64,000 bases of DNA from Hymenobacter yonginensis (GTDB lineage: Bacteria; Bacteroidota; Bacteroidia; Cytophagales; Hymenobacteraceae): positions 4,464,501 to 4,528,500 of the forward strand of contig NZ_CP115396.1 of the NCBI RefSeq assembly GCF_027625995.1. Direction: 5' to 3'. Position numbers and translations under genes: made by a program. Under the pieces are notes generated by a model that was given only the letters and a program-made list of their open reading frames with translations, searched no databases and had not been told where the DNA came from. Within the stretch, counting starts at the first letter, position 1, and each line of letters begins with the position of its first letter. Shown here piece by piece: positions 1-64,000 of the stretch.

Positions 1-2
1 AC

Positions 3-374
3 CACCATGAGTTGGCCGAAATAATGGGCTGGTTTGGGGCCAGCGCCGCCGAAGAAACTGCCTTGGAGTGGCTGGCGGCCCGCTTTCAGCTGGAAGCCGT
101 GTGCGTGACCAAAGGCGCCGACGGCGCCGTGCTCTGGACCGGCGGCCAACTCTACCGCAGCCCCGGCATTGCGGTGCAGGTGCAGGACACCATCGGGAGC
201 GGCGACGCCTTTCTGGCGGCCCTCATCCGGGGCTGGCGCGGCCGGCAGGCCCCGGCCGAGTACCTGGCCTTTGCCTGCGCGGCCGGCTCGCTGGTGGCCA
301 GCTGCCGCGGCGCCACGCCCGCCATTACCGAAAGCCAGGTGCGCAGCCTGCTGAATGCCGCGCCGGCCGTCTGA
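3..374 (+). CDS. PfkB-family sugar kinase (probable fructokinase), C-terminal part
   Basis: This is the last ~123 codons of a ribokinase/PfkB kinase that enters from the left edge of the window. The family phosphorylates sugars such as fructose with ATP in the cytoplasm. The second PfkB signature is present (DTIGSGDAF), and its last Asp is the catalytic base in the family. The preceding segment (VTKGADGAVLW) also fits the C-terminal half of the fold. The stop lies 24 bp before the GH32 start, so the two are probably co-transcribed. That neighbour makes fructose the likeliest substrate, which is inference. The N-terminal half is not visible. Confidence 0.85.
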   Translation, partial: HHELAEIMGWFGASAAEETALEWLAARFQLEAVCVTKGADGAVLWTGGQLYRSPGIAVQVQDTIGSGDAFLAALIRGWRGRQAPAEYLAFACAAGSLVASCRGATPAITESQVRSLLNAAPAV

Positions 375-398
375 ACTGCTTTGTCTCTTTTCCTTTCT

Positions 399-1940
399 AT
401 GAAATCCATCCTCTCCTGCGCTCTGGTTCTGCTCGGCACGCTTCCGTGTGCGGCCCAAACCCCTGCGCCCGACCCTTACCGGCCGGTGTACCACTTCACG
501 GCCCCCAAAAACTGGATCAATGATGCCAATGGCCTGATCTACAGCAACGGGCAGTATCAGCTGTTCTACCAGTACAACCCCTACAGCGCCGACCCCGGCC
601 ACCTCAGCTGGGGCCACGCCACCAGCCCCGACCTACTGCGCTGGACGCCTCAGCCCGTGGCCCTCACCGAGTACAAGAACCCCGACGGTAGCAATACCAT
701 GATTTTCTCGGGCAGCGCCGTGGCCGACAAAGACAACACCTCCGGCCTGTTTCCGAAAGGCCAGACCGACGGCCTAGTGGCCTTCTACACCGGCCATGTG
801 GAGCGCCCGGGCGTGGTGCTGCGCCAGCACCAGAACCTAGCCTACAGCCTCGACCACGGGCAGACCTGGCAGCGCTACGCCCAGAACCCCGTGCTCGACA
901 TCGACAGCAAGGAGTTCCGCGACCCCAAGGTGTTTTGGTATGCGCCCCAGCAGAAGTGGGTGATGGCCACCGTGAAGGCCGACCGCCAGGAGGTGTACCT
1001 CTACGAGTCGAAAAACCTGAAAAACTGGACCTTCCTGAGCCGCTGGGGCCGGGCCGGCAACACCGTGCGCGAGTGGGAGTGCCCCGACCTGTTTGAGCTG
1101 CCTGTGCCCGGCGGCGGCACCAAGTGGGTGCTGCTGATTTCGGCCGGCAACCCTACCGAGCAGTTCCGGGGCCAGCAGTACTTTCTGGGCAGCTTCGATG
1201 GCCGGAAATTCACGCCCGACCAGCCCTACGAGGAGCCCAGCTACCTCGATTTCGGTAAGGATTTCTTTGCCGGCGTGACCTTCAACGACGCCCCCGGCAA
1301 CCGCCGCATTCTGGTGGGCTGGACCAACGACTGGGCCTACGCCCGCGACGTGCCCACCGGCACCGAGTGGCGCGGCAACTTTGCCGTGCCCCGCGAGCTG
1401 AGCTTGCGCCGCACCGCCCAGGGTTTGGCGCTGGTGCAGCAGCCGGTGCCGGAGCTGCGCAAAATCGGCAAGGAAGCCCTAGCCCTGAAAAACCAGGCCC
1501 TCAAGCCCGGCGCGGACGCCTACGAGCTGCCCTTCAAAAGCGAGTCCTACGACCTGGAGCTGACGCTGAAGCCCGGTGCAGCCAAGGCGCTGACCCTGAA
1601 TGTACTGCAAAGTGAAACCGAGCGCACCACGCTCCGCTATGACGTAGCGCGCCAGGAGCTGACGCTCGACCGCACCCAATCGGGCAATGTTGCCTTTCAC
1701 CCCTTGTTCGCCAGCAGCCTTGAATCGGCGCGCGTGCCCCTGCGCGACGGGCAGCTGCAACTGCGGCTGCTGGTGGACAAGTCGGTGGTGGAGGTATTTG
1801 CCCAGGACGGCGAAGTCACGCTTACCGACCTGGTGTTTCCACGCCAGCACGCCGGCCGCATCACGCTCAGCGCCGACGGTGGCCCGGCCCAGATAACGGC
1901 CCTGCGCCTCACCGACCTCCGCCAGCCCCTTGTGCCTTAG
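399..1940 (+). CDS. Secreted GH32 fructan hydrolase (levanase/exo-inulinase type)
   Basis: This 513-residue glycoside hydrolase family 32 enzyme would cut beta-fructosyl linkages of levan, inulin or sucrose. It begins with a Sec signal peptide of about 19 residues ending CAA|Q, so it acts in the periplasm or at the surface. The three GH32 hallmarks are visible. WINDANG carries the nucleophile Asp at about residue 42. FRDPKVF carries the transition-state Asp at about 175. EWECP carries the acid/base Glu at about 227. A C-terminal beta-sandwich follows (about 340-510). I chose the ATG at 399 over an in-frame TTG at 381 because it begins the signal peptide. It sits between a PfkB kinase and a SusC/SusD pair. 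Levan versus inulin specificity cannot be read from the sequence. Confidence 0.93.
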   Translation: MKSILSCALVLLGTLPCAAQTPAPDPYRPVYHFTAPKNWINDANGLIYSNGQYQLFYQYNPYSADPGHLSWGHATSPDLLRWTPQPVALTEYKNPDGSNTMIFSGSAVADKDNTSGLFPKGQTDGLVAFYTGHVERPGVVLRQHQNLAYSLDHGQTWQRYAQNPVLDIDSKEFRDPKVFWYAPQQKWVMATVKADRQEVYLYESKNLKNWTFLSRWGRAGNTVREWECPDLFELPVPGGGTKWVLLISAGNPTEQFRGQQYFLGSFDGRKFTPDQPYEEPSYLDFGKDFFAGVTFNDAPGNRRILVGWTNDWAYARDVPTGTEWRGNFAVPRELSLRRTAQGLALVQQPVPELRKIGKEALALKNQALKPGADAYELPFKSESYDLELTLKPGAAKALTLNVLQSETERTTLRYDVARQELTLDRTQSGNVAFHPLFASSLESARVPLRDGQLQLRLLVDKSVVEVFAQDGEVTLTDLVFPRQHAGRITLSADGGPAQITALRLTDLRQPLVP

Positions 1941-2230
1941 CGGGCGTCACTCTCTGCCACTTCTTTTTTCACTTCACTCACCTTTCTTCTTCCCATGATG
2001 CTGCACTTTACGCCCCCACACTAAGCCAGCGGCCTACAACAGCGTGGCCGCTGCCACCCGCCCTGCCGCCGTGGTAAGCACGCGGCGGGCCTGCTCTTCC
2101 GGGCTGCTGCCTGGTCTGCTGCTTCCGGTACCGAGTGCCCTGTACCACAGGCTCCGGGCCGGAAGCCCCCGATGGAAACCGGACTCAACTCCGGCAAGCT
2201 TACCCATTCCCACTTTTCATCTTTTCACTT

Positions 2231-5200
2231 ATGAGCCATAACTGGTACAAACAGTACAACTCGGATGCGCAGCCGGCCGCCTTGGCGGGGCTACGGCATC
2301 CTGCGGGCTTTCGGCTGCTGCTGCTCAGTATTCTGCTGGTGCTGCTGCCGCTGCTGAGCCAGGCCCAGAACCGCGCTATTTCGGGCCGGGTGCTGGATGC
2401 GCAGTCCAACCCGCTGCCGGGCGTGACGGTGGTGGTAACCGGTACCACCATCGGTACCAGCACCGGCTCCGATGGCCGGTTTGAGCTGCAGGCGCCCCCA
2501 ACGGCTACTACGCTCAATATTTCCTACGTGGGCTACTCTGCCCAGCAGATCAGCATCACCGACAAAACCTCGGTGCAGGTGACGCTCAAGGAAGATGCCC
2601 AGGCCCTCGGCGACGTGGTGGTAGTGGGCTACGGAACGGCCCGCAAGCAGGACGTAACCGGCGCGGTGACGGTGATTGGCGAGAAAGACTTCAACCGCGG
2701 CACCTTCACCTCGCCCGACCAGCTGCTGCAGGGCCGCGTATCGGGGGTGCAGGTGAGCAACAACAGCGGCCAGCCCGGCGGCCCGTCCACCATCCGTATC
2801 CGCGGCAACTCGGCCGTGACGGGCAGTGGCCAGCCGCTGTACGTGGTAGATGGGGTGCCTCTGGACGGGCGCACCGCCCGGCCCGGTCTGGTAGCCTCAG
2901 CCGATGTGGGAGCAGGAGCCGACAGCAACCCGCTCAACTTCCTCAATCCGGATGATATTGAAACCTTCACCGTGCTGAAGGACGCTTCGGCCACGGCCAT
3001 TTATGGCTCGCGCGCCGCCTATGGCGTGGTACTCATCACCACCAAAAAAGGCAACACGGGCGCCCCTGTGCTGAATGTAGGCGCATCTACGGGCTTCTCG
3101 ACGCTGCTGCGCCGGCCCGAATTTCTTGACGCCAGCCAGTACCGCGAAGCTATCCGCTACTATGGCGCGCCGGCCGCCAACGACAAGGGCGGCGACGTAG
3201 ATGCCCTGGATGAGATTTTGCGCACCGGCTACCTGCAGAACTACAATGTAGGCATGAGCGGCGGCAGCGAAACCGGCCGCTACCGCCTGTCGCTGGGCTA
3301 CCTCAACCAGGATGGTATCGTGCGCAGAACCGGCTTCAAGAAGTACAGCGCCAACCTGTCTACGAACCTGCAGTTTCTGGAAAGTAAGAAGCTGGGCCTC
3401 GACATCAACATTGCTACCAGCCAGTTCCGCGAGCAGCTGGCCAACATCACCACCGACGCCGGCTTCCGGGGCAGCCTCATCGGGCAGGCTCTGCAGTGGA
3501 ACCCCACGCAGCCGCTGCGCAACCCCGACGGCTCCCTCTACATCGTGGCCGGCGACGTGGTAAACCCACTGGCCGCGCAGGAGCTCTTCAACGACAACTC
3601 CCGGGTGAACACCATCCTGGCCAGCATTGCGCCTTCGTACAAGTTCACCGACTGGCTGAACTACCGCGTGGCGCTGAGCGTGAACTACAACAGCGGTGAG
3701 CGGCGCACGTCCCTCAACCAGCGCCTGATCAACTACCCCGGCATTGAAAATCAGGGCTTCGCTGCCATCAGCAACAACGAGCTGACCACGCAGCAAATAG
3801 CGCACACCCTGAACTTCAACAAGGCGGTTACGACCAACCTGAACCTGAACGCGGTGCTGGGCTACGAGTACACCAAGTTCATCAACCTGGGCTCCAGCCT
3901 GAGCGGCTTCGGCAACCCGGCTACGGGCGGCTTCGGCAACTTCGGCCTCGACTACACCGACTACATCCAGACGTCGGCCACCGGCTCGCGCAGCATCACC
4001 TCGTTCAACGACCCTACCTCGTCGTTGCAGTCGTTTTTCGGGCGGGCTATTCTGAACTTCAAGAACCGCTACGTGCTGACCGGTACGATCCGTCGTGACG
4101 AAAGCAGCAAGTTCGGCGACAACGAGAAAGTCGGGTATTTCCCCTCGTTTGCCGTGGCCTGGGATTTAAGCCAGGAAGCCTTCTTCCCGGCCGAGCGGCT
4201 CACTCAGCTGAAGCTGCGGGCCGGCTACGGCCTCACCGGCAACCAGGAGTTTCCGGCTGGTGCCGCCCAGGACCGTTTCGAAATCCGCGACAACGGCGCG
4301 CAGATTCCTCTCAACAGCCGCAACGAGAATCTGAAGTGGCAGGCTGACCGCCAGTTCAACGTCGGTATCGACGTGGGGGCCCTCGACAACCGCGTCACCT
4401 TCTCGGCCAACTACTTCAACAAAACCACGAGCGACATTCTGTTCCCAACCGTGCCCGGCCAGCCCGCGCCCCAGGTACAGGCTATCTTCTGGGACAACCT
4501 CGACGGCAAAATTGTGAACCGGGGAGTGGAAATGGAGCTGAATACGGTGCTGGTGCGCAATGAGAAAGTAGAAGTCGGCTTCAATGCCAATGCTACCTTC
4601 ATCCGCAACGAAGTGCAAGACCTGGTAGGGCCCGACATTATCACCGGCGCCATCAACGGGCAAGGCCTGTCGGGGGCTACGTCGCAGCTGATCCGCAACG
4701 GCTACCCCATCAACGCCTTCTTCCTGCCCCAGTACAACGGCCTCAACGAGCAGGGCCTGTCCAACCCAGTAGACCTGGCCAACCCAGTGTACGCTGGCAG
4801 CCCGAACCCCCGCACGCTGCTGGGTTTGAGCGCCAATGCCCGCTACGGCAAACTATCGCTGATTGCCAACATGACCGGCGCCTTCGGCCAGTACGTCTAC
4901 AACAACACGCTCAACGCAGTCGGCAACGTGGGCCAGATCGGGGCCGGCAAAAACATTGCCCTGTCCACGTTTGAAAACTCCATCAAGGAGTCCATCGGCA
5001 ACCCGGCGGCAGCCACCACGCGCTACCTGGAGAAAGGCGACTATCTGAAAATGTCCAACCTGACGCTGGCGTACGGCTTCGGCGACGTGGGCAGCTTCGT
5101 GAAAGGCGCCCGGGTGTACATCACGGGGCAGAACCTGTTCGTGATTACCGACTACGACGGGTTCGACCCGGAAGTAAACACCGTGAAGCGCGGAGCCAAC

Positions 5201-5281
5201 CAGGTGCCTTCGGTGGGCATTGATTACCTGCCGTACCCCAGCGCCCGCACCTTCACGCTCGGCGTCAATTTCAATCTGTAA
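2231..5281 (+). CDS. SusC/RagA-type TonB-dependent outer-membrane transporter
   Basis: This protein of about 1016 residues imports oligosaccharides across the outer membrane using TonB energy. After a cytoplasmic tail of about 28 residues and a hydrophobic signal segment (LLLLSILLVLLPLLSQAQ) comes a carboxypeptidase-like regulatory domain (GRVLDAQSNPLPGV). Next come the SusC-type plug (VVVGYGTARKQDVTGAV) and a 22-strand-type barrel that ends in a C-terminal aromatic/hydrophobic strand. The ATG at 2231 was chosen because upstream codons add no signal sequence. The 290 bp before it hold no other convincing gene. It is followed 18 bp later by the SusD partner, and the GH32 upstream points to a fructan substrate. 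Confidence 0.95.
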   Translation: MSHNWYKQYNSDAQPAALAGLRHPAGFRLLLLSILLVLLPLLSQAQNRAISGRVLDAQSNPLPGVTVVVTGTTIGTSTGSDGRFELQAPPTATTLNISYVGYSAQQISITDKTSVQVTLKEDAQALGDVVVVGYGTARKQDVTGAVTVIGEKDFNRGTFTSPDQLLQGRVSGVQVSNNSGQPGGPSTIRIRGNSAVTGSGQPLYVVDGVPLDGRTARPGLVASADVGAGADSNPLNFLNPDDIETFTVLKDASATAIYGSRAAYGVVLITTKKGNTGAPVLNVGASTGFSTLLRRPEFLDASQYREAIRYYGAPAANDKGGDVDALDEILRTGYLQNYNVGMSGGSETGRYRLSLGYLNQDGIVRRTGFKKYSANLSTNLQFLESKKLGLDINIATSQFREQLANITTDAGFRGSLIGQALQWNPTQPLRNPDGSLYIVAGDVVNPLAAQELFNDNSRVNTILASIAPSYKFTDWLNYRVALSVNYNSGERRTSLNQRLINYPGIENQGFAAISNNELTTQQIAHTLNFNKAVTTNLNLNAVLGYEYTKFINLGSSLSGFGNPATGGFGNFGLDYTDYIQTSATGSRSITSFNDPTSSLQSFFGRAILNFKNRYVLTGTIRRDESSKFGDNEKVGYFPSFAVAWDLSQEAFFPAERLTQLKLRAGYGLTGNQEFPAGAAQDRFEIRDNGAQIPLNSRNENLKWQADRQFNVGIDVGALDNRVTFSANYFNKTTSDILFPTVPGQPAPQVQAIFWDNLDGKIVNRGVEMELNTVLVRNEKVEVGFNANATFIRNEVQDLVGPDIITGAINGQGLSGATSQLIRNGYPINAFFLPQYNGLNEQGLSNPVDLANPVYAGSPNPRTLLGLSANARYGKLSLIANMTGAFGQYVYNNTLNAVGNVGQIGAGKNIALSTFENSIKESIGNPAAATTRYLEKGDYLKMSNLTLAYGFGDVGSFVKGARVYITGQNLFVITDYDGFDPEVNTVKRGANQVPSVGIDYLPYPSARTFTLGVNFNL

Positions 5282-5299
5282 CCTTTAAGTTCTTCCACC

Positions 5300-6865
5300 A
5301 TGAAATACGCTAAGATTGCCTATGCCACCGCCCTGCTGGCGGTGCTACAGGGAGCCACTAGCTGCGATGTTGATGAAACGCTACAAGGGCAGCTTGCACT
5401 AGACCAGATTCCGCGCGGCGACCCCGCGGCGTTGCTCCAGGGGGTGTACAATGCGCAGCGCGACCCGATTCAGGGCCACGTGAGCGTGTTTGCGCTGGCT
5501 GAGGTATCCACCGATGCCCGCATCATGCCTACCCGCGGGCCAGACTGGGACGACAACGGCAAGTGGCGGGCGCTGTTCAACCATACCTGGGACGGCAACA
5601 ACGAGCGGGTGCGCGACACCTTCAACCAGCTGGAAGGCATCATTTTCGCCTCCACTGACTTGCTGCGTTTCAACCCTACCGTGCAGCAGGATGCCGAGTC
5701 CCGGTTTCTGCGGGCCTGGGCCACGTTCCTGCTCCTCGACCTCTACGACCAGGTGCTGTACCGCGAGCCAGGCGAGCCGCTGAACGAGCTGGCCAAGGTG
5801 CGGAAGGGCACCGAGGCACTCAACTACATCGTGAGTGAGCTGACTGCCATTCAGGCCAGCCTGCCCGACGCCCCCGTTAGCCGCGCCACCAAGGATGCCG
5901 CCCGGGTGCTGCTGATGAAGTGCTACCTCAACAAGGGCGTGTACGCCAACCGCGCCTCCCCGACCTTCGCCGCCGCCGACATGAACCAGGTGATTGCGCT
6001 GGCCGACCAGATCATCAACAGCAACCGCTACTCGTTCACGCCAAATTACTTCGACAACTTCGCGCCCAACAACGGGGCCATTGGCCGGGAAAACATCTTC
6101 ACGCAGGAAAATACCTTCGGCAACGCCGGCCCTACGCGCGACTCCTGGAAGTTTGTATCGCACTACAACATGCGGCCCGTGGACGGCTACAATGGCCCGG
6201 CCACGACGGCCGAGTTCTACGACCTGTTTGAGGCGAACGACAAGCGCCGTGGTGTGGCCTACGACGTAGCGGGCGGCCCGGCCAACCCCGGCCGGCGCAT
6301 CAACGTGGGCTTTCTGGTGGGCCAGCAGTACAACCTAACCACCGATGCCCCGCTTACCACGCGGGGTGGGGCGCCGCTGGTGTTCACCAGGGAAATCAAC
6401 CTGTCTGAAACCGGCCCCGACCTCGAGGCCAAAGGCATCCGTCCGGTGAAATACCCGGTCGACTACGTGAGCGAGGGCAAGGGCGGCAACGGCTGCGAAA
6501 ATGACCACGTGACGTTCCGGCTGGCCGATGTGCTGCTGATGAAAGCCGAAGCCATCATGCGGGGTGGTACGCCCACCAGCGCCGGCACCTACGGCAACAC
6601 GGCTCTGGCCATCGTCAACACGCTGCGCACCCATCCTTCGCGGGGCGCTAGTGCCCTGGGCTCCCTCACGCTCGACGTGCTGCTGGCCGAGCGGGGCCGG
6701 GAGCTCTACGGTGAGTCGTGGCGGCGGCAGGATATGATCCGGTTTGGTAAGTTTCTGCAGGCCCGTAAAGACAAGCCCCAGAGCGACCCGAAGTATCTGC
6801 TTTATCCGATACCGAAAAACCAGGTGGATATCAACCGCAACATCACCCAGAACCCCGGGTACTAG
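5300..6865 (+). CDS. SusD/RagB-type glycan-binding outer-membrane lipoprotein
   Basis: This 521-residue partner of the upstream SusC-like transporter is expected to bind oligosaccharides at the cell surface and close over the SusC barrel. The N-terminus is a lipoprotein signal with the lipidated Cys at residue 22 (GATSC). The helical SusD core is recognisable, including the late RagB/SusD stretch (FRLADVLLMKAEA, then LLAERGRELYGESWRRQDMIRFG). The gene starts 18 bp after susC, the usual tight pairing. The gap of about 345 bp to the next gene suggests that the GH65 gene may have its own promoter or a processed leader. Confidence 0.94.
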   Translation: MKYAKIAYATALLAVLQGATSCDVDETLQGQLALDQIPRGDPAALLQGVYNAQRDPIQGHVSVFALAEVSTDARIMPTRGPDWDDNGKWRALFNHTWDGNNERVRDTFNQLEGIIFASTDLLRFNPTVQQDAESRFLRAWATFLLLDLYDQVLYREPGEPLNELAKVRKGTEALNYIVSELTAIQASLPDAPVSRATKDAARVLLMKCYLNKGVYANRASPTFAAADMNQVIALADQIINSNRYSFTPNYFDNFAPNNGAIGRENIFTQENTFGNAGPTRDSWKFVSHYNMRPVDGYNGPATTAEFYDLFEANDKRRGVAYDVAGGPANPGRRINVGFLVGQQYNLTTDAPLTTRGGAPLVFTREINLSETGPDLEAKGIRPVKYPVDYVSEGKGGNGCENDHVTFRLADVLLMKAEAIMRGGTPTSAGTYGNTALAIVNTLRTHPSRGASALGSLTLDVLLAERGRELYGESWRRQDMIRFGKFLQARKDKPQSDPKYLLYPIPKNQVDINRNITQNPGY

Positions 6866-7210
6866 CGGCCTTGCGCCTGATGGCCCTGAATGAGTACTGG
6901 AAAACGGTGGTATCTGCTCCTGCCGTTCGCCTGCCACCCGTTCAGTTTTGGCTGCCCGTCTTCCGTTGGTTCGGTAAGGCATAGCAGGCCGTTGGTGGCT
7001 GCCACTCGGCAGCCGCCAGCGGCCTGTTTGCGTGCGAGGCACACCCGCTGGTGCTTGGCCCGCCCCCGGGCGCCCAGATGATGCTAGGCTAACTTGCCTT
7101 CAGGGGCACGGCGCGCGTCTGCGTTGCGTGTTTTGCGGGCCGCCGTGAAGCTACCGTGGTGCCCGGCCGGCGTTTACTTATTCCTCTTTCCTCATCCTTT
7201 CCCACCCGTT
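6866..7210. other. Intergenic gap between SusD-like and GH65 genes
   Basis: This 345-bp stretch holds no supported gene. I see no strong T-rich hairpin that would stop transcription after the SusD gene. An open frame runs into the GH65 gene from 7094, but its translation (MPSGARRASALRV) lacks protein-like character, and the signal peptide begins at 7211. The final 40 bp are pyrimidine-rich. Confidence 0.5.
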
Positions 7211-9283
7211 ATGCCCCGAAATCCGCTCCTAACACTTCCGGTAGCGCTGCTGATGCTTCTGCTGATAAAGCCGCAGCAAACCGCCGCCCAAACCCCCGCG
7301 GCACCCGCAGCCGACCCCTGGCGCGTTACGGCCACCGCCATTGACCCGCGCAGCTACTACGGCGCTACGGTGGCCAACGGCATGCTGGGCATTGTGTCGT
7401 CGGCGGAGCCGTTTCAGGTGAAGAGCGTGGTGCTGGCCGGGGCCTACGACCAGTACGGCCGGGGCCGGGTGAGCAACTTTCTCAACAGCTTCAACCTGCT
7501 GAACATGTACCTGGAGGTGGACGGCCGCCGCCTTTCGGGCCGCGACGCCACCAACTTCCGGCAGGAGTTGGACATGCGCCACGCCTCCCTCACCACCACC
7601 TTCGACTACGCCGACAAAGCCACCATCAAGTACACGTACTACGCCCTGCGCCAGCTGCCCTACACCGTGCTGCTCGATGTGTCGGTGACGGCCAAAAAAG
7701 ACGTGAGCATGGCGGCAGCCAGCGTGATGGACGCGCCCGACGCCCTGCGCGACGTGCAGAACTACTACAATGAAATCGACCGGCCGCACGCTACGCTGAG
7801 CTTGCTCACGTCGTCGGCCAAGAGCAGCACGGGCAAGCTGCAGCTGTGCGCGTCCACCAGCTTTCTGTTTGGCGAGCCGCACGGGCAGGAGCCGCGCGTC
7901 ATCCACGAAATGTGGGACAGCAACCAGCACCTGATGAAGTTCAGCAAGCAGCTGAAAGCCGGCCAGACCTATGCCTACGCCGTGGCGGGCTCCAGCATCA
8001 CCTCGGCCCACCACCAGGACCCGCTCAACGAGGCCGAGCGCCTCACCATCTTCGCCCGCTTGGAAGGCCGCGAGCGGCTGCTGGCCTTCCACAACAAAGC
8101 CTGGGACGAGCTCTGGCAGAGCGACATTCAGATTACCGGCGACGCCCAGGCTCAGCAGGACGTACACAGTATGCTCTACCACCTCTACAGCTTCTCGCGC
8201 GCCGGTACCGACTACTCGCCCTCGCCGATGGGACTTTCGGGGCTGGGTTACAATGGCCACGTGTTCTGGGACAGTGACCTGTGGATGTTCCCAGCCCTAC
8301 TGGTGCTGCACCCCGACATTGCCAAATCGTTGGTGGAATACCGGTTCCGGCGCCTCGAGGCGGCCCGGCGCAATGCCTTTGCCCACGGCTACCAGGGCGC
8401 CATGTACCCCTGGGAAAGCGCCGATACGGGCGTAGAGGAAACGCCGGTGTGGGCCCTCAGCGGCCCATTCGAGCACCACATCACCGCCGACGTGGCGTTG
8501 GCCGCCTGGCAGTACTACTGCGTGACCCAGGACAAGGCGTGGCTGCGCGAGAAAGGCTGGCCCATGTTGCAGGCCACCGCCGACTTCTGGGCAAGCCGCG
8601 TGGAGCGCAACGGCCCCGGCCACTACGATATCAAAAACGTGGTGGCAGCCGACGAATGGGCTGAAAACGTGGACAATAACGCCTTCACCAACGCCGCCGC
8701 CCGCGTAAACCTGCAAAACGCCGCCGCCGCCGCCAAGCTGCTCAACCTGCCTGCCAACCCCGACTGGCAGCTGGTGGCCCGCAACATTCCGATTCTGCAG
8801 TTTCCCGACGGCGTCACGCGGGAGCACGCCACCTACAACGGCGAGGGCATTAAGCAGGGCGACGTCAACCTGCTGGCTTACCCGCTGGGCGTCATCACGG
8901 CCCCGGCCCAGATGCGCAAAGACCTGGAATACTACGAAACCCGTGTCCCGAACGAAGGCACGCCCGCCATGACGCAGGCCATCTTCGCGCTGCTGCACGC
9001 CCGCCTCGGCAACGCCGACAAGGCCCGGCTGTTCTTCCAGGATTCCTACGTGCCCAACCTGCTGCCGCCATTCCGCGTCATCGCCGAAACCAAAGGCGGC
9101 ACCAATCCTTACTTTGCCACTGGCGCCGGCGGTGTGCTGCAGGCCGTGCTCATGGGCTTCGGGGGCCTGAATATCACGCCCACCGGCATCATGCAAAGCA
9201 AAACCACGCTGCCCACCGGCTGGCAATCGGTGAAGATTACCGGCGTGGGCGGGCAAAACAAAACCTACACGACAAACCGCTGA
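7211..9283 (+). CDS. Secreted GH65-type glycoside hydrolase/phosphorylase
   Basis: This 690-residue protein has a signal peptide (LLTLPVALLMLLLIKPQQTAAQ). Its (alpha/alpha)6-barrel is of the GH65 type, the family of trehalose, maltose and kojibiose phosphorylases and of glucosyl-galactosyl-hydroxylysine glucosidase. The diagnostic block ADEWAENVDNNAFTN (about 480-494) contains the expected general acid Glu (about 482). Phosphate-binding residues of the phosphorylase branch were not verified, so it may be a hydrolase. The signal peptide argues against an intracellular phosphorylase. It closes the locus: a hairpin terminator at 9366-9418 follows. An alpha-glucoside-acting enzyme in an otherwise fructan-type locus is slightly unusual. 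Confidence 0.85.
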   Translation: MPRNPLLTLPVALLMLLLIKPQQTAAQTPAAPAADPWRVTATAIDPRSYYGATVANGMLGIVSSAEPFQVKSVVLAGAYDQYGRGRVSNFLNSFNLLNMYLEVDGRRLSGRDATNFRQELDMRHASLTTTFDYADKATIKYTYYALRQLPYTVLLDVSVTAKKDVSMAAASVMDAPDALRDVQNYYNEIDRPHATLSLLTSSAKSSTGKLQLCASTSFLFGEPHGQEPRVIHEMWDSNQHLMKFSKQLKAGQTYAYAVAGSSITSAHHQDPLNEAERLTIFARLEGRERLLAFHNKAWDELWQSDIQITGDAQAQQDVHSMLYHLYSFSRAGTDYSPSPMGLSGLGYNGHVFWDSDLWMFPALLVLHPDIAKSLVEYRFRRLEAARRNAFAHGYQGAMYPWESADTGVEETPVWALSGPFEHHITADVALAAWQYYCVTQDKAWLREKGWPMLQATADFWASRVERNGPGHYDIKNVVAADEWAENVDNNAFTNAAARVNLQNAAAAAKLLNLPANPDWQLVARNIPILQFPDGVTREHATYNGEGIKQGDVNLLAYPLGVITAPAQMRKDLEYYETRVPNEGTPAMTQAIFALLHARLGNADKARLFFQDSYVPNLLPPFRVIAETKGGTNPYFATGAGGVLQAVLMGFGGLNITPTGIMQSKTTLPTGWQSVKITGVGGQNKTYTTNR

Positions 9284-9365
9284 GTCTTACGCTGGCCTCA
9301 AAAGCCGGCCCGTATCAACCGCTGAAAAGGTGCGCGTCAACTAAACTGACGTTGGCTGAAAAAGC

Positions 9366-9418
9366 AGAAAACCCGGAATGTCACGGCTGATATCAGCTAA
9401 GTGAATTCCGGGTTTTCT
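9366..9418. terminator. Bidirectional hairpin terminator left of attL
   Basis: Perfect 14-bp arms (AGAAAACCCGGAAT at 9366-9379 and its complement at 9405-9418) enclose further pairing (TCAC/GTGA and GCTGATATCAGC). T-rich stretches lie on both sides. It ends the GH65 transcript. Before the element inserted, it probably also ended the leftward tRNA-Thr transcript, because it lies directly outside attL. Confidence 0.8.
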
Positions 9419-9423
9419 CTGTG

Positions 9424-9444
9424 TGTGAGCCTGTTATTGGACTC
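9424..9444. other. attL: 21-bp direct repeat of tRNA-Thr 3' end
   Basis: The sequence is identical to 39148-39168 and in the same orientation. It is the distal copy of the tRNA-Thr 3' end. Outside it lies the chromosomal terminator; inside it, the repressor gene. Confidence 0.9.
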
Positions 9445-9486
9445 AGTACACCACCGCGAAACGCTCGGTAAAATTCTGTTTGTCAG

Positions 9487-9520
9487 GCCGCTATCAGTAG
9501 ATAAGCGGCTGTTCATTTTT
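9487..9520. terminator. Hairpin with T tract between attL and the repressor gene
   Basis: GCCGCT (9487-9492) pairs with AGCGGC (9504-9509), and TTCATTTTTAT follows on the + strand. It lies directly after the repressor stop on the - strand and may insulate the element from rightward chromosomal transcription. Confidence 0.5.
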
Positions 9521-10409
9521 ATAGGGGGGCGTCAGAGGGGGAGTCTTCTTCCAGATGGCGTAGAACCTCCACTTTATCGAAGCCCAGCTTGTCGATGACT
9601 TCCCACAGCCGCTCCACCGTCACGTCGGGCGTGCTGGGCAGATACGTGCTGATATAGCCGCGCACCCGCCACAATTCCATGATGTCCGCCGAGTCTACCG
9701 GATAGGGCCGGCAGTGCGGGTTGTCAGAATGCAACAGGACTTCCTCGGTGCGGCTGGCTATCCGCTTCCGGATACGCTTCAGCATCACAGCCTCCGACGT
9801 CACCACCACATAGATTTCGTTTGGTATCAGCAGACGCCAGTTATCCACGTAGCTGCATACTACGATGTCGTTGTGGTTGAGCGTTGGCTCCATGGAATCC
9901 CCGGACACCTCAAACGCCCGGTACTTGCCCCGCTCAAACCGGGGCAGCCGGTAGCGGGGCAGGTCGCTGACGAATACCGCCTCGGTGTGCTGCACCGTGT
10001 AGCCGGCCTGGGCGTTGACGGGCACCAGCTCCGTGTTTTCCTCTCCGTCCTTGTCCACCGTCACCACCAGCACGCCCCCGCTGTTTACCACCAGTTGCCC
10101 ATCGTGGGCCACCAGCGGGGCCACCAATGGGGCTGCCAGCGTGGGGACTGGCTGCACGCTCCCCATCAACATAGGCCCTGACCCCAGCATCAGCCACGCC
10201 GGCGACACCTCCGGAAACGCCTGCAGTATCTCTACCAGAGTTGGGTAGCTGGGCGCTGAGCCCTGTAGAATTTTATACAGCCTGCTGGTGTTACTGTAGC
10301 CCAGTTTTCGGCTGGCACTATTCGCATTCAGGTTGTAATGGTCGAAGATTCCCTTGATGCGGGTTACTACATCAGTAGATTGTGCTACTGTTTCTGAAGT
10401 TCGTTCCAT
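9519..10409 (-). CDS. Phage-type repressor: HTH plus S24 (LexA/CI-like) peptidase
   Basis: This 296-residue repressor would hold the element dormant and cleave itself upon RecA activation after DNA damage. The N-terminal ~70 residues form a helix-turn-helix (SASRKLGYSNTSRLYKILQG). The C-terminal half is an S24 peptidase: putative cleavage site Ala135-Gly136 (NAQAGYT), catalytic Ser172 (SGDSMEPTL) and Lys211 (AVMLKRI). It faces a small + strand gene across a 104-bp region with operator-like repeats, the layout of a lysogeny switch. It is the leftmost gene of the element. SOS control is inferred from the family. Confidence 0.92.
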   Translation of the reverse strand: MERTSETVAQSTDVVTRIKGIFDHYNLNANSASRKLGYSNTSRLYKILQGSAPSYPTLVEILQAFPEVSPAWLMLGSGPMLMGSVQPVPTLAAPLVAPLVAHDGQLVVNSGGVLVVTVDKDGEENTELVPVNAQAGYTVQHTEAVFVSDLPRYRLPRFERGKYRAFEVSGDSMEPTLNHNDIVVCSYVDNWRLLIPNEIYVVVTSEAVMLKRIRKRIASRTEEVLLHSDNPHCRPYPVDSADIMELWRVRGYISTYLPSTPDVTVERLWEVIDKLGFDKVEVLRHLEEDSPSDAPL

Positions 10410-10513
10410 ATTTATTTGCGTTCAGTGTAACACTTGCACTGGCAGATGTGTAGATTTGTGTATTAGCGGAAAGGTCCGCGTTGTACCAATATACACACAA
10501 AATTACAGATAAC
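10410..10513. promoter_or_regulatory. Divergent promoter/operator region of the lysogeny switch
   Basis: These 104 bp separate the S24 repressor from the Cro-like gene. They hold a perfect 11-bp palindrome (AGTGTAACACT, 10424-10434), two further GTGTA half-sites on the + strand (TGTGTAGA, TGTGTATT) and a reverse one (TATACACAC). TAGATTTG (10451-10458) fits the Bacteroidota -7 box for the rightward early operon. I infer that the repeats are repressor operators. Confidence 0.65.
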
Positions 10514-10774
10514 ATGGAGGAAACTACAAAAGAGCCCACCAATTTGCAGTTAATTCTTCGCAAGCTGGGCCACAAGAACGGGGTGGTGGAAGAAACCATC
10601 AAGCGCCTGAAGGAGCGCGGAATCAGCATCAGCACCAGCGGTATGTACCAGGTGCTCAACGGCCGCAGTACCCGCCCCGAGCTGGTGGAAACCTTCCTGG
10701 AGGTGGCGGAAGAAGTGAAGGCCCGGCAGCAGCAGATCCAGGAGCGCGCCCGTCAACTCATTGCCGAATCCTAG
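10514..10774 (+). CDS. Small Cro-like or early regulatory DNA-binding protein
   Basis: This 86-residue protein is the first gene of the rightward early operon and sits opposite the S24 repressor. The sequence ISTSGMYQVLNGRSTRPELVETFLEVAEEV looks like an XRE-type helix-turn-helix with a recognition helix around residues 41-52. It ends in a charged helix (KARQQQIQERARQL). Position and fold suggest a Cro-like or antirepressor regulator. The ATG at 10514 was chosen because the in-frame upstream codons overlap the operator region. The next gene begins 2 bp after its stop. Confidence 0.7.
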   Translation: MEETTKEPTNLQLILRKLGHKNGVVEETIKRLKERGISISTSGMYQVLNGRSTRPELVETFLEVAEEVKARQQQIQERARQLIAES

Positions 10775-10776
10775 CC

Positions 10777-11079
10777 ATGCAGCTCGTTTCCCTGATTTCC
10801 GAAGCCGAGTGGAACCGGGTGCTGGGCCGTCTGGAAACACTCGAAGCCGCCGAGGCCGCCCGCGCCTCAGCCGCCACCACCAAGCCCGACCAGGTGCTGA
10901 CCACCGCCCAGGCCGCCGCCTACATTGGCCTGTCCGTGTGCGCCCTGCTGCGCGCCCGACGCGCCGGTCGTATCCAGGGCGTGCGCCTCAACGAGAAGGA
11001 CTGGGGTTTCCGCCAATCCGTGCTCGATGCCTACCCGCGCCGCTACCATCGTCCCACCATGTCGGTAGCCACCGCATGA
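10777..11079 (+). CDS. Excisionase-like helix-turn-helix protein
   Basis: This 100-residue protein has a central MerR/excisionase-like winged helix: VLTTAQAAAYIGLSVCALLRARRAGRIQ (about 42-69). This matches the pattern of Bacteroidota 'helix-turn-helix domain' proteins that work as excisionases or early regulators. It begins 2 bp after the previous stop and overlaps the next start (ATGA), so it belongs to the early operon. The N-terminal 35 residues are a likely helix with Ala/Glu-rich linkers. Whether it directs excision by the integrase 26 kb away is unknown. Confidence 0.7.
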   Translation: MQLVSLISEAEWNRVLGRLETLEAAEAARASAATTKPDQVLTTAQAAAYIGLSVCALLRARRAGRIQGVRLNEKDWGFRQSVLDAYPRRYHRPTMSVATA

Positions 11080-11705
11080 GCCCGGCCGTCATTTCCCTGT
11101 TTGACCACTCCGGCCGCTTCGTGGCGCCCTGGGTGGCCGCCGGCTACGTCTGCTACTGCGTCGACGTGCAGCACCCGCCCGGCGAAACGTGGCAGGGCAA
11201 CGTCTGCCTGGTCGGCGGCGACGTGCGCCGCTTCGTGCCCCCGCCCGGCCCGGTGGCCTTCGTGGCCGCCTTTCCGCCCTGCACCGACCTGAGCAACGCC
11301 GGCGCCCACCTGTTCCGGGTCAAGGGCATCCGGGCCCTGGCCGCTGCCCTCGACCTGGTAGGCGCCGCCGCCGACCTCTGCCACCGCCTGGGCGCGCCCT
11401 ACTTCCTGGAAAACCCCCGGGGCCAGCTGCGCCACTACTGGCGCGAGCCCGACTACCAGTTCGACCCCTGCGAGTACGCCGGCTGGCTCGAAGACCCCCA
11501 CGCCGAAGCCTACACCAAGCGCACCTGCCTCTGGACCGGCCACGGCTTCCAAATGCCCGAAAAGCGCCCCGTCTTTCCGGTGCAGGGCTCCCTGGTCGAC
11601 AAGGTTTCCGGCTCGAAGAACCGCGCCAACCTGCGCAGCCTCACCCCCCGCGGCTTTTCGGCCGCCGTCTTTCACGCCCACCATCCCGCTTCCCAACCGG
11701 TATGA
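11076..11705 (+). CDS. Small phage-type DNA cytosine-methyltransferase-like protein
   Basis: This 209-residue protein has features of C5-cytosine methyltransferases. A Pro-Pro-Cys at residues 67-69 (AAFPPCTDLSNAG) lies where the catalytic Cys sits. A Glu-Asn-Pro at 112-114 (FLENPRGQ) resembles motif VI. The N-terminal SLFDHSGRF segment is in the place of the SAM-binding FxGxG motif but lacks its glycines. The protein is far shorter than usual enzymes (300 or more residues), and a target-recognition domain is not obvious. It overlaps both neighbours by ATGA junctions. It may protect element DNA or may have another SAM-dependent role. Confidence 0.7.
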   Translation: MSPAVISLFDHSGRFVAPWVAAGYVCYCVDVQHPPGETWQGNVCLVGGDVRRFVPPPGPVAFVAAFPPCTDLSNAGAHLFRVKGIRALAAALDLVGAAADLCHRLGAPYFLENPRGQLRHYWREPDYQFDPCEYAGWLEDPHAEAYTKRTCLWTGHGFQMPEKRPVFPVQGSLVDKVSGSKNRANLRSLTPRGFSAAVFHAHHPASQPV

Positions 11706-12304
11706 ACCAGCAACTCGCCCCCATCGTCGGCCCCGAGGCCGCTACGTCCCTCATCCGCATCCAGAAAGCCCGCATCAAGGACTACCAGCTGCAGGCCGAA
11801 TTCACCGAGCAGCGCGACGCGGAGGCCCCGGCCCGCGCCTTCACGCTCACCAGCCCGGAGCTGATTCACCCCGACCTGCACCACCGCTTCGCCCGCCTCG
11901 TCCCGCACCTGTGCCTGCTCTGCGAGCAGCTCACCGAAACCCCCGACTTCTGGCCCGACGACGAGGCCGAGGAACTGCCCGCGCACTTCGACAGCTTCAG
12001 CGTTACAGGCCTGAGCCTGGGCCGCAGCGGGGGAGGGGTCACGCTCATCGGCCAGCGCCGCCTGTCCGGCAACCGGGTGCTCAACCTCACCAGCCCCTAC
12101 GTGACCTACGACGACGAAACCGGCTCCGAATACGCCTATGCCGGCCTGCTGGAAACCGCCGTGCAGGACGCCCTGACGGAAGTGGAAGCCGCCCTGCGCG
12201 GCAAGCACAGCGACGCCGGCAAGCAGCTCGAGCTGTTCGCGACGGCCAGCGGCTTCACGGCTATTGACGAGCCGTTTATTCCCCTCAGCGCGGCCCATGC
12301 ATGA
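11702..12304 (+). CDS. Hypothetical early-operon protein
   Basis: This 200-residue protein has no recognised family. It is predicted soluble, acidic in the middle (DDEAEELPAHFDS) and has a C-terminal helix (AVQDALTEVEAALRG). It is translationally coupled to the methyltransferase-like gene (ATGA at 11702) and to the replication-type gene (4-bp overlap at 12301). Its place in the operon suggests a role in DNA metabolism or replication, but nothing in the sequence proves this. Confidence 0.65.
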   Translation: MNQQLAPIVGPEAATSLIRIQKARIKDYQLQAEFTEQRDAEAPARAFTLTSPELIHPDLHHRFARLVPHLCLLCEQLTETPDFWPDDEAEELPAHFDSFSVTGLSLGRSGGGVTLIGQRRLSGNRVLNLTSPYVTYDDETGSEYAYAGLLETAVQDALTEVEAALRGKHSDAGKQLELFATASGFTAIDEPFIPLSAAHA

Positions 12305-13323
12305 ACTACGTACAGCACACCCGCGCCGCCCACGAGCGCCTGAGCACCCGGCCCGAGGCCCGGCCCCACCACGTCAGCCTCTACTGGGCCCTGTTCTACC
12401 AGTGGAACGCCGCCCGCTTCCCCTACGAGTTGCCCCTCAACCGGGCTGAGGTGATGACCGCCGCCCACATCGGCAACCGGGGAACCTACCTCAGCACCCT
12501 GCAGGACCTCCACGCCTGGGGCATGATTGTCTACCTCCCGAGCCACAGCGGCGGCAGCGCGGTACGGCTTCGGGTAACGGGAGAGGTTGTACCAGAAGTG
12601 GGACAACCAAAGCCCGCCGGTTGTACCAGAAATGGTACGACTGAACCTGCTGAGGTTGTACCAGAAGTGGGACAACGGTTGTACCAGAAGTGGGCCGACC
12701 AATCGGGGGAGGTTGTACCAGAAGTGGGCCAACCCTCCTTATATGGTAAAACAGGTTGTAGTGTAAACGGTGTAAACGGTGCCGCCGCCCCGCACCAAAA
12801 AAAAATTGCGGTGCTGGAAGGCGAAGGGTTTTCAGGGGCGGAACTGCTCGACGACACCGCCCCGCCCACCGGTGCAGACCCGGCCCCAACGTCAGCCCCC
12901 AAAAAGAAAGTTGCGCCAAAGAAAAAGGGGGTAAAGCAGGCCGCCATTCGCGCAGCTGCCACCTCCGACCCTGACCGCCCGGCCCGGCGGGGCCGGCAGC
13001 AGCTTCCCGAGCTACCCTTTGCCGAATCCGAGCTGGCCGACGTGGAGAAGTTCATTCAGGCCTTCGACGGTACCGACTACCAGCTGGCTGATTTACGCTT
13101 CTACCACGCCAGGATTCAGGCCTGGCGCGACCGGAAGACCGGCGAGCCGCCCCGGCGCCGCGACTGGAAAGCCTGCGCCACGCAATTCTTCCTCAACGAT
13201 GCCCATGAAAACCGCCTCAAACTCGCTCCCAACGTCCAGCGCCGCCCCGATGGCACCCTCCACCAGCAACCGGCCGGAAGTGGCCTTGCTGGCACTGGCT
13301 ACGTCTCCAAGTGGGATAGGTGA
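12301..13323 (+). CDS. Replication-initiator-like winged-helix protein with internal iterons
   Basis: This 340-residue protein has an N-terminal winged-helix-like domain (HVSLYWALFYQWN, about 24-36; MTAAHIGNRGTYLSTLQDL, about 52-70) of a type common in Bacteroidota mobile elements. A low-complexity middle (about 95-235) includes a Lys-rich stretch (PKKKVAPKKKG). The C-terminal domain has DVEKFIQAF and RRRDWKACATQFF. The middle is encoded by five 24-bp DNA repeats at 12585-12734 that fall in all three reading frames. This layout resembles lambda gene O, where the initiator gene contains its own origin. The replication role is therefore inferred from domain type, position in the early operon and iterons. 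It overlaps the next gene. Confidence 0.7.
   Translation: MNYVQHTRAAHERLSTRPEARPHHVSLYWALFYQWNAARFPYELPLNRAEVMTAAHIGNRGTYLSTLQDLHAWGMIVYLPSHSGGSAVRLRVTGEVVPEVGQPKPAGCTRNGTTEPAEVVPEVGQRLYQKWADQSGEVVPEVGQPSLYGKTGCSVNGVNGAAAPHQKKIAVLEGEGFSGAELLDDTAPPTGADPAPTSAPKKKVAPKKKGVKQAAIRAAATSDPDRPARRGRQQLPELPFAESELADVEKFIQAFDGTDYQLADLRFYHARIQAWRDRKTGEPPRRRDWKACATQFFLNDAHENRLKLAPNVQRRPDGTLHQQPAGSGLAGTGYVSKWDR
12585..12734. repeat. Five iteron-like 24-bp repeats (candidate replication origin)
   Basis: Copies begin at 12585, 12619, 12654, 12677 and 12711, with consensus GGTTGTACCAGAAGTGGG plus (A/C)CAACC. Start-to-start spacings are 34, 35, 23 and 34 bp, close to two or three helical turns. Each copy is an imperfect palindrome (GGTTGT...ACAACC). 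The copies fall in three different reading frames of the host gene, so selection appears to act on DNA, not protein. Confidence 0.85.
12735..12800. other. A+T-rich segment next to the iterons (candidate unwinding element)
   Basis: Directly after the fifth repeat comes a locally A+T-rich stretch (TTATATGGTAAAACAGG), then a 9-bp tandem repeat GTGTAAACG (12761-12769 and 12770-12778), and an A9 run lies at about 12797. Iteron origins usually have such an unwinding region beside the repeats. The function here is inference. Confidence 0.45.
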
Positions 13324-14071
13324 GCTGGCCAGAACCTCCAACCCTGCCGCCCGCCTGATGCTGGCCGAGGTGTCGGTGGGCCTCACGCCCACCCAGGCCG
13401 CGGCCGCCCCCAAGCTGTTCCAGCTGAAGCGGACGTTAGGGGAGGAGGTAGTCGTGAAGCTGCTGGTGGTCATCCTGCGCGCCTTCGTCGACAGCGTGCG
13501 CGTAGCCGACAAGCCCGACGCCGCCGACATCCTGGAGCTGGCCGACACGCTGGCCCAGACCTACACCCACGACAGCGTAAAGGACCTCATTCTGGCCCTC
13601 AAACAGGCCCGCACCACCGGCACCAGATTCTTCAACGCCCTCGACCCGGCCACCATCTACGGCCTCATCAGCCAGTATTTTGACAAGAAGGCGCAGCACC
13701 TAGAAAACGGCCACCTCGACCAAAAAACGCAGGCCATCAGCCAGGAGGCCGTCACCCTCCACCAGCTGCAGCAGGCGGCTCCCGCACTGGTGCAGTCCGT
13801 GGCCCTGATGATTCCCGCCAGCCACCCCAACGCCCAACACCTGCGCGACAAGCTCACCCTCATCAAGCAGAAATACCGCCGCGGCCTGCTGAGTATGGAA
13901 CAAGCTGCTCAACAACGCCAGGAGGTGCAGCAGGCCATCCAACGCCACCCCCGGCCCGACTGGCAGCCCTCCGAAGCCGCCCGGCAGCAGATAACCCGGC
14001 GCCACCAGCAGGCCACCCGCCGCTTCGCTGAGAAGCTGGGCATCGAGAACCCGAAGTACCTCGGCGCATGA
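13205..14071 (+). CDS. Hypothetical protein of the replication operon
   Basis: A soluble, mostly helical protein of about 288 residues with no certain family. The core (SVKDLILALKQARTTGTRFFNALDPATIYGL) resembles Bacteroidota phage proteins that sit after replication genes. The C-terminus is highly charged and helical (QQITRRHQQATRRFAEKLG) and may bind nucleic acid. The start is uncertain: ATGs at 13199, 13205 and 13250 all overlap the end of the initiator gene, and an earlier open frame from 13019 reads out of frame through that gene and is unlikely to be translated. It is coupled by ATGA to the next gene. Confidence 0.65.
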   Translation: MKTASNSLPTSSAAPMAPSTSNRPEVALLALATSPSGIGELARTSNPAARLMLAEVSVGLTPTQAAAAPKLFQLKRTLGEEVVVKLLVVILRAFVDSVRVADKPDAADILELADTLAQTYTHDSVKDLILALKQARTTGTRFFNALDPATIYGLISQYFDKKAQHLENGHLDQKTQAISQEAVTLHQLQQAAPALVQSVALMIPASHPNAQHLRDKLTLIKQKYRRGLLSMEQAAQQRQEVQQAIQRHPRPDWQPSEAARQQITRRHQQATRRFAEKLGIENPKYLGA

Positions 14072-14277
14072 ATACCATCACCTTCCGCTGCCAAAGGCAT
14101 TTGCGGCCGAATGAAGGCGGAGGGCTCGTGTGCTTCGAAGTGTCTGTTCCAGATACTGCCCGGCAAAGCAGGTTGTATACTCCCGTACGTTATCAGTCTG
14201 TCAGTGGCACTATCATAGTCTGTTGGGATTTAGGTAAAATTACCAAGGGTAACCTGAATATGATTTTATACGGGTAA
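14068..14277 (+). CDS. Small hypothetical protein
   Basis: This 69-residue protein starts inside the stop of the previous gene (ATGA at 14068) and closes the early operon. It has no membrane segment and no recognised motif. Beta-rich stretches (RYQSVSGTIIVCWDLG) dominate. The A+T content rises here, at the border to the ImmA/P63C unit. Function unknown. Confidence 0.5.
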   Translation: MNTITFRCQRHLRPNEGGGLVCFEVSVPDTARQSRLYTPVRYQSVSGTIIVCWDLGKITKGNLNMILYG

Positions 14278-14283
14278 TAATCG

Positions 14284-14291
14284 TACATTTG
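14284..14291 (+). promoter_or_regulatory. Bacteroidota-type -7 box before the ImmA/IrrE gene
   Basis: TACATTTG fits TAnnTTTG and lies 28 bp before the ATG at 14320. No clear -33 TTTG is seen upstream. It would give the ImmA-P63C pair its own promoter, separate from the early operon. Confidence 0.4.
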
Positions 14292-14319
14292 GTATTGGTA
14301 ATTCTACCGAACAAGCAAA

Positions 14320-15531
14320 ATGACCACTCGTTCTAATAAGTACAACGATATCGACAGGCTCCTCGACAGAGTACTCAGCAAGCATATGGATCTTCGAGAG
14401 CTGTTCAATGCCCGGTTAGAGTCCGAAGATCTGTCCTTCAGCGCCGCGCTGGCCTCTATCAAGGTTGAGCACCGGGCCCTGAATGGCGTACTGGATGCCA
14501 CCCAGAAACGACATGATCTGCTCATGCTTTCCAGGCTGGCAGAGTTTCTGCGCATACCTCTTTCGGAGCTGGTTACGACGTTGGTCGAAAACCTTGAGGT
14601 CAGCTTCAATACCGAAGTAGAGGCAACCAAAAAGGAGGAGTTCATCCGCCGTCACTTCAACCTCCCTTACTTAAAGCAGATAGGTCTGATCGATGATCCG
14701 AAAAACCTCGAGCACGTTGAGCAGCAGCTGCTAGAGCATTTCGGCTATAACTCCATCTTCGAGTACGAGAAGGAGTCAATCGGCGTGGCCTTCAGCAGCG
14801 GCAAGCCCAAAGCCAAAACAACATTCGAAAAGCAGTTCTGGGCTGCTCGCTCCGCCAAAGTTCTCAGTGCGGTAAATAACTTCTTTCCCTACGACCGCCA
14901 GAAGCTCAAAGAATACATCCCCCAGATCCGCTGGTACTCCACCAACGTCAGAAAAGGCCTCTTTCAGGTTATCAGGGATTTGTTCAAGCTGGGCATCACC
15001 GTTATCCTGCGCCCCTATGACCCCAGGCTGTACGCTCGCGGGGCGACCTTCGATATCAACGGCAAGCCGGGTATCGTGCTGACCGACTACAGCAGATACT
15101 ATCCGACCCTCTGGTTTGCGCTGCTGCATGAGCTGCATCACGTACTGTTCGACTGGCCGGAAATCCAGGACCGTTCTTACCACATTACCGGTGAGCTGGA
15201 CTTGTTTTCAATGGAGGAGGCGCAGGCAGATGATTTTGCAGCTAATATGCTGCTGCAGGAAGCCAAGTTTCAGCAGGTTATTCCGCATATTGACAACCGG
15301 GTATTCGTCGATGAATTCGCCAGAGTGAATCAGATTCACCCCAGCATTATCTATATCCGCTATTGTTGGGAGCAGCAGGATCTTGACAAGGATGTATGGT
15401 CAAAATACCAGCACTTTATCCCCGGCCTGCAGGAAACCATGCCCGCTCTGCCCGGCAACCCCTGGCAGAAGCGCGCCCCGCTTAAACAGATAGCACAACA
15501 GACTGAGGAAACATATTTTAAAGGAATCTAA
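14320..15531 (+). CDS. ImmA/IrrE-family zinc metallopeptidase with N-terminal HTH-like domain
   Basis: This 403-residue protein is of the type that cleaves repressors or other regulators in mobile elements. The C-terminal peptidase has the zinc motif HELHH (His270, Glu271, His274) and a downstream EEAQADDFAANMLL helix (Glu299/300) that supplies the third ligand. The first ~100 residues look like a degenerate XRE-type domain (LSFSAALASIKVEHRALNGVLDATQ, then LAEFLRIPLSELV). Only 1 bp separates it from the P63C gene, so the pair is one unit. Possible roles are derepression of the element or a toxin-antitoxin-like module. The natural substrate is unknown; the S24 repressor or the P63C partner are candidates. 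Confidence 0.85.
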   Translation: MTTRSNKYNDIDRLLDRVLSKHMDLRELFNARLESEDLSFSAALASIKVEHRALNGVLDATQKRHDLLMLSRLAEFLRIPLSELVTTLVENLEVSFNTEVEATKKEEFIRRHFNLPYLKQIGLIDDPKNLEHVEQQLLEHFGYNSIFEYEKESIGVAFSSGKPKAKTTFEKQFWAARSAKVLSAVNNFFPYDRQKLKEYIPQIRWYSTNVRKGLFQVIRDLFKLGITVILRPYDPRLYARGATFDINGKPGIVLTDYSRYYPTLWFALLHELHHVLFDWPEIQDRSYHITGELDLFSMEEAQADDFAANMLLQEAKFQQVIPHIDNRVFVDEFARVNQIHPSIIYIRYCWEQQDLDKDVWSKYQHFIPGLQETMPALPGNPWQKRAPLKQIAQQTEETYFKGI

Positions 15532-15532
15532 C

Positions 15533-16117
15533 ATGGCCAAACCGAAAGCCCCGAAGACTATCACGAAACAGCCGATAACCAAACGGCAGGACTATAACAG
15601 GGAAGAGGAGTTAGCGGAGATGTACGCCGCTTCTCAGGCACAGATAGATAGTGCCGGCCTTGATGAAACGCTCGATAAGGAAAACGAGAAGCGCTTTCTG
15701 GCGGAGTTCCGGCTGGCTAATCCAACCTTGGCCCGCTACGTTGGGGAGCTACAGCCCTATGCAGTGAAATTTCCGCTGGAGTTTTACCAGGAAATCTACC
15801 GTCTCCACGGTTGGCCCACCGACCCCGAGAATCTTCGCAGACGCCCCGGGATTGTGGGCGCCTGGACCATTGAGCTGATCTACGACCGCTTCCCCAAAGG
15901 TATGGTGAGCGAGATTCGCACCCGAAACCCGCGCACCATGAGCGGCGAACGGCTGCACAAGTATTTTCAGTTTCTCACGGAAGACGGAGCCGTTATGCTG
16001 GACCAGTTCATTCAGGAGGCTGTAACCCTGATGAGAGGTTGCTCGAGTTGGTCCCAGTTCAAAAACGTCTTCGCTCGTGAAAGCGGCAGATCCTGGCAAA
16101 CCTTTCTGTTTGAGTAG
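15533..16117 (+). CDS. P63C-domain protein
   Basis: This 194-residue protein carries the P63C domain known from phage and mobile-element proteins. It shows FPLEFYQEIYRLHGW (about 76-90), a middle IVGAWTIELIYDRFPKGMVSEIRTRNP, and a C-terminal helix LMRGCSSWSQFKNVF. The N-terminal 25 residues are basic and Pro/Lys-rich (MAKPKAPKTITKQPITKR). P63C is often fused to or near DNA-binding antirepressor-like proteins; its biochemical role is not established. It follows the ImmA/IrrE gene by 1 bp and is ended by a hairpin at 16213-16250. I infer that the two act together. Confidence 0.8.
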   Translation: MAKPKAPKTITKQPITKRQDYNREEELAEMYAASQAQIDSAGLDETLDKENEKRFLAEFRLANPTLARYVGELQPYAVKFPLEFYQEIYRLHGWPTDPENLRRRPGIVGAWTIELIYDRFPKGMVSEIRTRNPRTMSGERLHKYFQFLTEDGAVMLDQFIQEAVTLMRGCSSWSQFKNVFARESGRSWQTFLFE

Positions 16118-16212
16118 CTATGAATGGCGGCCCTGCTCATAAATAGCCTGGAGCAATACTGTGACATACATGAAACGAGGTAGCCTACGCAACTCCTGAT
16201 ACCGTAAGCAGT

Positions 16213-16250
16213 CAGCCCCGACCTCACAGGCCGGGGCTGTTTCATTTTCC
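16213..16250 (+). terminator. Intrinsic terminator after the P63C gene
   Basis: CAGCCCCG (16213-16220) pairs with CGGGGCTG (16232-16239), and TTTCATTTT follows. It separates the ImmA-P63C unit from the A+T-rich RHS cargo. Confidence 0.8.
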
Positions 16251-17133
16251 CTCGAAACGCAAGTTTTATAATGTCTCTCCAGACGATACGCCCAACTCCG
16301 GTCACTCCTGCGCCCCCGGATTTATCCTTATAGAGTTTTACAGCATCGTCAAGGCCTTATTCCTGCATGTGCACGTCCTGTCCTAGCTTCTGCGAAGAGT
16401 TTGCCGCCTATAGCCAAGACATGCGTTAAAAGCTGCTAGTGCAAGATTTGCCCGGTTAGCGCTGCCATAACCCTTGGTGTTGCAAAAATGGCATGCTTAC
16501 TCACCTAGAAAGGTTGCTCCAGTAGTTTCAGTTAGTACCTGACCGCCTTGGACGATCTGTAAGGCGTCCTGAGTAACTACCTTATCCACGCTGTCGAGAA
16601 CCTGCGCGTCTGAAACGACTAGGCCCACATTCTCATCATCTTTCTCAAAAAAGCAGATACGACTGACAACGCCTAACGCCACCTGCCACCGGCTCTGTCA
16701 CGCTCATGACGCTCACACCAGCAATATGTTGTAGCTGCGGGCTGAAAACTATAGTTGTGAACAATTAGCAAGTTTGTATATTTGACCGCTATTTATAGCC
16801 AGCTTTATTGCTGGCACTGCTCCACTACTCCCCCTCTGACACCTACTGCAGCACATTGCCTCTCGTAGCCCCGGCTTCGAGTGATTTTCTATTGTCTTCA
16901 AATTGCGCCGTCATACAAGTGCCTAAGCATAATTCCATTTACATCTACCACCGAAATTATGCGGATAAGAAGCTTATTAAATTAACACAATCTCAAAATA
17001 TTCATTATCTCTCTGTTACAAACTGTGGCCGAGTGCAGACATTTTACCTCTGCATATCAAACATGATAGCAGCATAATAAATCTTGAAAAGAACAACTCC
17101 TGCATTTAAACACATAATAGCTCTCCTAACTGT
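16251..17133. other. A+T-rich gap before the RHS locus, with a promoter
   Basis: These ~880 bp hold no convincing gene. Short open frames (16497-16682 on the - strand, 16808-17077 on the + strand) lack any family features. A good Bacteroidota promoter lies at 16754-16784: TTG, 20 bp, TATATTTG. It would give the RHS transcript a leader of about 340 nt. Base composition drops clearly compared with the phage-like genes on the left. Confidence 0.5.
16754..16784 (+). promoter_or_regulatory. Candidate promoter of the RHS locus
   Basis: TTG (16754-16756) and TATATTTG (16777-16784) are 20 bp apart, matching the Bacteroidota -33/-7 layout. No other promoter-like match of this quality was seen before the gene at 17134. 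Confidence 0.5.
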
Positions 17134-20100
17134 ATGGAATACAAGATGCATTTAACAATAAAAAAACAATTATTTGATACCTTATTACTCATTGGCATAG
17201 GCATTTTGCTACCAGTCGCCGCTCTTGCTCAGGAAAGGGTTTACAGGCCTACATGGGATAATATGATGCCAGTGGCTCCATCAGCGTTTCAGTTTGCGAA
17301 GTACGCGGATGTCCCTGTAAACGAGTACACTGGCATTCCTGATATATCTGTTCCAATTCATGATTTGGTAGTGGACGATATCACTATTCCCATCAGATTA
17401 CAGTATCACAGTGGTGGAATAAAAGTTAGCGAGGAAGCCAGCTGGGTCGGCCTTGGATGGGATATGCAATTTGGCAGTGTCGTGCAGATGGTCAATGACT
17501 GTGACGATTACGGGACAAGGCTTGGGAATCCCATAGAGAAGCTATTACCTGCCTATATCGGCAATCCTGTTCCTTATAGAGTTCCTCTGCGTTATCAGTA
17601 TCCGTTTAGTATAGCCGGTCAGGCGTGGTCAAATCCATATCCGGTAATACAGCCCCAACCTGTTCACGCTTTTTGCCGGGTAGTTGACAATTTTGCGCCA
17701 TTCCAGTCAGGTGAATTCAATACACAAGTAGACTGGGCACAAGGTGAAAGTCTGGATACCGAGCCGGATGTTTTTAAAGCTAATTTCTTTGGGCATTCGC
17801 TCAATTTTATACGTGATTTTGCCACAGGTAATATAGTAGTCCTTAATAAAAAGGGCTACTTAGTTAGGCGGAATAGTAACAATGCCTCGAATAGTGATTC
17901 TTGGGAGATAATTACTCCCAATGGAGATTTGTTTATTTTTTCTGAAAGAATAGTTAGTGAAACAAAATCATTCAGTGATGGATTTGAAGGTCCACTGTCT
18001 TGGAACTATAAAGTGTCTTCTAAAACATGGATGATATCGGAAGTGAAGACTAAAAATAAAAAATCAGTACGCTTTAGTTATAATAGAAGTCCAGTGCACG
18101 AATTGCAGCCATCTTTCTCGCAGAGATGGGTGAAGGTTGCGACGGATCCTTGTCGTGGATATTCGCCCAACTCTACTGGATATTCTATGAATTTATCTGC
18201 AACACCCAATGCTGGACTGCAAATTCCAACTGTACCTACAACGTATACTACTAAACTAGTGACCAGGCAGGATTATCTTCTAGTGTCACGAATTGATTTT
18301 CCTCAAGGTTTTGTAAATTTTGAGCTTTCCAGTCGAGATGATTTAGAGTATGGAAAAAAGCTGGATAAGATTGTCGTGAGTTCAGATTTTAATAGAAAAG
18401 AGTTTGCTTTTAACTACAGTTATTTTAACTCATCGCAGGTAGGAGGGAATGGATTCTCTGTAAATGACGTAAATGGAAATTACGAAAACCTTCGTCTCAA
18501 GCTTCTTTCATTTAAAGAAATAGGTGCTCCGGAATATGTATTTCATTATAATCAAACCTCACTTCCTAGAAAAAGATCTTTTGCGCAAGATATATGGGGT
18601 AATTATAATGGTGCTCTTTCAAATCAATCACTTATTCTGAATCCAAGTTATTTCAAAAGACCAGAAATAGGTGTGATTAATAATAATGTTTCTGCTAATC
18701 CACAAACGGCTCAGGCGTGTGTTTTGCAATCAATGCAATATCCGACAGGTGGGCATGCTTCTTTTTTTTATGAATTAAACCAGTTTGATAACTACTGGGT
18801 TCCAGATTTTGCTAATAATATTAACTCTATCACTACTGGAAATGGTCTCAGGATAAGAAAGATAGAGAGGAAAACTGCGAATATTATAGAAGCTACTGAG
18901 TATGAATATTATGGTGGTATTAGTGTTTTGCATAAAGAATTGTTTCGTGAATTGTTTATGCCTACAGCATTGGCGTCTGGAAATGGTATATCAGTTTGTG
19001 ATAATTATATCAGCGAGCTCAATTCTTCCGGGTATAGTGCCGCAAATCAAATGGGGTCTATTACCGGAGTAGGGTACTCTAGAGTAGTCAAAAAGAATAT
19101 AAAAGACAGTATGCACAATGGATACATAGTTACCTATTTTGCTAATAGCCCTGATATTGCATCTCAGACAGCCTCGCATCTTGCAACTTCAAGTGTGACG
19201 CTTCCCTCTATAAAGGAAATTGATTTTGAAAGTAATGGAAGTGTTGATTCTGTCTTTTACTATAATAAGAATGACGTTTTGGTAAGGAAAGTATGTAACA
19301 ATTATTTTAATAGCAAGTCATCAATATTTTATGGGGCTAAAGTATTGCCTCACTCTAACTATTGGTACTATAGTACCTGGAGTGAAGGTGGATTTTGGGA
19401 TTATAAATCAGAAATATTGATTGCTTTCACACCAATATTTGATATCGAAACACTGCTCTCTGGTTCAAGTGAAACAAACTATAGCGGTGGTAGTGCTTTT
19501 AATATTAAGAGGTATTTTGCGTATAACTCACTCAATTTGCAGGAAAAGATTACAACTGTAGTTTCAGGAAATGAAAGTAAAAAAGAGGAGGTGCTAATAA
19601 AGTATGCAGGTAGCTCTGATCTACCGGCGAATGCTGGGGTGATAGCTTTATTATCTGCTAATAGGGTTAATCAGATTGTTTCAATGAAAAGAAAATTTAT
19701 TAATACAGTAAATTCAAGTGTTATTGAAAGAGAAGTATATAGTTACGACCGTACTTTTCAAGTTATGAATGACAAAATAGTGGAATCAACTGCTTCTGAA
19801 AAGCCAGGGGGGGTATCTACAGTAAATCCTAGAGTATATGTATATGAAAAATATGACCCTACAAACGCTAATCTGTTGCAGTATAGAATGCTCAATGATG
19901 TGCCTTCTTCGATGATTTGGAGTCGCAATGACTACATCATGTGCGCAGTGAAAAATGCAGGATATTCACAGATTGCTTATTCAAGTTTTGAGCCAAATAG
20001 CACGGGGCGATTTAAATATGACTCGCTATATTCCCATATTGTTGCAGGGGGTAGGACGGGGCGCTATTGCTATCGGCTAGATTCCTTCTGGGGAGTTAGT

Positions 20101-20511
20101 CGTAGTAATCTTCCCGCTGATACCTACGAGTTAACTTTTTGGGCTACTCAACGCCCTGTTATCTATGTTGGACAGGCGTACGCTAGTCCTGTAAGCGAGC
20201 AAATCGTGGCTTCGGGTGTTGGAAGCTGGAAGCAATATGTGCTCCGGCTTAATTTGCCAGCTAACAGTACGATCAATATTGATGCTGCTTCCCCCAACAC
20301 ACCTATTCTCTTGGACGAAGTGCGCCTATATCCTGCGCGAGCTCAGATGAGCACATTCGTTACAGAACAACTTCGGGGCATGACTTCGCAGTCCGATAAA
20401 TCAGGCCGCAACATGCAATACGAATATGACGGTCTAAGCCGTCTGCTACGCGTGCGCGATGAGCAAAACCGTGTACTTACTGAGCAAGAGTATCACTACG
20501 CCCGCCCCTAA
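17134..20511 (+). CDS. Large secreted RHS-associated protein (YD-repeat family), first of a pair
   Basis: This protein of about 1125 residues begins with a signal peptide (LLLIGIGILLPVAALAQ). It then shows the N-terminal pattern of Bacteroidota RHS proteins: PVNEYTGIPDISVPIHDL, then LQYHSGGIKVSEEASWVGLGW (about 62-110). The C-terminus has a YD repeat (MQYEYDGLSRLLRVRDEQNRVL, about 1090-1112). It ends without a toxin domain. The gene is A+T-rich, unlike the flanking phage genes, which suggests separate transfer. It is followed 74 bp later by the toxin-bearing RHS gene; such two-gene layouts are common in this phylum. An ATG at 17146 is an alternative start. Confidence 0.82.
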   Translation: MEYKMHLTIKKQLFDTLLLIGIGILLPVAALAQERVYRPTWDNMMPVAPSAFQFAKYADVPVNEYTGIPDISVPIHDLVVDDITIPIRLQYHSGGIKVSEEASWVGLGWDMQFGSVVQMVNDCDDYGTRLGNPIEKLLPAYIGNPVPYRVPLRYQYPFSIAGQAWSNPYPVIQPQPVHAFCRVVDNFAPFQSGEFNTQVDWAQGESLDTEPDVFKANFFGHSLNFIRDFATGNIVVLNKKGYLVRRNSNNASNSDSWEIITPNGDLFIFSERIVSETKSFSDGFEGPLSWNYKVSSKTWMISEVKTKNKKSVRFSYNRSPVHELQPSFSQRWVKVATDPCRGYSPNSTGYSMNLSATPNAGLQIPTVPTTYTTKLVTRQDYLLVSRIDFPQGFVNFELSSRDDLEYGKKLDKIVVSSDFNRKEFAFNYSYFNSSQVGGNGFSVNDVNGNYENLRLKLLSFKEIGAPEYVFHYNQTSLPRKRSFAQDIWGNYNGALSNQSLILNPSYFKRPEIGVINNNVSANPQTAQACVLQSMQYPTGGHASFFYELNQFDNYWVPDFANNINSITTGNGLRIRKIERKTANIIEATEYEYYGGISVLHKELFRELFMPTALASGNGISVCDNYISELNSSGYSAANQMGSITGVGYSRVVKKNIKDSMHNGYIVTYFANSPDIASQTASHLATSSVTLPSIKEIDFESNGSVDSVFYYNKNDVLVRKVCNNYFNSKSSIFYGAKVLPHSNYWYYSTWSEGGFWDYKSEILIAFTPIFDIETLLSGSSETNYSGGSAFNIKRYFAYNSLNLQEKITTVVSGNESKKEEVLIKYAGSSDLPANAGVIALLSANRVNQIVSMKRKFINTVNSSVIEREVYSYDRTFQVMNDKIVESTASEKPGGVSTVNPRVYVYEKYDPTNANLLQYRMLNDVPSSMIWSRNDYIMCAVKNAGYSQIAYSSFEPNSTGRFKYDSLYSHIVAGGRTGRYCYRLDSFWGVSRSNLPADTYELTFWATQRPVIYVGQAYASPVSEQIVASGVGSWKQYVLRLNLPANSTINIDAASPNTPILLDEVRLYPARAQMSTFVTEQLRGMTSQSDKSGRNMQYEYDGLSRLLRVRDEQNRVLTEQEYHYARP

Positions 20512-20585
20512 GTCGGCAGGTTGGCCTCAAATCCCTGGGCCTTTTTGTTTCCTCTCCTTGCCATCTTACGTTACGCTCGCCAGTT

Positions 20586-23500
20586 ATGCATCTCTTTAAT
20601 CACTTTGGTACACGTTTGCGGATTCTCTTTTGTGTTTTGTTGATTTGTGGCATAAACACACCGGTTTGGAGCCAAATGCCCGGTTCCGAAGGCTTAGTCC
20701 CAGACTCCACGGAACTACGCGTGTTACGGGAGTTCTATTACGCCACAGGCGGTCCGACATGGAATAATAATTACCACTGGCTGCTCGGCACCACCATGGC
20801 CGATGTTCGGTATCAGCAGTGGGAGGGTGTTACCATCACGAATGGAGATGTGACGGCATTGCGCAGCTTCAATAATTTCTTGCAAGGTACATTGCCTGCT
20901 AGCTTGGGTCTGCTCTCCCAACTCACTCTGCTCCAGATTACTAATGCTAACGGGTTACATGGTCCCTTACCTCGCGAATTAGGAAATTTACGCAAACTCC
21001 AATACTTACATATTAATACAAGTGCACTTACTGGTTCCATCCCAGCTGAATTGGGGCAACTAAGCCAACTTATCGAATTGAAGCTAACGAATAGTCGATT
21101 TTCAGGGCCTATTCCCCCTGAGCTTGGGCAACTGCAGCTACTGACACGTCTTGATTTAATGGGATGGCCTTCCAATTATAATGTACCCCGCTTAACAGGA
21201 GGTCTGCCGCCATCGCTTGGGCAGTTAACCAATCTCACGTATTTGAATGTAGCCAATCATCAAATTGCCGGACTGATTCCCAGTTCATTAATTCAGCTTA
21301 CTCGGCTGCAGTACCTGCAGCTTGACCATAATCAACTTACTGGAGCCATACCCCCGGGATTAGCGCAGCTGCCACAACTCTATACTATCTTACTTTCTGA
21401 CAATAACCTAACAGATGTCCCTTCATGGGTAGCGTTTTACCCGCGGCAGTTACCTAGTATTGACGTGCAGCGCAACTATTTGGACTTTGCCGTTGTAGAG
21501 CGACAGTTCTTTTCTGCTAATACGCCCTTGGCTCAATACAAGTACTCCCCACAGAAGACGCTGCCGGGAGTGGATACCGTGGAGTTTGTGGTGGGAGATA
21601 CACTCAAGCTGAGTGGAACAATTGGTGGGGAGCATAATCAATACCAGTGGGAGCGACGTATCGATACTACCTGGACAGCTGTGGTTGGTGCCACCTCGGC
21701 TGTAAGGCATATAGCTGCTGCATCAGCTGCTGAGGAGGGCCTGTACCGCACCCGCGTAACCAGTGGCTGGATTGATTATCGGGCAAACCCCAATATTCCA
21801 GTGATGTGGCTATACTCCAAAACAGTGTATGCCAAAGCCAAAGTACCCTGTGCACCGCTCACGCTCACAGCTTCGCCCAACGTAAGTATCCCCACCGGCG
21901 ACGCGGTAGTGCTGCGTGCCTACCCAGGCCAGGATGGCGCCATACTTCAATGGAGCCCAGCCACCGGACTGAGCACCACCACGGGTGCGGTCGTGACCGC
22001 AGCCCCCACCGTAACAACCACCTATACCGTAACGGCCACCACCACCGGCGCCTGCCCGGCCACCACCCAGGCTACCGTGCGGGTAACCGTGACGCCGCCG
22101 CTGGCGCTGAGCAATCCGCCGGTGGACGGCTGCGTGCCGACTCTCATTAATACACCGCCTACCCCCCGGCCCCCCGGCGCGGCAGATGCCGTAAACTACG
22201 TGCGCACCTACACGGCCCGGGCCGCCTACACCAACCCGGCCCGCCTGCGGGCGGCTGTCGTGGACTCGGTGCAGGTGAAAACGGAGTACCTCGATGGGCT
22301 GGGACGCCCGGTGCAAACCGTGCTGCGGCAGGAGTCGCCCGACCGGCACGACCTCGTGCAGCCCATAGTCTACGACGAGCTGGGCCGCCAGCACCGGCAG
22401 TACCTGCCGTATGTAGCCAGTGCTGCGCCCGACCCTGTCGGGTACTACCCCCGGGCGCTGACCGAGCAATACGCCTTCTACCGGGAAACGCCGATTGGCC
22501 CAGGCTTTGCCACCGACCGTATCGCCCGCACAGGCGTGCCGTTCAGCGAGACGGTGTTCGAGGCTTCCCCCCTCAACCGGGTTATAGAGCAGGCGGCCCC
22601 CGGCGAAACCTGGCGCCTTGGCGCGGACCACACGGTCACGCAGGAGCAACGGCCCAACACGGCCGCCGACGGTATTCCACGTTACGAGCCCGGGTATGAT
22701 ATTCCCACGGCGCTAACCTACCAAGGAGCATACCCAGCCGGCGAATTATGGGTAACAGAAAGCCGCGACGAGCGGGGCTTCCGCACCCAGGAATTCAAAG
22801 ACAAGCAAGGCCAAGTAGTAGCCAAACGGGTGGAGTGTCCGCCCCCCACGCAGAACACGCCCGGGCAAGCCACGCCTACGTGGCTGACGACACTCTATGT
22901 CTATGATGACTTTGGGCGTCTGCGCACGGTGGTGCCACCCAAGGCCTTCGTGCGCTTGCCGGCCGCCAACTGGGAAGTGACTGGTACGGTGGAGAACCTG
23001 CTGTTTCGCTACCGCTACGACGAGCGCGGCCGGGTAGTCGGCAAGAACGTACCGGGCCAGACCGGCGAAACCCAACTGGTGTATGACCAACTGGACCGGC
23101 CGGTAATGAGCCAGGACCCGGAGCAGCGTCGCCGCCGCGAGTGGGCCTGGACCAAGTACGATGCGTTGGGCCGGGTGGTAATGACGGGTCTAACGATCCG
23201 CAATGTGAGTCAGGTCACAGCCCAGACCGAGGCCAACAACTGGTTAACGCCTGGTACGGCGCAGTACACGGCGCAGAATCGGCTGTATGAGCAGCGCACG
23301 GCAAACGCCACATACTCCATGCGCATTACTTCGCAGCAGGCGTATCCGCCCATGAGCACCCGCGGCTACTCGGCCGGCCCCATCCTGACGGCCACCTACT
23401 ATGACGACTACGACTACGACCAGAACGGCCAGCCCGACGTGGCCTTCGACACCCAATACAACGCGCAGTTTGCCAGCGGCCAGGCGCCCGTAGCCGACCT

Positions 23501-26408
23501 GCGCACTACCGGTATGCCTACCCGCACCAAGACGCGGGTACTGGGCGTGCCCGCCACCGACCCGAATGCGTGGCTGACGGTAACCACTTTTTACGACGAA
23601 AAAGCCCGTCCCGTGCAGGTTCGCAGCACCAACGCCCGCGGCGGCGAAGATGTGGTGACCACCCAACTGGACTTTGCCGGCAAAGTCATCAAGAGCTATG
23701 CCACGCATACAGTCCCCAGCCTGTCAGTGGCGCTGGCGGTGGCCGAGAACTTCACCTACGACCATGCGGGCCGCTTGAAGAAAGCGCAGCAACAGCTGCC
23801 GGGCGAAGCCCAGCCCGCCCTCATTGCTGAGCCCCGCTACAACGAGTTGGGCCAGTTGGTGACCAAAACGCTGGCCCCCGGCACGCCCCTGGAGCAGCGC
23901 GTGGACTTCGCCTACAACATCCGCGGCTGGCTCACCCACATCAACGACCCGGCCCTGTCCGACCCCTCGGACTTATGGGGCATGCAGCTTAGCTACGACT
24001 GCGGCTTCCAGGTGCCCCAGTACACGGGCAACATCGCCGGCCAGAAGTGGCGCAGCAAAAGCGACGGCATAGAGCGGGCCTACGGCTACCTCTACGATGG
24101 CGCCAGCCGCCTGCTCAGCGGCGACTTCGTGGCCCGCAACGCCGCCACCCAGGCCTGGACCGCCGAGCGCCAGCGCTATGGTCTCTCCGGTATGCGCTAT
24201 GACGAGAACGGCAACATCCTGGGCCTGCAGCGCCGCGGCCTGCTGGCCCAAGCCACCCGCACTGCCCCTGCGCAGTTCGGCGCTACGGACAACCTGAGCT
24301 ACACTTACACCGGCAACCGCCTGACCCGCGTCGACGATGCCGTCACCACTAACGCGCTGCCCCGCCCGGCCGGTTACAACGGCGCGCCTACCTCACTGGC
24401 CGGCGACTTCCAGGAAGAAGGCGTACGCCAGGCCGGCGAGTACCGCTACGACGACAATGGCAACCTGACGTCCGATGCCAACAAGCGCATCACGGCCATC
24501 GTCTACAACCACCTGAACCTGCCCCGCCGCATCGTCTTCGGCACCGGCGCCGACAGCATCGTGTTCCGCTATACGGCCGCCGGCCAGAAGGTGCTCAAGC
24601 GCGTCTACCAGACGGGCAAGCCGCTGGTGCAGACCGACTACCTGGGGGCCTACCAGTACGAAGCCGACAGCCTGCGCTTCTTCCCCCACGCTGAAGGCCG
24701 CGTGCTGCGCCGCGTACAGTTCGACGCGGCGGGCCAACCCATCGTCAGCTACCGCAGAGAGTACAGCCTCAAAGACCACCTGGGCAACCTGCGCGTGGCC
24801 TACAAGCTCGGCGACCCGGCCCGGTTCCGGGCCACAATGGAGCTGGCCGACTCGGCCCGCGAAGAACGTCAGTTTGAGTACGTGCGCCAGACACGTCACG
24901 CCACGGCCGTGGCCCGCTCAGGCCAGCACGTAGCCCGTCTCAACGCCGCTACCGGCCAGCCGCTGGGCCCACTCAAAATCGTGTCCGTGCAGAAAGGCGA
25001 TACAGTAACCTTCACCGCGCCGGGCCTGTATCAACAGACCGTACGCAATATCAGTTTCGGCTTCTCGTTGCCCGGTTTCGTGGCCAGCTTGCTGCTACAG
25101 CCTGCTCCGGCACCAGTCGTGGGGCCGGATGGGCGGCCCAAACCGCGGGCCTTGCCTTTCTTGGGCGTCGGCTTGGGGCTGGTGCCGGCCCTGAACCAGA
25201 GCGGGCGCATCCCGAAAGGTTATGCGCGGCTGCTGGTCTACAACCAAGACTCGGTGCTGGTTGACTCGTATACCCAGCAGCTTAGCGCGGCGGCACTCAA
25301 TAACTATGAGCAACTGCGTCTGCGGGTCATTGCGCCCAGCGCGGGCTACGTGACGGCCTACGTGGGCAACGAAAGTGACGTGGACGTGTTCTTTGATGAG
25401 GTGCAGCTCGACTATGGGCCGGCGCTGCTGGTGCAAGAGAATCAGTATGACCCGTTCGGGTTAAACCTAGCCGGAATCGAAAAGCAAGGACAACCCAATC
25501 ATCAATTCCAGTACAATGGCAAAGAGAAGCAGGAGGAATTAGGGCTAAACTGGACGGATTACGGAGCTAGGATGTATGATGCGCAACTGGGAAGGTGGCA
25601 TGCGGTGGACCCAATGGCGGAAAAATATCCAGACATATCACCCTATGCTTATGTAGCGAATAATCCAGTTAACTTCGTCGATCCAGATGGTAAACAAATT
25701 GATCCTGGTAGTCAAAAAGACTGGGATAAGCAGAAGCAAGCCACTATCGATCGGAGAGATAAGTTGCAGAATAAGATAGATAAGTTAACAGAAAAAGCTG
25801 AAGAGAAAGGATGGAGTGCTGATAAGCTAGCAGGTAAAATGGGCAATTTAGGTGACAGGGTATCAAGTTTGAATGGAAGTATTGCCAATTTGGGTGTTTT
25901 AGAAAAGAGTACTCAAGTGTATAGTCTTCGAACTGGTGCAGCAGAATTGGGTGGTAATTCTTATGATTCTAAGACTGGAAACATTGTGATAAGTTTTAAA
26001 ACAACTGCAAACTTCATTCACGAAATCACCCATGCTGGTCAGTATGAAGCAAGCAATATTGCTTTTAGCTCTAGCGGAGCCACACTTGGTCAAGATGTAT
26101 CCGATGAAGTAGCAGCATACAAAGCACAATTTGCGTACGACCCATCTTCCGTATCCGGACTATCTTCTACGGTAGTAGCAAATTCTTTTGCAGCAATTAC
26201 ATCCTCTTGGGTGCAGGGCATACGATTATCAAATGGAAGTCTTCCTTACGCTCCAGGAGGTTCATCTAATACAGGATTAGTTCCTGTAAATATTAATTCA
26301 ACGCGAGATATCTTAATCCAAGCATATCCACATGCTGCAGAATCATTTAAGGGATTACCAGCAAATTATACCCTAAAATCAATTCCCGGAATCCGTTACA
26401 AAAAATAA
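20586..26408 (+). CDS. RHS/YD-repeat polymorphic toxin with LRR N-terminus and metallopeptidase-like C-terminus
   Basis: This 1940-residue protein has the following order. First is a signal peptide (to VWS|Q). Next come plant-type leucine-rich repeats (GSIPAELGQLSQL, about 85-290) and an Ig/PKD-like domain (about 421-505). A DUF6443-type start of the RHS part follows (VKTEYLDGLGRPVQTVL, about 535-640), then many YD repeats. The RHS-associated core lies at about 1618-1700 (NQYDPFGLN; YGARMYDAQLGRWHAVDP; NNPVNFVDPDGK). The last ~240 residues form the toxin: helical, then HEITH (His1812, Glu1813, His1816) and DEVAAY (Glu1841), as in gluzincin-like metallopeptidases. The DNA is GC-rich over the RHS core and drops to A+T-rich from about 25,450, the mark of a swapped toxin tip. 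A small lipoprotein gene follows by 10 bp. Confidence 0.9.
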   Translation: MHLFNHFGTRLRILFCVLLICGINTPVWSQMPGSEGLVPDSTELRVLREFYYATGGPTWNNNYHWLLGTTMADVRYQQWEGVTITNGDVTALRSFNNFLQGTLPASLGLLSQLTLLQITNANGLHGPLPRELGNLRKLQYLHINTSALTGSIPAELGQLSQLIELKLTNSRFSGPIPPELGQLQLLTRLDLMGWPSNYNVPRLTGGLPPSLGQLTNLTYLNVANHQIAGLIPSSLIQLTRLQYLQLDHNQLTGAIPPGLAQLPQLYTILLSDNNLTDVPSWVAFYPRQLPSIDVQRNYLDFAVVERQFFSANTPLAQYKYSPQKTLPGVDTVEFVVGDTLKLSGTIGGEHNQYQWERRIDTTWTAVVGATSAVRHIAAASAAEEGLYRTRVTSGWIDYRANPNIPVMWLYSKTVYAKAKVPCAPLTLTASPNVSIPTGDAVVLRAYPGQDGAILQWSPATGLSTTTGAVVTAAPTVTTTYTVTATTTGACPATTQATVRVTVTPPLALSNPPVDGCVPTLINTPPTPRPPGAADAVNYVRTYTARAAYTNPARLRAAVVDSVQVKTEYLDGLGRPVQTVLRQESPDRHDLVQPIVYDELGRQHRQYLPYVASAAPDPVGYYPRALTEQYAFYRETPIGPGFATDRIARTGVPFSETVFEASPLNRVIEQAAPGETWRLGADHTVTQEQRPNTAADGIPRYEPGYDIPTALTYQGAYPAGELWVTESRDERGFRTQEFKDKQGQVVAKRVECPPPTQNTPGQATPTWLTTLYVYDDFGRLRTVVPPKAFVRLPAANWEVTGTVENLLFRYRYDERGRVVGKNVPGQTGETQLVYDQLDRPVMSQDPEQRRRREWAWTKYDALGRVVMTGLTIRNVSQVTAQTEANNWLTPGTAQYTAQNRLYEQRTANATYSMRITSQQAYPPMSTRGYSAGPILTATYYDDYDYDQNGQPDVAFDTQYNAQFASGQAPVADLRTTGMPTRTKTRVLGVPATDPNAWLTVTTFYDEKARPVQVRSTNARGGEDVVTTQLDFAGKVIKSYATHTVPSLSVALAVAENFTYDHAGRLKKAQQQLPGEAQPALIAEPRYNELGQLVTKTLAPGTPLEQRVDFAYNIRGWLTHINDPALSDPSDLWGMQLSYDCGFQVPQYTGNIAGQKWRSKSDGIERAYGYLYDGASRLLSGDFVARNAATQAWTAERQRYGLSGMRYDENGNILGLQRRGLLAQATRTAPAQFGATDNLSYTYTGNRLTRVDDAVTTNALPRPAGYNGAPTSLAGDFQEEGVRQAGEYRYDDNGNLTSDANKRITAIVYNHLNLPRRIVFGTGADSIVFRYTAAGQKVLKRVYQTGKPLVQTDYLGAYQYEADSLRFFPHAEGRVLRRVQFDAAGQPIVSYRREYSLKDHLGNLRVAYKLGDPARFRATMELADSAREERQFEYVRQTRHATAVARSGQHVARLNAATGQPLGPLKIVSVQKGDTVTFTAPGLYQQTVRNISFGFSLPGFVASLLLQPAPAPVVGPDGRPKPRALPFLGVGLGLVPALNQSGRIPKGYARLLVYNQDSVLVDSYTQQLSAAALNNYEQLRLRVIAPSAGYVTAYVGNESDVDVFFDEVQLDYGPALLVQENQYDPFGLNLAGIEKQGQPNHQFQYNGKEKQEELGLNWTDYGARMYDAQLGRWHAVDPMAEKYPDISPYAYVANNPVNFVDPDGKQIDPGSQKDWDKQKQATIDRRDKLQNKIDKLTEKAEEKGWSADKLAGKMGNLGDRVSSLNGSIANLGVLEKSTQVYSLRTGAAELGGNSYDSKTGNIVISFKTTANFIHEITHAGQYEASNIAFSSSGATLGQDVSDEVAAYKAQFAYDPSSVSGLSSTVVANSFAAITSSWVQGIRLSNGSLPYAPGGSSNTGLVPVNINSTRDILIQAYPHAAESFKGLPANYTLKSIPGIRYKK

Positions 26409-26418
26409 TACTGGAAGT

Positions 26419-26760
26419 ATGAGAAGGCCACTGTGTATTTTAACAATGATTTTGATCTCCTGTAATGGCTTTAGAAGTTTGCCAGCAGAGTATATCAAAA
26501 ATGGGAAAGACTATGAGTGTAGTTTAACAGTCAAGAAGGATAGCACTTTTGCTTTGGTTATTGAATCAATCGATTCCCGTTCAGGATGCGAAGGAAAATG
26601 GAAATTAAATGGTGATACTTTACTACTGCATTGTGATGACGCCCCCTTTCCTGCTCAAATTGCAAGCGGTTATATGTCTGAAAGAGAAATGAAACTTATT
26701 ATATTAAATGAATCCAAACTGAAGTTTGGGCAAATAATTTTAAAGAGAATTAAAGAATAA
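26419..26760 (+). CDS. Small lipoprotein, candidate immunity protein for the RHS toxin
   Basis: This 113-residue protein has a lipoprotein signal (CILTMILISC, Cys at residue 15), so it should be anchored in the envelope. The rest is beta-rich (GKWKLNGDTLLLHCDD) and recalls small lipocalin-like folds. It begins 10 bp after the toxin stop, has the same low GC as the toxin tip, and a strong terminator follows at once. Position and composition fit an immunity gene that travels with the toxin tip. No immunity family is recognised, so this is inference. An envelope location suggests that the toxin acts in the periplasm or enters through it. Confidence 0.65.
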   Translation: MRRPLCILTMILISCNGFRSLPAEYIKNGKDYECSLTVKKDSTFALVIESIDSRSGCEGKWKLNGDTLLLHCDDAPFPAQIASGYMSEREMKLIILNESKLKFGQIILKRIKE

Positions 26761-26762
26761 AT

Positions 26763-26790
26763 AAAAAGCCCCGGAATACGGGGCTTTTTA
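26763..26790 (+). terminator. Intrinsic terminator of the RHS locus
   Basis: AAAAAGCCCCG pairs with CGGGGCTTTTT across a 5-base loop, with a T tract. It lies 2 bp after the putative immunity gene. Confidence 0.9.
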
Positions 26791-26904
26791 TTTATTCTTT
26801 AATTCCTCATCCACCAAGCCCAGTTTTTGGAGTATTTAACCATTGGCCTCACTAGCCAACCGATTAGGCCATGCACGATCTGAAATCATCCCTCAATTGA
26901 TCAA

Positions 26905-28140
26905 TGACGTCCTCCCACAAAACCGGACCGCTGTAAAGTAGAGAAATCAGGCACTTGTTGTATCTTAAAGTCAAGAGACACGTGCCATGAAAAAGACGAA
27001 ATTCACCGAGGCCCAGATCGTGTTTGCCTTGCGTAAGGCCGACACCGGCGTGGCCGTTGCAAAGGGGGGGGCGGAAGATGGGCATCAGCGAGGCGACCTA
27101 CTACAATTGGAAGAAGAAATACGGCGGGATAGGGGTACCTGAGTTGCGCCGATTGAAGCAGTTGGGAGAAGAGAATTTGCACCTCAAGCAACTGGTGGCC
27201 GACCTGAGCCTGGACAAGCAGATGCTGCAGGACGTACTGAAAAAAAAGTTCTGAAGCCCGTGCAGCGTCGACACACGGCTCACCACCTGATCAACGCCTA
27301 CCGCATCTCGACTCGTCGGGCCTGCCAGGTCGTATCGCTGCAGCGTACACTCGAGCTGGTACTACCGACCGCACGGGCGGGACGACACAGTGCTGCGCCG
27401 GCGGTTGCGGGAGCTAGCCCAGATACGGGTGCGCTACGGCTGCCAGTGCCTGTTCACATTGCTGCGACGGGAAGACTGGCCGGACAATCATAAGCGCGTG
27501 CATCGGCTCTACTGCCTGGAAGGGCTGCATTTACGCAGCAAACGTCCCAAGCGCAGCCGGGCCGCGGCGCACCGGCTGGAACGGGTCAAATTGCAGCGGC
27601 CGCACCAGAGCTGGAGCATGGATTTTGTGGCTGATCAGCTCTTCGATGGGCGCAAGATTCGCGCCTTAACGATAGTCAATAACTTTAGTCGCCAGTGCCT
27701 GGCCATTCACGTGGGGCAGTCGCTGAAAGGCGAGGATGTAGTGTCCGTGATGAGCCGCCTGCAGCAAATGGTAGGTGTCGTACCCGAGCGCATCCAGGTC
27801 GATAACGGCAGCGAGTTTATCAGTAAAGCGCTGGATAAATAGGCCTATGAGCAGCGGGTCACGCTGGACTTCTCGCGACCCGGCAAACCGACGGACAACC
27901 CGTATATTGAGTCGTTCAACGGTAGTTTTCGGGACGAGTGCCTGAACGTACACTGGTTCTTGTCACTAACCGATGCGCAGGAGAAAATCGAGCAGTGGCG
28001 GCAGGAGTATAACAGCTTCCGACCACACAGCTCGTTGCAGAATTTAACGCCCGATGAGGTCATGGCGGCAACCACTACTGTCGAGCTTCAGAACGCCTGA
28101 TTCTCTACTGCGGGCCGGTCCAGCAATTGGGAGGAGGTCA
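26905..28140 (+). mobile_element. Decayed IS3-family insertion sequence
   Basis: About 1236 bp between imperfect terminal inverted repeats. The left end starts TGACGTCCTCCC; the right end read backwards is TGACCTCCTCCC. Similar inner parts follow (CCGGACCG and AGTAGAGAAATCAGGC). OrfA and OrfB-type transposase parts lie between them but are broken. No convincing target-site duplication is seen. Confidence 0.75.
26987..28100 (+). pseudogene. IS3-family transposase (OrfA/OrfB), broken
   Basis: OrfA starts MKKTKFTEAQIVFALRKAD. It is shifted at a G8 run near 27065 and continues as RKMGISEATYYNWKKKYGG, then a leucine-zipper-like helix (27180-27250). OrfB begins near 27258 (AYRISTRRACQVV), shifts frame near 27345, and continues LRRRLRELAQIRVRYG. 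The DDE catalytic residues are recognisable: WSMDFVAD, VDNGSEF and [16 protein letters not shown] at 27840-27842 replaces a probable Trp codon between the second Asp and the Glu. At least two frameshifts beyond the normal OrfA-OrfB slip plus the stop make it inactive, unless the G8 run is a sequencing error. Confidence 0.8.
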
Positions 28141-28196
28141 ATTGCTTGAAGTCTACTCACGTACTAATTTGAGTATTTAGAGCACTTCTCAGGTTA

Positions 28197-29055
28197 GAGA
28201 GTGTTTGGGAATTAGGTGAGGCGATTTAAGCACATGGTGATGTTGGCCAGTAGGAGCCAGCAGGTATGACTGGCGGGGGTATATTCATAGTCCACGGCCA
28301 GTCTGCGGAAGCAGGCCAGCCAGGCAAAGGTGCGTTCCACGACCCAGCGTTTGGCGACGGGCACAAAGCCGCGCTGGGTGGGTGGGCGGCTGGCCACCTG
28401 ATGCTGTAGCCCGAGGCCGTGCAGGTGGTGGGCAAAGCGGCCCCGGTAGGCCGCGTCGGTCAGTACCGATTGTACCCGGGCCGCCCACCAAGGCCGATGG
28501 GGCAGTAAGCCCAGGGCTCCACGGCTGTCGTGGCCGTTGGCTGCATGTACGTGCGCGGCCCAGATGCGCCCACCCGCATCGGTGAGAATCTGTCGTTTGC
28601 GCCCGTTGACATGCTTGCCCCCATCCAGGCCCCGGTGCTCGAAAATGCGGGGTGCCAGTTTCACGCTCTGGCTGTCCACGCAGACCAGCGAGGGCAGGGC
28701 TTCCCGTCCATCGTGGAGCCGATCCAGCGCATTGAGCATCGTATTCAGGCGGGCCCAGAGGCCCGTTTGCTGCCAGCGGTAGAAATAGTAATAGACCCCG
28801 TCCAGGCCGGAAACTCGGCCGGTAAGGCCCGCCACTGGCCGCCCGTGCGGCAGATATAGAGCAAGGCATTGACCACTTGGCGCAAACACAGCCGGCGGCG
28901 CCGTTGCACGGGCAGCAAGCAGGCCATAACTTGCCACTGCGAGTCAGTAAGGGGTTGATAGCCGTCAACCATAAGCAGACCGGAGCCTAGGAACTCCGCC
29001 TGCAACTTACTGGCTCGTTTTTATTTATGCACTAACACAATTCCCAAACACGCTC
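28197..29055 (-). mobile_element. IS5-family insertion sequence (IS427/IS1031-like)
   Basis: The 859-bp element has 17-bp terminal repeats with 16 matches (GAGAGTGTTTGGGAATT at 28197-28213, and the complement of GAGCGTGTTTGGGAATT at 29039-29055). A 3-bp TTA target duplication flanks it (28194-28196 and 29056-29058), as expected for this IS group. It encodes one transposase in two overlapping frames. Confidence 0.88.
28212..28972 (-). CDS. IS5-family transposase (two frames, probable -1 frameshift)
   Basis: The first frame begins MVDGYQPLTDSQWQVMACLLP and runs to LPAEFPAWTG. The second frame continues as VYYYFYRWQQTGLWARLN and carries the DDE core (CVDSQSVKLAPR; VLTDAAYRGRF; KRWVVERTFAWLACFRR). 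The switch falls at a GGGG run (28796-28799); a -1 slip gives TGVYYYFYRW, in line with IS5 relatives. In this group OrfA and OrfB are often joined by programmed frameshifting, so the IS may be active. Simple mutation is the alternative. Confidence 0.8.
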
Positions 29056-29340
29056 TTAGAGTAAAGCCGCATCCCCGCGCTCCACGATTTCCCGCACCTC
29101 TGCCGCAGTACGCCCATCCGCCGGCTCCGGCTCCACGGCCACCGACGCCACCGCCGCTGCCACCGAGCCGGCCAGCACCAAGTAGCCGCCCAGCGCCACC
29201 ACGGCCGCCGGCAGCGCCACCGGCGCCGTGGCAATGACGCCGCCCACCGCCGCCAGCGCGGCCCCGATGGTGCGTACCTTTCGAAAGAACCGGGGCGTGG
29301 GCAGCGTAACCCGGTCCAATACTGTGAGTTTCTTGTCCAT
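29056..29340 (-). CDS. Small membrane protein of the lysis-like cluster
   Basis: This 94-residue protein has a hydrophobic central region of about 50 residues rich in Ala/Val (TIGAALAAVGGVIATAPVALPAAVVALGGYLVLAGSVAAAVASVA), enough for two membrane helices. The N-terminus is basic (MDKKLTVLDRV). It is the last gene of a - strand run that starts with an M15 endolysin, so a holin-like role is possible. Its stop codon is exactly the TTA target site of the neighbouring IS5 element, so the IS abuts the gene without breaking it. Confidence 0.6.
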   Translation of the reverse strand: MDKKLTVLDRVTLPTPRFFRKVRTIGAALAAVGGVIATAPVALPAAVVALGGYLVLAGSVAAAVASVAVEPEPADGRTAAEVREIVERGDAALL

Positions 29341-29426
29341 GTGAGTAGATGTTAGTTGCTCGTTGTCAGTTATTAGTACCGGTCGGGAAGGCAGCCACTG
29401 ACAACGGACAACTACCCCCTGACAAC

Positions 29427-29873
29427 TTATTTCTGCTCCAGCCGCGCCAGAATCCGGTCGGCCCATTTGTTCCGCGAGTCCTGCTCCTTGCTGGCTTCGG
29501 TGAGCACCTTGGTGCGTTCCTCCACCAGGGCCATGGTCTTGTCGATGTTGGCCAGCCGCTCGGTCAGCTTGAGCACTAGGTCGGTCATCTCCTTGCGCAG
29601 CTCGGCCCGCTGCTGCAGGCTCTCCACCCGCACCTGCTCAGCCTGCAGCTTCATTTCCTCGCGCAGCTTGGCTTCCCTCGATACCGCCGACACATGATAG
29701 TCGTCCACCTTCAGGGCCAGGGCCGACTGCTGCTGCTCCTGTTTCTGACACGCCACCTTCAGCTCCTCCACCGCCCGCCAGTTCTTCACGAAGTACAGCA
29801 CCACCGCCGCCACGGCCCCCACTATCGACGTCACCACGCCCCAGTGCTCCAGAATCGGGCTATCCACGTCCAT
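29427..29873 (-). CDS. Membrane-anchored coiled-coil protein (holin- or spanin-like)
   Basis: This 148-residue protein has one N-terminal membrane segment (VVTSIVGAVAAVVLYFV, about 12-28) and a long charged coiled coil (VEELKVACQKQEQQQSALAL to LVEERTKVLTEASKEQ). The ATG at 29873 was chosen. It overlaps the end of the endolysin gene by 14 bp, so the two are translated together. This arrangement is typical of phage lysis cassettes, where such a protein can be a holin, an antiholin or part of a spanin. No specific family is recognised. Confidence 0.65.
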   Translation of the reverse strand: MDVDSPILEHWGVVTSIVGAVAAVVLYFVKNWRAVEELKVACQKQEQQQSALALKVDDYHVSAVSREAKLREEMKLQAEQVRVESLQQRAELRKEMTDLVLKLTERLANIDKTMALVEERTKVLTEASKEQDSRNKWADRILARLEQK

Positions 29874-30360
29874 CACCTCCTTTCCCTGCCGGAGCTGCCG
29901 GCAGTAGTACCTCGAAGTGCGGCCGGTCCCGCATCTTCCAGTCGCCACCCCACACCACCAGCGCATCGGCATACTTCATCAGCCGGGCGAACTTGGAGAG
30001 CAGCAGCCCCGACCACGACACCGACCCATCCGCCAGCAGAAACGCCACATCCAGCGCCGGGGTAGGAGGGCCCAGGTTATGCTTCGACTCGCCTCCGCGC
30101 TTGTAAGTCACAATGAGCCCCGGCCGCGTGCGACCCTGCGCGAATAGCTCATTCTGTCGTTCGGGAGTGCGGTAGCATTCCGTAATGATGGGCCGCCCCG
30201 CCAGCCGCAGCACCGGGTCGCCCAGCCAACGGGCAAGCGCCTGGGTGTAGGACGCCGCCAGGTGCGGCACGGCTTGGGCCAGTCGTTGGGCCTGCGCGGT
30301 GGCTTGGTTCGGACTCAGCGCCGGAGGCAGCCGGGTAGGAGTGGGTATGGCGGCAGACAT
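29860..30360 (-). CDS. M15-family endolysin (L-alanyl-D-glutamate / D,D-peptidase type)
   Basis: This 166-residue peptidoglycan peptidase is of the VanY/phage endolysin M15 group. Zinc-binding residues are visible: SKHNLGPPTPALDVAF gives His94 and Asp104, and RPHFE gives His148. ECYRTPERQNELFAQGRT is the typical M15 entry loop. No signal peptide is present, so it needs a holin-like partner; two membrane proteins follow on the same strand. A lysis enzyme in an element without visible structural genes suggests a former prophage or a satellite that keeps its own lysis. Confidence 0.88.
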   Translation of the reverse strand: MSAAIPTPTRLPPALSPNQATAQAQRLAQAVPHLAASYTQALARWLGDPVLRLAGRPIITECYRTPERQNELFAQGRTRPGLIVTYKRGGESKHNLGPPTPALDVAFLLADGSVSWSGLLLSKFARLMKYADALVVWGGDWKMRDRPHFEVLLPAAPAGKGGDGRG

Positions 30361-30660
30361 GTTGTAGTTTGATGTAATTAACGTAAGTAAAGTTGCATAA
30401 TTTACACTACAATGGAATAGCGGGTTGCGTTGTTCGGAATCTTTTGATTATTGCACTTTGCTGGGCGCTGCCTTCGGCCCGGGCTGTCCAGGGCTCCGCT
30501 TCGCTCCGGTGCTGCGCACCCGGCCGGGGCTCTGATACCCGACGACACCAGCAGCGGCAACCGTAGCCGCCGCTACGGCCCCGCCCGGCCCTTCCCATCC
30601 CTAGCGCATCCTCCCGTTTCCGGCTGATTCAGCTGCTCCGATTGTCGTTCCACGCTCCGG

Positions 30661-30765
30661 CCCGCCTCCCGCACTCCTGCGTCACTTGGTCGGCCGGCCT
30701 CCGCTACCGAAGCCCCCGCCCGGCCCGCCTCCCGCGTTCCTGCGTCACTTGGTCGGCCGGCCTCC
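30661..30765. repeat. Tandem duplication with 63-bp period
   Basis: A 42-bp unit (30661-30702) recurs at 30724-30765 with two mismatches. Its core is TGCGTCACTTGGTCGGCCGG. Shorter diverged copies (CTCCGGTCGGCCAG, CCCGCTGGTCGGCCGG) lie further right, to about 31,200. Confidence 0.8.
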
Positions 30766-31333
30766 ACCCACCCACCAGCTGCTGATTCTATGGCTACTGC
30801 AGGCCGTGCCACGCTGCGGCCCAGGGCCCGAAAAAGGCCCCCGGCCTCCGCTACCACCCCCACGGCCCGCCTCCCTCCGGTCGGCCAGCCTACCGCCCCA
30901 CACACGCCCCGACGCCCGCCCACCGCACCGGCCCAGGCTGCCAATTCGCAACCGAAGGTCAGCGCAGCTAAGGTCGCCGGCTCCCGCTGGTCGCCACCTC
31001 CCAAGCGGGCATCCTGGCCGCCTCCCACCCGCCCAGTACCAGGCACTGAAGCCTGCAGCAACTATCTGAGGCCTGATGCAACTCCCCGGACGACAGGCAT
31101 TGCCTCAGGCTCACAGAAGCCCGCCGCGTTAGGCTTCGCGCTCTGGCTGACACGTCGCACGGCGGCTTTCATGCCCAGCCTCCCGCTGGTCGGCCGGTCA
31201 TCCACCTCGGCCCCACAGCTACAGCGGCTTGCGGCGGCGCCAGCTGCTGAGTGATTCAGGGCCTCATAAGGTGCCCTTCGGGCGGTGTTTCTCCGGGGGC
31301 GGCCCCCCGGACCCCCTGGCATTTAGCGGTAGT

Positions 31334-31349
31334 GGGGGCGGCCGCCCCC
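31334..31349. repeat. Perfect 16-bp palindrome
   Basis: GGGGGCGGCCGCCCCC, directly after a C-rich/G-rich hairpin-forming stretch (31290-31320). It may form a stable stem or be a protein-binding site; no function is shown. Confidence 0.5.
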
Positions 31350-31501
31350 GCCAGGGGCCGCTACAGCGTCAGGCGTGCCCCTGGGCGCACGTTCCGGCAG
31401 CAGGCGCGGCGGTTGGGCGGGTTAGCGGCTGGCGTGGCGTGGCGGGGCTGTTTTCGCGCCGCCGGCACAGGCTGCCACCAGCCGGCCCGGTGGGGCAGGC
31501 C

Positions 31502-31891
31502 TCACAGCCCCAGCCCGCCGCCGGGTGCGGGCGCCGCCACCCACTCCAGCACCTTGCCCAGCCGGGCGGCCCGGCGGGCCGCGTCCAGCGTGCCGCGGCT
31601 CACCCCGTCCCAGCACACCAGCACCAGGTCGGCCGCGGCCACTATCCGCCCGTTGCGCACCAGTGGCGCGGCCCGGCCGTGGGCGGCATAGTCCGGCCGG
31701 TACTCGGTCAGCGGCACCAGGTTGCGCATGGCCCAGCGGGCCGCCAGCTCATCCACCCCGGCCGCCCCGCCGCTCACTACCCCGGCCAGCTCGCCGGCTC
31801 CGTGCAGCTCGTCCAGGCGGGCCAGCAGTTCGGGGCATTGCGCCAGGGTACGGCTACCCACCACGGCCACCATTTTTTGTTCTTTTCTCAT
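31502..31891 (-). CDS. SLOG-family (DUF2493-like) nucleotide-binding protein
   Basis: This 129-residue Rossmann-like protein has the SLOG/DUF2493 signature: VAVVGSRTLAQ near the start, GVVSGGAAGVDELAARWA in the middle, VLVCWDGVSRGTLDAARRA near the end. SLOG domains bind nucleotides or their derivatives, and DUF2493 members are common in phages and plasmids. It lies alone on the - strand and is transcribed away from the A+T-rich region at 31892-32081. An ATG at 31873 is an alternative start. Its role in the element is unknown. Confidence 0.78.
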   Translation of the reverse strand: MRKEQKMVAVVGSRTLAQCPELLARLDELHGAGELAGVVSGGAAGVDELAARWAMRNLVPLTEYRPDYAAHGRAAPLVRNGRIVAAADLVLVCWDGVSRGTLDAARRAARLGKVLEWVAAPAPGGGLGL

Positions 31892-32081
31892 ACTGCAGTA
31901 TACGTAAATCGTGTGTAGTTTGGTGTGTAGTGTGGATAACTTTTGTTGTAGTATAGTGTATGTAGTGTGTAGAAAAGTTAGTATATTAGGGTAGTAGTTC
32001 GGGAGAGGCCCGAGCACCCGCGCACACGGCAGGCAGGGCCCGGCCCGCCAGGAGCGCACCTCACGGCTAACACCTACAGCC
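31892..32081. promoter_or_regulatory. Divergent A+T-rich region with GTGTGTAG repeats
   Basis: It separates the SLOG gene (-) from the small-gene operon (+). The 8-mer GTGTGTAG occurs at 31911, 31923 and 31965, with related GTGTA elements between them. The same half-site occurs in the repressor/Cro operator region (10410-10513). I infer a shared regulator, possibly the S24 repressor. Confidence 0.5.
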
Positions 32082-32429
32082 ATGCTTACCTCCTTACAGT
32101 TCGCGCAGCTTGCCGCTGCCGCGTGGGCGGGTCCCGCCCCCATCGTGCAGGCTTCCATCAGCACCTGCCAGCCCTTTACCGGCCACCTCGCCACCTACTA
32201 CACGGTTACCTACACCGTGGGCGGGGCCATGTTCCACGCGCCGCTGTGCGGGTTGTGTCCCTTTCAGGCCGTGGCCGCCGCTGCCGCTGCCGGGGTGCCG
32301 GTCAGCCGCTACCACGCCCAGCACGTCATCAGCCGCACCGCCGCCGCCTTGTGCGGGGTGCAGTTGCTCCGCCCCGGCTTCGCCTGCCGGGCCCGCCGCC
32401 ACCGCGTAGCCCACCGCCTCCATGCGTAG
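32082..32429 (+). CDS. Small hypothetical protein
   Basis: This 115-residue, Ala-rich protein has no recognised family. It contains several Cys and His residues (FHAPLCGLCPF; Cys-rich pair at about 57-60) and a basic C-terminus (CRARRHRVAHRLHA). It is the first of a run of small + strand genes with 8-bp and 4-bp overlaps, and that coupling is the main argument that it is real. An earlier open frame shares its start region but lacks upstream signals. Confidence 0.5.
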   Translation: MLTSLQFAQLAAAAWAGPAPIVQASISTCQPFTGHLATYYTVTYTVGGAMFHAPLCGLCPFQAVAAAAAAGVPVSRYHAQHVISRTAAALCGVQLLRPGFACRARRHRVAHRLHA

Positions 32430-32736
32430 CCCGGCCACCGCCGTAGCGCCCGCCCCGGTCGGGGCGGGCAGCTACACCCGCCGCCGCTGCTACCCTGAGC
32501 GCGAGATGTCGGTGAGTTTGTTCGGCGGCCTGCGCGAGGTGTCGGCGGCCGTGGCCTACTACGTGCAGTGGGTGTCGGATGAGTTCTACAGCTACAAAGG
32601 CACGGCGCCCCATGTGCAGCTGCGCGGGGTGTATTGCCTGCGCACCGGGCGCCCGCTATACGTGGGGGCCCGCCAGGAGCAGGCCCTGCGCGAGCAGCTG
32701 GAGGACTTACTGGGCCGGGAGGGCCGCCGGCTATGA
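32422..32736 (+). CDS. Small hypothetical protein
   Basis: A 104-residue protein with a basic N-terminus (SYTRRRCYPERE) and a more structured C-terminal half (AVAYYVQWVSDEFYSYKG, then GVYCLRTGRPLYVGARQEQALREQLEDLL). It overlaps the previous gene by 8 bp and the next by 4 bp. No family is recognised. Operon position suggests a role in early element DNA metabolism. Confidence 0.55.
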   Translation: MRSPATAVAPAPVGAGSYTRRRCYPEREMSVSLFGGLREVSAAVAYYVQWVSDEFYSYKGTAPHVQLRGVYCLRTGRPLYVGARQEQALREQLEDLLGREGRRL

Positions 32737-33029
32737 GCCGCGCCACCCACCCGCAGCAGGCGGGCCGCTGGTATGCGGCCTGCCTCTACGCCGCCGGCCC
32801 CGGCTGGGCCGTGGTGCGCGACGTGGCCCGGCCGGGCACGGTGCCCGGCGGCCCCGGCCTCTACCAGATGCAGGCCGGCCCCGGCCGCTACATCACGCAG
32901 GAGGCCGCCACGGCCGCCGCCGAGGCGCTGAACCTGCCCCCGGAGCCCAGCCGCTGGGATGATATGCACCCCGCCGACTGGGACGAATACGAGGACGACG
33001 ACGAGTACCCCCGCACCCCTGGGATCTGA
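32733..33029 (+). CDS. Small acidic hypothetical protein
   Basis: A 98-residue protein with WYAACLYAAGPGWAVVRDVARPG, then YITQEAATAAAEALN, and a very acidic tail (DWDEYEDDDEYP). The ATG at 32733 overlaps the stop of the gene before it. The pattern resembles small phage early proteins. No family is assigned. Confidence 0.55.
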   Translation: MSRATHPQQAGRWYAACLYAAGPGWAVVRDVARPGTVPGGPGLYQMQAGPGRYITQEAATAAAEALNLPPEPSRWDDMHPADWDEYEDDDEYPRTPGI

Positions 33030-33089
33030 AATAAGTCATCCACCAGCCCGCGCCCGCTCACGGCGGCGCGGGCCCCACTACCTCACCTC

Positions 33090-33404
33090 ATGCCCGCTAC
33101 CGCTACCACGTACCAGCCTCATCTGCTCGACCCGCACAGCGCCGAGCCCCAACCCATCCACCCCGCCAACGGCCGCAGCTTCAAGCTGGCCGAACTCTAC
33201 CGGCTGCTTGATTGCCAGACGGTGGACGTGGTGCGCCTCACCGACGAGTTGATTCTCATCATCGACGACGAAGGCAAGTTTCGGAACCCCTGCTACCTGA
33301 ACCTGCTGGCTACCTACCTCTGGTACCAGTACCAGCCCGAAGCCCGCGGCCAGGACAGCATCGTCGGCCGCGCCATCCTCTGCCACGACAAGCAGTTCCG
33401 CTAG
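33090..33404 (+). CDS. DUF3846-like protein
   Basis: This 104-residue protein fits the DUF3846 pattern of phage and plasmid proteins: PIHPANGRSFKLAELYRLLDCQTVDVVRL (about 22-50), ELILIIDDEGKFRNPCYLN, and SIVGRAILC near the end. DUF3846 has no established function. It begins ~60 bp after the preceding gene in the same operon. Confidence 0.65.
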   Translation: MPATATTYQPHLLDPHSAEPQPIHPANGRSFKLAELYRLLDCQTVDVVRLTDELILIIDDEGKFRNPCYLNLLATYLWYQYQPEARGQDSIVGRAILCHDKQFR

Positions 33405-33478
33405 ACCCGCACCCTTACCAAGTATCCACGGCGAAGGGGCCGGCCGCCGACTGGCCCCACCTTTTACTTCTTCCTACT

Positions 33479-34177
33479 ATGGCAACCGCCACCAAAACCC
33501 CAAAATCCGCTGCCGCTGCTCCCGTTACGCCTGCCGCGTCGGCCGCAGCCCTCACGCCCAGCCGGGCCTACCTGACGGCCACCGTGGACGAGGCCACGGG
33601 CGAAGTCACCGAAACCAGCCGCTTCCGCTACCTGCCCGGCCACCCCAAGCAGATTCGCGCCGACCTGAAAGCCGGCGTGTTCAACGTGGGCGGCGACAAG
33701 GTGCTGGGCAAGTCCATCAGCTTCATTCCCATGGCCCTGCGCATTTTCTCGGATAACATTCTGAACATGGGCCGCAAGGTGTGGGCCGAGCTGTTTTTCG
33801 TGGATGACACCGGGGCCGTGTGCGCCGTGCTGTTCCACGGCTACAGCGTCGAAAACCTGCAGAAGCTCAACGCCAGCCTGTTCTACGACGACCTGAAGCT
33901 CACCGACGTGCTGCTCACCGTCACCCCGCAGAAGAAGCAGACCGAGAAGGACGGCAAGCCCGCTACCTATTTCATTGCTGAGTTCAGCTACACCGCCGCC
34001 GACCCGGCCCAGGTGCAGGCCCTGCAGGAGTTTGCCGAAGATTTTGACCTCTACCGCGAAGAAACCCTGACCGGCACCGAGGAGCGCCGCATCACGCAGG
34101 GTTACCGCCTGCCGGCCCGCTACACCGAGCCCCAGCCCGCCCAGCTCGCCGCCGCCCAGCCCGTCGAAGCTGCCTAA
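33479..34177 (+). CDS. Hypothetical recombination-operon protein
   Basis: A 232-residue protein with a low-complexity Ala/Thr/Pro N-terminus (to about 45), a folded middle (VGGDKVLGKSISFIPMALRIFSDN, then AVLFHGYSVENLQKLN) and a C-terminal Pro/Ala tail. The gene lies two genes before a RecE-like exonuclease. In phages such a nuclease is usually paired with an annealing or ssDNA-binding protein, so this is a candidate partner. No RecT or SSB signature is recognised, so this is context only. Confidence 0.6.
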   Translation: MATATKTPKSAAAAPVTPAASAAALTPSRAYLTATVDEATGEVTETSRFRYLPGHPKQIRADLKAGVFNVGGDKVLGKSISFIPMALRIFSDNILNMGRKVWAELFFVDDTGAVCAVLFHGYSVENLQKLNASLFYDDLKLTDVLLTVTPQKKQTEKDGKPATYFIAEFSYTAADPAQVQALQEFAEDFDLYREETLTGTEERRITQGYRLPARYTEPQPAQLAAAQPVEAA

Positions 34178-34250
34178 GCCCGCCGGCCCCTGCCTAACAG
34201 GGCAGGGGCCACCCGGCCGCCCTCACTACTCAATACTAACTACTAACTCT

Positions 34251-34496
34251 ATGCCCACCTCCCTCGAAATCCCGCAGCTGGTGATTCACCAGCCCGCCCG
34301 CGACGAAGCCGAAGCCGCCCGGCTCGCCGCCCTGTCCCGCCTCGTCGAGGCCGCTGAGCCCTTGCCCGACCTGCGCGACCTTGCCCCGGCCGTGCGCGAG
34401 CTGTTCCCGGCCCCAGCCTACGAAGTGGGCTGCGGCGGCGCCCACGTCTGGCTCCACCGCCAGGGCGAAAGCCAACGTCTGGCCTTCATCAGCTGA
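34251..34496 (+). CDS. Small hypothetical protein
   Basis: An 81-residue protein with a helical N-terminal half (DEAEAARLAALSRLVEAAEPLPDLRDL) and a short beta-rich end (CGGAHVWLHRQGESQRLAF). It has no recognised family. It sits between the genes at 33479 and 34554 and shares their strand and composition. Confidence 0.5.
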   Translation: MPTSLEIPQLVIHQPARDEAEAARLAALSRLVEAAEPLPDLRDLAPAVRELFPAPAYEVGCGGAHVWLHRQGESQRLAFIS

Positions 34497-34553
34497 AAGC
34501 AAAACGCATCAGAACGACAACCAATCCTCCAAGTACCTAAGCCCCCAACCGCC

Positions 34554-35222
34554 ATGTTCCATACTGTTACCGCCCATCCCGGCCTCACGCAGGCCCAGCA
34601 CCGCGCCCTTCCGTTCGTCAGTAATACCGACCTGAGCAACCTCAAAAACGAGGCTCTGGGTCTCACCCGCACCGGCAACCCGCAGGCCCTCACGTTCGGC
34701 GTCGCCTTCCACGAGGCCGTATTGGAGCCGCACCGCTACCACGCCCCGCAGTGCCTGCCCCCGGCCCAGCTGCGCCTGCTCGATAATCTGGCCGCCGCCG
34801 TGCGCCGCCAGCGCTACTGCCGCGACCTGTTATATAGAGGCACCGCCGAGCTGACCCACACCGCCACCCACACCGAAACCGGCCTTACCGTCAAGATTCG
34901 CCCCGACCTGCTCGTGGTAACGCCCCGCCTCGGCCGCCGGGTGCTGGTCGACTTCAAAACCACCAGCTGCCGCGACTACGCCCAGTTCGTGGCTACCATC
35001 GAGCAGTACGACTATGACCGCCAGGCCGCCTTCTACACCGATGTGCTGCAGGCCGACCGCTTCCTGATAGTGGGCGTGCAGAAGAAAGCCCCGCACGACA
35101 TCTGGCTGGTGGAATTGTCAGCCGACGCCGACACGATGGCGCAGGGCCGCAAGAAGTACCGCCGGCTGTTGCAACTCTACGCCGAGCAGCAGCCGGCAGC
35201 GGTTGAGGCCTGCTTTCCATAG
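34554..35222 (+). CDS. RecE-like PD-(D/E)XK exonuclease (exodeoxyribonuclease VIII type)
   Basis: This 222-residue nuclease is of the RecE C-terminal/DUF3799 group. It shows FGVAFHEAVLEP (His53), RPDLL (Asp118), LVDFKTT (Asp133, Lys135) and YDYDRQAAFY (Gln157), which together form the PD-(D/E)XK site. Members resect double-stranded DNA 5'-3' for single-strand annealing recombination, often paired with RecT-like proteins. It is the last gene of the rightward operon and is followed by a strong bidirectional hairpin. A role in element replication or circularisation is plausible. Confidence 0.85.
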   Translation: MFHTVTAHPGLTQAQHRALPFVSNTDLSNLKNEALGLTRTGNPQALTFGVAFHEAVLEPHRYHAPQCLPPAQLRLLDNLAAAVRRQRYCRDLLYRGTAELTHTATHTETGLTVKIRPDLLVVTPRLGRRVLVDFKTTSCRDYAQFVATIEQYDYDRQAAFYTDVLQADRFLIVGVQKKAPHDIWLVELSADADTMAQGRKKYRRLLQLYAEQQPAAVEACFP

Positions 35223-35245
35223 CCCGGCCGATGCTCCGGCCCATA

Positions 35246-35279
35246 AGAAAACCCCGACCGTAACCGGCCGGGGTTTTCT
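35246..35279. terminator. Bidirectional terminator between convergent genes
   Basis: Perfect 11-bp arms AGAAAACCCCG (35246-35256) and CGGGGTTTTCT (35269-35279). They lie between the RecE-like gene (+) and the gene at 35328-35822 (-). Confidence 0.9.
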
Positions 35280-35327
35280 GTGCAGGTGCGCCAGGGCAGG
35301 CGCTAGGGCGTTGGGCCCTGCTATCCG

Positions 35328-35822
35328 TTACGGAAACGTCATGCCCCCTTCAAAGGGGTTGCCGCTGGGCGGTGGCCCGGGCTTAAATCCCGAATCCATG
35401 GGGATAGCGGGCCCGCCGATGTCCGACGTCTGGCCGCCGCCCACCGGCATCGACTGCACGCCGCCGAACGTCACCGTTTCCCCGAATACCGCCTCATTCG
35501 GCAGCAGGTCGCCGCCGTTGCCGTTGGCCGTGGGGTTCAGCAGCTGCACTTCCTCGCCGGGCGCGCTTTGCCCCAGCAGCGTACCCAGCTGCCCGCTGAA
35601 ATCCGCCACGCGTACATCGTGCGCCAGCAGCGTTTCCGTGCTGATGTCCACGCCATAGAGCGCATTGATCCGGTTGATGCGGGTGCGGGCGTCCAGCGTG
35701 CCGGCCACCGCCGCCATCAGCTGTTGAGCGGCCTTGCGCAGGCGCGCATCAAAGCGGGCCCGCAGCCGCAGCGCGTCCTTCGTGCGCTTGTCGGCTTGTT
35801 TCTGATAGGCAGTCTTTGCCAT
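35328..35822 (-). CDS. Hypothetical protein
   Basis: A 164-residue protein. The N-terminal ~70 residues are basic and helical (QKQADKRTKDALRLRARFDARLRKAAQQL). The C-terminal ~60 residues are Gly/Pro-rich and probably disordered (IPMDSGFKPGPPPSGNPFEGG). No family is recognised. The charged coil plus flexible tail could suit a scaffold- or DNA-associated protein. It may share a transcript with the genes to its right. Confidence 0.55.
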   Translation of the reverse strand: MAKTAYQKQADKRTKDALRLRARFDARLRKAAQQLMAAVAGTLDARTRINRINALYGVDISTETLLAHDVRVADFSGQLGTLLGQSAPGEEVQLLNPTANGNGGDLLPNEAVFGETVTFGGVQSMPVGGGQTSDIGGPAIPMDSGFKPGPPPSGNPFEGGMTFP

Positions 35823-35943
35823 CTTATTTCAGTCTGAGTTGAAAAAATACAAGAATCCGGCCCAGGTGACCGGCGCGGGTTTCCGGTAGGTTTCTCCTAG
35901 CTTCCTCCTAGCCTTCTCCCGGTGGCCTCATCCGGCCTAAACA

Positions 35944-35975
35944 CAAAACCGCCCCGACCGGAAGCCGGCCGGGGC
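35944..35975 (-). terminator. Terminator after the DUF6266-like gene
   Basis: GCCCCGACCGG pairs with CCGGCCGGGGC (allowing G-T pairs). On the - strand it is followed by GGTTTTGTGTTT. It lies 11 bp past the stop at 35986. Confidence 0.75.
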
Positions 35976-35985
35976 AGTCCTGCCG

Positions 35986-36621
35986 CTACGCTACCTGCGC
36001 CTGCGCCGTGGTCGAGGCGTCTGAGCCGTCGGCGCGGTAGGCGAAGGCCAGGGCCATCAGGTCAGCGGGCGCCACGCCCTGCAGCGCTACGTCCTCGATG
36101 TCCAGGCTACCGTCGCCGCGAGTGGCGTCCTCGTCCGAGGCGGCCACCACCCGGCCGGTAACTTTGTTCACCACCACGGCCTTCACGCCATCCGTTTCCA
36201 GGGCCGTGTTGCCGTTGCTGTTGTCGGCAAAGCTGACCGTCACCTTGCCCGTAGCCGCGTCGAGCACCGCGCCCACGCCGGCCAGCGGCTCCACCGACCC
36301 GCCCGACAGCACTAGCTTCGAGTAATCGATGCTGGCCACGTTCTGCGCGTCGGCCTGGGTGTTGACGAAGTTTAGCTGCACGAAGCGGTTATAGGCCGAC
36401 TTGCCGCCCTGCGCGAGCAGGCCCATCTGGGCCGCGCCCGCGAACTTGCGGAACAGGTCGGCCAGCAGCTTGAAGCGGCTGCGCGTGTTCTGCTGCGCGG
36501 GCGTGTTGCTGCTGTTGCTGGCAATCTTCTGCCGGATCTGGTTGTCGCCCGTGCCGCCCGAGAAAGTCAGGTTGCCCAGGCTGCCTTTAATGTTGCCCAA
36601 CGGGCTGTAAATGCGTGCCAT
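35986..36621 (-). CDS. DUF6266-like protein
   Basis: This 211-residue protein resembles the DUF6266 family of Bacteroidota phages and islands: start MARIYSPLGNIKGSLGNLTF, then RQKIASNSSNTPAQQNTRSRFKLLADLFR (about 29-57) and FVQLNFVN. The C-terminal half is beta-rich and Ala/Gly-rich. The family function is unknown. It could be a virion-associated protein, which would be the only structural hint in the element. The ATG at 36621 is the natural start. Confidence 0.65.
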   Translation of the reverse strand: MARIYSPLGNIKGSLGNLTFSGGTGDNQIRQKIASNSSNTPAQQNTRSRFKLLADLFRKFAGAAQMGLLAQGGKSAYNRFVQLNFVNTQADAQNVASIDYSKLVLSGGSVEPLAGVGAVLDAATGKVTVSFADNSNGNTALETDGVKAVVVNKVTGRVVAASDEDATRGDGSLDIEDVALQGVAPADLMALAFAYRADGSDASTTAQAQVA

Positions 36622-36661
36622 CGTGTAAGGGAAAAAAGGTGAGAGAAAAGAAGTTGGCTGA

Positions 36662-37279
36662 CTATTCGCGCGGCCACCCGGAGCAGCCAACCCAGGCCCG
36701 CGCTTTTTCTTGCTTGTTGTAGGCGCGCCACACGCCCGGCCGCACGGCCGTAGCCGTACCACACCGCCACAGGCCCCGGTACTTGTGCTGGGCGGTTTGT
36801 TGCAGCACTGCCCAGCGCGGCGTAGTCCGGTCCGGTTCATAGGCCCAGCCCCAGCCCCGCGCCACCAGCAGGCTATCCACCCGCAGCCACCGCCGACGGC
36901 CCCCGGCCATCAGCACCGATACCCGCAGCCCGGCCAACGTGCGCCCGTACCGGTCGGCCGGGCCCCGGTCCACTTCCAGCAGCCGGCCCCGCAGCAGCCC
37001 CGCCACTGAATCCGCCGCCGCCCGCCCGAAGGGCTGGCCCAGCTCCGGCGCGTCCACTGCGCGCAACCGTACCCGAACCAGCCCGGCCGGCAGCAGTACC
37101 TCGTAGGTGTCGCCATCCAGTACCCGGCGCACGCTGCCATACTCCGGGCCCGTGCCCCTTCGTGGGGCCGCCGTTGGCGCAGGCGTCACAAACAACGGTA
37201 GCGCCGAAGCCCGCACCACCTGAGCATAACCCCAGTGGCTGTTGATTGTGTATAAAAGTGTAATAAAGTGGCGAATCAT
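36662..37279 (-). CDS. Thermonuclease-like (SNase-fold) nuclease
   Basis: A 205-residue protein with a staphylococcal-nuclease-like domain: VRRVLDGDTYEVLL, then VRLRAVDAPELGQPF and DRYGRTLAGL, the three conserved blocks that carry the catalytic Arg and calcium-binding Asp residues. The N-terminal ~25 residues are moderately hydrophobic and may direct export. The family cuts DNA and RNA without sequence specificity. It lies between the DUF6266-like gene and the integrase on the same strand. The start is the ATG at 37279; a TTG at 37306 is possible. Its cargo or phage role is unclear. Confidence 0.8.
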   Translation of the reverse strand: MIRHFITLLYTINSHWGYAQVVRASALPLFVTPAPTAAPRRGTGPEYGSVRRVLDGDTYEVLLPAGLVRVRLRAVDAPELGQPFGRAAADSVAGLLRGRLLEVDRGPADRYGRTLAGLRVSVLMAGGRRRWLRVDSLLVARGWGWAYEPDRTTPRWAVLQQTAQHKYRGLWRCGTATAVRPGVWRAYNKQEKARAWVGCSGWPRE

Positions 37280-37696
37280 CGCCTGAAAGTAATGTATTTT
37301 ACACAAATGTATATATTATATCAACTTTAGTGTGCAGTGCTGGCATGTCAGCAACGCAGTGTTTTCAGTGATGCCACGTCTTTTGCTGTTTCTGCTGCTG
37401 CTGCCCCTCTGCCCGACGACACCGCCCACCCCGACGATAACGGCCGCCGAGGCGGCACAGCGGCCAGGTGAGTGGGGAGTAGGTAACACGTCCCCAGGCC
37501 CGCGTGGCCCGCGTATTTCAGGCCCGCAGCGGCTACGTGTTGCTCCCCTCAGCCCGCCCCGCCCTCACTGCCCGCCCGAAGTGGTGGTGGCACCTGATGT
37601 AGGGCCCAATCCAGCCCGCCACCTACGCAAACGGCCCGCCGGGTGGGCGGGCCGCGTAGTGCAGGTGAAAGGGACTGTTCAGGTGGAAGGGGCTGT
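37280..37696. other. Gap between nuclease and integrase genes
   Basis: The right-hand ~70 bp of the nuclease upstream region are A+T-rich and contain GTGTATAAAAGTGTAATA (about 37245) and TTTTACACAAATG (about 37297), which repeat the GTGTA half-site. A + strand frame from 37371 (MPRLLLFLLLLPLCPTTPPTP) begins with a signal-peptide-like stretch and runs to 37766, into the integrase gene. Its remaining sequence is low-complexity, so I do not call it a gene with confidence. Confidence 0.4.
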
Positions 37697-39001
37697 TCAG
37701 GCCGCCGAGGGCTCCACGGCGCAAATCTGGCTGTCCAGGGCCCCGGCGTTGTCCGTCGCCCCCTGACCCTCCCAGATGCGCCGCATAGTGTGGTGCTGGA
37801 AGTCTTCCACAATCTTGGCGTAGATGAGCGTGGTCTGGATTTTCTTGTGCCCCAGCACCTTTTGCAGCACCTCCACCGGCATGCCGCGCAGCAGGCTTTG
37901 CGTAGCGAACGTATGCCGGGCCGTGTGCATGGTCACCAGCTCACACTTGGGCACCGCCGCCCGCACGATGCCCCCGTCCCCCGTACTTACCAGGTCCGCC
38001 GCCGCCGTCAGGCCGGCCAGCTTCGCTACCCGTTTCAGGTACTTGTTCATCACCTGGTTCGGGTGTACCGGCAGCAGCCGCAACCGCTCCGGGTCGGCGT
38101 ACTTGTCCAGAATGGCCGCAGCCGCCGCCGTCAGGTAGATGCTCACGCCGGCCCGCGTCTTGCTCTGCACCAGCCGCAGCACCCGCCCGCCGCTCCACTC
38201 CTGCACGTTGCCCGCATGCAGGGCCACCACGTCGGAGTAGCGCAGGCCCGTGTAGCAGCAAAACAGAAACACGTCCCGCGTGGCCACCAGATTGGCCGGC
38301 AGCATCGCGGCGCCCAGCGCCTGCAGGTCCGCCGCCGACAGGTACAGCTTCGGCGAGTCGGCCGGCTTCGCCACTAGCTTCCGCAGCTCGATGCCCACCG
38401 CCACGCCCCGCTCGTCGCGCAGAAACCGCAGGAAGGACTTCAGGTCTTTGACCGCCGTGTAGAGCGTATTCGGCGCCAGCTTCCGCACTTCCCGCAGGTA
38501 GCCCAGCAGCGCGTCGTGCTGCGCCAGGTTGTAGGATGCCGGGTCCAGTAGTTGCCCGCTCCACTGCTCGTAGCCCGTAAACCAGTTGCGGGCCACCACA
38601 TGCTGCCGCAGCGTTTCCCCCGAGTACCCCCGCGCCCGCATCGACTGCCGGTATTCCTCGTACCACACCGCCACCGGCCGCGTTCGGGCTTCATTGGCCG
38701 GCTCGCGCTCCGGCCGGAGCGCCGCTTTCAGCCCCGCCACCGTGGGTGCCTGTCCGGCTGCCCGCACCCCGCGCCACCATTTCAGCACGTTGCCCGCCAT
38801 CAGCTGCAGCAGGTCATTGGCTTCCTCGGCCAGCGGGTAAGAGCGTCTGAATTCCTGTCGGTCTGCGTTCCAGTCGGCTGGCTTGCATTTCTCACCAGTG
38901 GAACATTTCAGGCGGGCCCCGTCGAAGTAACAGAGCAGATGCACCGGGCATCTTCCCGCTTTGTCTTTCTTGTCGGTGCGAAGCGTGAATTGGGTAACCA
39001 T
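37697..39001 (-). CDS. Tyrosine integrase of the element
   Basis: This 434-residue site-specific recombinase would insert and excise the element at tRNA-Thr. It has an N-terminal arm-binding domain (FTLRTDKKDKAGRCPVHLL), a core-binding domain (about 105-205) and the catalytic domain with Arg254 (TGLRYSDV), Lys281 (QSKTR), His359 and Arg362 (HTARHTFA), His385 (LGHKKIQTT) and Tyr394 (IYAKI). The ATG at 39001 was chosen; upstream codons run into the tRNA terminator. The start lies 150 bp from attR, the usual position, and all six residues are intact. Confidence 0.95.
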   Translation of the reverse strand: MVTQFTLRTDKKDKAGRCPVHLLCYFDGARLKCSTGEKCKPADWNADRQEFRRSYPLAEEANDLLQLMAGNVLKWWRGVRAAGQAPTVAGLKAALRPEREPANEARTRPVAVWYEEYRQSMRARGYSGETLRQHVVARNWFTGYEQWSGQLLDPASYNLAQHDALLGYLREVRKLAPNTLYTAVKDLKSFLRFLRDERGVAVGIELRKLVAKPADSPKLYLSAADLQALGAAMLPANLVATRDVFLFCCYTGLRYSDVVALHAGNVQEWSGGRVLRLVQSKTRAGVSIYLTAAAAAILDKYADPERLRLLPVHPNQVMNKYLKRVAKLAGLTAAADLVSTGDGGIVRAAVPKCELVTMHTARHTFATQSLLRGMPVEVLQKVLGHKKIQTTLIYAKIVEDFQHHTMRRIWEGQGATDNAGALDSQICAVEPSAA

Positions 39002-39084
39002 AAAAAGGGGGCGTAACAGGGGGCGAGCTTCCCGCCCCCAAGTGGAAGATTCGCGCCCAGAGTTACCGATACCCCCAGACGCAA

Positions 39085-39130
39085 AAAACCCGGAAACCCA
39101 CTTTCGCAGCGCGAGAAGCAAGTTTCCGGG
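39085..39130 (-). terminator. Terminator between tRNA-Thr and the integrase gene
   Basis: CCCGGAAAC (39089-39097) pairs with GTTTCCGGG (39122-39130). Read leftward, TTTTTTGC follows. It lies just inside attR and would end the tRNA-Thr transcript before the integrase gene. It resembles the chromosomal hairpin outside attL. Confidence 0.8.
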
Positions 39131-39147
39131 CGTTCCGGGATAGAATA

Positions 39148-39168
39148 TGTGAGCCTGTTATTGGACTC
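39148..39168. other. attR: 21-bp direct repeat overlapping tRNA-Thr 3' end
   Basis: Identical to 9424-9444. It spans the tRNA acceptor and T-arm 3' side plus 4 bases downstream, so insertion left the tRNA intact. Confidence 0.9.
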
Positions 39169-39224
39169 GAACCAACGACCTGCTCATTACGAATGAGCTG
39201 CTCTACCAACTGAGCTAAACAGGC
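39152..39224 (-). tRNA. tRNA-Thr (anticodon CGU)
   Basis: The 73-nt cloverleaf reads on the - strand. The acceptor GCCTGTT pairs with AACAGGC. A D arm with AGCTCAGTTGGTAGAGC, an anticodon stem GCTCA/TGAGC with loop TTCGTAA (anticodon CGT), and a T arm GTTGG-TTCGAGT-CCAAT follow. CCA is not encoded. It serves as the integration site of the element to its left. Confidence 0.95.
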
Positions 39225-39407
39225 ATTTCCGAGGCGGCGTATCCGTCAGGGGCAGCAAAGATAGAAAGCCAGCGGAGACCTACGCAACACTTGGCCGCAT
39301 TTTTTGTGCGGGCGGCAGGCGACAGCCATCGGCCGCGCCGGCCTAGTAGGGGATGGCGGAGAAGGCCGCGCCGCATTTCCCACCTTTCCGGCATCTTTGT
39401 GGTTCCT

Positions 39408-40154
39408 ATGAAAGCACTCCGCAAACTTCTGGTCCGCACGCTTGGCTTCGAGCGCTACATTCGTTTCGTGAGCGGCGTGTACCTGCGGCTGGTGGGCGCG
39501 GGCTGGGGCCGGCAGAAATACCCGGAGCTGTTTTTTCTGCAGCAACTCATCAAGCCCGGCTTTGTGTGCCTCGATATCGGCGCGAATCTGGGCTACTACT
39601 CGGTGGCGCTGTCGAGGCTGGTGGGGCCCGATGGGCAGGTGCTGGCCGTGGAGCCGATTCCGGATTTTCAGGCCATCTGGCAGGATAACGTGAAGCTCAG
39701 CGGCCTCGACAACCTCACGCTGCTGCCCTACGCGCTGGGCAGCGAGAATACCACCGTGCAGATGGGCACGCCCGAGCGCAACGGCCTGCTGCACCACGGC
39801 ATGACCAAAGTAGCGGCCAGCAATCCTCACGAGCACTACGCCCGCACCTACGAGGTGCCCATGCGCGTGCCCGACGACCTGCTGGCCCACCTGCCGCGCC
39901 TCGACTTTGTGAAGTGCGACGTGGAAGGCTTCGAGCACGTGGTGTTTGCCAACATGCAGGCCACGCTGCGCCGCTTCCGGCCCCTCATCCAGACCGAGCT
40001 CAACGGCCTCGACAACCGCCGGGCCGTGGTGGCTACCCTGGCCGAGTTGGGCTATAAACCCTTTGTGCTGTCGGCGCGTTCTGAGTTGGTGCCGTGCACC
40101 GAAACCCAGCTCAACAGCGCCGTCACGGCCGATTTCTACTTTCAACCCGCCTGA
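39408..40154 (+). CDS. FkbM-family SAM-dependent methyltransferase
   Basis: A 248-residue protein with the FkbM methyltransferase layout: motif I CLDIGANLGYYSVALS (about 60-75), VLAVEPIPDF, and FVKCDVEGFEHVVF (about 167-180). The family O-methylates sugars or other small molecules, often in surface-glycan or secondary-metabolite pathways; the substrate here is unknown. CATCTTTG lies 9 bp before the ATG at 39408 and is a -7-box-like element. It is the first chromosomal gene right of the island; DUF4834 follows 15 bp later. Confidence 0.88.
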   Translation: MKALRKLLVRTLGFERYIRFVSGVYLRLVGAGWGRQKYPELFFLQQLIKPGFVCLDIGANLGYYSVALSRLVGPDGQVLAVEPIPDFQAIWQDNVKLSGLDNLTLLPYALGSENTTVQMGTPERNGLLHHGMTKVAASNPHEHYARTYEVPMRVPDDLLAHLPRLDFVKCDVEGFEHVVFANMQATLRRFRPLIQTELNGLDNRRAVVATLAELGYKPFVLSARSELVPCTETQLNSAVTADFYFQPA

Positions 40155-40169
40155 TTTCCGGCTTTTTCC

Positions 40170-40460
40170 ATGTTCATCAAGATCCTGCTAATTTTTCTGG
40201 TTCTGGCGCTGGTGCTGCGCTTCGTGTTGCCGCTGCTGATGCGGCATCTGCTGGTCGGCTTCCTGCAGAAGCAGGCCCGCCGCCACGGCCAGCAGCTCGG
40301 GGGCGCGCCCTTCGGCGGTGCCGCCCCGCCGCCATCGCCCGGCCGCGATGCTCCCGGCCAGGTGCACATCGACTATGTGCCGCCCACGCCCCGCCGTACC
40401 AAAGACAAGCCCACTGAGTTCAAAGGCGGTGAGTACGTGGATTTCGAGGAAGTGAAGTAG
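40170..40460 (+). CDS. DUF4834 family small membrane protein
   Basis: A 96-residue protein with one N-terminal membrane segment (IKILLIFLVLALVLRFVLPLL) and the DUF4834 end (GQVHIDYVPP, then GGEYVDFEEVK). The family is specific to Bacteroidota and has no known function. It follows the FkbM gene closely and a hairpin repeat comes after it. Confidence 0.85.
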   Translation: MFIKILLIFLVLALVLRFVLPLLMRHLLVGFLQKQARRHGQQLGGAPFGGAAPPPSPGRDAPGQVHIDYVPPTPRRTKDKPTEFKGGEYVDFEEVK

Positions 40461-40537
40461 CTATAGTCGGCGGATCTGCACTGTCGGCGAAGCCGCAGAA
40501 CATTATGCGCAGCAAGCGGCGTTACTCCTTGCTCTCA

Positions 40538-40630
40538 CCAAACGCCAAAGTCCCTCACAAAGAAGCCCCCCGGCAGCAGGTTGATAACCTGACGTCGGAG
40601 GGCTTCTTTGTGAAGGGCCTTGGCGTTTGG
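40538..40630. repeat. Long intergenic inverted repeat
   Basis: Arms 40538-40571 and 40597-40630 pair over ~34 bp with a few mismatches (CCAAACGCCAAAG... and ...CTTGGCGTTTGG), around a 25-base loop. It lies between a + and a - strand gene. It probably works as a bidirectional terminator or is a mobile hairpin element. Confidence 0.75.
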
Positions 40631-40667
40631 CTTAGGAAAGATTGTGTCGCTTCGCTTGCAATGACAA

Positions 40668-43289
40668 TCAGAACCCAACGCCCACCCGCAGGCCGGTGCC
40701 CACGCGCTGGCTTGACTGCAGGCCGGTGTAAAAGTCCACGCGGACTACTTTGAAAACGTGTTCCAGGCCCACGCCCAGCTCCACGTAGTGGCCCACCTGC
40801 GCGGTGGTCAGGTAGTTGAGCGAAACCACTTCCTGCCACTTCAGCTGGCGCAGCAGCGGGATTTTGTTGAGGAAAAAGCCGTTGAAGTGGTGGTTGAAGT
40901 GCGCTTCCAGAAACGATTTCCGGGTGCTGAAGCGGTAGTAGTCGAGCAACTGAAACTGGCTGAAGTCGGCGGCCAGGGCGGTGCGGTTGCCGCTGAAGTG
41001 GCGGTAGTCCATGAACGAAAGCTGCGGCTGGCCCACGAAGCCGCCGGCTGCCACCCGGTAGTTGCTCGTGCCCAGCAGGCCCAGCCCGATGGTTTGCCGT
41101 ATGCCGGCTTCCAGCAGCGTGTAGCGCACATCGGAGCCCAGCACCCCGCCGATACCCTGCCGCCAGATGCCCGTAAACGTCGGCGCCTTTGAACTCAGAT
41201 TGACCTTGCCATTCGGGCGGGTAATGTAGCGCTGGCCGGGCTGGAACGTGGCGGCCATCACGAAGCGGAGGGCCTGGTTGCGGCCGAAGCTGGTGCCGCC
41301 GGGCAGTTCCTCGGCCACCGGATCGTTGGGCGTGAAGGCCACGCCGGGCCGGTCGCGCCACAGGTCGATGGTGGTGTTTTCCAGCTCCCGGCGCTCGTAG
41401 TAGCTCAGGGTGCCTTCCAGCGTCAGGCCGTTCAGCACCTCGGTCTGGTAGCTCAGGCGGGCGCCGTCGCGGCGGTAGAGCTTGGCGTAGTTGCGGTTGT
41501 TGAGCAGCGTGTAAATGGAGTTGATGAGCGGCGTAAGCTGCGAGTTGGGGTCGAAGTTCTCGATGGTGCGGCCCACCTGCCCGCTGAGCTGGGACACGCG
41601 CACAGGATGCAGCTGCCAGACCGCCGACACGCTTGGGCTGAGCAGCTTGCTGCTGAAGCCATAGCGCAGGGCCGGCGTGATAGAGTGAAACCGCCGGTCG
41701 TCGGTGCGCTGCCGGAACGTAACCTGCGGGTTCAGCACGGTGCCTTCCACCGTGTTGTAGAGCACAAGGTTATAGGCCGGCGGCACACTCCACGAGGTTT
41801 TGCGGAAGCTGTTGTTGTGAAAGTAGCCCGTGAGCAGATTGCCGGGGCTGAACTCGTTGCGCACCCGGTCTAGGGAGTCCTGGTAGGGGCGGGAGTTGCG
41901 CACCACTTCGGTGCTGTCCTTCACGGTGTAGTCTTTCTGCTCTTCCTCAGTGAGTGGAATCGGGCGGATGCTGTCCCAGTAGCTGGAATCCCGCTCGTTC
42001 GCGTCTTTTTCCACCAGCATCACCTCGCCGCGCTTCAGCTTCCCGATGCTCAGGTTGGTGGTGTCGCGCTCGGCCAGCTTGGCTTGGCGGCGCACCTGGC
42101 GGCTCAGGCCACTGAGCTGCGGCTTCTGGCGCCGGATATCGGCGGCGGTTTCGCGCGTAACGGGGGCATCGGCGGGCTCGGGCGTGGCGGGCAGGGCCGT
42201 GGCAACCGGGCGGTTGGGGTAGGTGGGCTGCACCCGGTAGTTGCTGAGCACGGCCGTCAGATAGCCGTTGCCTTTAAAGCCGAGGGCCGTGAAACCCACC
42301 GTAATCTTCTGCGACTGTATCACCCACACATCCGACGGGCCGGGCGCGGGCGCAAACAGCTGCTCGATGTGAAAATTGTCGACGTAGTCCAGCTGAGCGT
42401 TTTTATCGAGGTCCAGCGACACGGAATGGATGCGCCAGGTGCCATCCACGATGTAGATGTGGCCCGAGGAAAACACGGGGTCGGTGCGGCGGCGCGGCGT
42501 CACGCGGATTTTGTGCACCAGCACGCCGCCCTGCTGGCTGCTGCCTTCCAGCTCGTACTTATAGAACAGCATAGCCCCATCGGCCACCGGCGACACGAAG
42601 CCGCGCTCCGAGAAGCCGCTTTTCAGCACGTTGTCGTAGAAGTTGAGGCCCGCGCCGCGGCCGGCCCGGTTGAAGCTGATGCCTTTGGCGTCGCCGCTCA
42701 CGCGCGAGGAAATCATGCGTTCCTGCACCACGTTGGGCTGCCGGAAGCTCAGCTCCGACACCGACTCGGACAGGTAGAAAATACCCGGCTTGATATCGGG
42801 CCCGATCTTGACGAGGCCCAGAATCTTGCCCGGCACCTCCACAAAGCGCGCCAGGGCTTTGATGTAGGCGCGGGCCTTGAAGGCGGCCACCTCGCGACGG
42901 TGGTAGCGGCGCCACTGCTGGGCCTGCTGAATGATGGCGTAGGCAGGGTCGCGGTCGGAGGCGCGCACCACCACTTCGCGCAGCTTGTAGCTTTCGGGCT
43001 CCAGGGTCACGTTGAGGGTGAGGGCCGTGTCGCCGCCGGCCACCCGCACGCTTTCGATGCGCGGCTTGTAGCCTACGTACTGAAACACCAGCTCGTACTG
43101 GCCGGCCGGCAAACGCAGCTGGTAGCTGCCCTGCTCGTTGGTGGCGGTGCTGGTAGTGGTGGTGCGCACGGCCACGTTGGCGAAGGCCAGGCCGGCGCCG
43201 GCAGCATCCGCCACACGGCCCCGGACTACGCCGCCGTGGGCAGCACCGGCAAACAATAACAGGAATAGAAACAGGTAGAAACGCGGCAT
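40668..43289 (-). CDS. DUF5686 outer-membrane protein with carboxypeptidase-like regulatory domain
   Basis: An 873-residue envelope protein. The signal peptide (FYLFLFLLLFAGAAHG) is followed by a carboxypeptidase-regulatory-like domain (VVRGRVADAAGAGLAFANVAV, about 20-105; ELVFQYVGYKPR). The long DUF5686 region begins near ASDRDPAYAIIQQAQQWRRYHRREV. The C-terminal ~350 residues look like outer-membrane beta strands and end in Gly-Phe, as barrel proteins do. The ATG at 43289 starts the signal peptide. Family members are common in Bacteroidota; the function is not established. Confidence 0.9.
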   Translation of the reverse strand: MPRFYLFLFLLLFAGAAHGGVVRGRVADAAGAGLAFANVAVRTTTTSTATNEQGSYQLRLPAGQYELVFQYVGYKPRIESVRVAGGDTALTLNVTLEPESYKLREVVVRASDRDPAYAIIQQAQQWRRYHRREVAAFKARAYIKALARFVEVPGKILGLVKIGPDIKPGIFYLSESVSELSFRQPNVVQERMISSRVSGDAKGISFNRAGRGAGLNFYDNVLKSGFSERGFVSPVADGAMLFYKYELEGSSQQGGVLVHKIRVTPRRRTDPVFSSGHIYIVDGTWRIHSVSLDLDKNAQLDYVDNFHIEQLFAPAPGPSDVWVIQSQKITVGFTALGFKGNGYLTAVLSNYRVQPTYPNRPVATALPATPEPADAPVTRETAADIRRQKPQLSGLSRQVRRQAKLAERDTTNLSIGKLKRGEVMLVEKDANERDSSYWDSIRPIPLTEEEQKDYTVKDSTEVVRNSRPYQDSLDRVRNEFSPGNLLTGYFHNNSFRKTSWSVPPAYNLVLYNTVEGTVLNPQVTFRQRTDDRRFHSITPALRYGFSSKLLSPSVSAVWQLHPVRVSQLSGQVGRTIENFDPNSQLTPLINSIYTLLNNRNYAKLYRRDGARLSYQTEVLNGLTLEGTLSYYERRELENTTIDLWRDRPGVAFTPNDPVAEELPGGTSFGRNQALRFVMAATFQPGQRYITRPNGKVNLSSKAPTFTGIWRQGIGGVLGSDVRYTLLEAGIRQTIGLGLLGTSNYRVAAGGFVGQPQLSFMDYRHFSGNRTALAADFSQFQLLDYYRFSTRKSFLEAHFNHHFNGFFLNKIPLLRQLKWQEVVSLNYLTTAQVGHYVELGVGLEHVFKVVRVDFYTGLQSSQRVGTGLRVGVGF

Positions 43290-43418
43290 GGAGCAGGATG
43301 GAATGGATGGCTCCAAGATAGAGAGAATAGGCAGGCAATAGGTTGTGCGAACCCGCAAACGGGGGGCGTTTTCGACCAAGCCAGGGGTCTTTTCGACCAA
43401 AGTTCCGGACGGCCGCTA

Positions 43419-44303
43419 CTACGCGGCTACTTCTTCTACTACCGGAGCGGGCTGCCGGGCCTGCCGGTAAGAGTAGGCCGCGTTCAGGGCCACGCCCAGC
43501 AGCACCAGCGCCATACCCAGGTAAGAGGGCAGCCCGAAGGTTTCGCCGAAAAACGTGTAGCCCAGCCCCAGCGCGTAGAGCACGCCCAAGTAGTCGAGGC
43601 TGCTGATGCTGGCCAGTGGCGCGGCCTGGTAGGCCTTGGTTTTGTAGACCTGGGAAAGCTGGGTGAAAATGCCCGTCAGCAGCAGCAGGCCCCAATCTTG
43701 CCAGCCCAGCGGCGTGGTCCAGTGTAGCAGGCAGTAGGCAGCGCTGAAGGGCACCACCACCAGCTGCGAGTATAGCACAATCACGAGCGGATGCTCGCGC
43801 CCGCCCATGCGCCGGATGGCGTTGTAAGACAAACCCGAAAACACGGCCGACGCCACGCCCAGGGCCAGATACAGCGGCGTGATGCGCGTATCGACACCCT
43901 TCACCAGCAGCACGCCCCCAAACGAGAGCAGGAAAAACACCCACTGCCAGGGCCGCACCTTCTCCTTCACCAGAAAGATGCCCAGCACCGAGGTGAAGAT
44001 GGGTGCCAGGTACTGAATGGTGACGGCCGAGGCCAGCGGCATGGTCTGGAGCGTGTAGAAGTACAGCACCAGCGCCAGCGCCCCCGTAGTGCCCCTCGAC
44101 ACTAGGTGCCAGCGGCTGCGGGGCTGGCCCCAGGGCGCCACCGCGGCCTGCCGCAATGCCACGTAGCTGAATAGCAGGGAAAGCGTGGAGCGGAAAAAAA
44201 TGATTTCCAGCGGCGGCAGGTGGGCCAGCAGCTTCACGCACACATTGAGCAGCGCAAAGGCCAGCGTGCTGAGCAGCATGTAGCGGGCACCAGACGAAAG
44301 CAT
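43419..44303 (-). CDS. EamA-family (DMT) transporter
   Basis: This 294-residue inner-membrane protein has about ten membrane helices in two EamA repeats (LLSTLAFALLNVCVKLLAHL to VRPWQWVFFLLSFGGVLLV, then LALGVASAVFSGLSYNAIRR to LGMALVLLGVALNAAY). Drug/metabolite transporters of this kind usually export small metabolites or amino acids; the substrate cannot be read. The ATG at 44303 was chosen. A short gap separates it from the DUF5686 gene on the same strand. Confidence 0.9.
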   Translation of the reverse strand: MLSSGARYMLLSTLAFALLNVCVKLLAHLPPLEIIFFRSTLSLLFSYVALRQAAVAPWGQPRSRWHLVSRGTTGALALVLYFYTLQTMPLASAVTIQYLAPIFTSVLGIFLVKEKVRPWQWVFFLLSFGGVLLVKGVDTRITPLYLALGVASAVFSGLSYNAIRRMGGREHPLVIVLYSQLVVVPFSAAYCLLHWTTPLGWQDWGLLLLTGIFTQLSQVYKTKAYQAAPLASISSLDYLGVLYALGLGYTFFGETFGLPSYLGMALVLLGVALNAAYSYRQARQPAPVVEEVAA

Positions 44304-44365
44304 AGAAGAAACAGTTGGAAACAGAGGCCGCGGCCGGGCGGGCCACCCGATGCAAACTCCGGATC

Positions 44366-44417
44366 GGCGGCGCGGGTTTGCAGGCGGCGCGGCCGCCCCA
44401 CCCAAACCCGCGCCGCC
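44366..44417. repeat. GC-rich inverted repeat in a divergent region
   Basis: GGCGGCGCGGGTTTG (44366-44380) and its perfect complement (44403-44417), 15 bp each. A related GGCGGCGCGGGT copy follows at 44430-44441. It lies between the EamA (-) and recX (+) starts, so it may bind a regulator or be a mobile hairpin. Confidence 0.6.
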
Positions 44418-44491
44418 CCGAACGATTCGGGCGGCGCGGGTGTCGTAAGTTGCCGGCCCGTTGGGCGGGTTTGTGCCCTTTGCCAGTTGCT

Positions 44492-45001
44492 ATGAACTCC
44501 TTCGAGAAGAAAAAGAAATTCTACACCCCCGCCGAAGCCCTGCAGAAGATTGCCGCCTTCTGCGCCTACCAGGAGCGCAACCAGAAAGAGGTGGAAAGCA
44601 AGCTGCGCGAATACGGCCTCAACGAAGACGAAGCCGGCGAAATCATCATCCGCCTGAGCCGCGAAAAGCTGCTCGATGAAGAGCGTTTTGCCAAGGCCTA
44701 CGTGCGCGGCCACTACCGCACCAAGAAATGGGGCCGCCGCCGCATTGTGCAGGAGCTGAAGCAAAAAGGCATTTCCGACTACTGCATCAAGGCCGGCCTC
44801 AAGGAAATCGACGGTGATGAGTACTACCAGAACCTGGTGGACGTGCTGGAAAAAAAGGACCGCCAGGAAAAGGAGCGCAACCCGCGCCTGCGCCGCCAGA
44901 AAATCCAGCTCTTCCTCACGGCCAAAGGCTTCGAGCAGGACCTGATAAAAATGGCGTTGGATGACTTGGGCAAAGCCCCCGAAGAGGACGACGACGAATA
45001 G
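44492..45001 (+). CDS. recX: Regulatory protein RecX
   Basis: A 169-residue RecX homologue, which binds RecA filaments and limits strand exchange. Three-helix repeats typical of RecX are visible: AFCAYQERNQKEVESKLREYG, IIIRLSREKLLDEERFAKAYVRG and KKWGRRRIVQELKQKGIS, with an additional C-terminal repeat and an acidic tail (EEDDDE). The ATG at 44492 gives the normal length. No recA gene is nearby. A long hairpin follows 15 bp after the stop. Confidence 0.9.
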   Translation: MNSFEKKKKFYTPAEALQKIAAFCAYQERNQKEVESKLREYGLNEDEAGEIIIRLSREKLLDEERFAKAYVRGHYRTKKWGRRRIVQELKQKGISDYCIKAGLKEIDGDEYYQNLVDVLEKKDRQEKERNPRLRRQKIQLFLTAKGFEQDLIKMALDDLGKAPEEDDDE

Positions 45002-45015
45002 GAACGGCCAAAAAA

Positions 45016-45105
45016 GACCGTCATGCAGAGCGGAGCGAAGCATCTCGCCAGTGTAGTAATTCTACCACACTGGCGAGATGCTTCGCTCCGCTCTGCATGA
45101 CGGTC
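45016..45105. repeat. Perfect 39-bp inverted repeat
   Basis: Arms 45016-45054 and 45067-45105 are exact complements around a 12-base loop. They lie between the convergent recX and DUF4230 genes. It would form a very stable stem and probably ends both transcripts. It is related in style to the hairpins at 40538, 57655 and 61474. Confidence 0.9.
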
Positions 45106-45122
45106 CTAAGTATCGTTCTGTG

Positions 45123-45758
45123 CTACCGTTGCGCCGGCCGCAGCGGATTTTGCATCTGGCGGGTGAGCACCACGCGGCGGCCGGTCATGGTTTCGAGCAT
45201 GGGACGCATGATCTGCTGGGCGTTCTGCTCGGTTTGGGCCAGGATGCCCGATTGCAGGGCGGCGCGGCGCACGTTGGCTTCGGCGTACTTGTAGCCGGCA
45301 TCCACCAGTTCGGCATCCTGGAAGAAGCCGTTTTCGACGCTGAACACGCGGCTCTGGCTGTGGTCGACCTGCCAGGTGCACAGCTCGGCGGCGGGCAGTG
45401 CCACCCGCACCACCGAGTCGCCCTCGAACACCACGTCCTGGGCGCGCACCTTGCGCAGATCCAGGCAGCCGATGGCGTTGCCGGCCACAATGAGGGCCAC
45501 TTTGGCGTCGGGCAGGAAGCGGTAGGTGCTCTTTTTGTACTCCACCACGTCTTTGAACTGGTAGCGCACCAACTCCAGCCGGCCCAGGCTTTCCACCTTT
45601 TGTAGCACCGTGTTGTGCGTCACCGTAACGCGGGGCGTGGGGTTGAGCGGGTTTTCCAGCTCGCTGATGGCGGGGCCGATTTTCGTCCAGAGAAACCAGC
45701 CCAGCCCCAGCAGAAACAGTAGCGGCAACAAACGGCGAATCAGGAGGGGCAGCGACAT
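45123..45758 (-). CDS. DUF4230 family membrane-anchored protein
   Basis: A 211-residue protein with one N-terminal membrane helix (LLIRRLLPLLFLLGLGWFLWTKI) and a DUF4230 domain. Supporting stretches are HNTVLQKVESLGRLELVRYQF, ALIVAGNAIGCLDLRKV, and the C-terminal LETMTGRRVVLTRQ. The family is widespread and uncharacterised, probably an extracytoplasmic domain. A 5' neighbour on the same strand is the PLP-dependent enzyme. Confidence 0.85.
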   Translation of the reverse strand: MSLPLLIRRLLPLLFLLGLGWFLWTKIGPAISELENPLNPTPRVTVTHNTVLQKVESLGRLELVRYQFKDVVEYKKSTYRFLPDAKVALIVAGNAIGCLDLRKVRAQDVVFEGDSVVRVALPAAELCTWQVDHSQSRVFSVENGFFQDAELVDAGYKYAEANVRRAALQSGILAQTEQNAQQIMRPMLETMTGRRVVLTRQMQNPLRPAQR

Positions 45759-45822
45759 GCAATGCAGAAATTAGAGGAACAGTAGCCGCCGTATACGCGA
45801 AACCCGCAAGTTGCGCCGCCCC

Positions 45823-46743
45823 CTATGTCCCGGCCGGCCACCACGCGCTGCGGGCTCCGAACCGCTGCCGGAAACCGGCCCAGCCCTGCAGGCCGCCGGT
45901 ATGCACCGCCACTACCGTGCTGCCCGGCCGGAAATAGCCCTGCCGCAGCAAATCGAAGACGCCGAACAGCAGCTTGCCGGTGTAGATGGGGTCCAGGAGC
46001 ACGCCGTGGCGGGCCTCAAACTCTTGGATAAAGTGCAGCAGTTCCGGCGAGAAGCGGGCGTAGCCGCCTAGGTGGTAGTCGGTGCGCAGGTCGTAGGTGG
46101 GGAAGATGCGGCCGGTGGCGGCCAGCGTGAGGGCGTCTATTTCACCGCGCAGAAAGCCGCCGTTTTTCAGGGCCGCGACGCCCACAGCCTGCTGGTGCGG
46201 GGCTAGGCCTGTGAGCAGCCCGGCCAGCGTGCTGCCCGTGCCGCAGGCCACGGCCAGGTAGTCGAAGTCAGTTTGTGCCTGCAACTCCGTCACCAATTCG
46301 GCGCAGCCGGGCAGGGCCAGCGCGTTGGAGCCGCCCTCTGGCACCACGTAGGCCGGGCCGGTTTCCCGGAGTACTTCGTCCAGAAATTCCGGCTCGGCTT
46401 TGCGGCGGTAAGCTTCGCGGCTGAGGTAGCGCAGGGCCATGCCATCGGCGGCGGCGCGGGCCAGGGTGGGGTTGAGGGGCGCGGTTTCCTCGCCCCGAAT
46501 CAGGCCGATGGTGCGCAGGCCGGTGAGGCGGCCGGCGGCGGCCACGGCGGCAATGTGGTTGGAAAAGGCCCCGCCGAAAGTCAGGAGCGTGTGGTGGCCC
46601 TGTCGCTGGGCTTCCTGCAGGTTGTATTTCAGCTTGCGCCACTTGTTGCCGGGTAGCTCCGGGTGCGCGAGGTCGTCGCGCAGGAGCAGCAGCCGGATGT
46701 TCTGGCGGGCGGCGGTGGGTTCGGCAAGCAGTTCAAGCAGCAT
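45823..46743 (-). CDS. PLP-dependent ACC deaminase / D-cysteine desulfhydrase family protein
   Basis: This 306-residue fold-type II PLP enzyme has the lysine motif PGNKWRKLKYNL (about 31-42), a glycine-rich block LTFGGAFSNHIAAVA (about 55-69) and ACGTGSTLAGLLTG (about 185-198) for the PLP phosphate. Bacteroidota members are usually D-cysteine desulfhydrases or act on D-amino acids; true ACC deaminase activity needs specific residues that I could not confirm. The ATG at 46743 was chosen over an upstream TTG. A hairpin separates it from the YfhO gene. Confidence 0.85.
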   Translation of the reverse strand: MLLELLAEPTAARQNIRLLLLRDDLAHPELPGNKWRKLKYNLQEAQRQGHHTLLTFGGAFSNHIAAVAAAGRLTGLRTIGLIRGEETAPLNPTLARAAADGMALRYLSREAYRRKAEPEFLDEVLRETGPAYVVPEGGSNALALPGCAELVTELQAQTDFDYLAVACGTGSTLAGLLTGLAPHQQAVGVAALKNGGFLRGEIDALTLAATGRIFPTYDLRTDYHLGGYARFSPELLHFIQEFEARHGVLLDPIYTGKLLFGVFDLLRQGYFRPGSTVVAVHTGGLQGWAGFRQRFGARSAWWPAGT

Positions 46744-46766
46744 CAGAGGCAAAAAAGCAGCCCACG

Positions 46767-46797
46767 AAAAAGCCCCACCGACTGCGGCAGGGCTTTT
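46767..46797. terminator. Hairpin terminator between YfhO and the PLP-enzyme gene
   Basis: AAAAAGCCC (46767-46775) pairs with GGGCTTTT (46790-46797). It would end the YfhO transcript (- strand) before the PLP gene. Confidence 0.7.
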
Positions 46798-46817
46798 CAG
46801 GTCAGGTAGGAAAATCG

Positions 46818-49427
46818 TTACACAAAAGCCGCTTCGTTCTGGTCGGCTGGCTGACGCACGGTGTACACCACCAAACCCAGCAGCACCACAATCAGCAGCA
46901 CCGACGACACCAGCGACACGGTGTTACCGATGGCGTATTCGGTAGGCTCAAACTTGAACTCGATGGTGTGGGTGCCGGCCGGCACGGGCATGGCGCGCAG
47001 CACGTAGTTGGCCCGCACGTGAGGCACCAGCTTGCCGTCGAGGTAGGCGTTCCAGCCGTCGGCGTAGTAGATTTCCGAGAACACCGCAAAGGCATCGGCG
47101 GTGGCCGTGGCGCGGTATTTCAGGGCGTCGGGCGAGTAGTCGGTGAGGGTGATGGTGGAGCCGGGCGCGCTGAAGCTGGTTTTGGCGAGCGGGAACTTGG
47201 CTACGTCCACCACGGCGGCGGTAGCCACGCTCAGGTTGCTGAGGGCCGCAATTTCCTGGTCGGGCGTCTGCACCTTCTGGATTTCGTTGATAAACCACGC
47301 GTTGCCCAGCGCGCCGGGGTTGCGCTGCACCTGCTCAGGCTGGCCGGGCTGGCCCTGCTGGCCGGGCTGGGCCGGCAGAATCACGTAGCGCGTGTTCAGC
47401 ATGCTCAGCACCTGGGTGTTGTTCTGCGAAATCTGCCGGTCAATCAAATCCTGGTAGCGGCGCAGCTTGGCGCCGTGGTAGCCCCCGATGCTCTTGTGGA
47501 AGTACGAGGTGTTGGCTTCGTTGAAGGGATTGGCCGTGTTCAGCACCCGGTAGCTCTTGTCCTTATCCTGCAGAATCTGCTGGTCGGCGGCCGTGGGTAC
47601 GAACTGCTGGGCGATGGTTTCGCGCTGGAAGTTGTTGTCGTTGAGGTAGCGCTTATCCACGCCCCACAGGTCTACCAGCGTCAGCAAGCCCACCAGCGCC
47701 GCCGCCATCCCGGCCGACACCTTGCGCTGCAGGTAAAACCACAGCGCCCCAAAAGCCAGGGCAATGAAGATGATGGAGCGGAACACGTCGGAGCGCAGCA
47801 GTGAGGCGCGGTCCTGGCGCAGCGCGTCCAGCGGGAAGCCCTGCTGCTGCAGCTGCGCATCAATCGGCGACGAGAAATCGGCTCCCATTCCAATCAGCAA
47901 CGCCAACACGCAAATGCCTGCCGTAATACCGCCGGCTAGCAGCAGCTTGCGCTTGAGGTCGGCAGTTTCGGGCGCGTCAGTGGTGGTTTTGCCAGCTAGT
48001 GCAGCTAGGCTGGGGTGGGTGCTAGCCCCAGCCACCGGCAGGCCGGCAGCACGGCTCCGCAGTACGCGGGCCAGCGCCAGTACGGCCAGTAGCGGCATGG
48101 CCAGCTGCGCAATCACCAGGGCCATGCTCACCGAGCGGAACTTGTTGTAGCCCGGGAAGTAGTCGAACATCAGGTAGTTGAACGTCTCGAAGTTCTTGCC
48201 CCAGGCCAGCACGATGGACAGAATGGTACCCACGAGCAGCCACAGGCGCGTGCGGCGGTCGGCCACAAACAAGCCCAGCACAAACAGGAAGCACACGATG
48301 GCGCCCACGTACACCGGCCCGCTGGTCACGGGCTGGTCGCCCCAGTAGGTGGGCATGGCCTTGAGGTACTCCGACAGCTGCCCGGTGGGCACGCCTAGCC
48401 CGGTCAGGGCCTGGCCGGTGGCCGAATCATCAGAAAGCTTGGTTTGGGAGGCGCCGCCGTAGAAGTTGGGCACCAGCAGCGTGATGGTTTCGCCCACGCC
48501 GTAGCTCCATCCGAAGGCGTAGTCCCGGTCGAGGCCGGAGCCGCCGGCACCGTCGTCGCCGGCTGGCGCGGCAGCGGGCTGGCCGGGCGCGGTGGGCGGG
48601 GGCGTCGTCAGTTCTGACTTGCCACGGATGCTGAATTTGCCATATTCGATAGTGGTGTAGAGGCGGCCGAAGCTCACGCCCACGGCCAGCAGCGCGGCCA
48701 CGCCCAGCAGGGCCGTACGGCTCAGGAAGTCGGGCAGGCGCTTTTCGCGGGCGGCGTACACCAGCTCCACCACCCCAAACACCAGCACCAGCAGCAGCAG
48801 GTAGTAGGTGATTTGCAAGTGGTTGGCGCGGATGTTCATAGCCAGACCCACCGCAAACAGGCCGGTGCCCAGCCACTTATTGCGCCGGAACGCCACCAGC
48901 AGCCCCGCCAGCACCACCGGCGCGTAGGCCAAAGCCAGGCTCTTGGTGTTGTGGCCGGCGGCCAGAATCACGAGGTTGTAGCTGGTGAAGCCCAGAGCAA
49001 TGGCGCCCACGCCGCTCACCACCGGCGAGAGGCCCAGTGCCACAAACAGCACGTAGCCGCACACCAGCGCCAGAAACAGGTTGGCCACCACCGCCGGCAG
49101 CCCCAGCGTGAAAATCTTCTGCAGGTAGATGCTCAAATCGCCGGGGAAGCGCGTGCTGATCAGGTAAGTCGGCATCCCCGAGAACATGGAGTTGGTCCAG
49201 AGGGCCTCCTTGCCGGTGGCTTCGCGGTAGAGCTGCGCCTCGTGGGCGCCGCCGTTGAACTGCACGATGTCGTGCTGGCTGAGCGTCTTGCCATCGAACA
49301 CGATGGGGGAGAAGTAGAGCACGGCCAACGCCAGAAACACCAGCACCGCCGCCAGGTGGGGCAGCACCCGCCGCCACAGCGGCACCGCAACAGGCGCCAC
49401 GGCCGGCGCAGAGAAAACAGTCGTCAT
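46818..49427 (-). CDS. YfhO-family integral membrane protein
   Basis: An 869-residue protein with more than ten membrane helices. The family pattern is clear: AVLYFSPIVFDGKTLSQHDIV, then WTNSMFSGMPTYLISTRFPGD, VILAAGHNTKSLALAYAPVV, YFPGYNKFRSVSMALV and, near the end, YYADGWNAYLDGKLVPHVRANYVLRAMPVPAGTH. YfhO proteins are GT-C-like and are linked to glycosylation of lipoteichoic acid in Firmicutes. In Bacteroidota their role is unknown. It is probably the first gene of a leftward unit. Confidence 0.92.
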   Translation of the reverse strand: MTTVFSAPAVAPVAVPLWRRVLPHLAAVLVFLALAVLYFSPIVFDGKTLSQHDIVQFNGGAHEAQLYREATGKEALWTNSMFSGMPTYLISTRFPGDLSIYLQKIFTLGLPAVVANLFLALVCGYVLFVALGLSPVVSGVGAIALGFTSYNLVILAAGHNTKSLALAYAPVVLAGLLVAFRRNKWLGTGLFAVGLAMNIRANHLQITYYLLLLVLVFGVVELVYAAREKRLPDFLSRTALLGVAALLAVGVSFGRLYTTIEYGKFSIRGKSELTTPPPTAPGQPAAAPAGDDGAGGSGLDRDYAFGWSYGVGETITLLVPNFYGGASQTKLSDDSATGQALTGLGVPTGQLSEYLKAMPTYWGDQPVTSGPVYVGAIVCFLFVLGLFVADRRTRLWLLVGTILSIVLAWGKNFETFNYLMFDYFPGYNKFRSVSMALVIAQLAMPLLAVLALARVLRSRAAGLPVAGASTHPSLAALAGKTTTDAPETADLKRKLLLAGGITAGICVLALLIGMGADFSSPIDAQLQQQGFPLDALRQDRASLLRSDVFRSIIFIALAFGALWFYLQRKVSAGMAAALVGLLTLVDLWGVDKRYLNDNNFQRETIAQQFVPTAADQQILQDKDKSYRVLNTANPFNEANTSYFHKSIGGYHGAKLRRYQDLIDRQISQNNTQVLSMLNTRYVILPAQPGQQGQPGQPEQVQRNPGALGNAWFINEIQKVQTPDQEIAALSNLSVATAAVVDVAKFPLAKTSFSAPGSTITLTDYSPDALKYRATATADAFAVFSEIYYADGWNAYLDGKLVPHVRANYVLRAMPVPAGTHTIEFKFEPTEYAIGNTVSLVSSVLLIVVLLGLVVYTVRQPADQNEAAFV

Positions 49428-49480
49428 TCAGGAAGAAAGTAGGGGCGAAAACTGCCCGAAGGTAACAAGGAAACCCGACG

Positions 49481-49660
49481 GGAACCTCACCCCCTAGCCC
49501 CCTCTCCAAAAGAGAGGGGGGACTAGCTTTTAGCACTAGAGCTAGTTCCCCTCCTTGGAAAGGAGGTGTTAGGGGTGGTTGATGATACAGGAACGATGCT
49601 ACTACTAGTTCTCCTCTCCTTTTTCAGAGACGGGCTAGGGGTGAGGCGACTACAGCTAGT
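49481..49660. repeat. Composite intergenic repeat with nested hairpins
   Basis: CCTCACCCCCTAGCCCC (49486-49502) and GGGCTAGGGGTGAGG (49632-49646) form outer arms. Inside lie CCTCTCCAAAAGAGAGG and CTCCTTGGAAAGGAG, plus several CTAGTTC copies. This looks like a repetitive extragenic element of the kind found in many copies in such genomes. No gene is present. Confidence 0.65.
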
Positions 49661-50579
49661 TCCCCCTTTCTTCCCGAGAAGGAGCAAGGGAGGGCTCCCG
49701 CTTCGCGGGCCAGTTGTACAGTACCACCGATGCTAGAATCACGCCGTAGGCCACGCCCTGCACCGCCGTGGCGGCCTCGCCGAAATACCAGAACGCCAGC
49801 GCGAAGCTCACAATCGGGTTCAGGTACATCAGGATGCCCACCGTGCCCGAGGGCAGCACGTTGAGGGCGTACAGGTTCAGAAACAGCGGCAGCACCGTGA
49901 ACACCACGCTCAGCAGGGCCGCCACCAGCAGCAGGTGCGTGTCGTGCAGGCCGGCCAGCGGCTGGGCGCCCAGCAGCGGGGCCAGCGGCAAGATCAGGGC
50001 GGCCGCTAAGGCCAGTTGCACCGTCAGCAGTACCAGACGGTCATAGCCCTGCAGGCGGCGCTGCGTGATGAGGTAGAAAGCGTATGTGAAGGCCACGATC
50101 AGGCTCATGCCCACCGTGCGCAGGTCGCCGGCGCCCAGCAGCGCGCAGCTCAGGGCGCTCAGCGCAATGGCGGCCCACTGGTTCGGCCGCAGCTTTTCGC
50201 GCAGCAGCACAAAGCCCAGCAGCGCCGTCAGGATGGGGCAGATGAGGTAGGCAAACGAGCCGGCCTGCACGCTCACCTGGTTCACCACGTAGATAAACAG
50301 CAGCCAGTTGGAGGTCAGCAGCACGCCGCCCAGCCCAGTGCTGACAGCCACCGCGCGGCGCTCCGCCACCGGGGCCGCCTGCCACTGCTGCCACACCGTT
50401 TGCACCGCCGCCCGCCGCCCCAATCCATGAATGAGCAGCAGCACCAGTAAGGAAATCAGGATGCGGAAAAACAGAATCTGCCCGCTGGCGTAGCCGTGCA
50501 GCCACCGCAGCGGAATCGGGAAGAAGCCCCAGATGAGAAAGGCGGCCAGCGCGGCCAGGTGATGACGGGAAAGTTTCAA
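49656..50579 (-). CDS. EamA/RarD-type transporter
   Basis: This inner-membrane protein of about 307 residues has ten helices, related to RarD and other DMT carriers: HLAALAAFLIWGFFPIPLRWL, ILFFRILISLLVLLLIH, SNWLLFIYVVNQVSVQAGSFAYLICPI and VGILMYLNPIVSFALAFWYF. The longest open frame begins at a GTG (50621), but that GTG lies upstream of a TACCTTTG -7 box (50607-50614). I therefore favour the TTG at 50579, which begins just before the first helix. Substrate unknown. Confidence 0.82.
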   Translation of the reverse strand: MKLSRHHLAALAAFLIWGFFPIPLRWLHGYASGQILFFRILISLLVLLLIHGLGRRAAVQTVWQQWQAAPVAERRAVAVSTGLGGVLLTSNWLLFIYVVNQVSVQAGSFAYLICPILTALLGFVLLREKLRPNQWAAIALSALSCALLGAGDLRTVGMSLIVAFTYAFYLITQRRLQGYDRLVLLTVQLALAAALILPLAPLLGAQPLAGLHDTHLLLVAALLSVVFTVLPLFLNLYALNVLPSGTVGILMYLNPIVSFALAFWYFGEAATAVQGVAYGVILASVVLYNWPAKREPSLAPSREERGN

Positions 50580-50606
50580 AGCGAACCGGAAAAGCAAAAC
50601 AAGCCG

Positions 50607-50614
50607 CAAAGGTA
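50607..50614 (-). promoter_or_regulatory. -7 box TACCTTTG for the RarD-type gene
   Basis: On the - strand it matches TAnnTTTG and lies 27 bp before the TTG at 50579. It argues against the upstream GTG start. Confidence 0.55.
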
Positions 50615-50711
50615 CGGCCACTACCGTTCGGCGCCGCGCCTGTTAGTCAGATAGGTGCCAAATCAACTACCAGCTCTCTGCGCCGCTTCATCACCTCATC
50701 ACCCCCCACCG

Positions 50712-50719
50712 TACCTTTG
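50712..50719 (+). promoter_or_regulatory. -7 box TACCTTTG for the MurF-Alr gene
   Basis: It matches TAnnTTTG and ends only 7 bp before the ATG at 50727. Transcription may start at or within a few bases of the start codon. Confidence 0.55.
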
Positions 50720-50726
50720 CCCCATC

Positions 50727-53225
50727 ATGCTCGATTTCTCTGCCGACCTGCCCGCCCTCACCAGTGGCACCCTACTGCTGACCCCGCCCGCCCCTGCGCC
50801 CGTCCAGACCCTGCTGCTGGATAGCCGCCGCGTGGGGCAGGCCGGTGGCAGCGTGTTTTTTGCGCTGCGCGGGCCCCAGCACAACGGCCACCGCTACCTT
50901 CCCGAGCTCTACCAGCAGGGCGTGCGCCTATTTGTGGTCGACAGCGAAGCCGACATTCCCGGCGGGCTGCTGGCCTACCCCGGCAGCGGCTTTCTGCTGG
51001 TGCCGCAGGTGCTGGACGCGCTGCAGGTAGTGGCTGCTGCCCACCGCCGCCAGTTCCGGCTGCCCGTGCTGGGTATCACCGGCTCCAACGGCAAAACCAT
51101 CGTGAAGGAGTGGCTGGCGCAGCTGCTGGCCCCCGAGGAGCGCATCTGCAAAAGCCCGCGCTCTTACAACTCGCAGGTGGGCGTGCCGCTGAGCGTGTGG
51201 GAGCTGAACGCCCGCCACACGCTGGGCATCTTCGAGGCCGGCATTTCCGAGCCCGGCGAAATGGCGCGGCTGGCAGCCGTTATTCAGCCCACGCTGGGTT
51301 TGTTCACCAACTTGGGCACCGCCCACGACGCCGGCTTTGCCTCTCATCAGGAGAAAGTGGAAGAGAAGATGCAGCTGTTCCGGGACGTGGATACGCTGTT
51401 CTACTGCCTCGACCACCAACTGATTCACGAAGCCGCCCAGCGCCACCTGCCCGCGCACCGCACCTTCACCTGGAGCCGCCAGCACCCGCACCTGGCCCAC
51501 GTGGCCGTGACGGTGGCCGAGGCCAGCGCCGACCGCACCGTGGTGCGCGTAACGCTGGCCCGCCCCGTGCCACAGGAGCACACCTTCACACTGCCCTTCG
51601 CCGACGAGCCCAGCGTGGAAAACGCCCTGCACGCGCTGTCGGTGCTGCTGTGGCAGCAGGTGCCCGCCGCCGAAATCCAGCACCGCCTCGATAGGCTGCA
51701 GCCCGTGGCCATGCGCCTGGAGATGAAGCAGGCCCTGAACGACTGCTACGTCCTCGACGACACCTACAACAACGACCTAGCCGGCCTCGCCCTGGCCCTC
51801 GACGCCCTCACGCGCCAGCTCCAGCGCGGCCGCCGCACGCTCATCCTCTCCGACGTACTCGAATCCGGCCTCGCCGGCCCCGACCTCTACGCCCGCGTGG
51901 CCGCTTTGCTGCGCACTCACGGCGTGGCGCGCCTTGTCGGCATCGGCCCCGAAATCCGCCTGCACCAAGGCGCTTTCGATGGGGTAGAGGCTGTGTTCTA
52001 CGATACCACCGAGGACTTTCTGCGCCACTTCCAGCCCGACACCTTCCGCCGCGAAACCATCCTGGTGAAGGGCGCGCGCCGCTTTGGCTTCGAGCGGATT
52101 GTGGCGGCGTTTCAGCAGAAAATCCACGGCACGGTGCTGGAAGTCAACCTCGATGCGCTGGCCCACAACCTCAACTTCTACCGCCGCCGCCTGCAGCCCG
52201 GCACCCGCCTCATGGTGATGGTGAAGGCCTTTGCCTATGGCAGCGGCTCCTCCGAAGTCGCCAACCTGCTGCAGTTTCACCGCGCCGACTACCTGGCCGT
52301 GGCCTACACCGACGAGGGCGTGGACTTGCGCCAGCACGGCATCAGCCTGCCCATCATGGTGATGAATCCCTCGCCGGATGCCTTCCAGAAGCTGCGCCAA
52401 TACCAGCTGGAGCCCGAAATCTACTCCTTCGAGCGCCTGCACGACTACCTGCGTGCCGCCCAAGAGCAGCTGCTGCCGCCCATCCACCTCAAGCTCGATA
52501 CCGGCATGCGCCGCCTCGGCTTCGCCGAAACCGACTTGCCCGAGCTGACCCGGCTGCTGCGCGAAAACGCTGCCCATCTGCGCGTGGCCAGCGCCCTCAC
52601 CCACTTGGCCGGTGCCGATGAAGAGCAGCATAACGACTTCTCGCGGCAGCAGCTGGCCGCCTTCCACCGCATGACGCCGGTGCTGGAAGCCGTGCTCGGC
52701 TACCCCATCCTGAAGCACGCGCTCAACTCGGCCGGCATCCTGCGCTTCCCGGCCGCCCACGCCGATATGGTGCGCCTCGGTATCGGGCTGTACGGGGTGG
52801 AAGCCAGCGGCCAGGAGCCCGATGCCCTGCAGCCCGTGAGCACGCTGCGTACCACCGTGTCGCAGGTGAAAACGCTGCCGCCCGGCGAAACCGTGGGCTA
52901 CGGCCGCCGCGGCCAGGCCGCCGACTTTGAGCGGCGCATTGCCACGCTGGCTATCGGCTACGCCGACGGCTACGACCGGCGCTTCGGCAACGGCGCGGGC
53001 GAGGTGGTTATCCGGGGCCAGCGCGCGCCCATCATCGGCAACGTGTGCATGGATATGTGCATGGTCGACGTCACGCACATCAGCGGCGCCCAGGCCGGCG
53101 ACGCGGCCGAAATCTTCGGCCCCAGCCTGCCGCTGCCCGAGCTGGCGGCCCGCATTGGTACTATTCCCTACGAGCTGCTGACCAACGTGAGCGAGCGGGT
53201 GAAGCGCGTGTTTGTGGCCGAATAA
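50727..53225 (+). CDS. Bifunctional MurF ligase / alanine racemase
   Basis: This 832-residue fusion is typical of Bacteroidota. The N-terminal half is UDP-N-acetylmuramoyl-tripeptide:D-alanyl-D-alanine ligase: a substrate domain, then the ATP site GITGSNGKT (about 116-124), with HAL and DDTYNN in the ligase core (DDTYNNDLAGL). The C-terminal half is alanine racemase from about residue 465: PLP-lysine Lys500 (MVMVKAFAYGSG), NSAGILR, catalytic Tyr725 (GYGRRGQ) and CMDMCMVDVT. Both serve peptidoglycan synthesis in the cytoplasm, one making D-Ala, the other attaching D-Ala-D-Ala. The ATG at 50727 was chosen. All main active-site residues are present. Confidence 0.95.
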   Translation: MLDFSADLPALTSGTLLLTPPAPAPVQTLLLDSRRVGQAGGSVFFALRGPQHNGHRYLPELYQQGVRLFVVDSEADIPGGLLAYPGSGFLLVPQVLDALQVVAAAHRRQFRLPVLGITGSNGKTIVKEWLAQLLAPEERICKSPRSYNSQVGVPLSVWELNARHTLGIFEAGISEPGEMARLAAVIQPTLGLFTNLGTAHDAGFASHQEKVEEKMQLFRDVDTLFYCLDHQLIHEAAQRHLPAHRTFTWSRQHPHLAHVAVTVAEASADRTVVRVTLARPVPQEHTFTLPFADEPSVENALHALSVLLWQQVPAAEIQHRLDRLQPVAMRLEMKQALNDCYVLDDTYNNDLAGLALALDALTRQLQRGRRTLILSDVLESGLAGPDLYARVAALLRTHGVARLVGIGPEIRLHQGAFDGVEAVFYDTTEDFLRHFQPDTFRRETILVKGARRFGFERIVAAFQQKIHGTVLEVNLDALAHNLNFYRRRLQPGTRLMVMVKAFAYGSGSSEVANLLQFHRADYLAVAYTDEGVDLRQHGISLPIMVMNPSPDAFQKLRQYQLEPEIYSFERLHDYLRAAQEQLLPPIHLKLDTGMRRLGFAETDLPELTRLLRENAAHLRVASALTHLAGADEEQHNDFSRQQLAAFHRMTPVLEAVLGYPILKHALNSAGILRFPAAHADMVRLGIGLYGVEASGQEPDALQPVSTLRTTVSQVKTLPPGETVGYGRRGQAADFERRIATLAIGYADGYDRRFGNGAGEVVIRGQRAPIIGNVCMDMCMVDVTHISGAQAGDAAEIFGPSLPLPELAARIGTIPYELLTNVSERVKRVFVAE

Positions 53226-53396
53226 GCGGCTGCGGCCCGGTGTAACCTTATCCGGGAAAAATTTGGATAATGATAATATAATCAATTGCGCGGCCTGTGT
53301 ATCTTGCAACCTAGCCAGGCAGGCAGTGTCCTGTATAGTAGTGAATTGATTTTCACTAAAACCTGATTCCGTGTTCTTATTTTGCTGTTGCCTTCT

Positions 53397-54791
53397 ATGA
53401 TGATTTCTACTTTTGCGCGTCTGACCCGCTACTGGCTCTGCTTGGTGTTGCTTTGGAGTATGGCCGGATCTGCGGCTGCCTCCGCGCCGCTCGCACTCGA
53501 TGGCCTCTGGAAAGGCCCCATCAAAATGCCCGGCGGCGAGTTGGAGGTGGTGTTTCGGCTGGTGAGCCTCACTGGCGGCGAATACTTTGCCACCCTCGAT
53601 GTGCCGCAGCAGCGCGTGAGCCGCATGGCCGTGCAGGTACAGGTGCACGGCGACACCGTAATTCTGGCCGCCGAAGAAGCCGGCAGCCGGTTTATCGGCC
53701 GGCTGGCGGCGGGCGGCAAGCAGGTAACCGGTACCTGGTACCAGCCCGGCCACGAATCGGCCCTGACGCTGAACTTCTCCCCGGCCACCATCAACACCGC
53801 TCCCAAGGCGCGCCTCACGCCGCCCTACCGCGAGGAGGAAGTAGCTTATACCAATGAGCAGATGAACCTGCGGCTGGGCGGCATGCTCACCGTACCGGCC
53901 GGCGAAGGCCCGTTTCCGGCCGTAGTGCTGGTATCGGACGCCGGCGCCCACGACCGGGACGGCACCACCGGCGACTATCGCCCCATGGGCGTGCTGGCCG
54001 ACTATCTCACGCGCCGCGGCATTGCCGTGCTGCGCTTCGACGACCGGGGTGTGGGAGCCTCTGCGGGTGACTTTTCCACTACCATTGCCAGCGAGCTGGT
54101 CGGCGACGTACAGGCCGGCCTGAAGCTCCTGCGGCACACGGCCAAAATCGACACCACGCACATCGGCGTCATCGGGCACGGGGAGGGCGGCAACGTTGCC
54201 CTGCTGTCGGCCAGCCAGCCCGCGCCGCCGGCGTTCGTTGTGACGTTGGCCGCGTACGGGCTGCCCGGCAACCAGCTGGTGCTGGAGCAGCAGCGGACGG
54301 TGCTGAAAGCCATTGGCGTGCAGGAGTTCGACGTTATGGCGTTCAGCAAGCAGCAGCAGGCGCTGCAGGACGTGGTGCTGCGCACGCCCGACGTAAAACA
54401 GGCCCAGGCCACGCTGGTGAAAATGATGCGGGCCTATGACTCGACGCTGGATACACTCACCGCGAAAAACCGCGCCATCGACCTCACGTCTTTCCGCTAC
54501 AGCAACCTGCTCCGGTTCAACCCCGGCATCCTGCTCAACAAGGTGAAGTGCCCGGTGTTGCTGCTCAACGGCACTGCCGACCTAGAAGTACAGGCTGACA
54601 CTAACCTGGACGCGCTGAGCCTGGCCATGGAAAAAAACACGCACGTAACCCGCAAAAAGCTGCCCGGAGTCAACCACCAGTTTCAGGCCGACCCGGCCAA
54701 CTGGGCTCTGGTGAACGGCCAGCGCCAGGAAACTTTCTCACCCGTAGCCCTCGAAGCCGTGCGCAGCTGGATAGTCAGCCACGCCAAATAA
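53397..54791 (+). CDS. Secreted alpha/beta-hydrolase-fold protein lacking the nucleophile Ser (paralogue 1)
   Basis: A 464-residue protein with a signal peptide (LCLVLLWSMAGSAAASA). Its N-terminal beta-rich domain (LDGLWKGPIKMPGGELEVVFRLVSL, about 30-125) is common before Bacteroidota peptidase/esterase-like hydrolases. In the hydrolase domain, FPAVVLVSDAGAHDRD and VLRFDDRGVGAS are normal. The nucleophile elbow reads GHGEGG instead of GHSEGG, with Gly at about residue 262. The Asp (NGTADLEV) and His (PGVNHQF) regions remain. It is therefore probably not a normal serine hydrolase. A close paralogue with the same change lies at 55548. Twin ATGs at 53397/53400. Confidence 0.88.
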   Translation: MMISTFARLTRYWLCLVLLWSMAGSAAASAPLALDGLWKGPIKMPGGELEVVFRLVSLTGGEYFATLDVPQQRVSRMAVQVQVHGDTVILAAEEAGSRFIGRLAAGGKQVTGTWYQPGHESALTLNFSPATINTAPKARLTPPYREEEVAYTNEQMNLRLGGMLTVPAGEGPFPAVVLVSDAGAHDRDGTTGDYRPMGVLADYLTRRGIAVLRFDDRGVGASAGDFSTTIASELVGDVQAGLKLLRHTAKIDTTHIGVIGHGEGGNVALLSASQPAPPAFVVTLAAYGLPGNQLVLEQQRTVLKAIGVQEFDVMAFSKQQQALQDVVLRTPDVKQAQATLVKMMRAYDSTLDTLTAKNRAIDLTSFRYSNLLRFNPGILLNKVKCPVLLLNGTADLEVQADTNLDALSLAMEKNTHVTRKKLPGVNHQFQADPANWALVNGQRQETFSPVALEAVRSWIVSHAK

Positions 54792-54865
54792 CCCAACTCC
54801 TGCTGCCGGGAGCAGCGCAGGCTGGTTCAGCCCCATTGCCGGAGGGCCTTACTCTCTACCTTTCA

Positions 54866-54913
54866 TAGCCCGCCCTGGCGGATGCAGCTTCCTGCATCCA
54901 CCAGGGCGGGCTA
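54866..54913. terminator. Strong hairpin after paralogue 1
   Basis: TAGCCCGCCCTGG and its complement enclose a second stem GGATGCAG/CTGCATCC. Total span is 48 bp with a 3-base loop. Only a weak T tract (CTATTGCTTG) follows. Confidence 0.75.
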
Positions 54914-55547
54914 TTGCTTGAAGCACGCGTGAGCACGGGCAAGGGCACGGCCGGTAGCGCAACGCACATACTCTATCAGCACACCAGAATCAGAAGTGCA
55001 GAAATCGGCTGTTATGGAGTATGATTATATATAATTCGTATATAAGTATTTATGCCATAAGTGAAATATTATACTCATTTAATCAATATATCAGGCAGAA
55101 TTGATATATTTGTTTTCTCAATTCGGGAATTGTTTTCTGTCGCTCAATATGCCCGTTTGTGTCTATTGCGCTAAGCTGGCGCACTTGGTTCTCGTTGGTG
55201 CCGAAAAGCTACACTAGGTGCCTGTAACCCGCCAAATACAGGATATGGCACTTCGCTACTTCTTATCTGTCGGAACACCCGGTTCGTCGCTTTCTGAAGG
55301 CCATTGGGCTTGATTATTAACATGCGGCCCAATGAACTTCTACTTTTGACACAACGGCGGTAGTCAACTGCGTTTTCAATAACCGATTTCTTATCTTTCT
55401 CTTTTCTGTTGCCCATGCTAGTAGGTGCAACCTCCACGCACGTCATCTTTTGCCTGGGTAGCATGGGCTGCCAACCCGCAGCTGATTCACTCAGGTAAAA
55501 ATTTGGTTTTTCAGTAGTTATCTATTTTGATTCTCGCCCAGCGCTCC
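54914..55547. other. A+T-rich gap between the two hydrolase paralogues
   Basis: These ~630 bp are much richer in A+T (for example TATGATTATATATAATTCGTATATAAG near 55,020) than the genes on both sides. A - strand frame at 55171-55464 has no family features. No clear RNA gene or repeat was seen. The first 60 bp of the gap after the hairpin may hold the upstream control of paralogue 2. Confidence 0.5.
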
Positions 55548-56939
55548 ATGAAAACTTCTGTTTGCCTACGATTCCTGCGTGGGTGCCTGGCCCTGCTGCT
55601 CTGCGTAGCAGCCAGCTCGGCAGTAGCCGCTCCCAGCCTCGACGGCTTCTGGAAAGGGCCCCTGAAAATGCCGGGCGGTGAGCTGGAAGTCATCTTTCGG
55701 CTGGTCAGCCTCACCGATGGCTCGTACTTTGCCACCCTGGACGTGCCGCTGCAGAAAGTAAGCCGCATGGCTGTGAAAGTGGATGTGCGCGGCGATACAG
55801 TGATTTTCGCGGCTGAGGAAGCTGGCAGCCGGTTCGTCGGGCGAGTGGCCTCGGGGGGCAAGCAGGTGGAAGGCACGTGGCAGCAGCCCGGCTTTCAGGT
55901 ACCCCTGACGCTATCCTACGCCGCGCCGGCCATCAGCACCGCCCCTAAAGCCCGCCTGACGCCGCCCTACCGCGAAGAGGAAGTTGCCTATTCCAATGTG
56001 GCCGTTAATCTGCGGCTGGGCGGTATGCTGACCGTGCCTGCCGGGCCGGGCCCGTTTCCGGCCGTGGTGTTGGTGTCGGATGCCGGCCCGCACAACCGCG
56101 ACGCCACGGTAGGGGAGTATCACCTGCTGGGCGCCCTGGCCGACTACCTCACCCGCCGTGGCATTGTTGTGCTGCGCTTCGACGACCGGGGTGTGGGTAG
56201 TTCCACCGGCGACTTCGCTCAGGCTACCACTGCGGCCCTGGTGAGCGACGTGCAGGCAGGCCTGAACTATCTGCGCACCCGCCCCGAAGTCAACCTGTCG
56301 CAGATTGGGGTGATTGGGCACGGCGAAGGCGCCAACGTGGCGCTGCTGGCCGCTACGCAGCCGCTGCCCCCGGCCTTTGTGGTGTCGTTGGCGGGCTACG
56401 GGGTGCCCGGTACCACACTGGCCCTGCAGCAGCAGGCGGCGCTGCTCCGCTCCCTGGGCACGGAAACCGCTCAGATTGAGGCCGCCACCAAGCGCCAGCA
56501 GTCCATGCTGGAAATCATCAGCCAGACGCCCGACGAGTCGCAGGCGCGGGCCATTGTGGCCAACATGCTCCGCCAGAACAATGCGGCAATTGACGCCGAA
56601 GCCGCCCAGGCCAGTGCGGCAGAGCTTACCTCGTTTCGGTACCGGTATTTTCTGGGCTTCAATCCCCTGGAGCGCCTGGCTGAGGTGAAATGCCCGGTGC
56701 TGCTGCTCAATGGTACCGCCGACCTCTACGTGGCGGCCGATGCCAATATGGGGGCGCTGGCCAAAGCCCTGAAAGCCAACCGCGACGTGACCAGCAAAAA
56801 GCTGCCGGGCGTAAACCACCTGTTTCAGCCCGACCCGGCCGAGTGGCCCATCGTCAACGGCCAGCCGCGCGAAACCTTCTCGCCCGTGGCCCAAGAAACC
56901 ATCCGCGCCTGGATTGTAGCGCACACGGCGGCCAAGTAG
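55548..56939 (+). CDS. Secreted alpha/beta-hydrolase-fold protein lacking the nucleophile Ser (paralogue 2)
   Basis: This 463-residue paralogue of the protein at 53397 has the same signal peptide plus N-terminal domain (LDGFWKGPLKMPGGELEVIFRL) and hydrolase domain (FPAVVLVSDAGPHNRD; VLRFDDRGVGSS). The elbow reads GHGEGA with Gly at about residue 259 in place of Ser. Asp (NGTADLYV) and His (PGVNHLF) positions are kept. The two copies are similar over their whole length, so they come from a tandem duplication. Retention of the Ser-to-Gly change in both suggests an ancestral loss and a conserved non-hydrolytic role. The ATG at 55548 starts the signal peptide. Confidence 0.88.
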   Translation: MKTSVCLRFLRGCLALLLCVAASSAVAAPSLDGFWKGPLKMPGGELEVIFRLVSLTDGSYFATLDVPLQKVSRMAVKVDVRGDTVIFAAEEAGSRFVGRVASGGKQVEGTWQQPGFQVPLTLSYAAPAISTAPKARLTPPYREEEVAYSNVAVNLRLGGMLTVPAGPGPFPAVVLVSDAGPHNRDATVGEYHLLGALADYLTRRGIVVLRFDDRGVGSSTGDFAQATTAALVSDVQAGLNYLRTRPEVNLSQIGVIGHGEGANVALLAATQPLPPAFVVSLAGYGVPGTTLALQQQAALLRSLGTETAQIEAATKRQQSMLEIISQTPDESQARAIVANMLRQNNAAIDAEAAQASAAELTSFRYRYFLGFNPLERLAEVKCPVLLLNGTADLYVAADANMGALAKALKANRDVTSKKLPGVNHLFQPDPAEWPIVNGQPRETFSPVAQETIRAWIVAHTAAK

Positions 56940-57011
56940 CGCCGGCGGAAACGGGAAGTTTGGTACCTTCCGCCCCGGAACTCACTAACTACCCCTACGC
57001 TCCCTTTTCTG

Positions 57012-57632
57012 ATGAAAAAGACCTTACTGTCTGCTCTGGCAGCTACCGCCCTGCTGGCCTCTTCCTGCAGCGACCTGAAAAAGCCGGAAGAGAAAGACCA
57101 GCTTTCGGAAGCTACGGCCGATACTGCCGTAGTAGCCAGCAATGGCACCACCGTAGCCGATGCCGCCGCTGGCGCCGCCAATGCCGTGGACTCTGCCTGG
57201 GACATGACTAAGGCCCAGCTGGCCAACGAAACCTACGAAGAAATCGACCTGCCCGAGGTAACCGTACGCGGCAACGAGAAATACAGCGTGTACGGCCTTG
57301 AAGAGAAAGTGCTGTTCGACACCGACAAGGCCGACATCAAGCCCAGCGCCACGCGGGCCCTGTCGGAAATTGCCGCTTCCATCGGCCGCCGCTATGGCAA
57401 GAGCCAGGTGCGCGTGCTGGGCTTTGCCGACTCGCGCGGCGACAAAAGCTACAACAAGGAGCTGAGCGCCAAGCGCGCTGAAGCCGTGAAGAAGTGGCTG
57501 GCCATGAACGGCGGCATGGGCGACGCCCGTGTCAGCATCGAGCCCATGGGCGAAGCCGCTCCGGTAGCTTCCAACGCCACCGCCGAAGGCCGCCAGGAGA
57601 ACCGCCGCGTAGAAATTGCCGTCATCAAGTAA
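57012..57632 (+). CDS. OmpA-family lipoprotein
   Basis: A 206-residue lipoprotein: signal with lipidated Cys at about residue 19 (LLASSC), a low-complexity Ala/Asp/Thr linker (about 25-75), and a C-terminal OmpA peptidoglycan-binding domain (VLFDTDKADIKPSATRALSEIA, then GFADSRGDKSYNKELSAKRAEAVKKWL and NRRVEIAV). It would tether the outer membrane to the cell wall. It lies 72 bp after the hydrolase paralogue and is followed by a nested hairpin terminator. Confidence 0.9.
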   Translation: MKKTLLSALAATALLASSCSDLKKPEEKDQLSEATADTAVVASNGTTVADAAAGAANAVDSAWDMTKAQLANETYEEIDLPEVTVRGNEKYSVYGLEEKVLFDTDKADIKPSATRALSEIAASIGRRYGKSQVRVLGFADSRGDKSYNKELSAKRAEAVKKWLAMNGGMGDARVSIEPMGEAAPVASNATAEGRQENRRVEIAVIK

Positions 57633-57654
57633 ATCGCTGATTTGCGCTGATTTG

Positions 57655-57809
57655 CGCTGATTGAGGTGATGTCGCTGATTTCTTGACGCTTCACTCTCGA
57701 CGTTCAGCCACAAAAAGAAAGGCCGCTTCATCCGAAGCGGCCTTTCTTTTTATTGATTTTCTGCTGACAGCAGTGCGTCAAGAAATCAGCGACATCACCT
57801 CAATCAGCG
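57655..57809. repeat. 35-bp inverted repeat enclosing a terminator
   Basis: Outer arms 57655-57689 and 57775-57809 are exact complements. Inside is a terminator with AAAAGAAAGGCCGCTTC (57713-57729) pairing with 57734-57750, with T tracts in both directions. ATTTGCGCTG repeats precede the left arm. It lies between the convergent OmpA and carboxypeptidase-regulatory-like genes. Confidence 0.85.
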
Positions 57810-57820
57810 TAAATCAGCGA

Positions 57821-58720
57821 TTAGTCTTTGATCTGGTCTACTTCGGCCTTGATCATGGCGTTGTAGCGCTGACCGTTGCTGGAGAGCGTGAGCAGGCTCC
57901 AGCCTTTGCCCATGGTGTAGCTCCAGGTGCGGCTCTCCTTAAACTCGAAGGTAGGACGCATGATCTGGCCGTAGGGCGTGTAGGTGTCCATGAAGTTGGT
58001 GGTGTAGAACTTGTCGCCGCTCACAATCCACTCCATCGCCACGAAGAAGCCCTCTTTCGGCGCCTCGATGTTGTACTGGTTCAGGTCAACGGTGTACCAG
58101 GCGCCGCCTTTCGGGGCCGATACTACTACGTTTTCGGTGAGCAGGTCGGTGTTGGGCGAGTTGTAGTTGCCGTCGGCCTTGTAGAGGCGCACGCGGAACG
58201 GCTCGCGGGGGAAGCCGTTTTCGCCGATGTAGAACGACACCGAGCGGACGTTGCCGAGGGTCTTGCCCTTGTCGTTTTTCACGAAGAAAGCATACTGGCT
58301 GCCGGGCATACCCTGGATCATGCCTTCACCGGGCGTGCTCGACTTCGAGCCCAGCGCCAGATCTTTCACCTTGCCGCCCTTTACCGTTACGTTGCTCAGC
58401 TCGATAACGCGCTTAGGCACCTCAATAATCAGGTCGGTTTGGGACACGCCGCGCTTCACGGCCACGGCCATGCGCTTGTAGCCAAGCGCCAGCACGATGA
58501 TGGAGTCCTGGGCATTTTTCTCAGGCGTTGCCATCTGAAAAAAGCCATACTCGTTGGTCAGGGCGCCGGTTTGCTCTTCCTTCAGGCCGATGGAGGCAAA
58601 CGGGATGGGCTCCTTGGTTTTGGAGTCGACGATCCGGCCCGACAAACGGTTCTCCTGGGCCATGCCCAGCGCCGGGAACAACAGCAAAAGGGTAAAAAAT
58701 GCGAGTAAGCGTTGCAGCAT
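57821..58720 (-). CDS. Secreted carboxypeptidase-regulatory-like domain protein
   Basis: A 299-residue protein with a signal peptide (LLAFFTLLLLFPALGMAQ) and an N-terminal carboxypeptidase-regulatory-like (CarboxypepD_reg) domain (RLSGRIVDSKTKEPIPFASIGL, about 25-110). A beta-rich C-terminal half of about 180 residues shows VSFYIGENGFPREPFRVRLYKAD. No TonB plug or barrel follows, so it is not a transporter. Such proteins are common in Bacteroidota envelopes, with unknown roles. The stop overlaps the end of the hairpin region. Confidence 0.82.
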   Translation of the reverse strand: MLQRLLAFFTLLLLFPALGMAQENRLSGRIVDSKTKEPIPFASIGLKEEQTGALTNEYGFFQMATPEKNAQDSIIVLALGYKRMAVAVKRGVSQTDLIIEVPKRVIELSNVTVKGGKVKDLALGSKSSTPGEGMIQGMPGSQYAFFVKNDKGKTLGNVRSVSFYIGENGFPREPFRVRLYKADGNYNSPNTDLLTENVVVSAPKGGAWYTVDLNQYNIEAPKEGFFVAMEWIVSGDKFYTTNFMDTYTPYGQIMRPTFEFKESRTWSYTMGKGWSLLTLSSNGQRYNAMIKAEVDQIKD

Positions 58721-58931
58721 GGTTAGGCAGAATAGTGTTGTATGCCAAAATTAAAATGATAATACCAATTCCCATCATGCCGTCTTTAAATATTCCTAAA
58801 GATGCAATTGCGAGAAGGAATAGTGCTAGCCAGATGCAAGCCGCTTTATTTCAGGGCCATAGTGCCGGCCCAGACGGAAGCCCCAAACAGGGGGGATATA
58901 AGCTGTTGTTGGCCGAAACATAAATGGGTAG

Positions 58932-58956
58932 TACCTTTGTTTAAAGCAAGTCTAAA
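58932..58956 (+). promoter_or_regulatory. feoAB promoter with possible iron-regulator site
   Basis: TACCTTTG (58932-58939) is the -7 box, 30 bp before the feoA ATG. It is followed at once by TTTAAAGCAAGTCTAAA (58940-58956), an imperfect palindrome that resembles DtxR/MntR-type sites. Iron repression is inference. Confidence 0.5.
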
Positions 58957-58969
58957 TAACTCCGCTCCT

Positions 58970-59245
58970 ATGTCTGCTTCCCACGCGCCTGTTTCTCCTG
59001 TTTCCGCCCCGCCTCGCCGGAGCGTGAAAGACTTGCGGCTGGGTGAAAGCGGCACCATCTGCTGCCTCCAGGACCCCGAAATGGCGCTCAAGCTGCTGGA
59101 AATGGGCTGCATCCCGGGCACGCAGGTGCGTCTCAACAGCCGGGCCCCGCTGGGCTGCCCAATCACGCTGGTAGTAGGTGAGGCGGCAGATTATACTTTG
59201 TCGCTGCGCGTGAGTGAGGCGGCGACCATTCTGCTCAAAGAATAG
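58970..59245 (+). CDS. feoA: FeoA-type ferrous iron transport accessory protein
   Basis: A 91-residue protein with an SH3-like FeoA domain: SVKDLRLGESGTICCLQD, then LKLLEMGCIPGTQVRLNSRAPLGCPITL and the end YTLSLRVSEAATILL. FeoA works with FeoB in Fe(II) uptake. It ends 8 bp before feoB, so both form an operon behind the promoter at 58932. The ATG at 58970 gives a short Ser/Pro-rich N-terminal tail before the domain. Confidence 0.92.
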   Translation: MSASHAPVSPVSAPPRRSVKDLRLGESGTICCLQDPEMALKLLEMGCIPGTQVRLNSRAPLGCPITLVVGEAADYTLSLRVSEAATILLKE

Positions 59246-59253
59246 CCCAGCGT

Positions 59254-61443
59254 ATGCGTAGTGCCGGAATCCGAACCGCCCCCAACGGGCAGGCTGCCTC
59301 GGCGGCTGCGCTGGAAACGGCTGCCGCGCACCTGCCCGGCCAAACCCGCCTGACCCGAATTGCCCTCATTGGCAACCCCAACTCCGGCAAAACGTCGCTG
59401 TTCAACCAGCTGACCGGGCTCAACCAGAAAGTAGGCAACTTCCCCGGCGTGACCGTGGACCGCAAGACCGGCATCAGCCAGCTGACGCCGCAGCACCGCG
59501 CCGAAATCATCGACCTGCCCGGCACCTACTCGCTCTATCCCAAGAGCCTCGACGAAAAGGTGATTACCGATCTGCTCTACGATCAGACGTCGGGGCAGTA
59601 CCCGGATTTCGTGATTGTGACGGCCGACGCAAGCAACCTGCGCCGCAACCTGCTGCTGTTCACGCAACTCGCTGACCTGGGCCTACCGGCCGTGCTGGCT
59701 TTGAACATGATGGACGTGGCCGAGCAGCACGGCATCAGTATTGATCTGACGGAGCTGCAGCGGGAGCTGGGCGTGCCGGTTATTCCGATGAACGCCCGCA
59801 AGGGCATTGGAGTAGCGGCCCTCAAGATTGTGATGGCGCAGCAGCTAGATGCCCCGGCCGTGTCGTTCTACGAGCCCGAGCCGGAGCTGCTGCCTATGAT
59901 CCGGCAGATCCGTTACTACTTCAACCTGCACAACGACTACCTGGCGCTACACTACGCCCACCAGGGGCGCCACATCAGCTTCCTCACGCCCGACCAGCGC
60001 GCCTACGTGGCCGAGCTGGTGGCGAAATACGAGTTTGAGCCCACGGCGCGGCAGGCGCAGGAAACCATTGCCCGCTACGCCCGCATCAACGAGCTGCTGC
60101 TGAATGCCGTGTCGGTGACGCGCACGGAGCGGGCCGAGCCGTACAGCAACCGGATTGATCGGGTGCTCACGCACCGCGTGTGGGGCTACCTGATTTTCAT
60201 GCTGGTGCTGTTTCTGCTGTTTCAGGCGGTGTTTGCCTGGGCCAGCTACCCCATGGAGCTGATTGACGAGGGCGTGGCCTGGATCAACGGTCTTATCCAA
60301 TCCAACTTCGACGGCCCGCTTATCAGCTTGCTTACGGAGGGCGTGCTGGCCGGGCTGGGCGGCGTGCTGATCTTCATTCCGCAGATTGCGCTGCTGTTTG
60401 CCTTCATTGCGGTGCTGGAAGAAACCGGCTACATGGCCCGCGTTACGTTCATGATGGACCGCATCATGCGCAAGTTTGGGCTCAACGGCAAAAGCGTGGT
60501 GCCCTTGATTTCGGGCATGGCCTGCGCGGTGCCGGCCATCATGAGCGCGCGCACCATCGAAAACCGCAAAGACCGGCTGATCACCATCTTCGTGACGCCA
60601 CTCATGAGCTGCTCGGCCCGCATTCCGGTGTACACGGTGCTGATTGGGCTGGTGGTGCCCGACCAGCCGGTGCTAGGCATCTTCAACCTGCGCGGCGTGG
60701 CCCTGATGAGTCTGTACCTGCTGGGCTTCGTGTCGGCGGTGGGCTCGGCGTGGCTGATGAAACTGTTTATGCGCACCACCGAACGCAGCTACTTCATCAT
60801 GGAGTTTCCGGTGTACCGCTGGCCGCGCTGGAAAAACGTGGGCCTGACCATCGTGGAGAAGGTGAAAGCCTTTGTGTTTCAGGCCGGCAAGGTGATTATG
60901 GCCATTTCGGTGATTCTGTGGGTGCTGGCCTCCTACGGGCCGGGCAAGTCCATGGAGCAGGCCGAAGCGCAGGCGCGTGCGGCTGCGCAAACGCAGAACT
61001 TAGCGCCCGCCGAAACCGAAAGCAGGGTGGCGTCGCAGAAGCTGGAAAGCTCCTACGCCGGTCACTTTGGCCACTTCATCGAGCCCGCCATCCGGCCGCT
61101 GGGTTTCGACTGGAAAATCGGTATTTCGCTGCTTACGTCCTTTGCCGCCCGGGAGGTGTTTGTGGGCACCATGAGCACCATCTACAGCGTGGGGCAGGAT
61201 GCCAACGAGCTGACCGTGCAGCAGAAGCTGGCCGCCGAAAAAGACCTGAACGGGCAACCGTTTTTCACGCCAGCCCGCTCGGCCTCACTGCTGGTGTTCT
61301 ACGTGTTTGCCATGCAGTGCATGAGCACGCTGGCCGCCACCTACCGCGAAACCAAAGGCTGGATGTGGCCGCTGCTGCAGCTGTTCTACATGACCGGCCT
61401 GGCCTACGCCGCGTCGCTGCTGGTGTATCAGGTACTGAAGTAG
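59254..61443 (+). CDS. feoB: Ferrous iron transport protein FeoB
   Basis: A 729-residue inner-membrane Fe(II) permease with an N-terminal G domain: G1 GNPNSGKTS (40-48), G3 DLPG (87-90), G4 LNMMD (about 155-159). The C-terminal membrane part holds two Gate-type repeats with the family Cys/Pro motifs (SGMACAVPAIMSAR and LMSCSARIPVYT). An acidic/Ala-rich loop (EQAEAQARAAAQTQ) lies before the last helices. Length and order are normal. It forms an operon with feoA. Confidence 0.95.
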   Translation: MRSAGIRTAPNGQAASAAALETAAAHLPGQTRLTRIALIGNPNSGKTSLFNQLTGLNQKVGNFPGVTVDRKTGISQLTPQHRAEIIDLPGTYSLYPKSLDEKVITDLLYDQTSGQYPDFVIVTADASNLRRNLLLFTQLADLGLPAVLALNMMDVAEQHGISIDLTELQRELGVPVIPMNARKGIGVAALKIVMAQQLDAPAVSFYEPEPELLPMIRQIRYYFNLHNDYLALHYAHQGRHISFLTPDQRAYVAELVAKYEFEPTARQAQETIARYARINELLLNAVSVTRTERAEPYSNRIDRVLTHRVWGYLIFMLVLFLLFQAVFAWASYPMELIDEGVAWINGLIQSNFDGPLISLLTEGVLAGLGGVLIFIPQIALLFAFIAVLEETGYMARVTFMMDRIMRKFGLNGKSVVPLISGMACAVPAIMSARTIENRKDRLITIFVTPLMSCSARIPVYTVLIGLVVPDQPVLGIFNLRGVALMSLYLLGFVSAVGSAWLMKLFMRTTERSYFIMEFPVYRWPRWKNVGLTIVEKVKAFVFQAGKVIMAISVILWVLASYGPGKSMEQAEAQARAAAQTQNLAPAETESRVASQKLESSYAGHFGHFIEPAIRPLGFDWKIGISLLTSFAAREVFVGTMSTIYSVGQDANELTVQQKLAAEKDLNGQPFFTPARSASLLVFYVFAMQCMSTLAATYRETKGWMWPLLQLFYMTGLAYAASLLVYQVLK

Positions 61444-61473
61444 CAGCACAACGCTCCCGCTCAGTGCGGCTAG

Positions 61474-61572
61474 GATGTAACGCGAAGTTCCACTTCGCGA
61501 CGCGTGGAGGCAGCCGGGTTTTTCCAGCTGTGTAGTCCGGGCGCGTCGCGAAGTGGAACTTCGCGTTACATC
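61474..61572. repeat. 31-bp inverted repeat after feoB
   Basis: Arms 61474-61504 and 61542-61572 are exact complements around a 37-base loop. Inside each arm lies a smaller palindrome (CGCGAAGTTCCACTTCGCG). It lies between feoB (+) and the convergent RsmI-like gene (-). Confidence 0.85.
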
Positions 61573-61581
61573 TCAGGGGCG

Positions 61582-62292
61582 TTACGTCCCAATCAGGAAC
61601 ACGGCGGGCTGCTTGTGGATTTCGGGCAGGCCGGCTTTGCGCCAGCCAGCTATGGTGTCGGTGCGGACGTATTCGTTGGGGGCGGTGAGGCTGGCGGCAA
61701 TGCACAGGCGGGTACTGCCGCTGAGCTGGCTAAGCAGGTCGTCGAGCAGCTGCATGTTGCGGTAGGGCGTTTCGATGAACAGCTGGGTTTGGTGCTGGGC
61801 CTGCGCCAGGCGCTCCAGCTGCTTGATGGCCGCCGCCCGCCGGGCCCGCTCGATGGGCAGGTAGCCGTGAAACGTGAAGCTCTGCCCGTTCATCCCTGAG
61901 GCCATAAGCGCCAGTAACAGGCTGCTGGGCCCCACCAGCGGCACCACCCGAATCCCGAGCTGATGCGCCGCGCGGGCCAGTTCGGCACCGGGGTCAGCAA
62001 TGCCGGGGCAGCCGGCTTCCGAAATCACGCCCGCATCCTGGCCGGCGCGCACGGGCTGCAGCGCCGCCTGAATCTGGGCCTCGGTGCTGTCTTTGTCGAT
62101 GACGCTTACCTGCAGCTCCTCGATGATGTGCTGCGGGGCCACGCTCTTAATAAAGCGCCGCGCCGTCCGGGCGTTTTCCACCAGAAAGCAGCGCAGCGCC
62201 GCCACCTGCGTGGCCACCTGCGGCGGTAGCACCTGCGCGGCCGTGTCGTCGGCCAGAATGGTGGGAATAAGGTACAGCGTGCCGGTTTTCAA
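61582..62292 (-). CDS. RsmI-like SAM-dependent methyltransferase
   Basis: This 236-residue protein of the tetrapyrrole-methylase/RsmI fold has LYLIPTILADD at the start, FLVENARTARRFIKS, VISEAGCPGIADPGAELARAAHQLG (about 88-112) and VPLVGPSSLLLALMASGMNGQSFTFHGYLP (about 116-145), which matches COG0313. RsmI 2'-O-methylates 16S rRNA C1402. This shorter Bacteroidota branch is usually called 'SAM-dependent methyltransferase' and may not have the same target. The ATG at 62292 starts directly at the fold. Confidence 0.85.
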   Translation of the reverse strand: MKTGTLYLIPTILADDTAAQVLPPQVATQVAALRCFLVENARTARRFIKSVAPQHIIEELQVSVIDKDSTEAQIQAALQPVRAGQDAGVISEAGCPGIADPGAELARAAHQLGIRVVPLVGPSSLLLALMASGMNGQSFTFHGYLPIERARRAAAIKQLERLAQAQHQTQLFIETPYRNMQLLDDLLSQLSGSTRLCIAASLTAPNEYVRTDTIAGWRKAGLPEIHKQPAVFLIGT

Positions 62293-62339
62293 GGGCGTGT
62301 GGTAGTTAAATGGTTAAATTGTTGGGTGGTTGAATGGCT

Positions 62340-62393
62340 AAATGGTTGAATTGCCGAATGGGTATGAACAACCATTCAGCAATTCAACCATTT
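62340..62393. repeat. Hairpin between two - strand genes
   Basis: AATGGTTGAATTGCCGAATGG pairs with CCATTCAGCAATTCAACCATT with one mismatch around a ~9-base loop. Related AAATGG/GGTTGAATGG units lie to the left (62316-62340). It covers the stop of the esterase gene and probably ends its transcript. Confidence 0.65.
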
Positions 62394-63168
62394 AGGCACC
62401 AATGAAAGCGGCTACCAGCCCGAATACTTCTTCCGGCTTTTCGGCGTGCACCCAGTGGCCGGCGTCCAGCACGGTTTCCACCTGCGAGTTCGGAAACAGG
62501 GCCGGGATGCCGTGCAGCTTGTCGTCGGGGGAAATGTAGTCGGACTTGCCGCCGCGGATGAACAGCGCGGGTTTCAGGAAGGGCTGCGGCGCGCTGATTT
62601 CGGCCCCAATGGCGGCCATGTGCTGCGTGAGGGCCGGCAGGTTTTGCCGCCAGGCAAAGGCGTTGTCTTCCTGACGGTAGAGGTTTTTGAGCAGAAACTG
62701 GCGCACGTCGGGCCAGCGAATGTGCTGAGCCAGGGCCTCATCGGCCTGCTGGCGGTTTTCTAGGCTAGCCAGCGGCACGGCATTCAGGCCCGCCACGATG
62801 TCGTCCTGGTGGGCCATGTCGGAGAGGCGCGGGGCAATGTCGACCACGATAAGCCGGGCCAGGCGGTCGGGGTGGTCGAGGGCGAAGCGCATGGCCACTT
62901 TACCACCCATGCTGTGGCCCATCAGGGTAGTATCAGGGCCGAGGCCGAGGTGGTCGAACAGCGCCGACACGTCCTGGCTCATCAGGTCGTAGCTGTGCTC
63001 GGGGCTATGAAACGAGCGGCCGTGGTTGCGCAGGTCCACGCTGATGACGCGGTGGCCGGCGTCGGCCCAGCGGCGGGCCAGCGTCTGCCAGTTGTCGAGG
63101 GTGCCAAACAGGCCGTGGAGAATAACCAGCGGCGTACCCTGGCCTTGTTCGCGGAAATGAAGCAGCAT
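62392..63168 (-). CDS. YbfF-like alpha/beta-hydrolase (esterase)
   Basis: This 258-residue soluble alpha/beta-hydrolase has FREQGQGTPLVILHGLFGTLDNWQ at the start, RVISVDLRNHGRSFHS, the nucleophile elbow LMGHSMGGKVAMRFA (about 92-106) with intact Ser, and the C-terminal VLDAGHWVHAEKPEEV with the catalytic His. It fits the YbfF acyl-CoA/ester hydrolase group. No signal peptide is present. The ATG at 63168 was chosen. It shows that hydrolases with a normal Ser are read well in this window, unlike the paralogues at 53.4 and 55.5 kb. Confidence 0.9.
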   Translation of the reverse strand: MLLHFREQGQGTPLVILHGLFGTLDNWQTLARRWADAGHRVISVDLRNHGRSFHSPEHSYDLMSQDVSALFDHLGLGPDTTLMGHSMGGKVAMRFALDHPDRLARLIVVDIAPRLSDMAHQDDIVAGLNAVPLASLENRQQADEALAQHIRWPDVRQFLLKNLYRQEDNAFAWRQNLPALTQHMAAIGAEISAPQPFLKPALFIRGGKSDYISPDDKLHGIPALFPNSQVETVLDAGHWVHAEKPEEVFGLVAAFIGA

Positions 63169-63228
63169 AGCGGAAACGGTAGGAGTCCGCAAAGGTCGGG
63201 AGTGGGCGCCACATGTGCGCGGCGGCGG

Positions 63229-64000
63229 CTAGGCGGCCGGGCGGGCCGGCAGCCGGATCTGCACCAGCGTGCCCTGGCCCAAGGTACTTTCGACGGTGAG
63301 CGTGCCATGCAGGCGCTCCACAAACGCCCGGCACAGCGGCAGCCCAAGGCCCGTGCCCGAGCGGGAGTTGTTGGAGGCCGATACCATCATGGGCGAGCTG
63401 GCACTGTCGCGCAGCAGGGCGTCGAGCTGCTCGGCGGGCATCCCGCGGCCGGAGTCGGCCACGCTGAGCAGCACATTGTGGTCGGGGGTGGCGGCTGCAT
63501 CCAGCTGAATGTGGCCGCCGCTGGGCGTGAACTTCAGGGCGTTGCCCACCAGATTGCGCAGGATGGTGCGCGTCATGTTCAGATCCGACCACACCTGCAG
63601 GCCAGGTACCTCCGAGGCCGTTAGGCGGATCTGCTTGGCCTCGGCTGTGGTGCGGTACAGCTCCTCGATTTCGGCAAACAACTCATCCACCGAAAGCCAT
63701 TCGGGCTGGCTGACCAGCTCGCCGGTCTGGCTGACGGCCCAGCTCAGCAGGTTGTCGAGCAGGCTGTTGAGGCTGTTGGCCGACTGCCGCACCAGCGTCG
63801 GCAGGCGGCGTAATCCATTCTCGTCGCCCTTGCGCAGATAAAACTCAATCAGCTCGGTTACGCCCACAAACGACGTAACGGGGCCGCGCAAATCGTGCGC
63901 TACTACGGCGTAGAGGCGGTCTTTGGAGGCGGCTACTTCGCGCAGCTCGCGGGTGGCCTGGTGCAGCGCCACGTTGTTGGCGGCCAGAGCGGCCCGGCTT
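63229..64000 (-). CDS. Sensor histidine kinase, C-terminal part
   Basis: The last ~257 residues of a histidine kinase that continues beyond the right edge. The HisKA segment has the phosphoacceptor region YAVVAHDLRGPVTSFVG. The HATPase_c domain follows with the N box (LRNLVGNALKFTPSGG), G1 (VADSGRGMP) and G2 (GTGLGLPLCRAFVERLHG). The upstream part reads as a coiled segment (AANNVALHQATRELREVAASKDRL). Sensor domain and partner regulator are not visible. Confidence 0.9.
   Translation of the reverse strand, partial: SRAALAANNVALHQATRELREVAASKDRLYAVVAHDLRGPVTSFVGVTELIEFYLRKGDENGLRRLPTLVRQSANSLNSLLDNLLSWAVSQTGELVSQPEWLSVDELFAEIEELYRTTAEAKQIRLTASEVPGLQVWSDLNMTRTILRNLVGNALKFTPSGGHIQLDAAATPDHNVLLSVADSGRGMPAEQLDALLRDSASSPMMVSASNNSRSGTGLGLPLCRAFVERLHGTLTVESTLGQGTLVQIRLPARPAA

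Follow-up and report, generated by a model that had tools for sequence, protein, structure and literature searches.

The gene at positions 12301-13323 (+ strand) of the window, i.e. the whole stretch of 64,000 nucleotides from Hymenobacter yonginensis that was analysed, probably encodes a replication initiator, while the DNA that specifies the linker between its two domains serves as the origin of the surrounding integrative element, by a mechanism along the following lines. The N-terminal winged-helix domain would bind five iterons, with the recognition helix and the wing of one subunit contacting each half-site, as covariation suggests. The resulting assembly would open the adjacent A+T-rich TAAAC repeats of 9 bp, and the product of the following gene would, judging by gene order, recruit the host replicative helicase together with the C-terminal domain. 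A mirror-symmetric purine motif with the centre GTTGCGCC would be the third cis element of the same origin. We infer the origin function from the layout of the gene, its neighbours and its relatives. For the mobile elements of the Bacteroidota, the replication of which has, to our knowledge, been little studied, the reading yields an origin that can be tested, a family of initiators lacking any match in Pfam and a pattern of residue-to-base specificity.

The integrative element and its putative replication genes

The gene resides in an integrative element of 29.7 kb (9424-39168). A repeat search identified its ends as a 21-bp direct repeat (9424-9444 and 39148-39168) with the 3' end of a tRNA-Thr gene (39151-39224). 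Alignment to the unoccupied site in G001, the nearest genome among those compared, showed that the two flanks adjoin there with an overlap of 21 bp; because the flanks sit side by side in this manner, 9424-39168 represents an inserted element. It encodes a CI-like repressor with an S24 peptidase domain (9519-10409, - strand; phrog_4, 1.8e-18; PF00717), a tyrosine integrase beside the tRNA-Thr gene (37697-39121, - strand; phrog_1, 2e-33; PF00589), a phage-type DNA methyltransferase, an exonuclease VIII-like gene, an endolysin and a weak spanin match. Capsid, portal and terminase families were absent from the 20 ORFs, a part of the total, that were scanned with PHROGs. The element is a phage remnant or satellite, and its gene set (repressor, initiator, following gene and integrase at a tRNA attachment site) is of the temperate phage or phage satellite type.

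The initiator gene is followed by a conserved gene (13358-14071, + strand) that gene order marks as a candidate helicase loader. Its product shows no Walker A motif by eye, is modelled as helical and has a weak match to lambda P among unrelated rows. In lambda, the repressor lies upstream of O and the loader gene P comes next. A match to the following gene was found in 59 of 60 tabulated loci (the window, L001-L019 and L068-L107, with several places counted twice), and so was a match to the repressor, a few of the latter being weak or distant (L018, L105).

The probable initiator family

In the AlphaFold2 model of the protein (340 aa), residues 3-91 form a winged helix, the coding part of this N-terminal domain (residues 1-92) being 12301-12576 (+ strand). 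The block mean pLDDT is 83-94 for residues 1-80 and the mean is 57 for residues 81-90, i.e. for much of the wing. The linker is predicted to be disordered, nearly all of residues 94-230 having low confidence, and is followed by a small helical C-terminal domain (about residues 238-305; 13012-13215, + strand).

Homologues matched in 37 loci of genome_contigs and in 48 of 198 relative genomes correspond to 68 distinct genes, 48 of which, including that of the window, are of the Hymenobacter type, i.e. combine the N- and the C-terminal domain. None of the 35 aligned family members matched any Pfam family at E 0.01, the RepA_N profile PF06970 included. There was likewise no match to an O-like replication PHROG; the window initiator hits only phrog_37130, of unknown function, over 14 residues. 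Foldseek returned no match to the initiator at E 0.001, a sequence search of solved structures gave three chance-like rows, and of 153 stretches in viral contigs that matched a pattern none encodes a relative at the protein level.

The gene downstream of the Freya_1 homologue is annotated as 'DNA replication protein' and contains the Walker-A-like GDFGNGKS. A homologue of the N-terminal part is encoded on a 25-kb circular Marivirga plasmid record that also carries an integrase (NZ_CP129969.1, 23828-24547). On that record an ATPase-like reading frame with GPVGCGKT comes after the homologue, and iteron-like ACAAGT and TAAAC repeats are present as well.

Iterons within the coding sequence

An earlier note on this DNA had described five near-identical, imperfectly palindromic 24-bp repeats inside the gene, and these were indeed recovered (12585-12734). 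They are semi-palindromic direct repeats on the + strand, at 12585-12608, 12619-12642 (a more divergent copy), 12654-12677, 12677-12700 and 12711-12734, and each is built as an imperfect inverted repeat whose centre is rich in A, GGTTGTACCA-GAAG-TGGGACAACC. With up to three mismatches, the 24-mer matches four times in the 64-kb window, the copy at 12619 falling outside these four, and not once in 100 shuffles. The start-to-start distances of 34, 35, 23 and 34 bp agree with the note, its suggestion that they suit helical phasing less so: at 10.5 bp per turn, 34-35 bp amount to about 3.3 turns and 23-24 bp to about 2.2-2.3. Since these are not whole helical turns, the iterons do not share one face of the helix, each being turned by much the same angle relative to the one before it.

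Relatives had been proposed as a check of whether the same gene carries repeats elsewhere, and 45 of the 48 Hymenobacter-type genes do so in the same linker, with 180 sites of the core CAN(AA or TT)NTG in total; 36 of the 48 have at least three sites, and single genes have up to eight, mostly 34-35 bp apart. Palindromic sites in the 48 genes number 61 in the linker (6.2 expected), 10 in the N part (6.2 expected) and 9 in the C part (7.2 expected), and the shared core CAGAAGTG occurs 77 times in linkers and never in the N or C coding part.

The frame offsets of 2, 0, 2, 1 and 2 reported for the five copies are correct (284, 318, 353, 376 and 410 from the gene start, modulo 3). Conservation in all three frames thereby holds for the window gene, but not for the family as a whole, where the three frames hold 122, 55 and only 3 of the 180 sites. 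The slots are common to the elements and the arms are element-specific (GGTTGTAC, GGTTGCCG, TTACCGGGGG, GCATCGGGGG, GTGCTTGCAC and others). Arms of the same element that are read in different frames agree at 0.694 (170 pairs), as compared to a mean of 0.580 (sd 0.015, maximum 0.621 in 1000) after shuffling between elements within slots. The confinement of the core to linkers and this agreement across frames bear out the proposal that the DNA is kept over the peptide.

Left and right arms tend to match as inverted copies, with 869 of 1440 arm positions complementary versus 665.6 (sd 20) after shuffling. The repeats might instead function at the RNA level, as hairpins of the transcript that control translation or stability, and three of the five single copies do fold well as RNA (z -3.1, -5.9 and -2.1). 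Nevertheless, we regard a role as hairpins as very improbable. G-U pairs show no preference over A-C mismatches (81 against 95.8 shuffled, and 166 against 187.8, respectively), and because they do not exceed these mismatches the arms agree better with a dyad in double-stranded DNA than with a hairpin in the transcript; on this ground a hairpin of RNA or of a single strand was discarded. In addition, the core is on the opposite strand in some copies (CACTTCTG 12 times versus 77 for CAGAAGTG; CAGTTCTG 10 versus 13 for CAGAACTG), and a role in structure alone would need neither the likeness of the arms inside one element nor their covariation with the protein.

Residue-to-base covariation

We compared the variable columns among the 92 N-domain residues with the outer, middle and inner half-site consensus in 27 genes whose N domains are less than 90% alike. 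The best predictors of the inner part were residues 64 (z 8.1), 61 (7.6) and 84 (6.5), and those of the outer part residues 48 (z 6.7), 64 (5.9) and 85 (5.7); all of these map to the predicted recognition helix, the neighbouring helix 3 and the wing. For the inner part, the mean z was 3.65 for the recognition helix and 3.05 for the wing, as opposed to 0.96 and 1.52 for helices 1 and 2 (maxima 1.9 and 3.4), whose means range from 0.6 to 1.5 over the half-site scan. Two pairings, both chosen after inspection, were counted. An inner GGG is found in 27 of the 28 genes with R64 and in 0 of the 17 with another residue (15 of 16 and 0 of 13 after thinning). Among the 30 genes with a half-site that conforms to the compared pattern, an outer GCA accompanies the wing residues RY in 13 of 13 versus 0 of 17 (6 of 6 versus 0 of 11 after thinning). 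Ancestry confounds such covariation, but on its own would leave unexplained why the strongest signals appear on the predicted DNA-facing surface. Because the arms track residues on the recognition helix, its neighbour helix and the wing, the initiator most likely binds the iterons in its own gene.

What that binding does is a matter on which covariation is silent. The repeats could be operators by which the protein autoregulates, or regulates transcription from inside its own gene, with no role in an origin; the domain is after all a winged helix, and the Freya homologue is annotated as 'transcriptional regulator'. We nonetheless consider operators unlikely in view of mid-gene arrays of up to eight sites at mostly 34-35 bp, the presence of the following gene in all but one of the tabulated loci and the annotated DNA replication protein that adjoins the Freya homologue. 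Our preferred reading is that of an initiator bound to its own origin.

TAAAC repeats

The tandem repeat that had been noted behind the iterons is present at 12761-12781 (+ strand) as GTGTAAACG, a TAAAC repeat with a 9-bp period and a candidate unwinding element. TAAAC pairs spaced by 9 bp are present in 11 of the 68 genes (32 sites), exclusively in the middle part (none in the N and C parts), and single TAAAC is found 120 times in the middle part versus 7 and 9 times in the N and C parts. As a spacing of 9 keeps the frame, these repeats may also have a role in the protein. That all 32 asparagine codons at the repeats are AAC was discarded as evidence, the argument being circular: TAAAC in that frame forces AAC.

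A mirror-symmetric purine motif

The same gene contains a second DNA-level element, absent from the earlier note, further along the linker than the iterons. At 12901-12926 (+ strand), two purine arms flank an 8-nt centre as AAAAAGAAA / GTTGCGCC / AAAGAAAAA. The arms covary as mirror images of one another, and the motif is independent of the reading frame. In the window they are bracketed by C5 (12896-12900) and G5 (12927-12931), and in other Hymenobacter genes too the arms lie between a left-hand run of C and a right-hand run of G of comparable length, these two runs being complementary and not mirrored.

Equal arm lengths (nL = nR) were found for 37 of 44 distinct sites in the viral set and 35 of 37 protein-found sites, or 68 of 77 together, a count that retains L167, L227 and L282, which share an ORF of another kind and have asymmetric arms; shuffling gave a mean of 18.6 and a maximum of 31 in 5000. 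Past the first run the arm tails still mirror each other, at 5.91 of 8 positions versus 5.25 (sd 0.10, maximum 5.65) after shuffling, and the longest mirrors extend over all 20 nt shown (L263), 17 nt (L199) and 16 nt (L262 and L271). In a tree of 50 genes, 48 are symmetric and parsimony requires 15 changes of arm class; the arms of the window (3/3) and of L040 (5/5) differ in length, yet the two genes are 99% alike in the tree columns. Control 8-mers with the same flank pattern, at least three pyrimidines and no A at either end, taken over 3.35 Mb of loci, had equal arms in 8 of 33 cases versus 62 of 69 for the motif, and a mirror run of at least 12 in 0 of 33 versus 28 of 69.

A scan with any centre and arms of n=6 gave at least 74 sites with three or more pyrimidines in the centre among the matches listed, where the three longest mirrors have the centres GTTGCGCT, GTTGCGCC and GTTCCGCG. 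The four centre variants GTTGCGCT, GTTCCGCG, CTTCCGCC and GTTTCGCA lie in initiator-like ORFs, three of the four with replication PHROGs; as a counterpoint, the unrelated GAATTTTA and CTAAAAAC also reach a mirror of 12 among the matches listed. L177 and L412, whose initiators are closely related by eye, have GTTGCGCC with 4/4 arms and GTTCCGCG with 6/6 arms, respectively, both mirrored.

Intact Hymenobacter genes have the motif in frame 0 and four broken ones in other frames, while it is in frame 1 in Flavobacterium, Pontibacter, Chitinophagaceae and Cloacibacterium. GTTGCGCC encodes VAP where the Hymenobacter gene is intact, but SCA or GCA in Flavobacterium, Pontibacter and others. It is these shifts, with the several frames of the iterons, that make it scarcely conceivable that repeats and lysine-rich stretch were selected as protein, i.e. 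as linker motifs, with the DNA pattern arising only as a consequence. In intact genes the linker is indeed translated, and the peptides KVAPKK and KSCAKK recur, but the lysine codons vary synonymously in a mirrored way (L003 versus L005), mirror motifs occur outside recognisable ORFs (L257, L271, where the ORF list has no ORF across the motif), and the linker is predicted to be disordered.

Occurrence of the mirror motif

The loose pattern GTTG(C/T)GC matches 51 of the 68 genes, at least one of them (L083) at an unrelated place only. An intact motif is absent from 18 of the 48 Hymenobacter-type genes; of these, L051 and L083 have one change in the centre and several retain the right side only. 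The linkers of L042, L047, L059, L060 and L102 have a similar GC-rich stretch ending in GGCGCGCC in place of the left arm and GTT, with AAA on the right; this is either another version of the motif or a decayed one.

The strict pattern is present in at least 53 viral contigs. Ten ORFs with the motif were chosen from 55 sites so as to be diverse, and eight of them match PHROGs for replication initiation, replisome organizers, primosomal or DnaD-like proteins. In L242, L212, L168 and L199 the motif lies outside a recognised initiator. About 360-870 nt upstream of the motif in L257 there are ORFs derived from a long repeat array (LLLVCSWFAPG...), which suggests a large iteron array near a motif that is not in an ORF.

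By blastp linkage, the ORFs with the motif fall into 16 N clusters and 12 C clusters, a few non-initiator ORFs included. Its place between such varied modules would also suit a recombination joint for swapping the N and C modules of initiators that is not part of an origin. Crossover, however, needs identity between molecules and not mirror symmetry between the arms of one, and copies exist outside recognisable ORFs, so that we rate a joint as rather unlikely and retain the motif as a putative origin element.

The Freya_1 and Marivirga plasmid homologues lack the motif, as do all eight named phage regions with related N domains, two Bacteroides phages included. Because none of these eight carries it, the motif does not go with the N domain, and not all Bacteroidota phages have it. 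A general chromosomal signal was rejected as well, because the strict pattern occurs in only 2 of 296 Bacteroidota genomes, both times in initiator-type ORFs (0 for the reversed control). A BLAST search of the motif against phages gave no match, perhaps owing to low-complexity masking. The motif may help to recognise replication genes and origins in the phage genomes of Bacteroidota.

A putative triplex

A protein dimer on B-DNA needs a dyad, and mirror symmetry is the signature of neither a dimer nor a hairpin. A Watson-Crick structure was discarded for the motif, with fold z-scores of +0.45, +0.75 and +0.97 for three examples. A Hoogsteen triplex (H-DNA) would demand just such mirror covariation. 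H-DNA requires a homopurine-homopyrimidine mirror repeat, according to PMC4666352, and the motif resembles such sequences in being a homopurine mirror repeat with an 8-nt centre. It differs from usual H-DNA in that its arms are short (often 9-13 bp), its centre is near-invariant and its place within initiator genes recurs. With only 9-13 bp the arms seem too short to hold a stable triplex unaided, so that a protein would have to help; this is the weakest point of the triplex reading.

Exposure of a single strand via an intramolecular triplex is the most likely structural reading, albeit a guess. It is a tentative and somewhat doubtful generalization that the origins of Bacteroidota phages and related elements share an undescribed cis element, in which a near-invariant 8-nt centre (GTTGCGCC, with the variants GTTGCGCT and GTTCCGCG) and mirror-covarying purine arms would work as an H-DNA triplex with a recognised loop, exposing a single strand for helicase loading. 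If true, the covariation would amount to genetic evidence that a DNA triplex has a function in replication, in a motif borne by many kinds of initiator, that of the window among them. As a triplex, the motif would lend a debated DNA structure a role that is conserved and can be traced genetically.

Comparison with known initiators and origins

In the lambda O gene, four 18-bp iterons are joined to a 38-bp A+T-rich sequence, so that the origin lies inside the initiator gene (PMC3349717). The window gene similarly has iterons and an A+T-rich element inside the initiator gene, but no sequence relation to lambda O was detected and its iterons are five of 24 bp at 34-35/23 bp. It moreover has 9-bp TAAAC repeats and a mirror motif, neither of which we know from lambda.

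Fold comparison with the initiator ranked 4pql first, 4pt7 fourth, 5kbj eighth and 4ro3 twelfth, RepA being tied with other winged helices. We take 4pql and 5kbj to be of the same RepA family. 4pt7 and 4ro3 are named as RepA N-terminal domains in a paper on the RepA of PLE satellites (PMC7145576). For the RepA_N protein of pSK41, the N-terminal domain binds four boxes central in the rep gene, and the protein sequence encoded by the origin is dispensable (PMC5703833); the iterons of RepA_N are described as direct repeats of a semi-palindromic kind, in which inverted repeats meet at a poly-A tract (PMC5703833 and PMC7145576). The predicted sites of the window gene are, by repeat position, also central in the initiator coding sequence, and are also semi-palindromic direct-repeat iterons with an A-rich centre, although this family converges on GAAG or CAAG. 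Unlike RepA_N, the family has no Pfam match (35 members), and belongs to Bacteroidota, and the window gene is part of an integrative element. By analogy, the window initiator would work like lambda O and RepA_N. It is filed as a member of neither: both profiles fail to match, and in the fold comparison RepA comes out level with other winged helices.

The lambda-O type layout that the earlier note saw therefore stands; its remark that such an origin may be undescribed does so in part, because an origin within the initiator gene is already known, as PMC3349717 and PMC5703833 describe, and the word can fit only the initiator family and the mirror motif. As far as the PMC literature searched goes, the initiator family and the composite origin seem new, and the mirror motif could be categorically new. 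In the PMC literature, matches to GTTGCGCC, among those listed, look unrelated by title and abstract start, and the peptide SCAKKE has none. A search there for mirror repeats together with H-DNA and phage origins gave a single match, by title a eukaryotic review; for iteron origins of Bacteroidetes prophages the matches were unrelated by title, and for replication initiation of Hymenobacter prophages with integrase there were none.

Giant genes and related elements

Two giant genes of the element occupy 17134-26408 of the window, the second with DUF6443 and leucine-rich repeats and the first with a weak RHS match only; part of the first has only 36% G+C, versus 61% for the window. They were likely acquired separately. 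In related elements, the stretches behind the loader gene (11724-18297 in L070, 10526-15822 in L007, 9932-11875 in L008 and 10028-15458 in L017) hold genes that we take, by eye, to be type I and type III restriction-modification and DUF262-type defence genes, and these elements may be defence-carrying satellites. Elsewhere in the nearest genome, a further related element (G001:C1:4164001-4226401) has a broken initiator gene with five iterons in the same slots.
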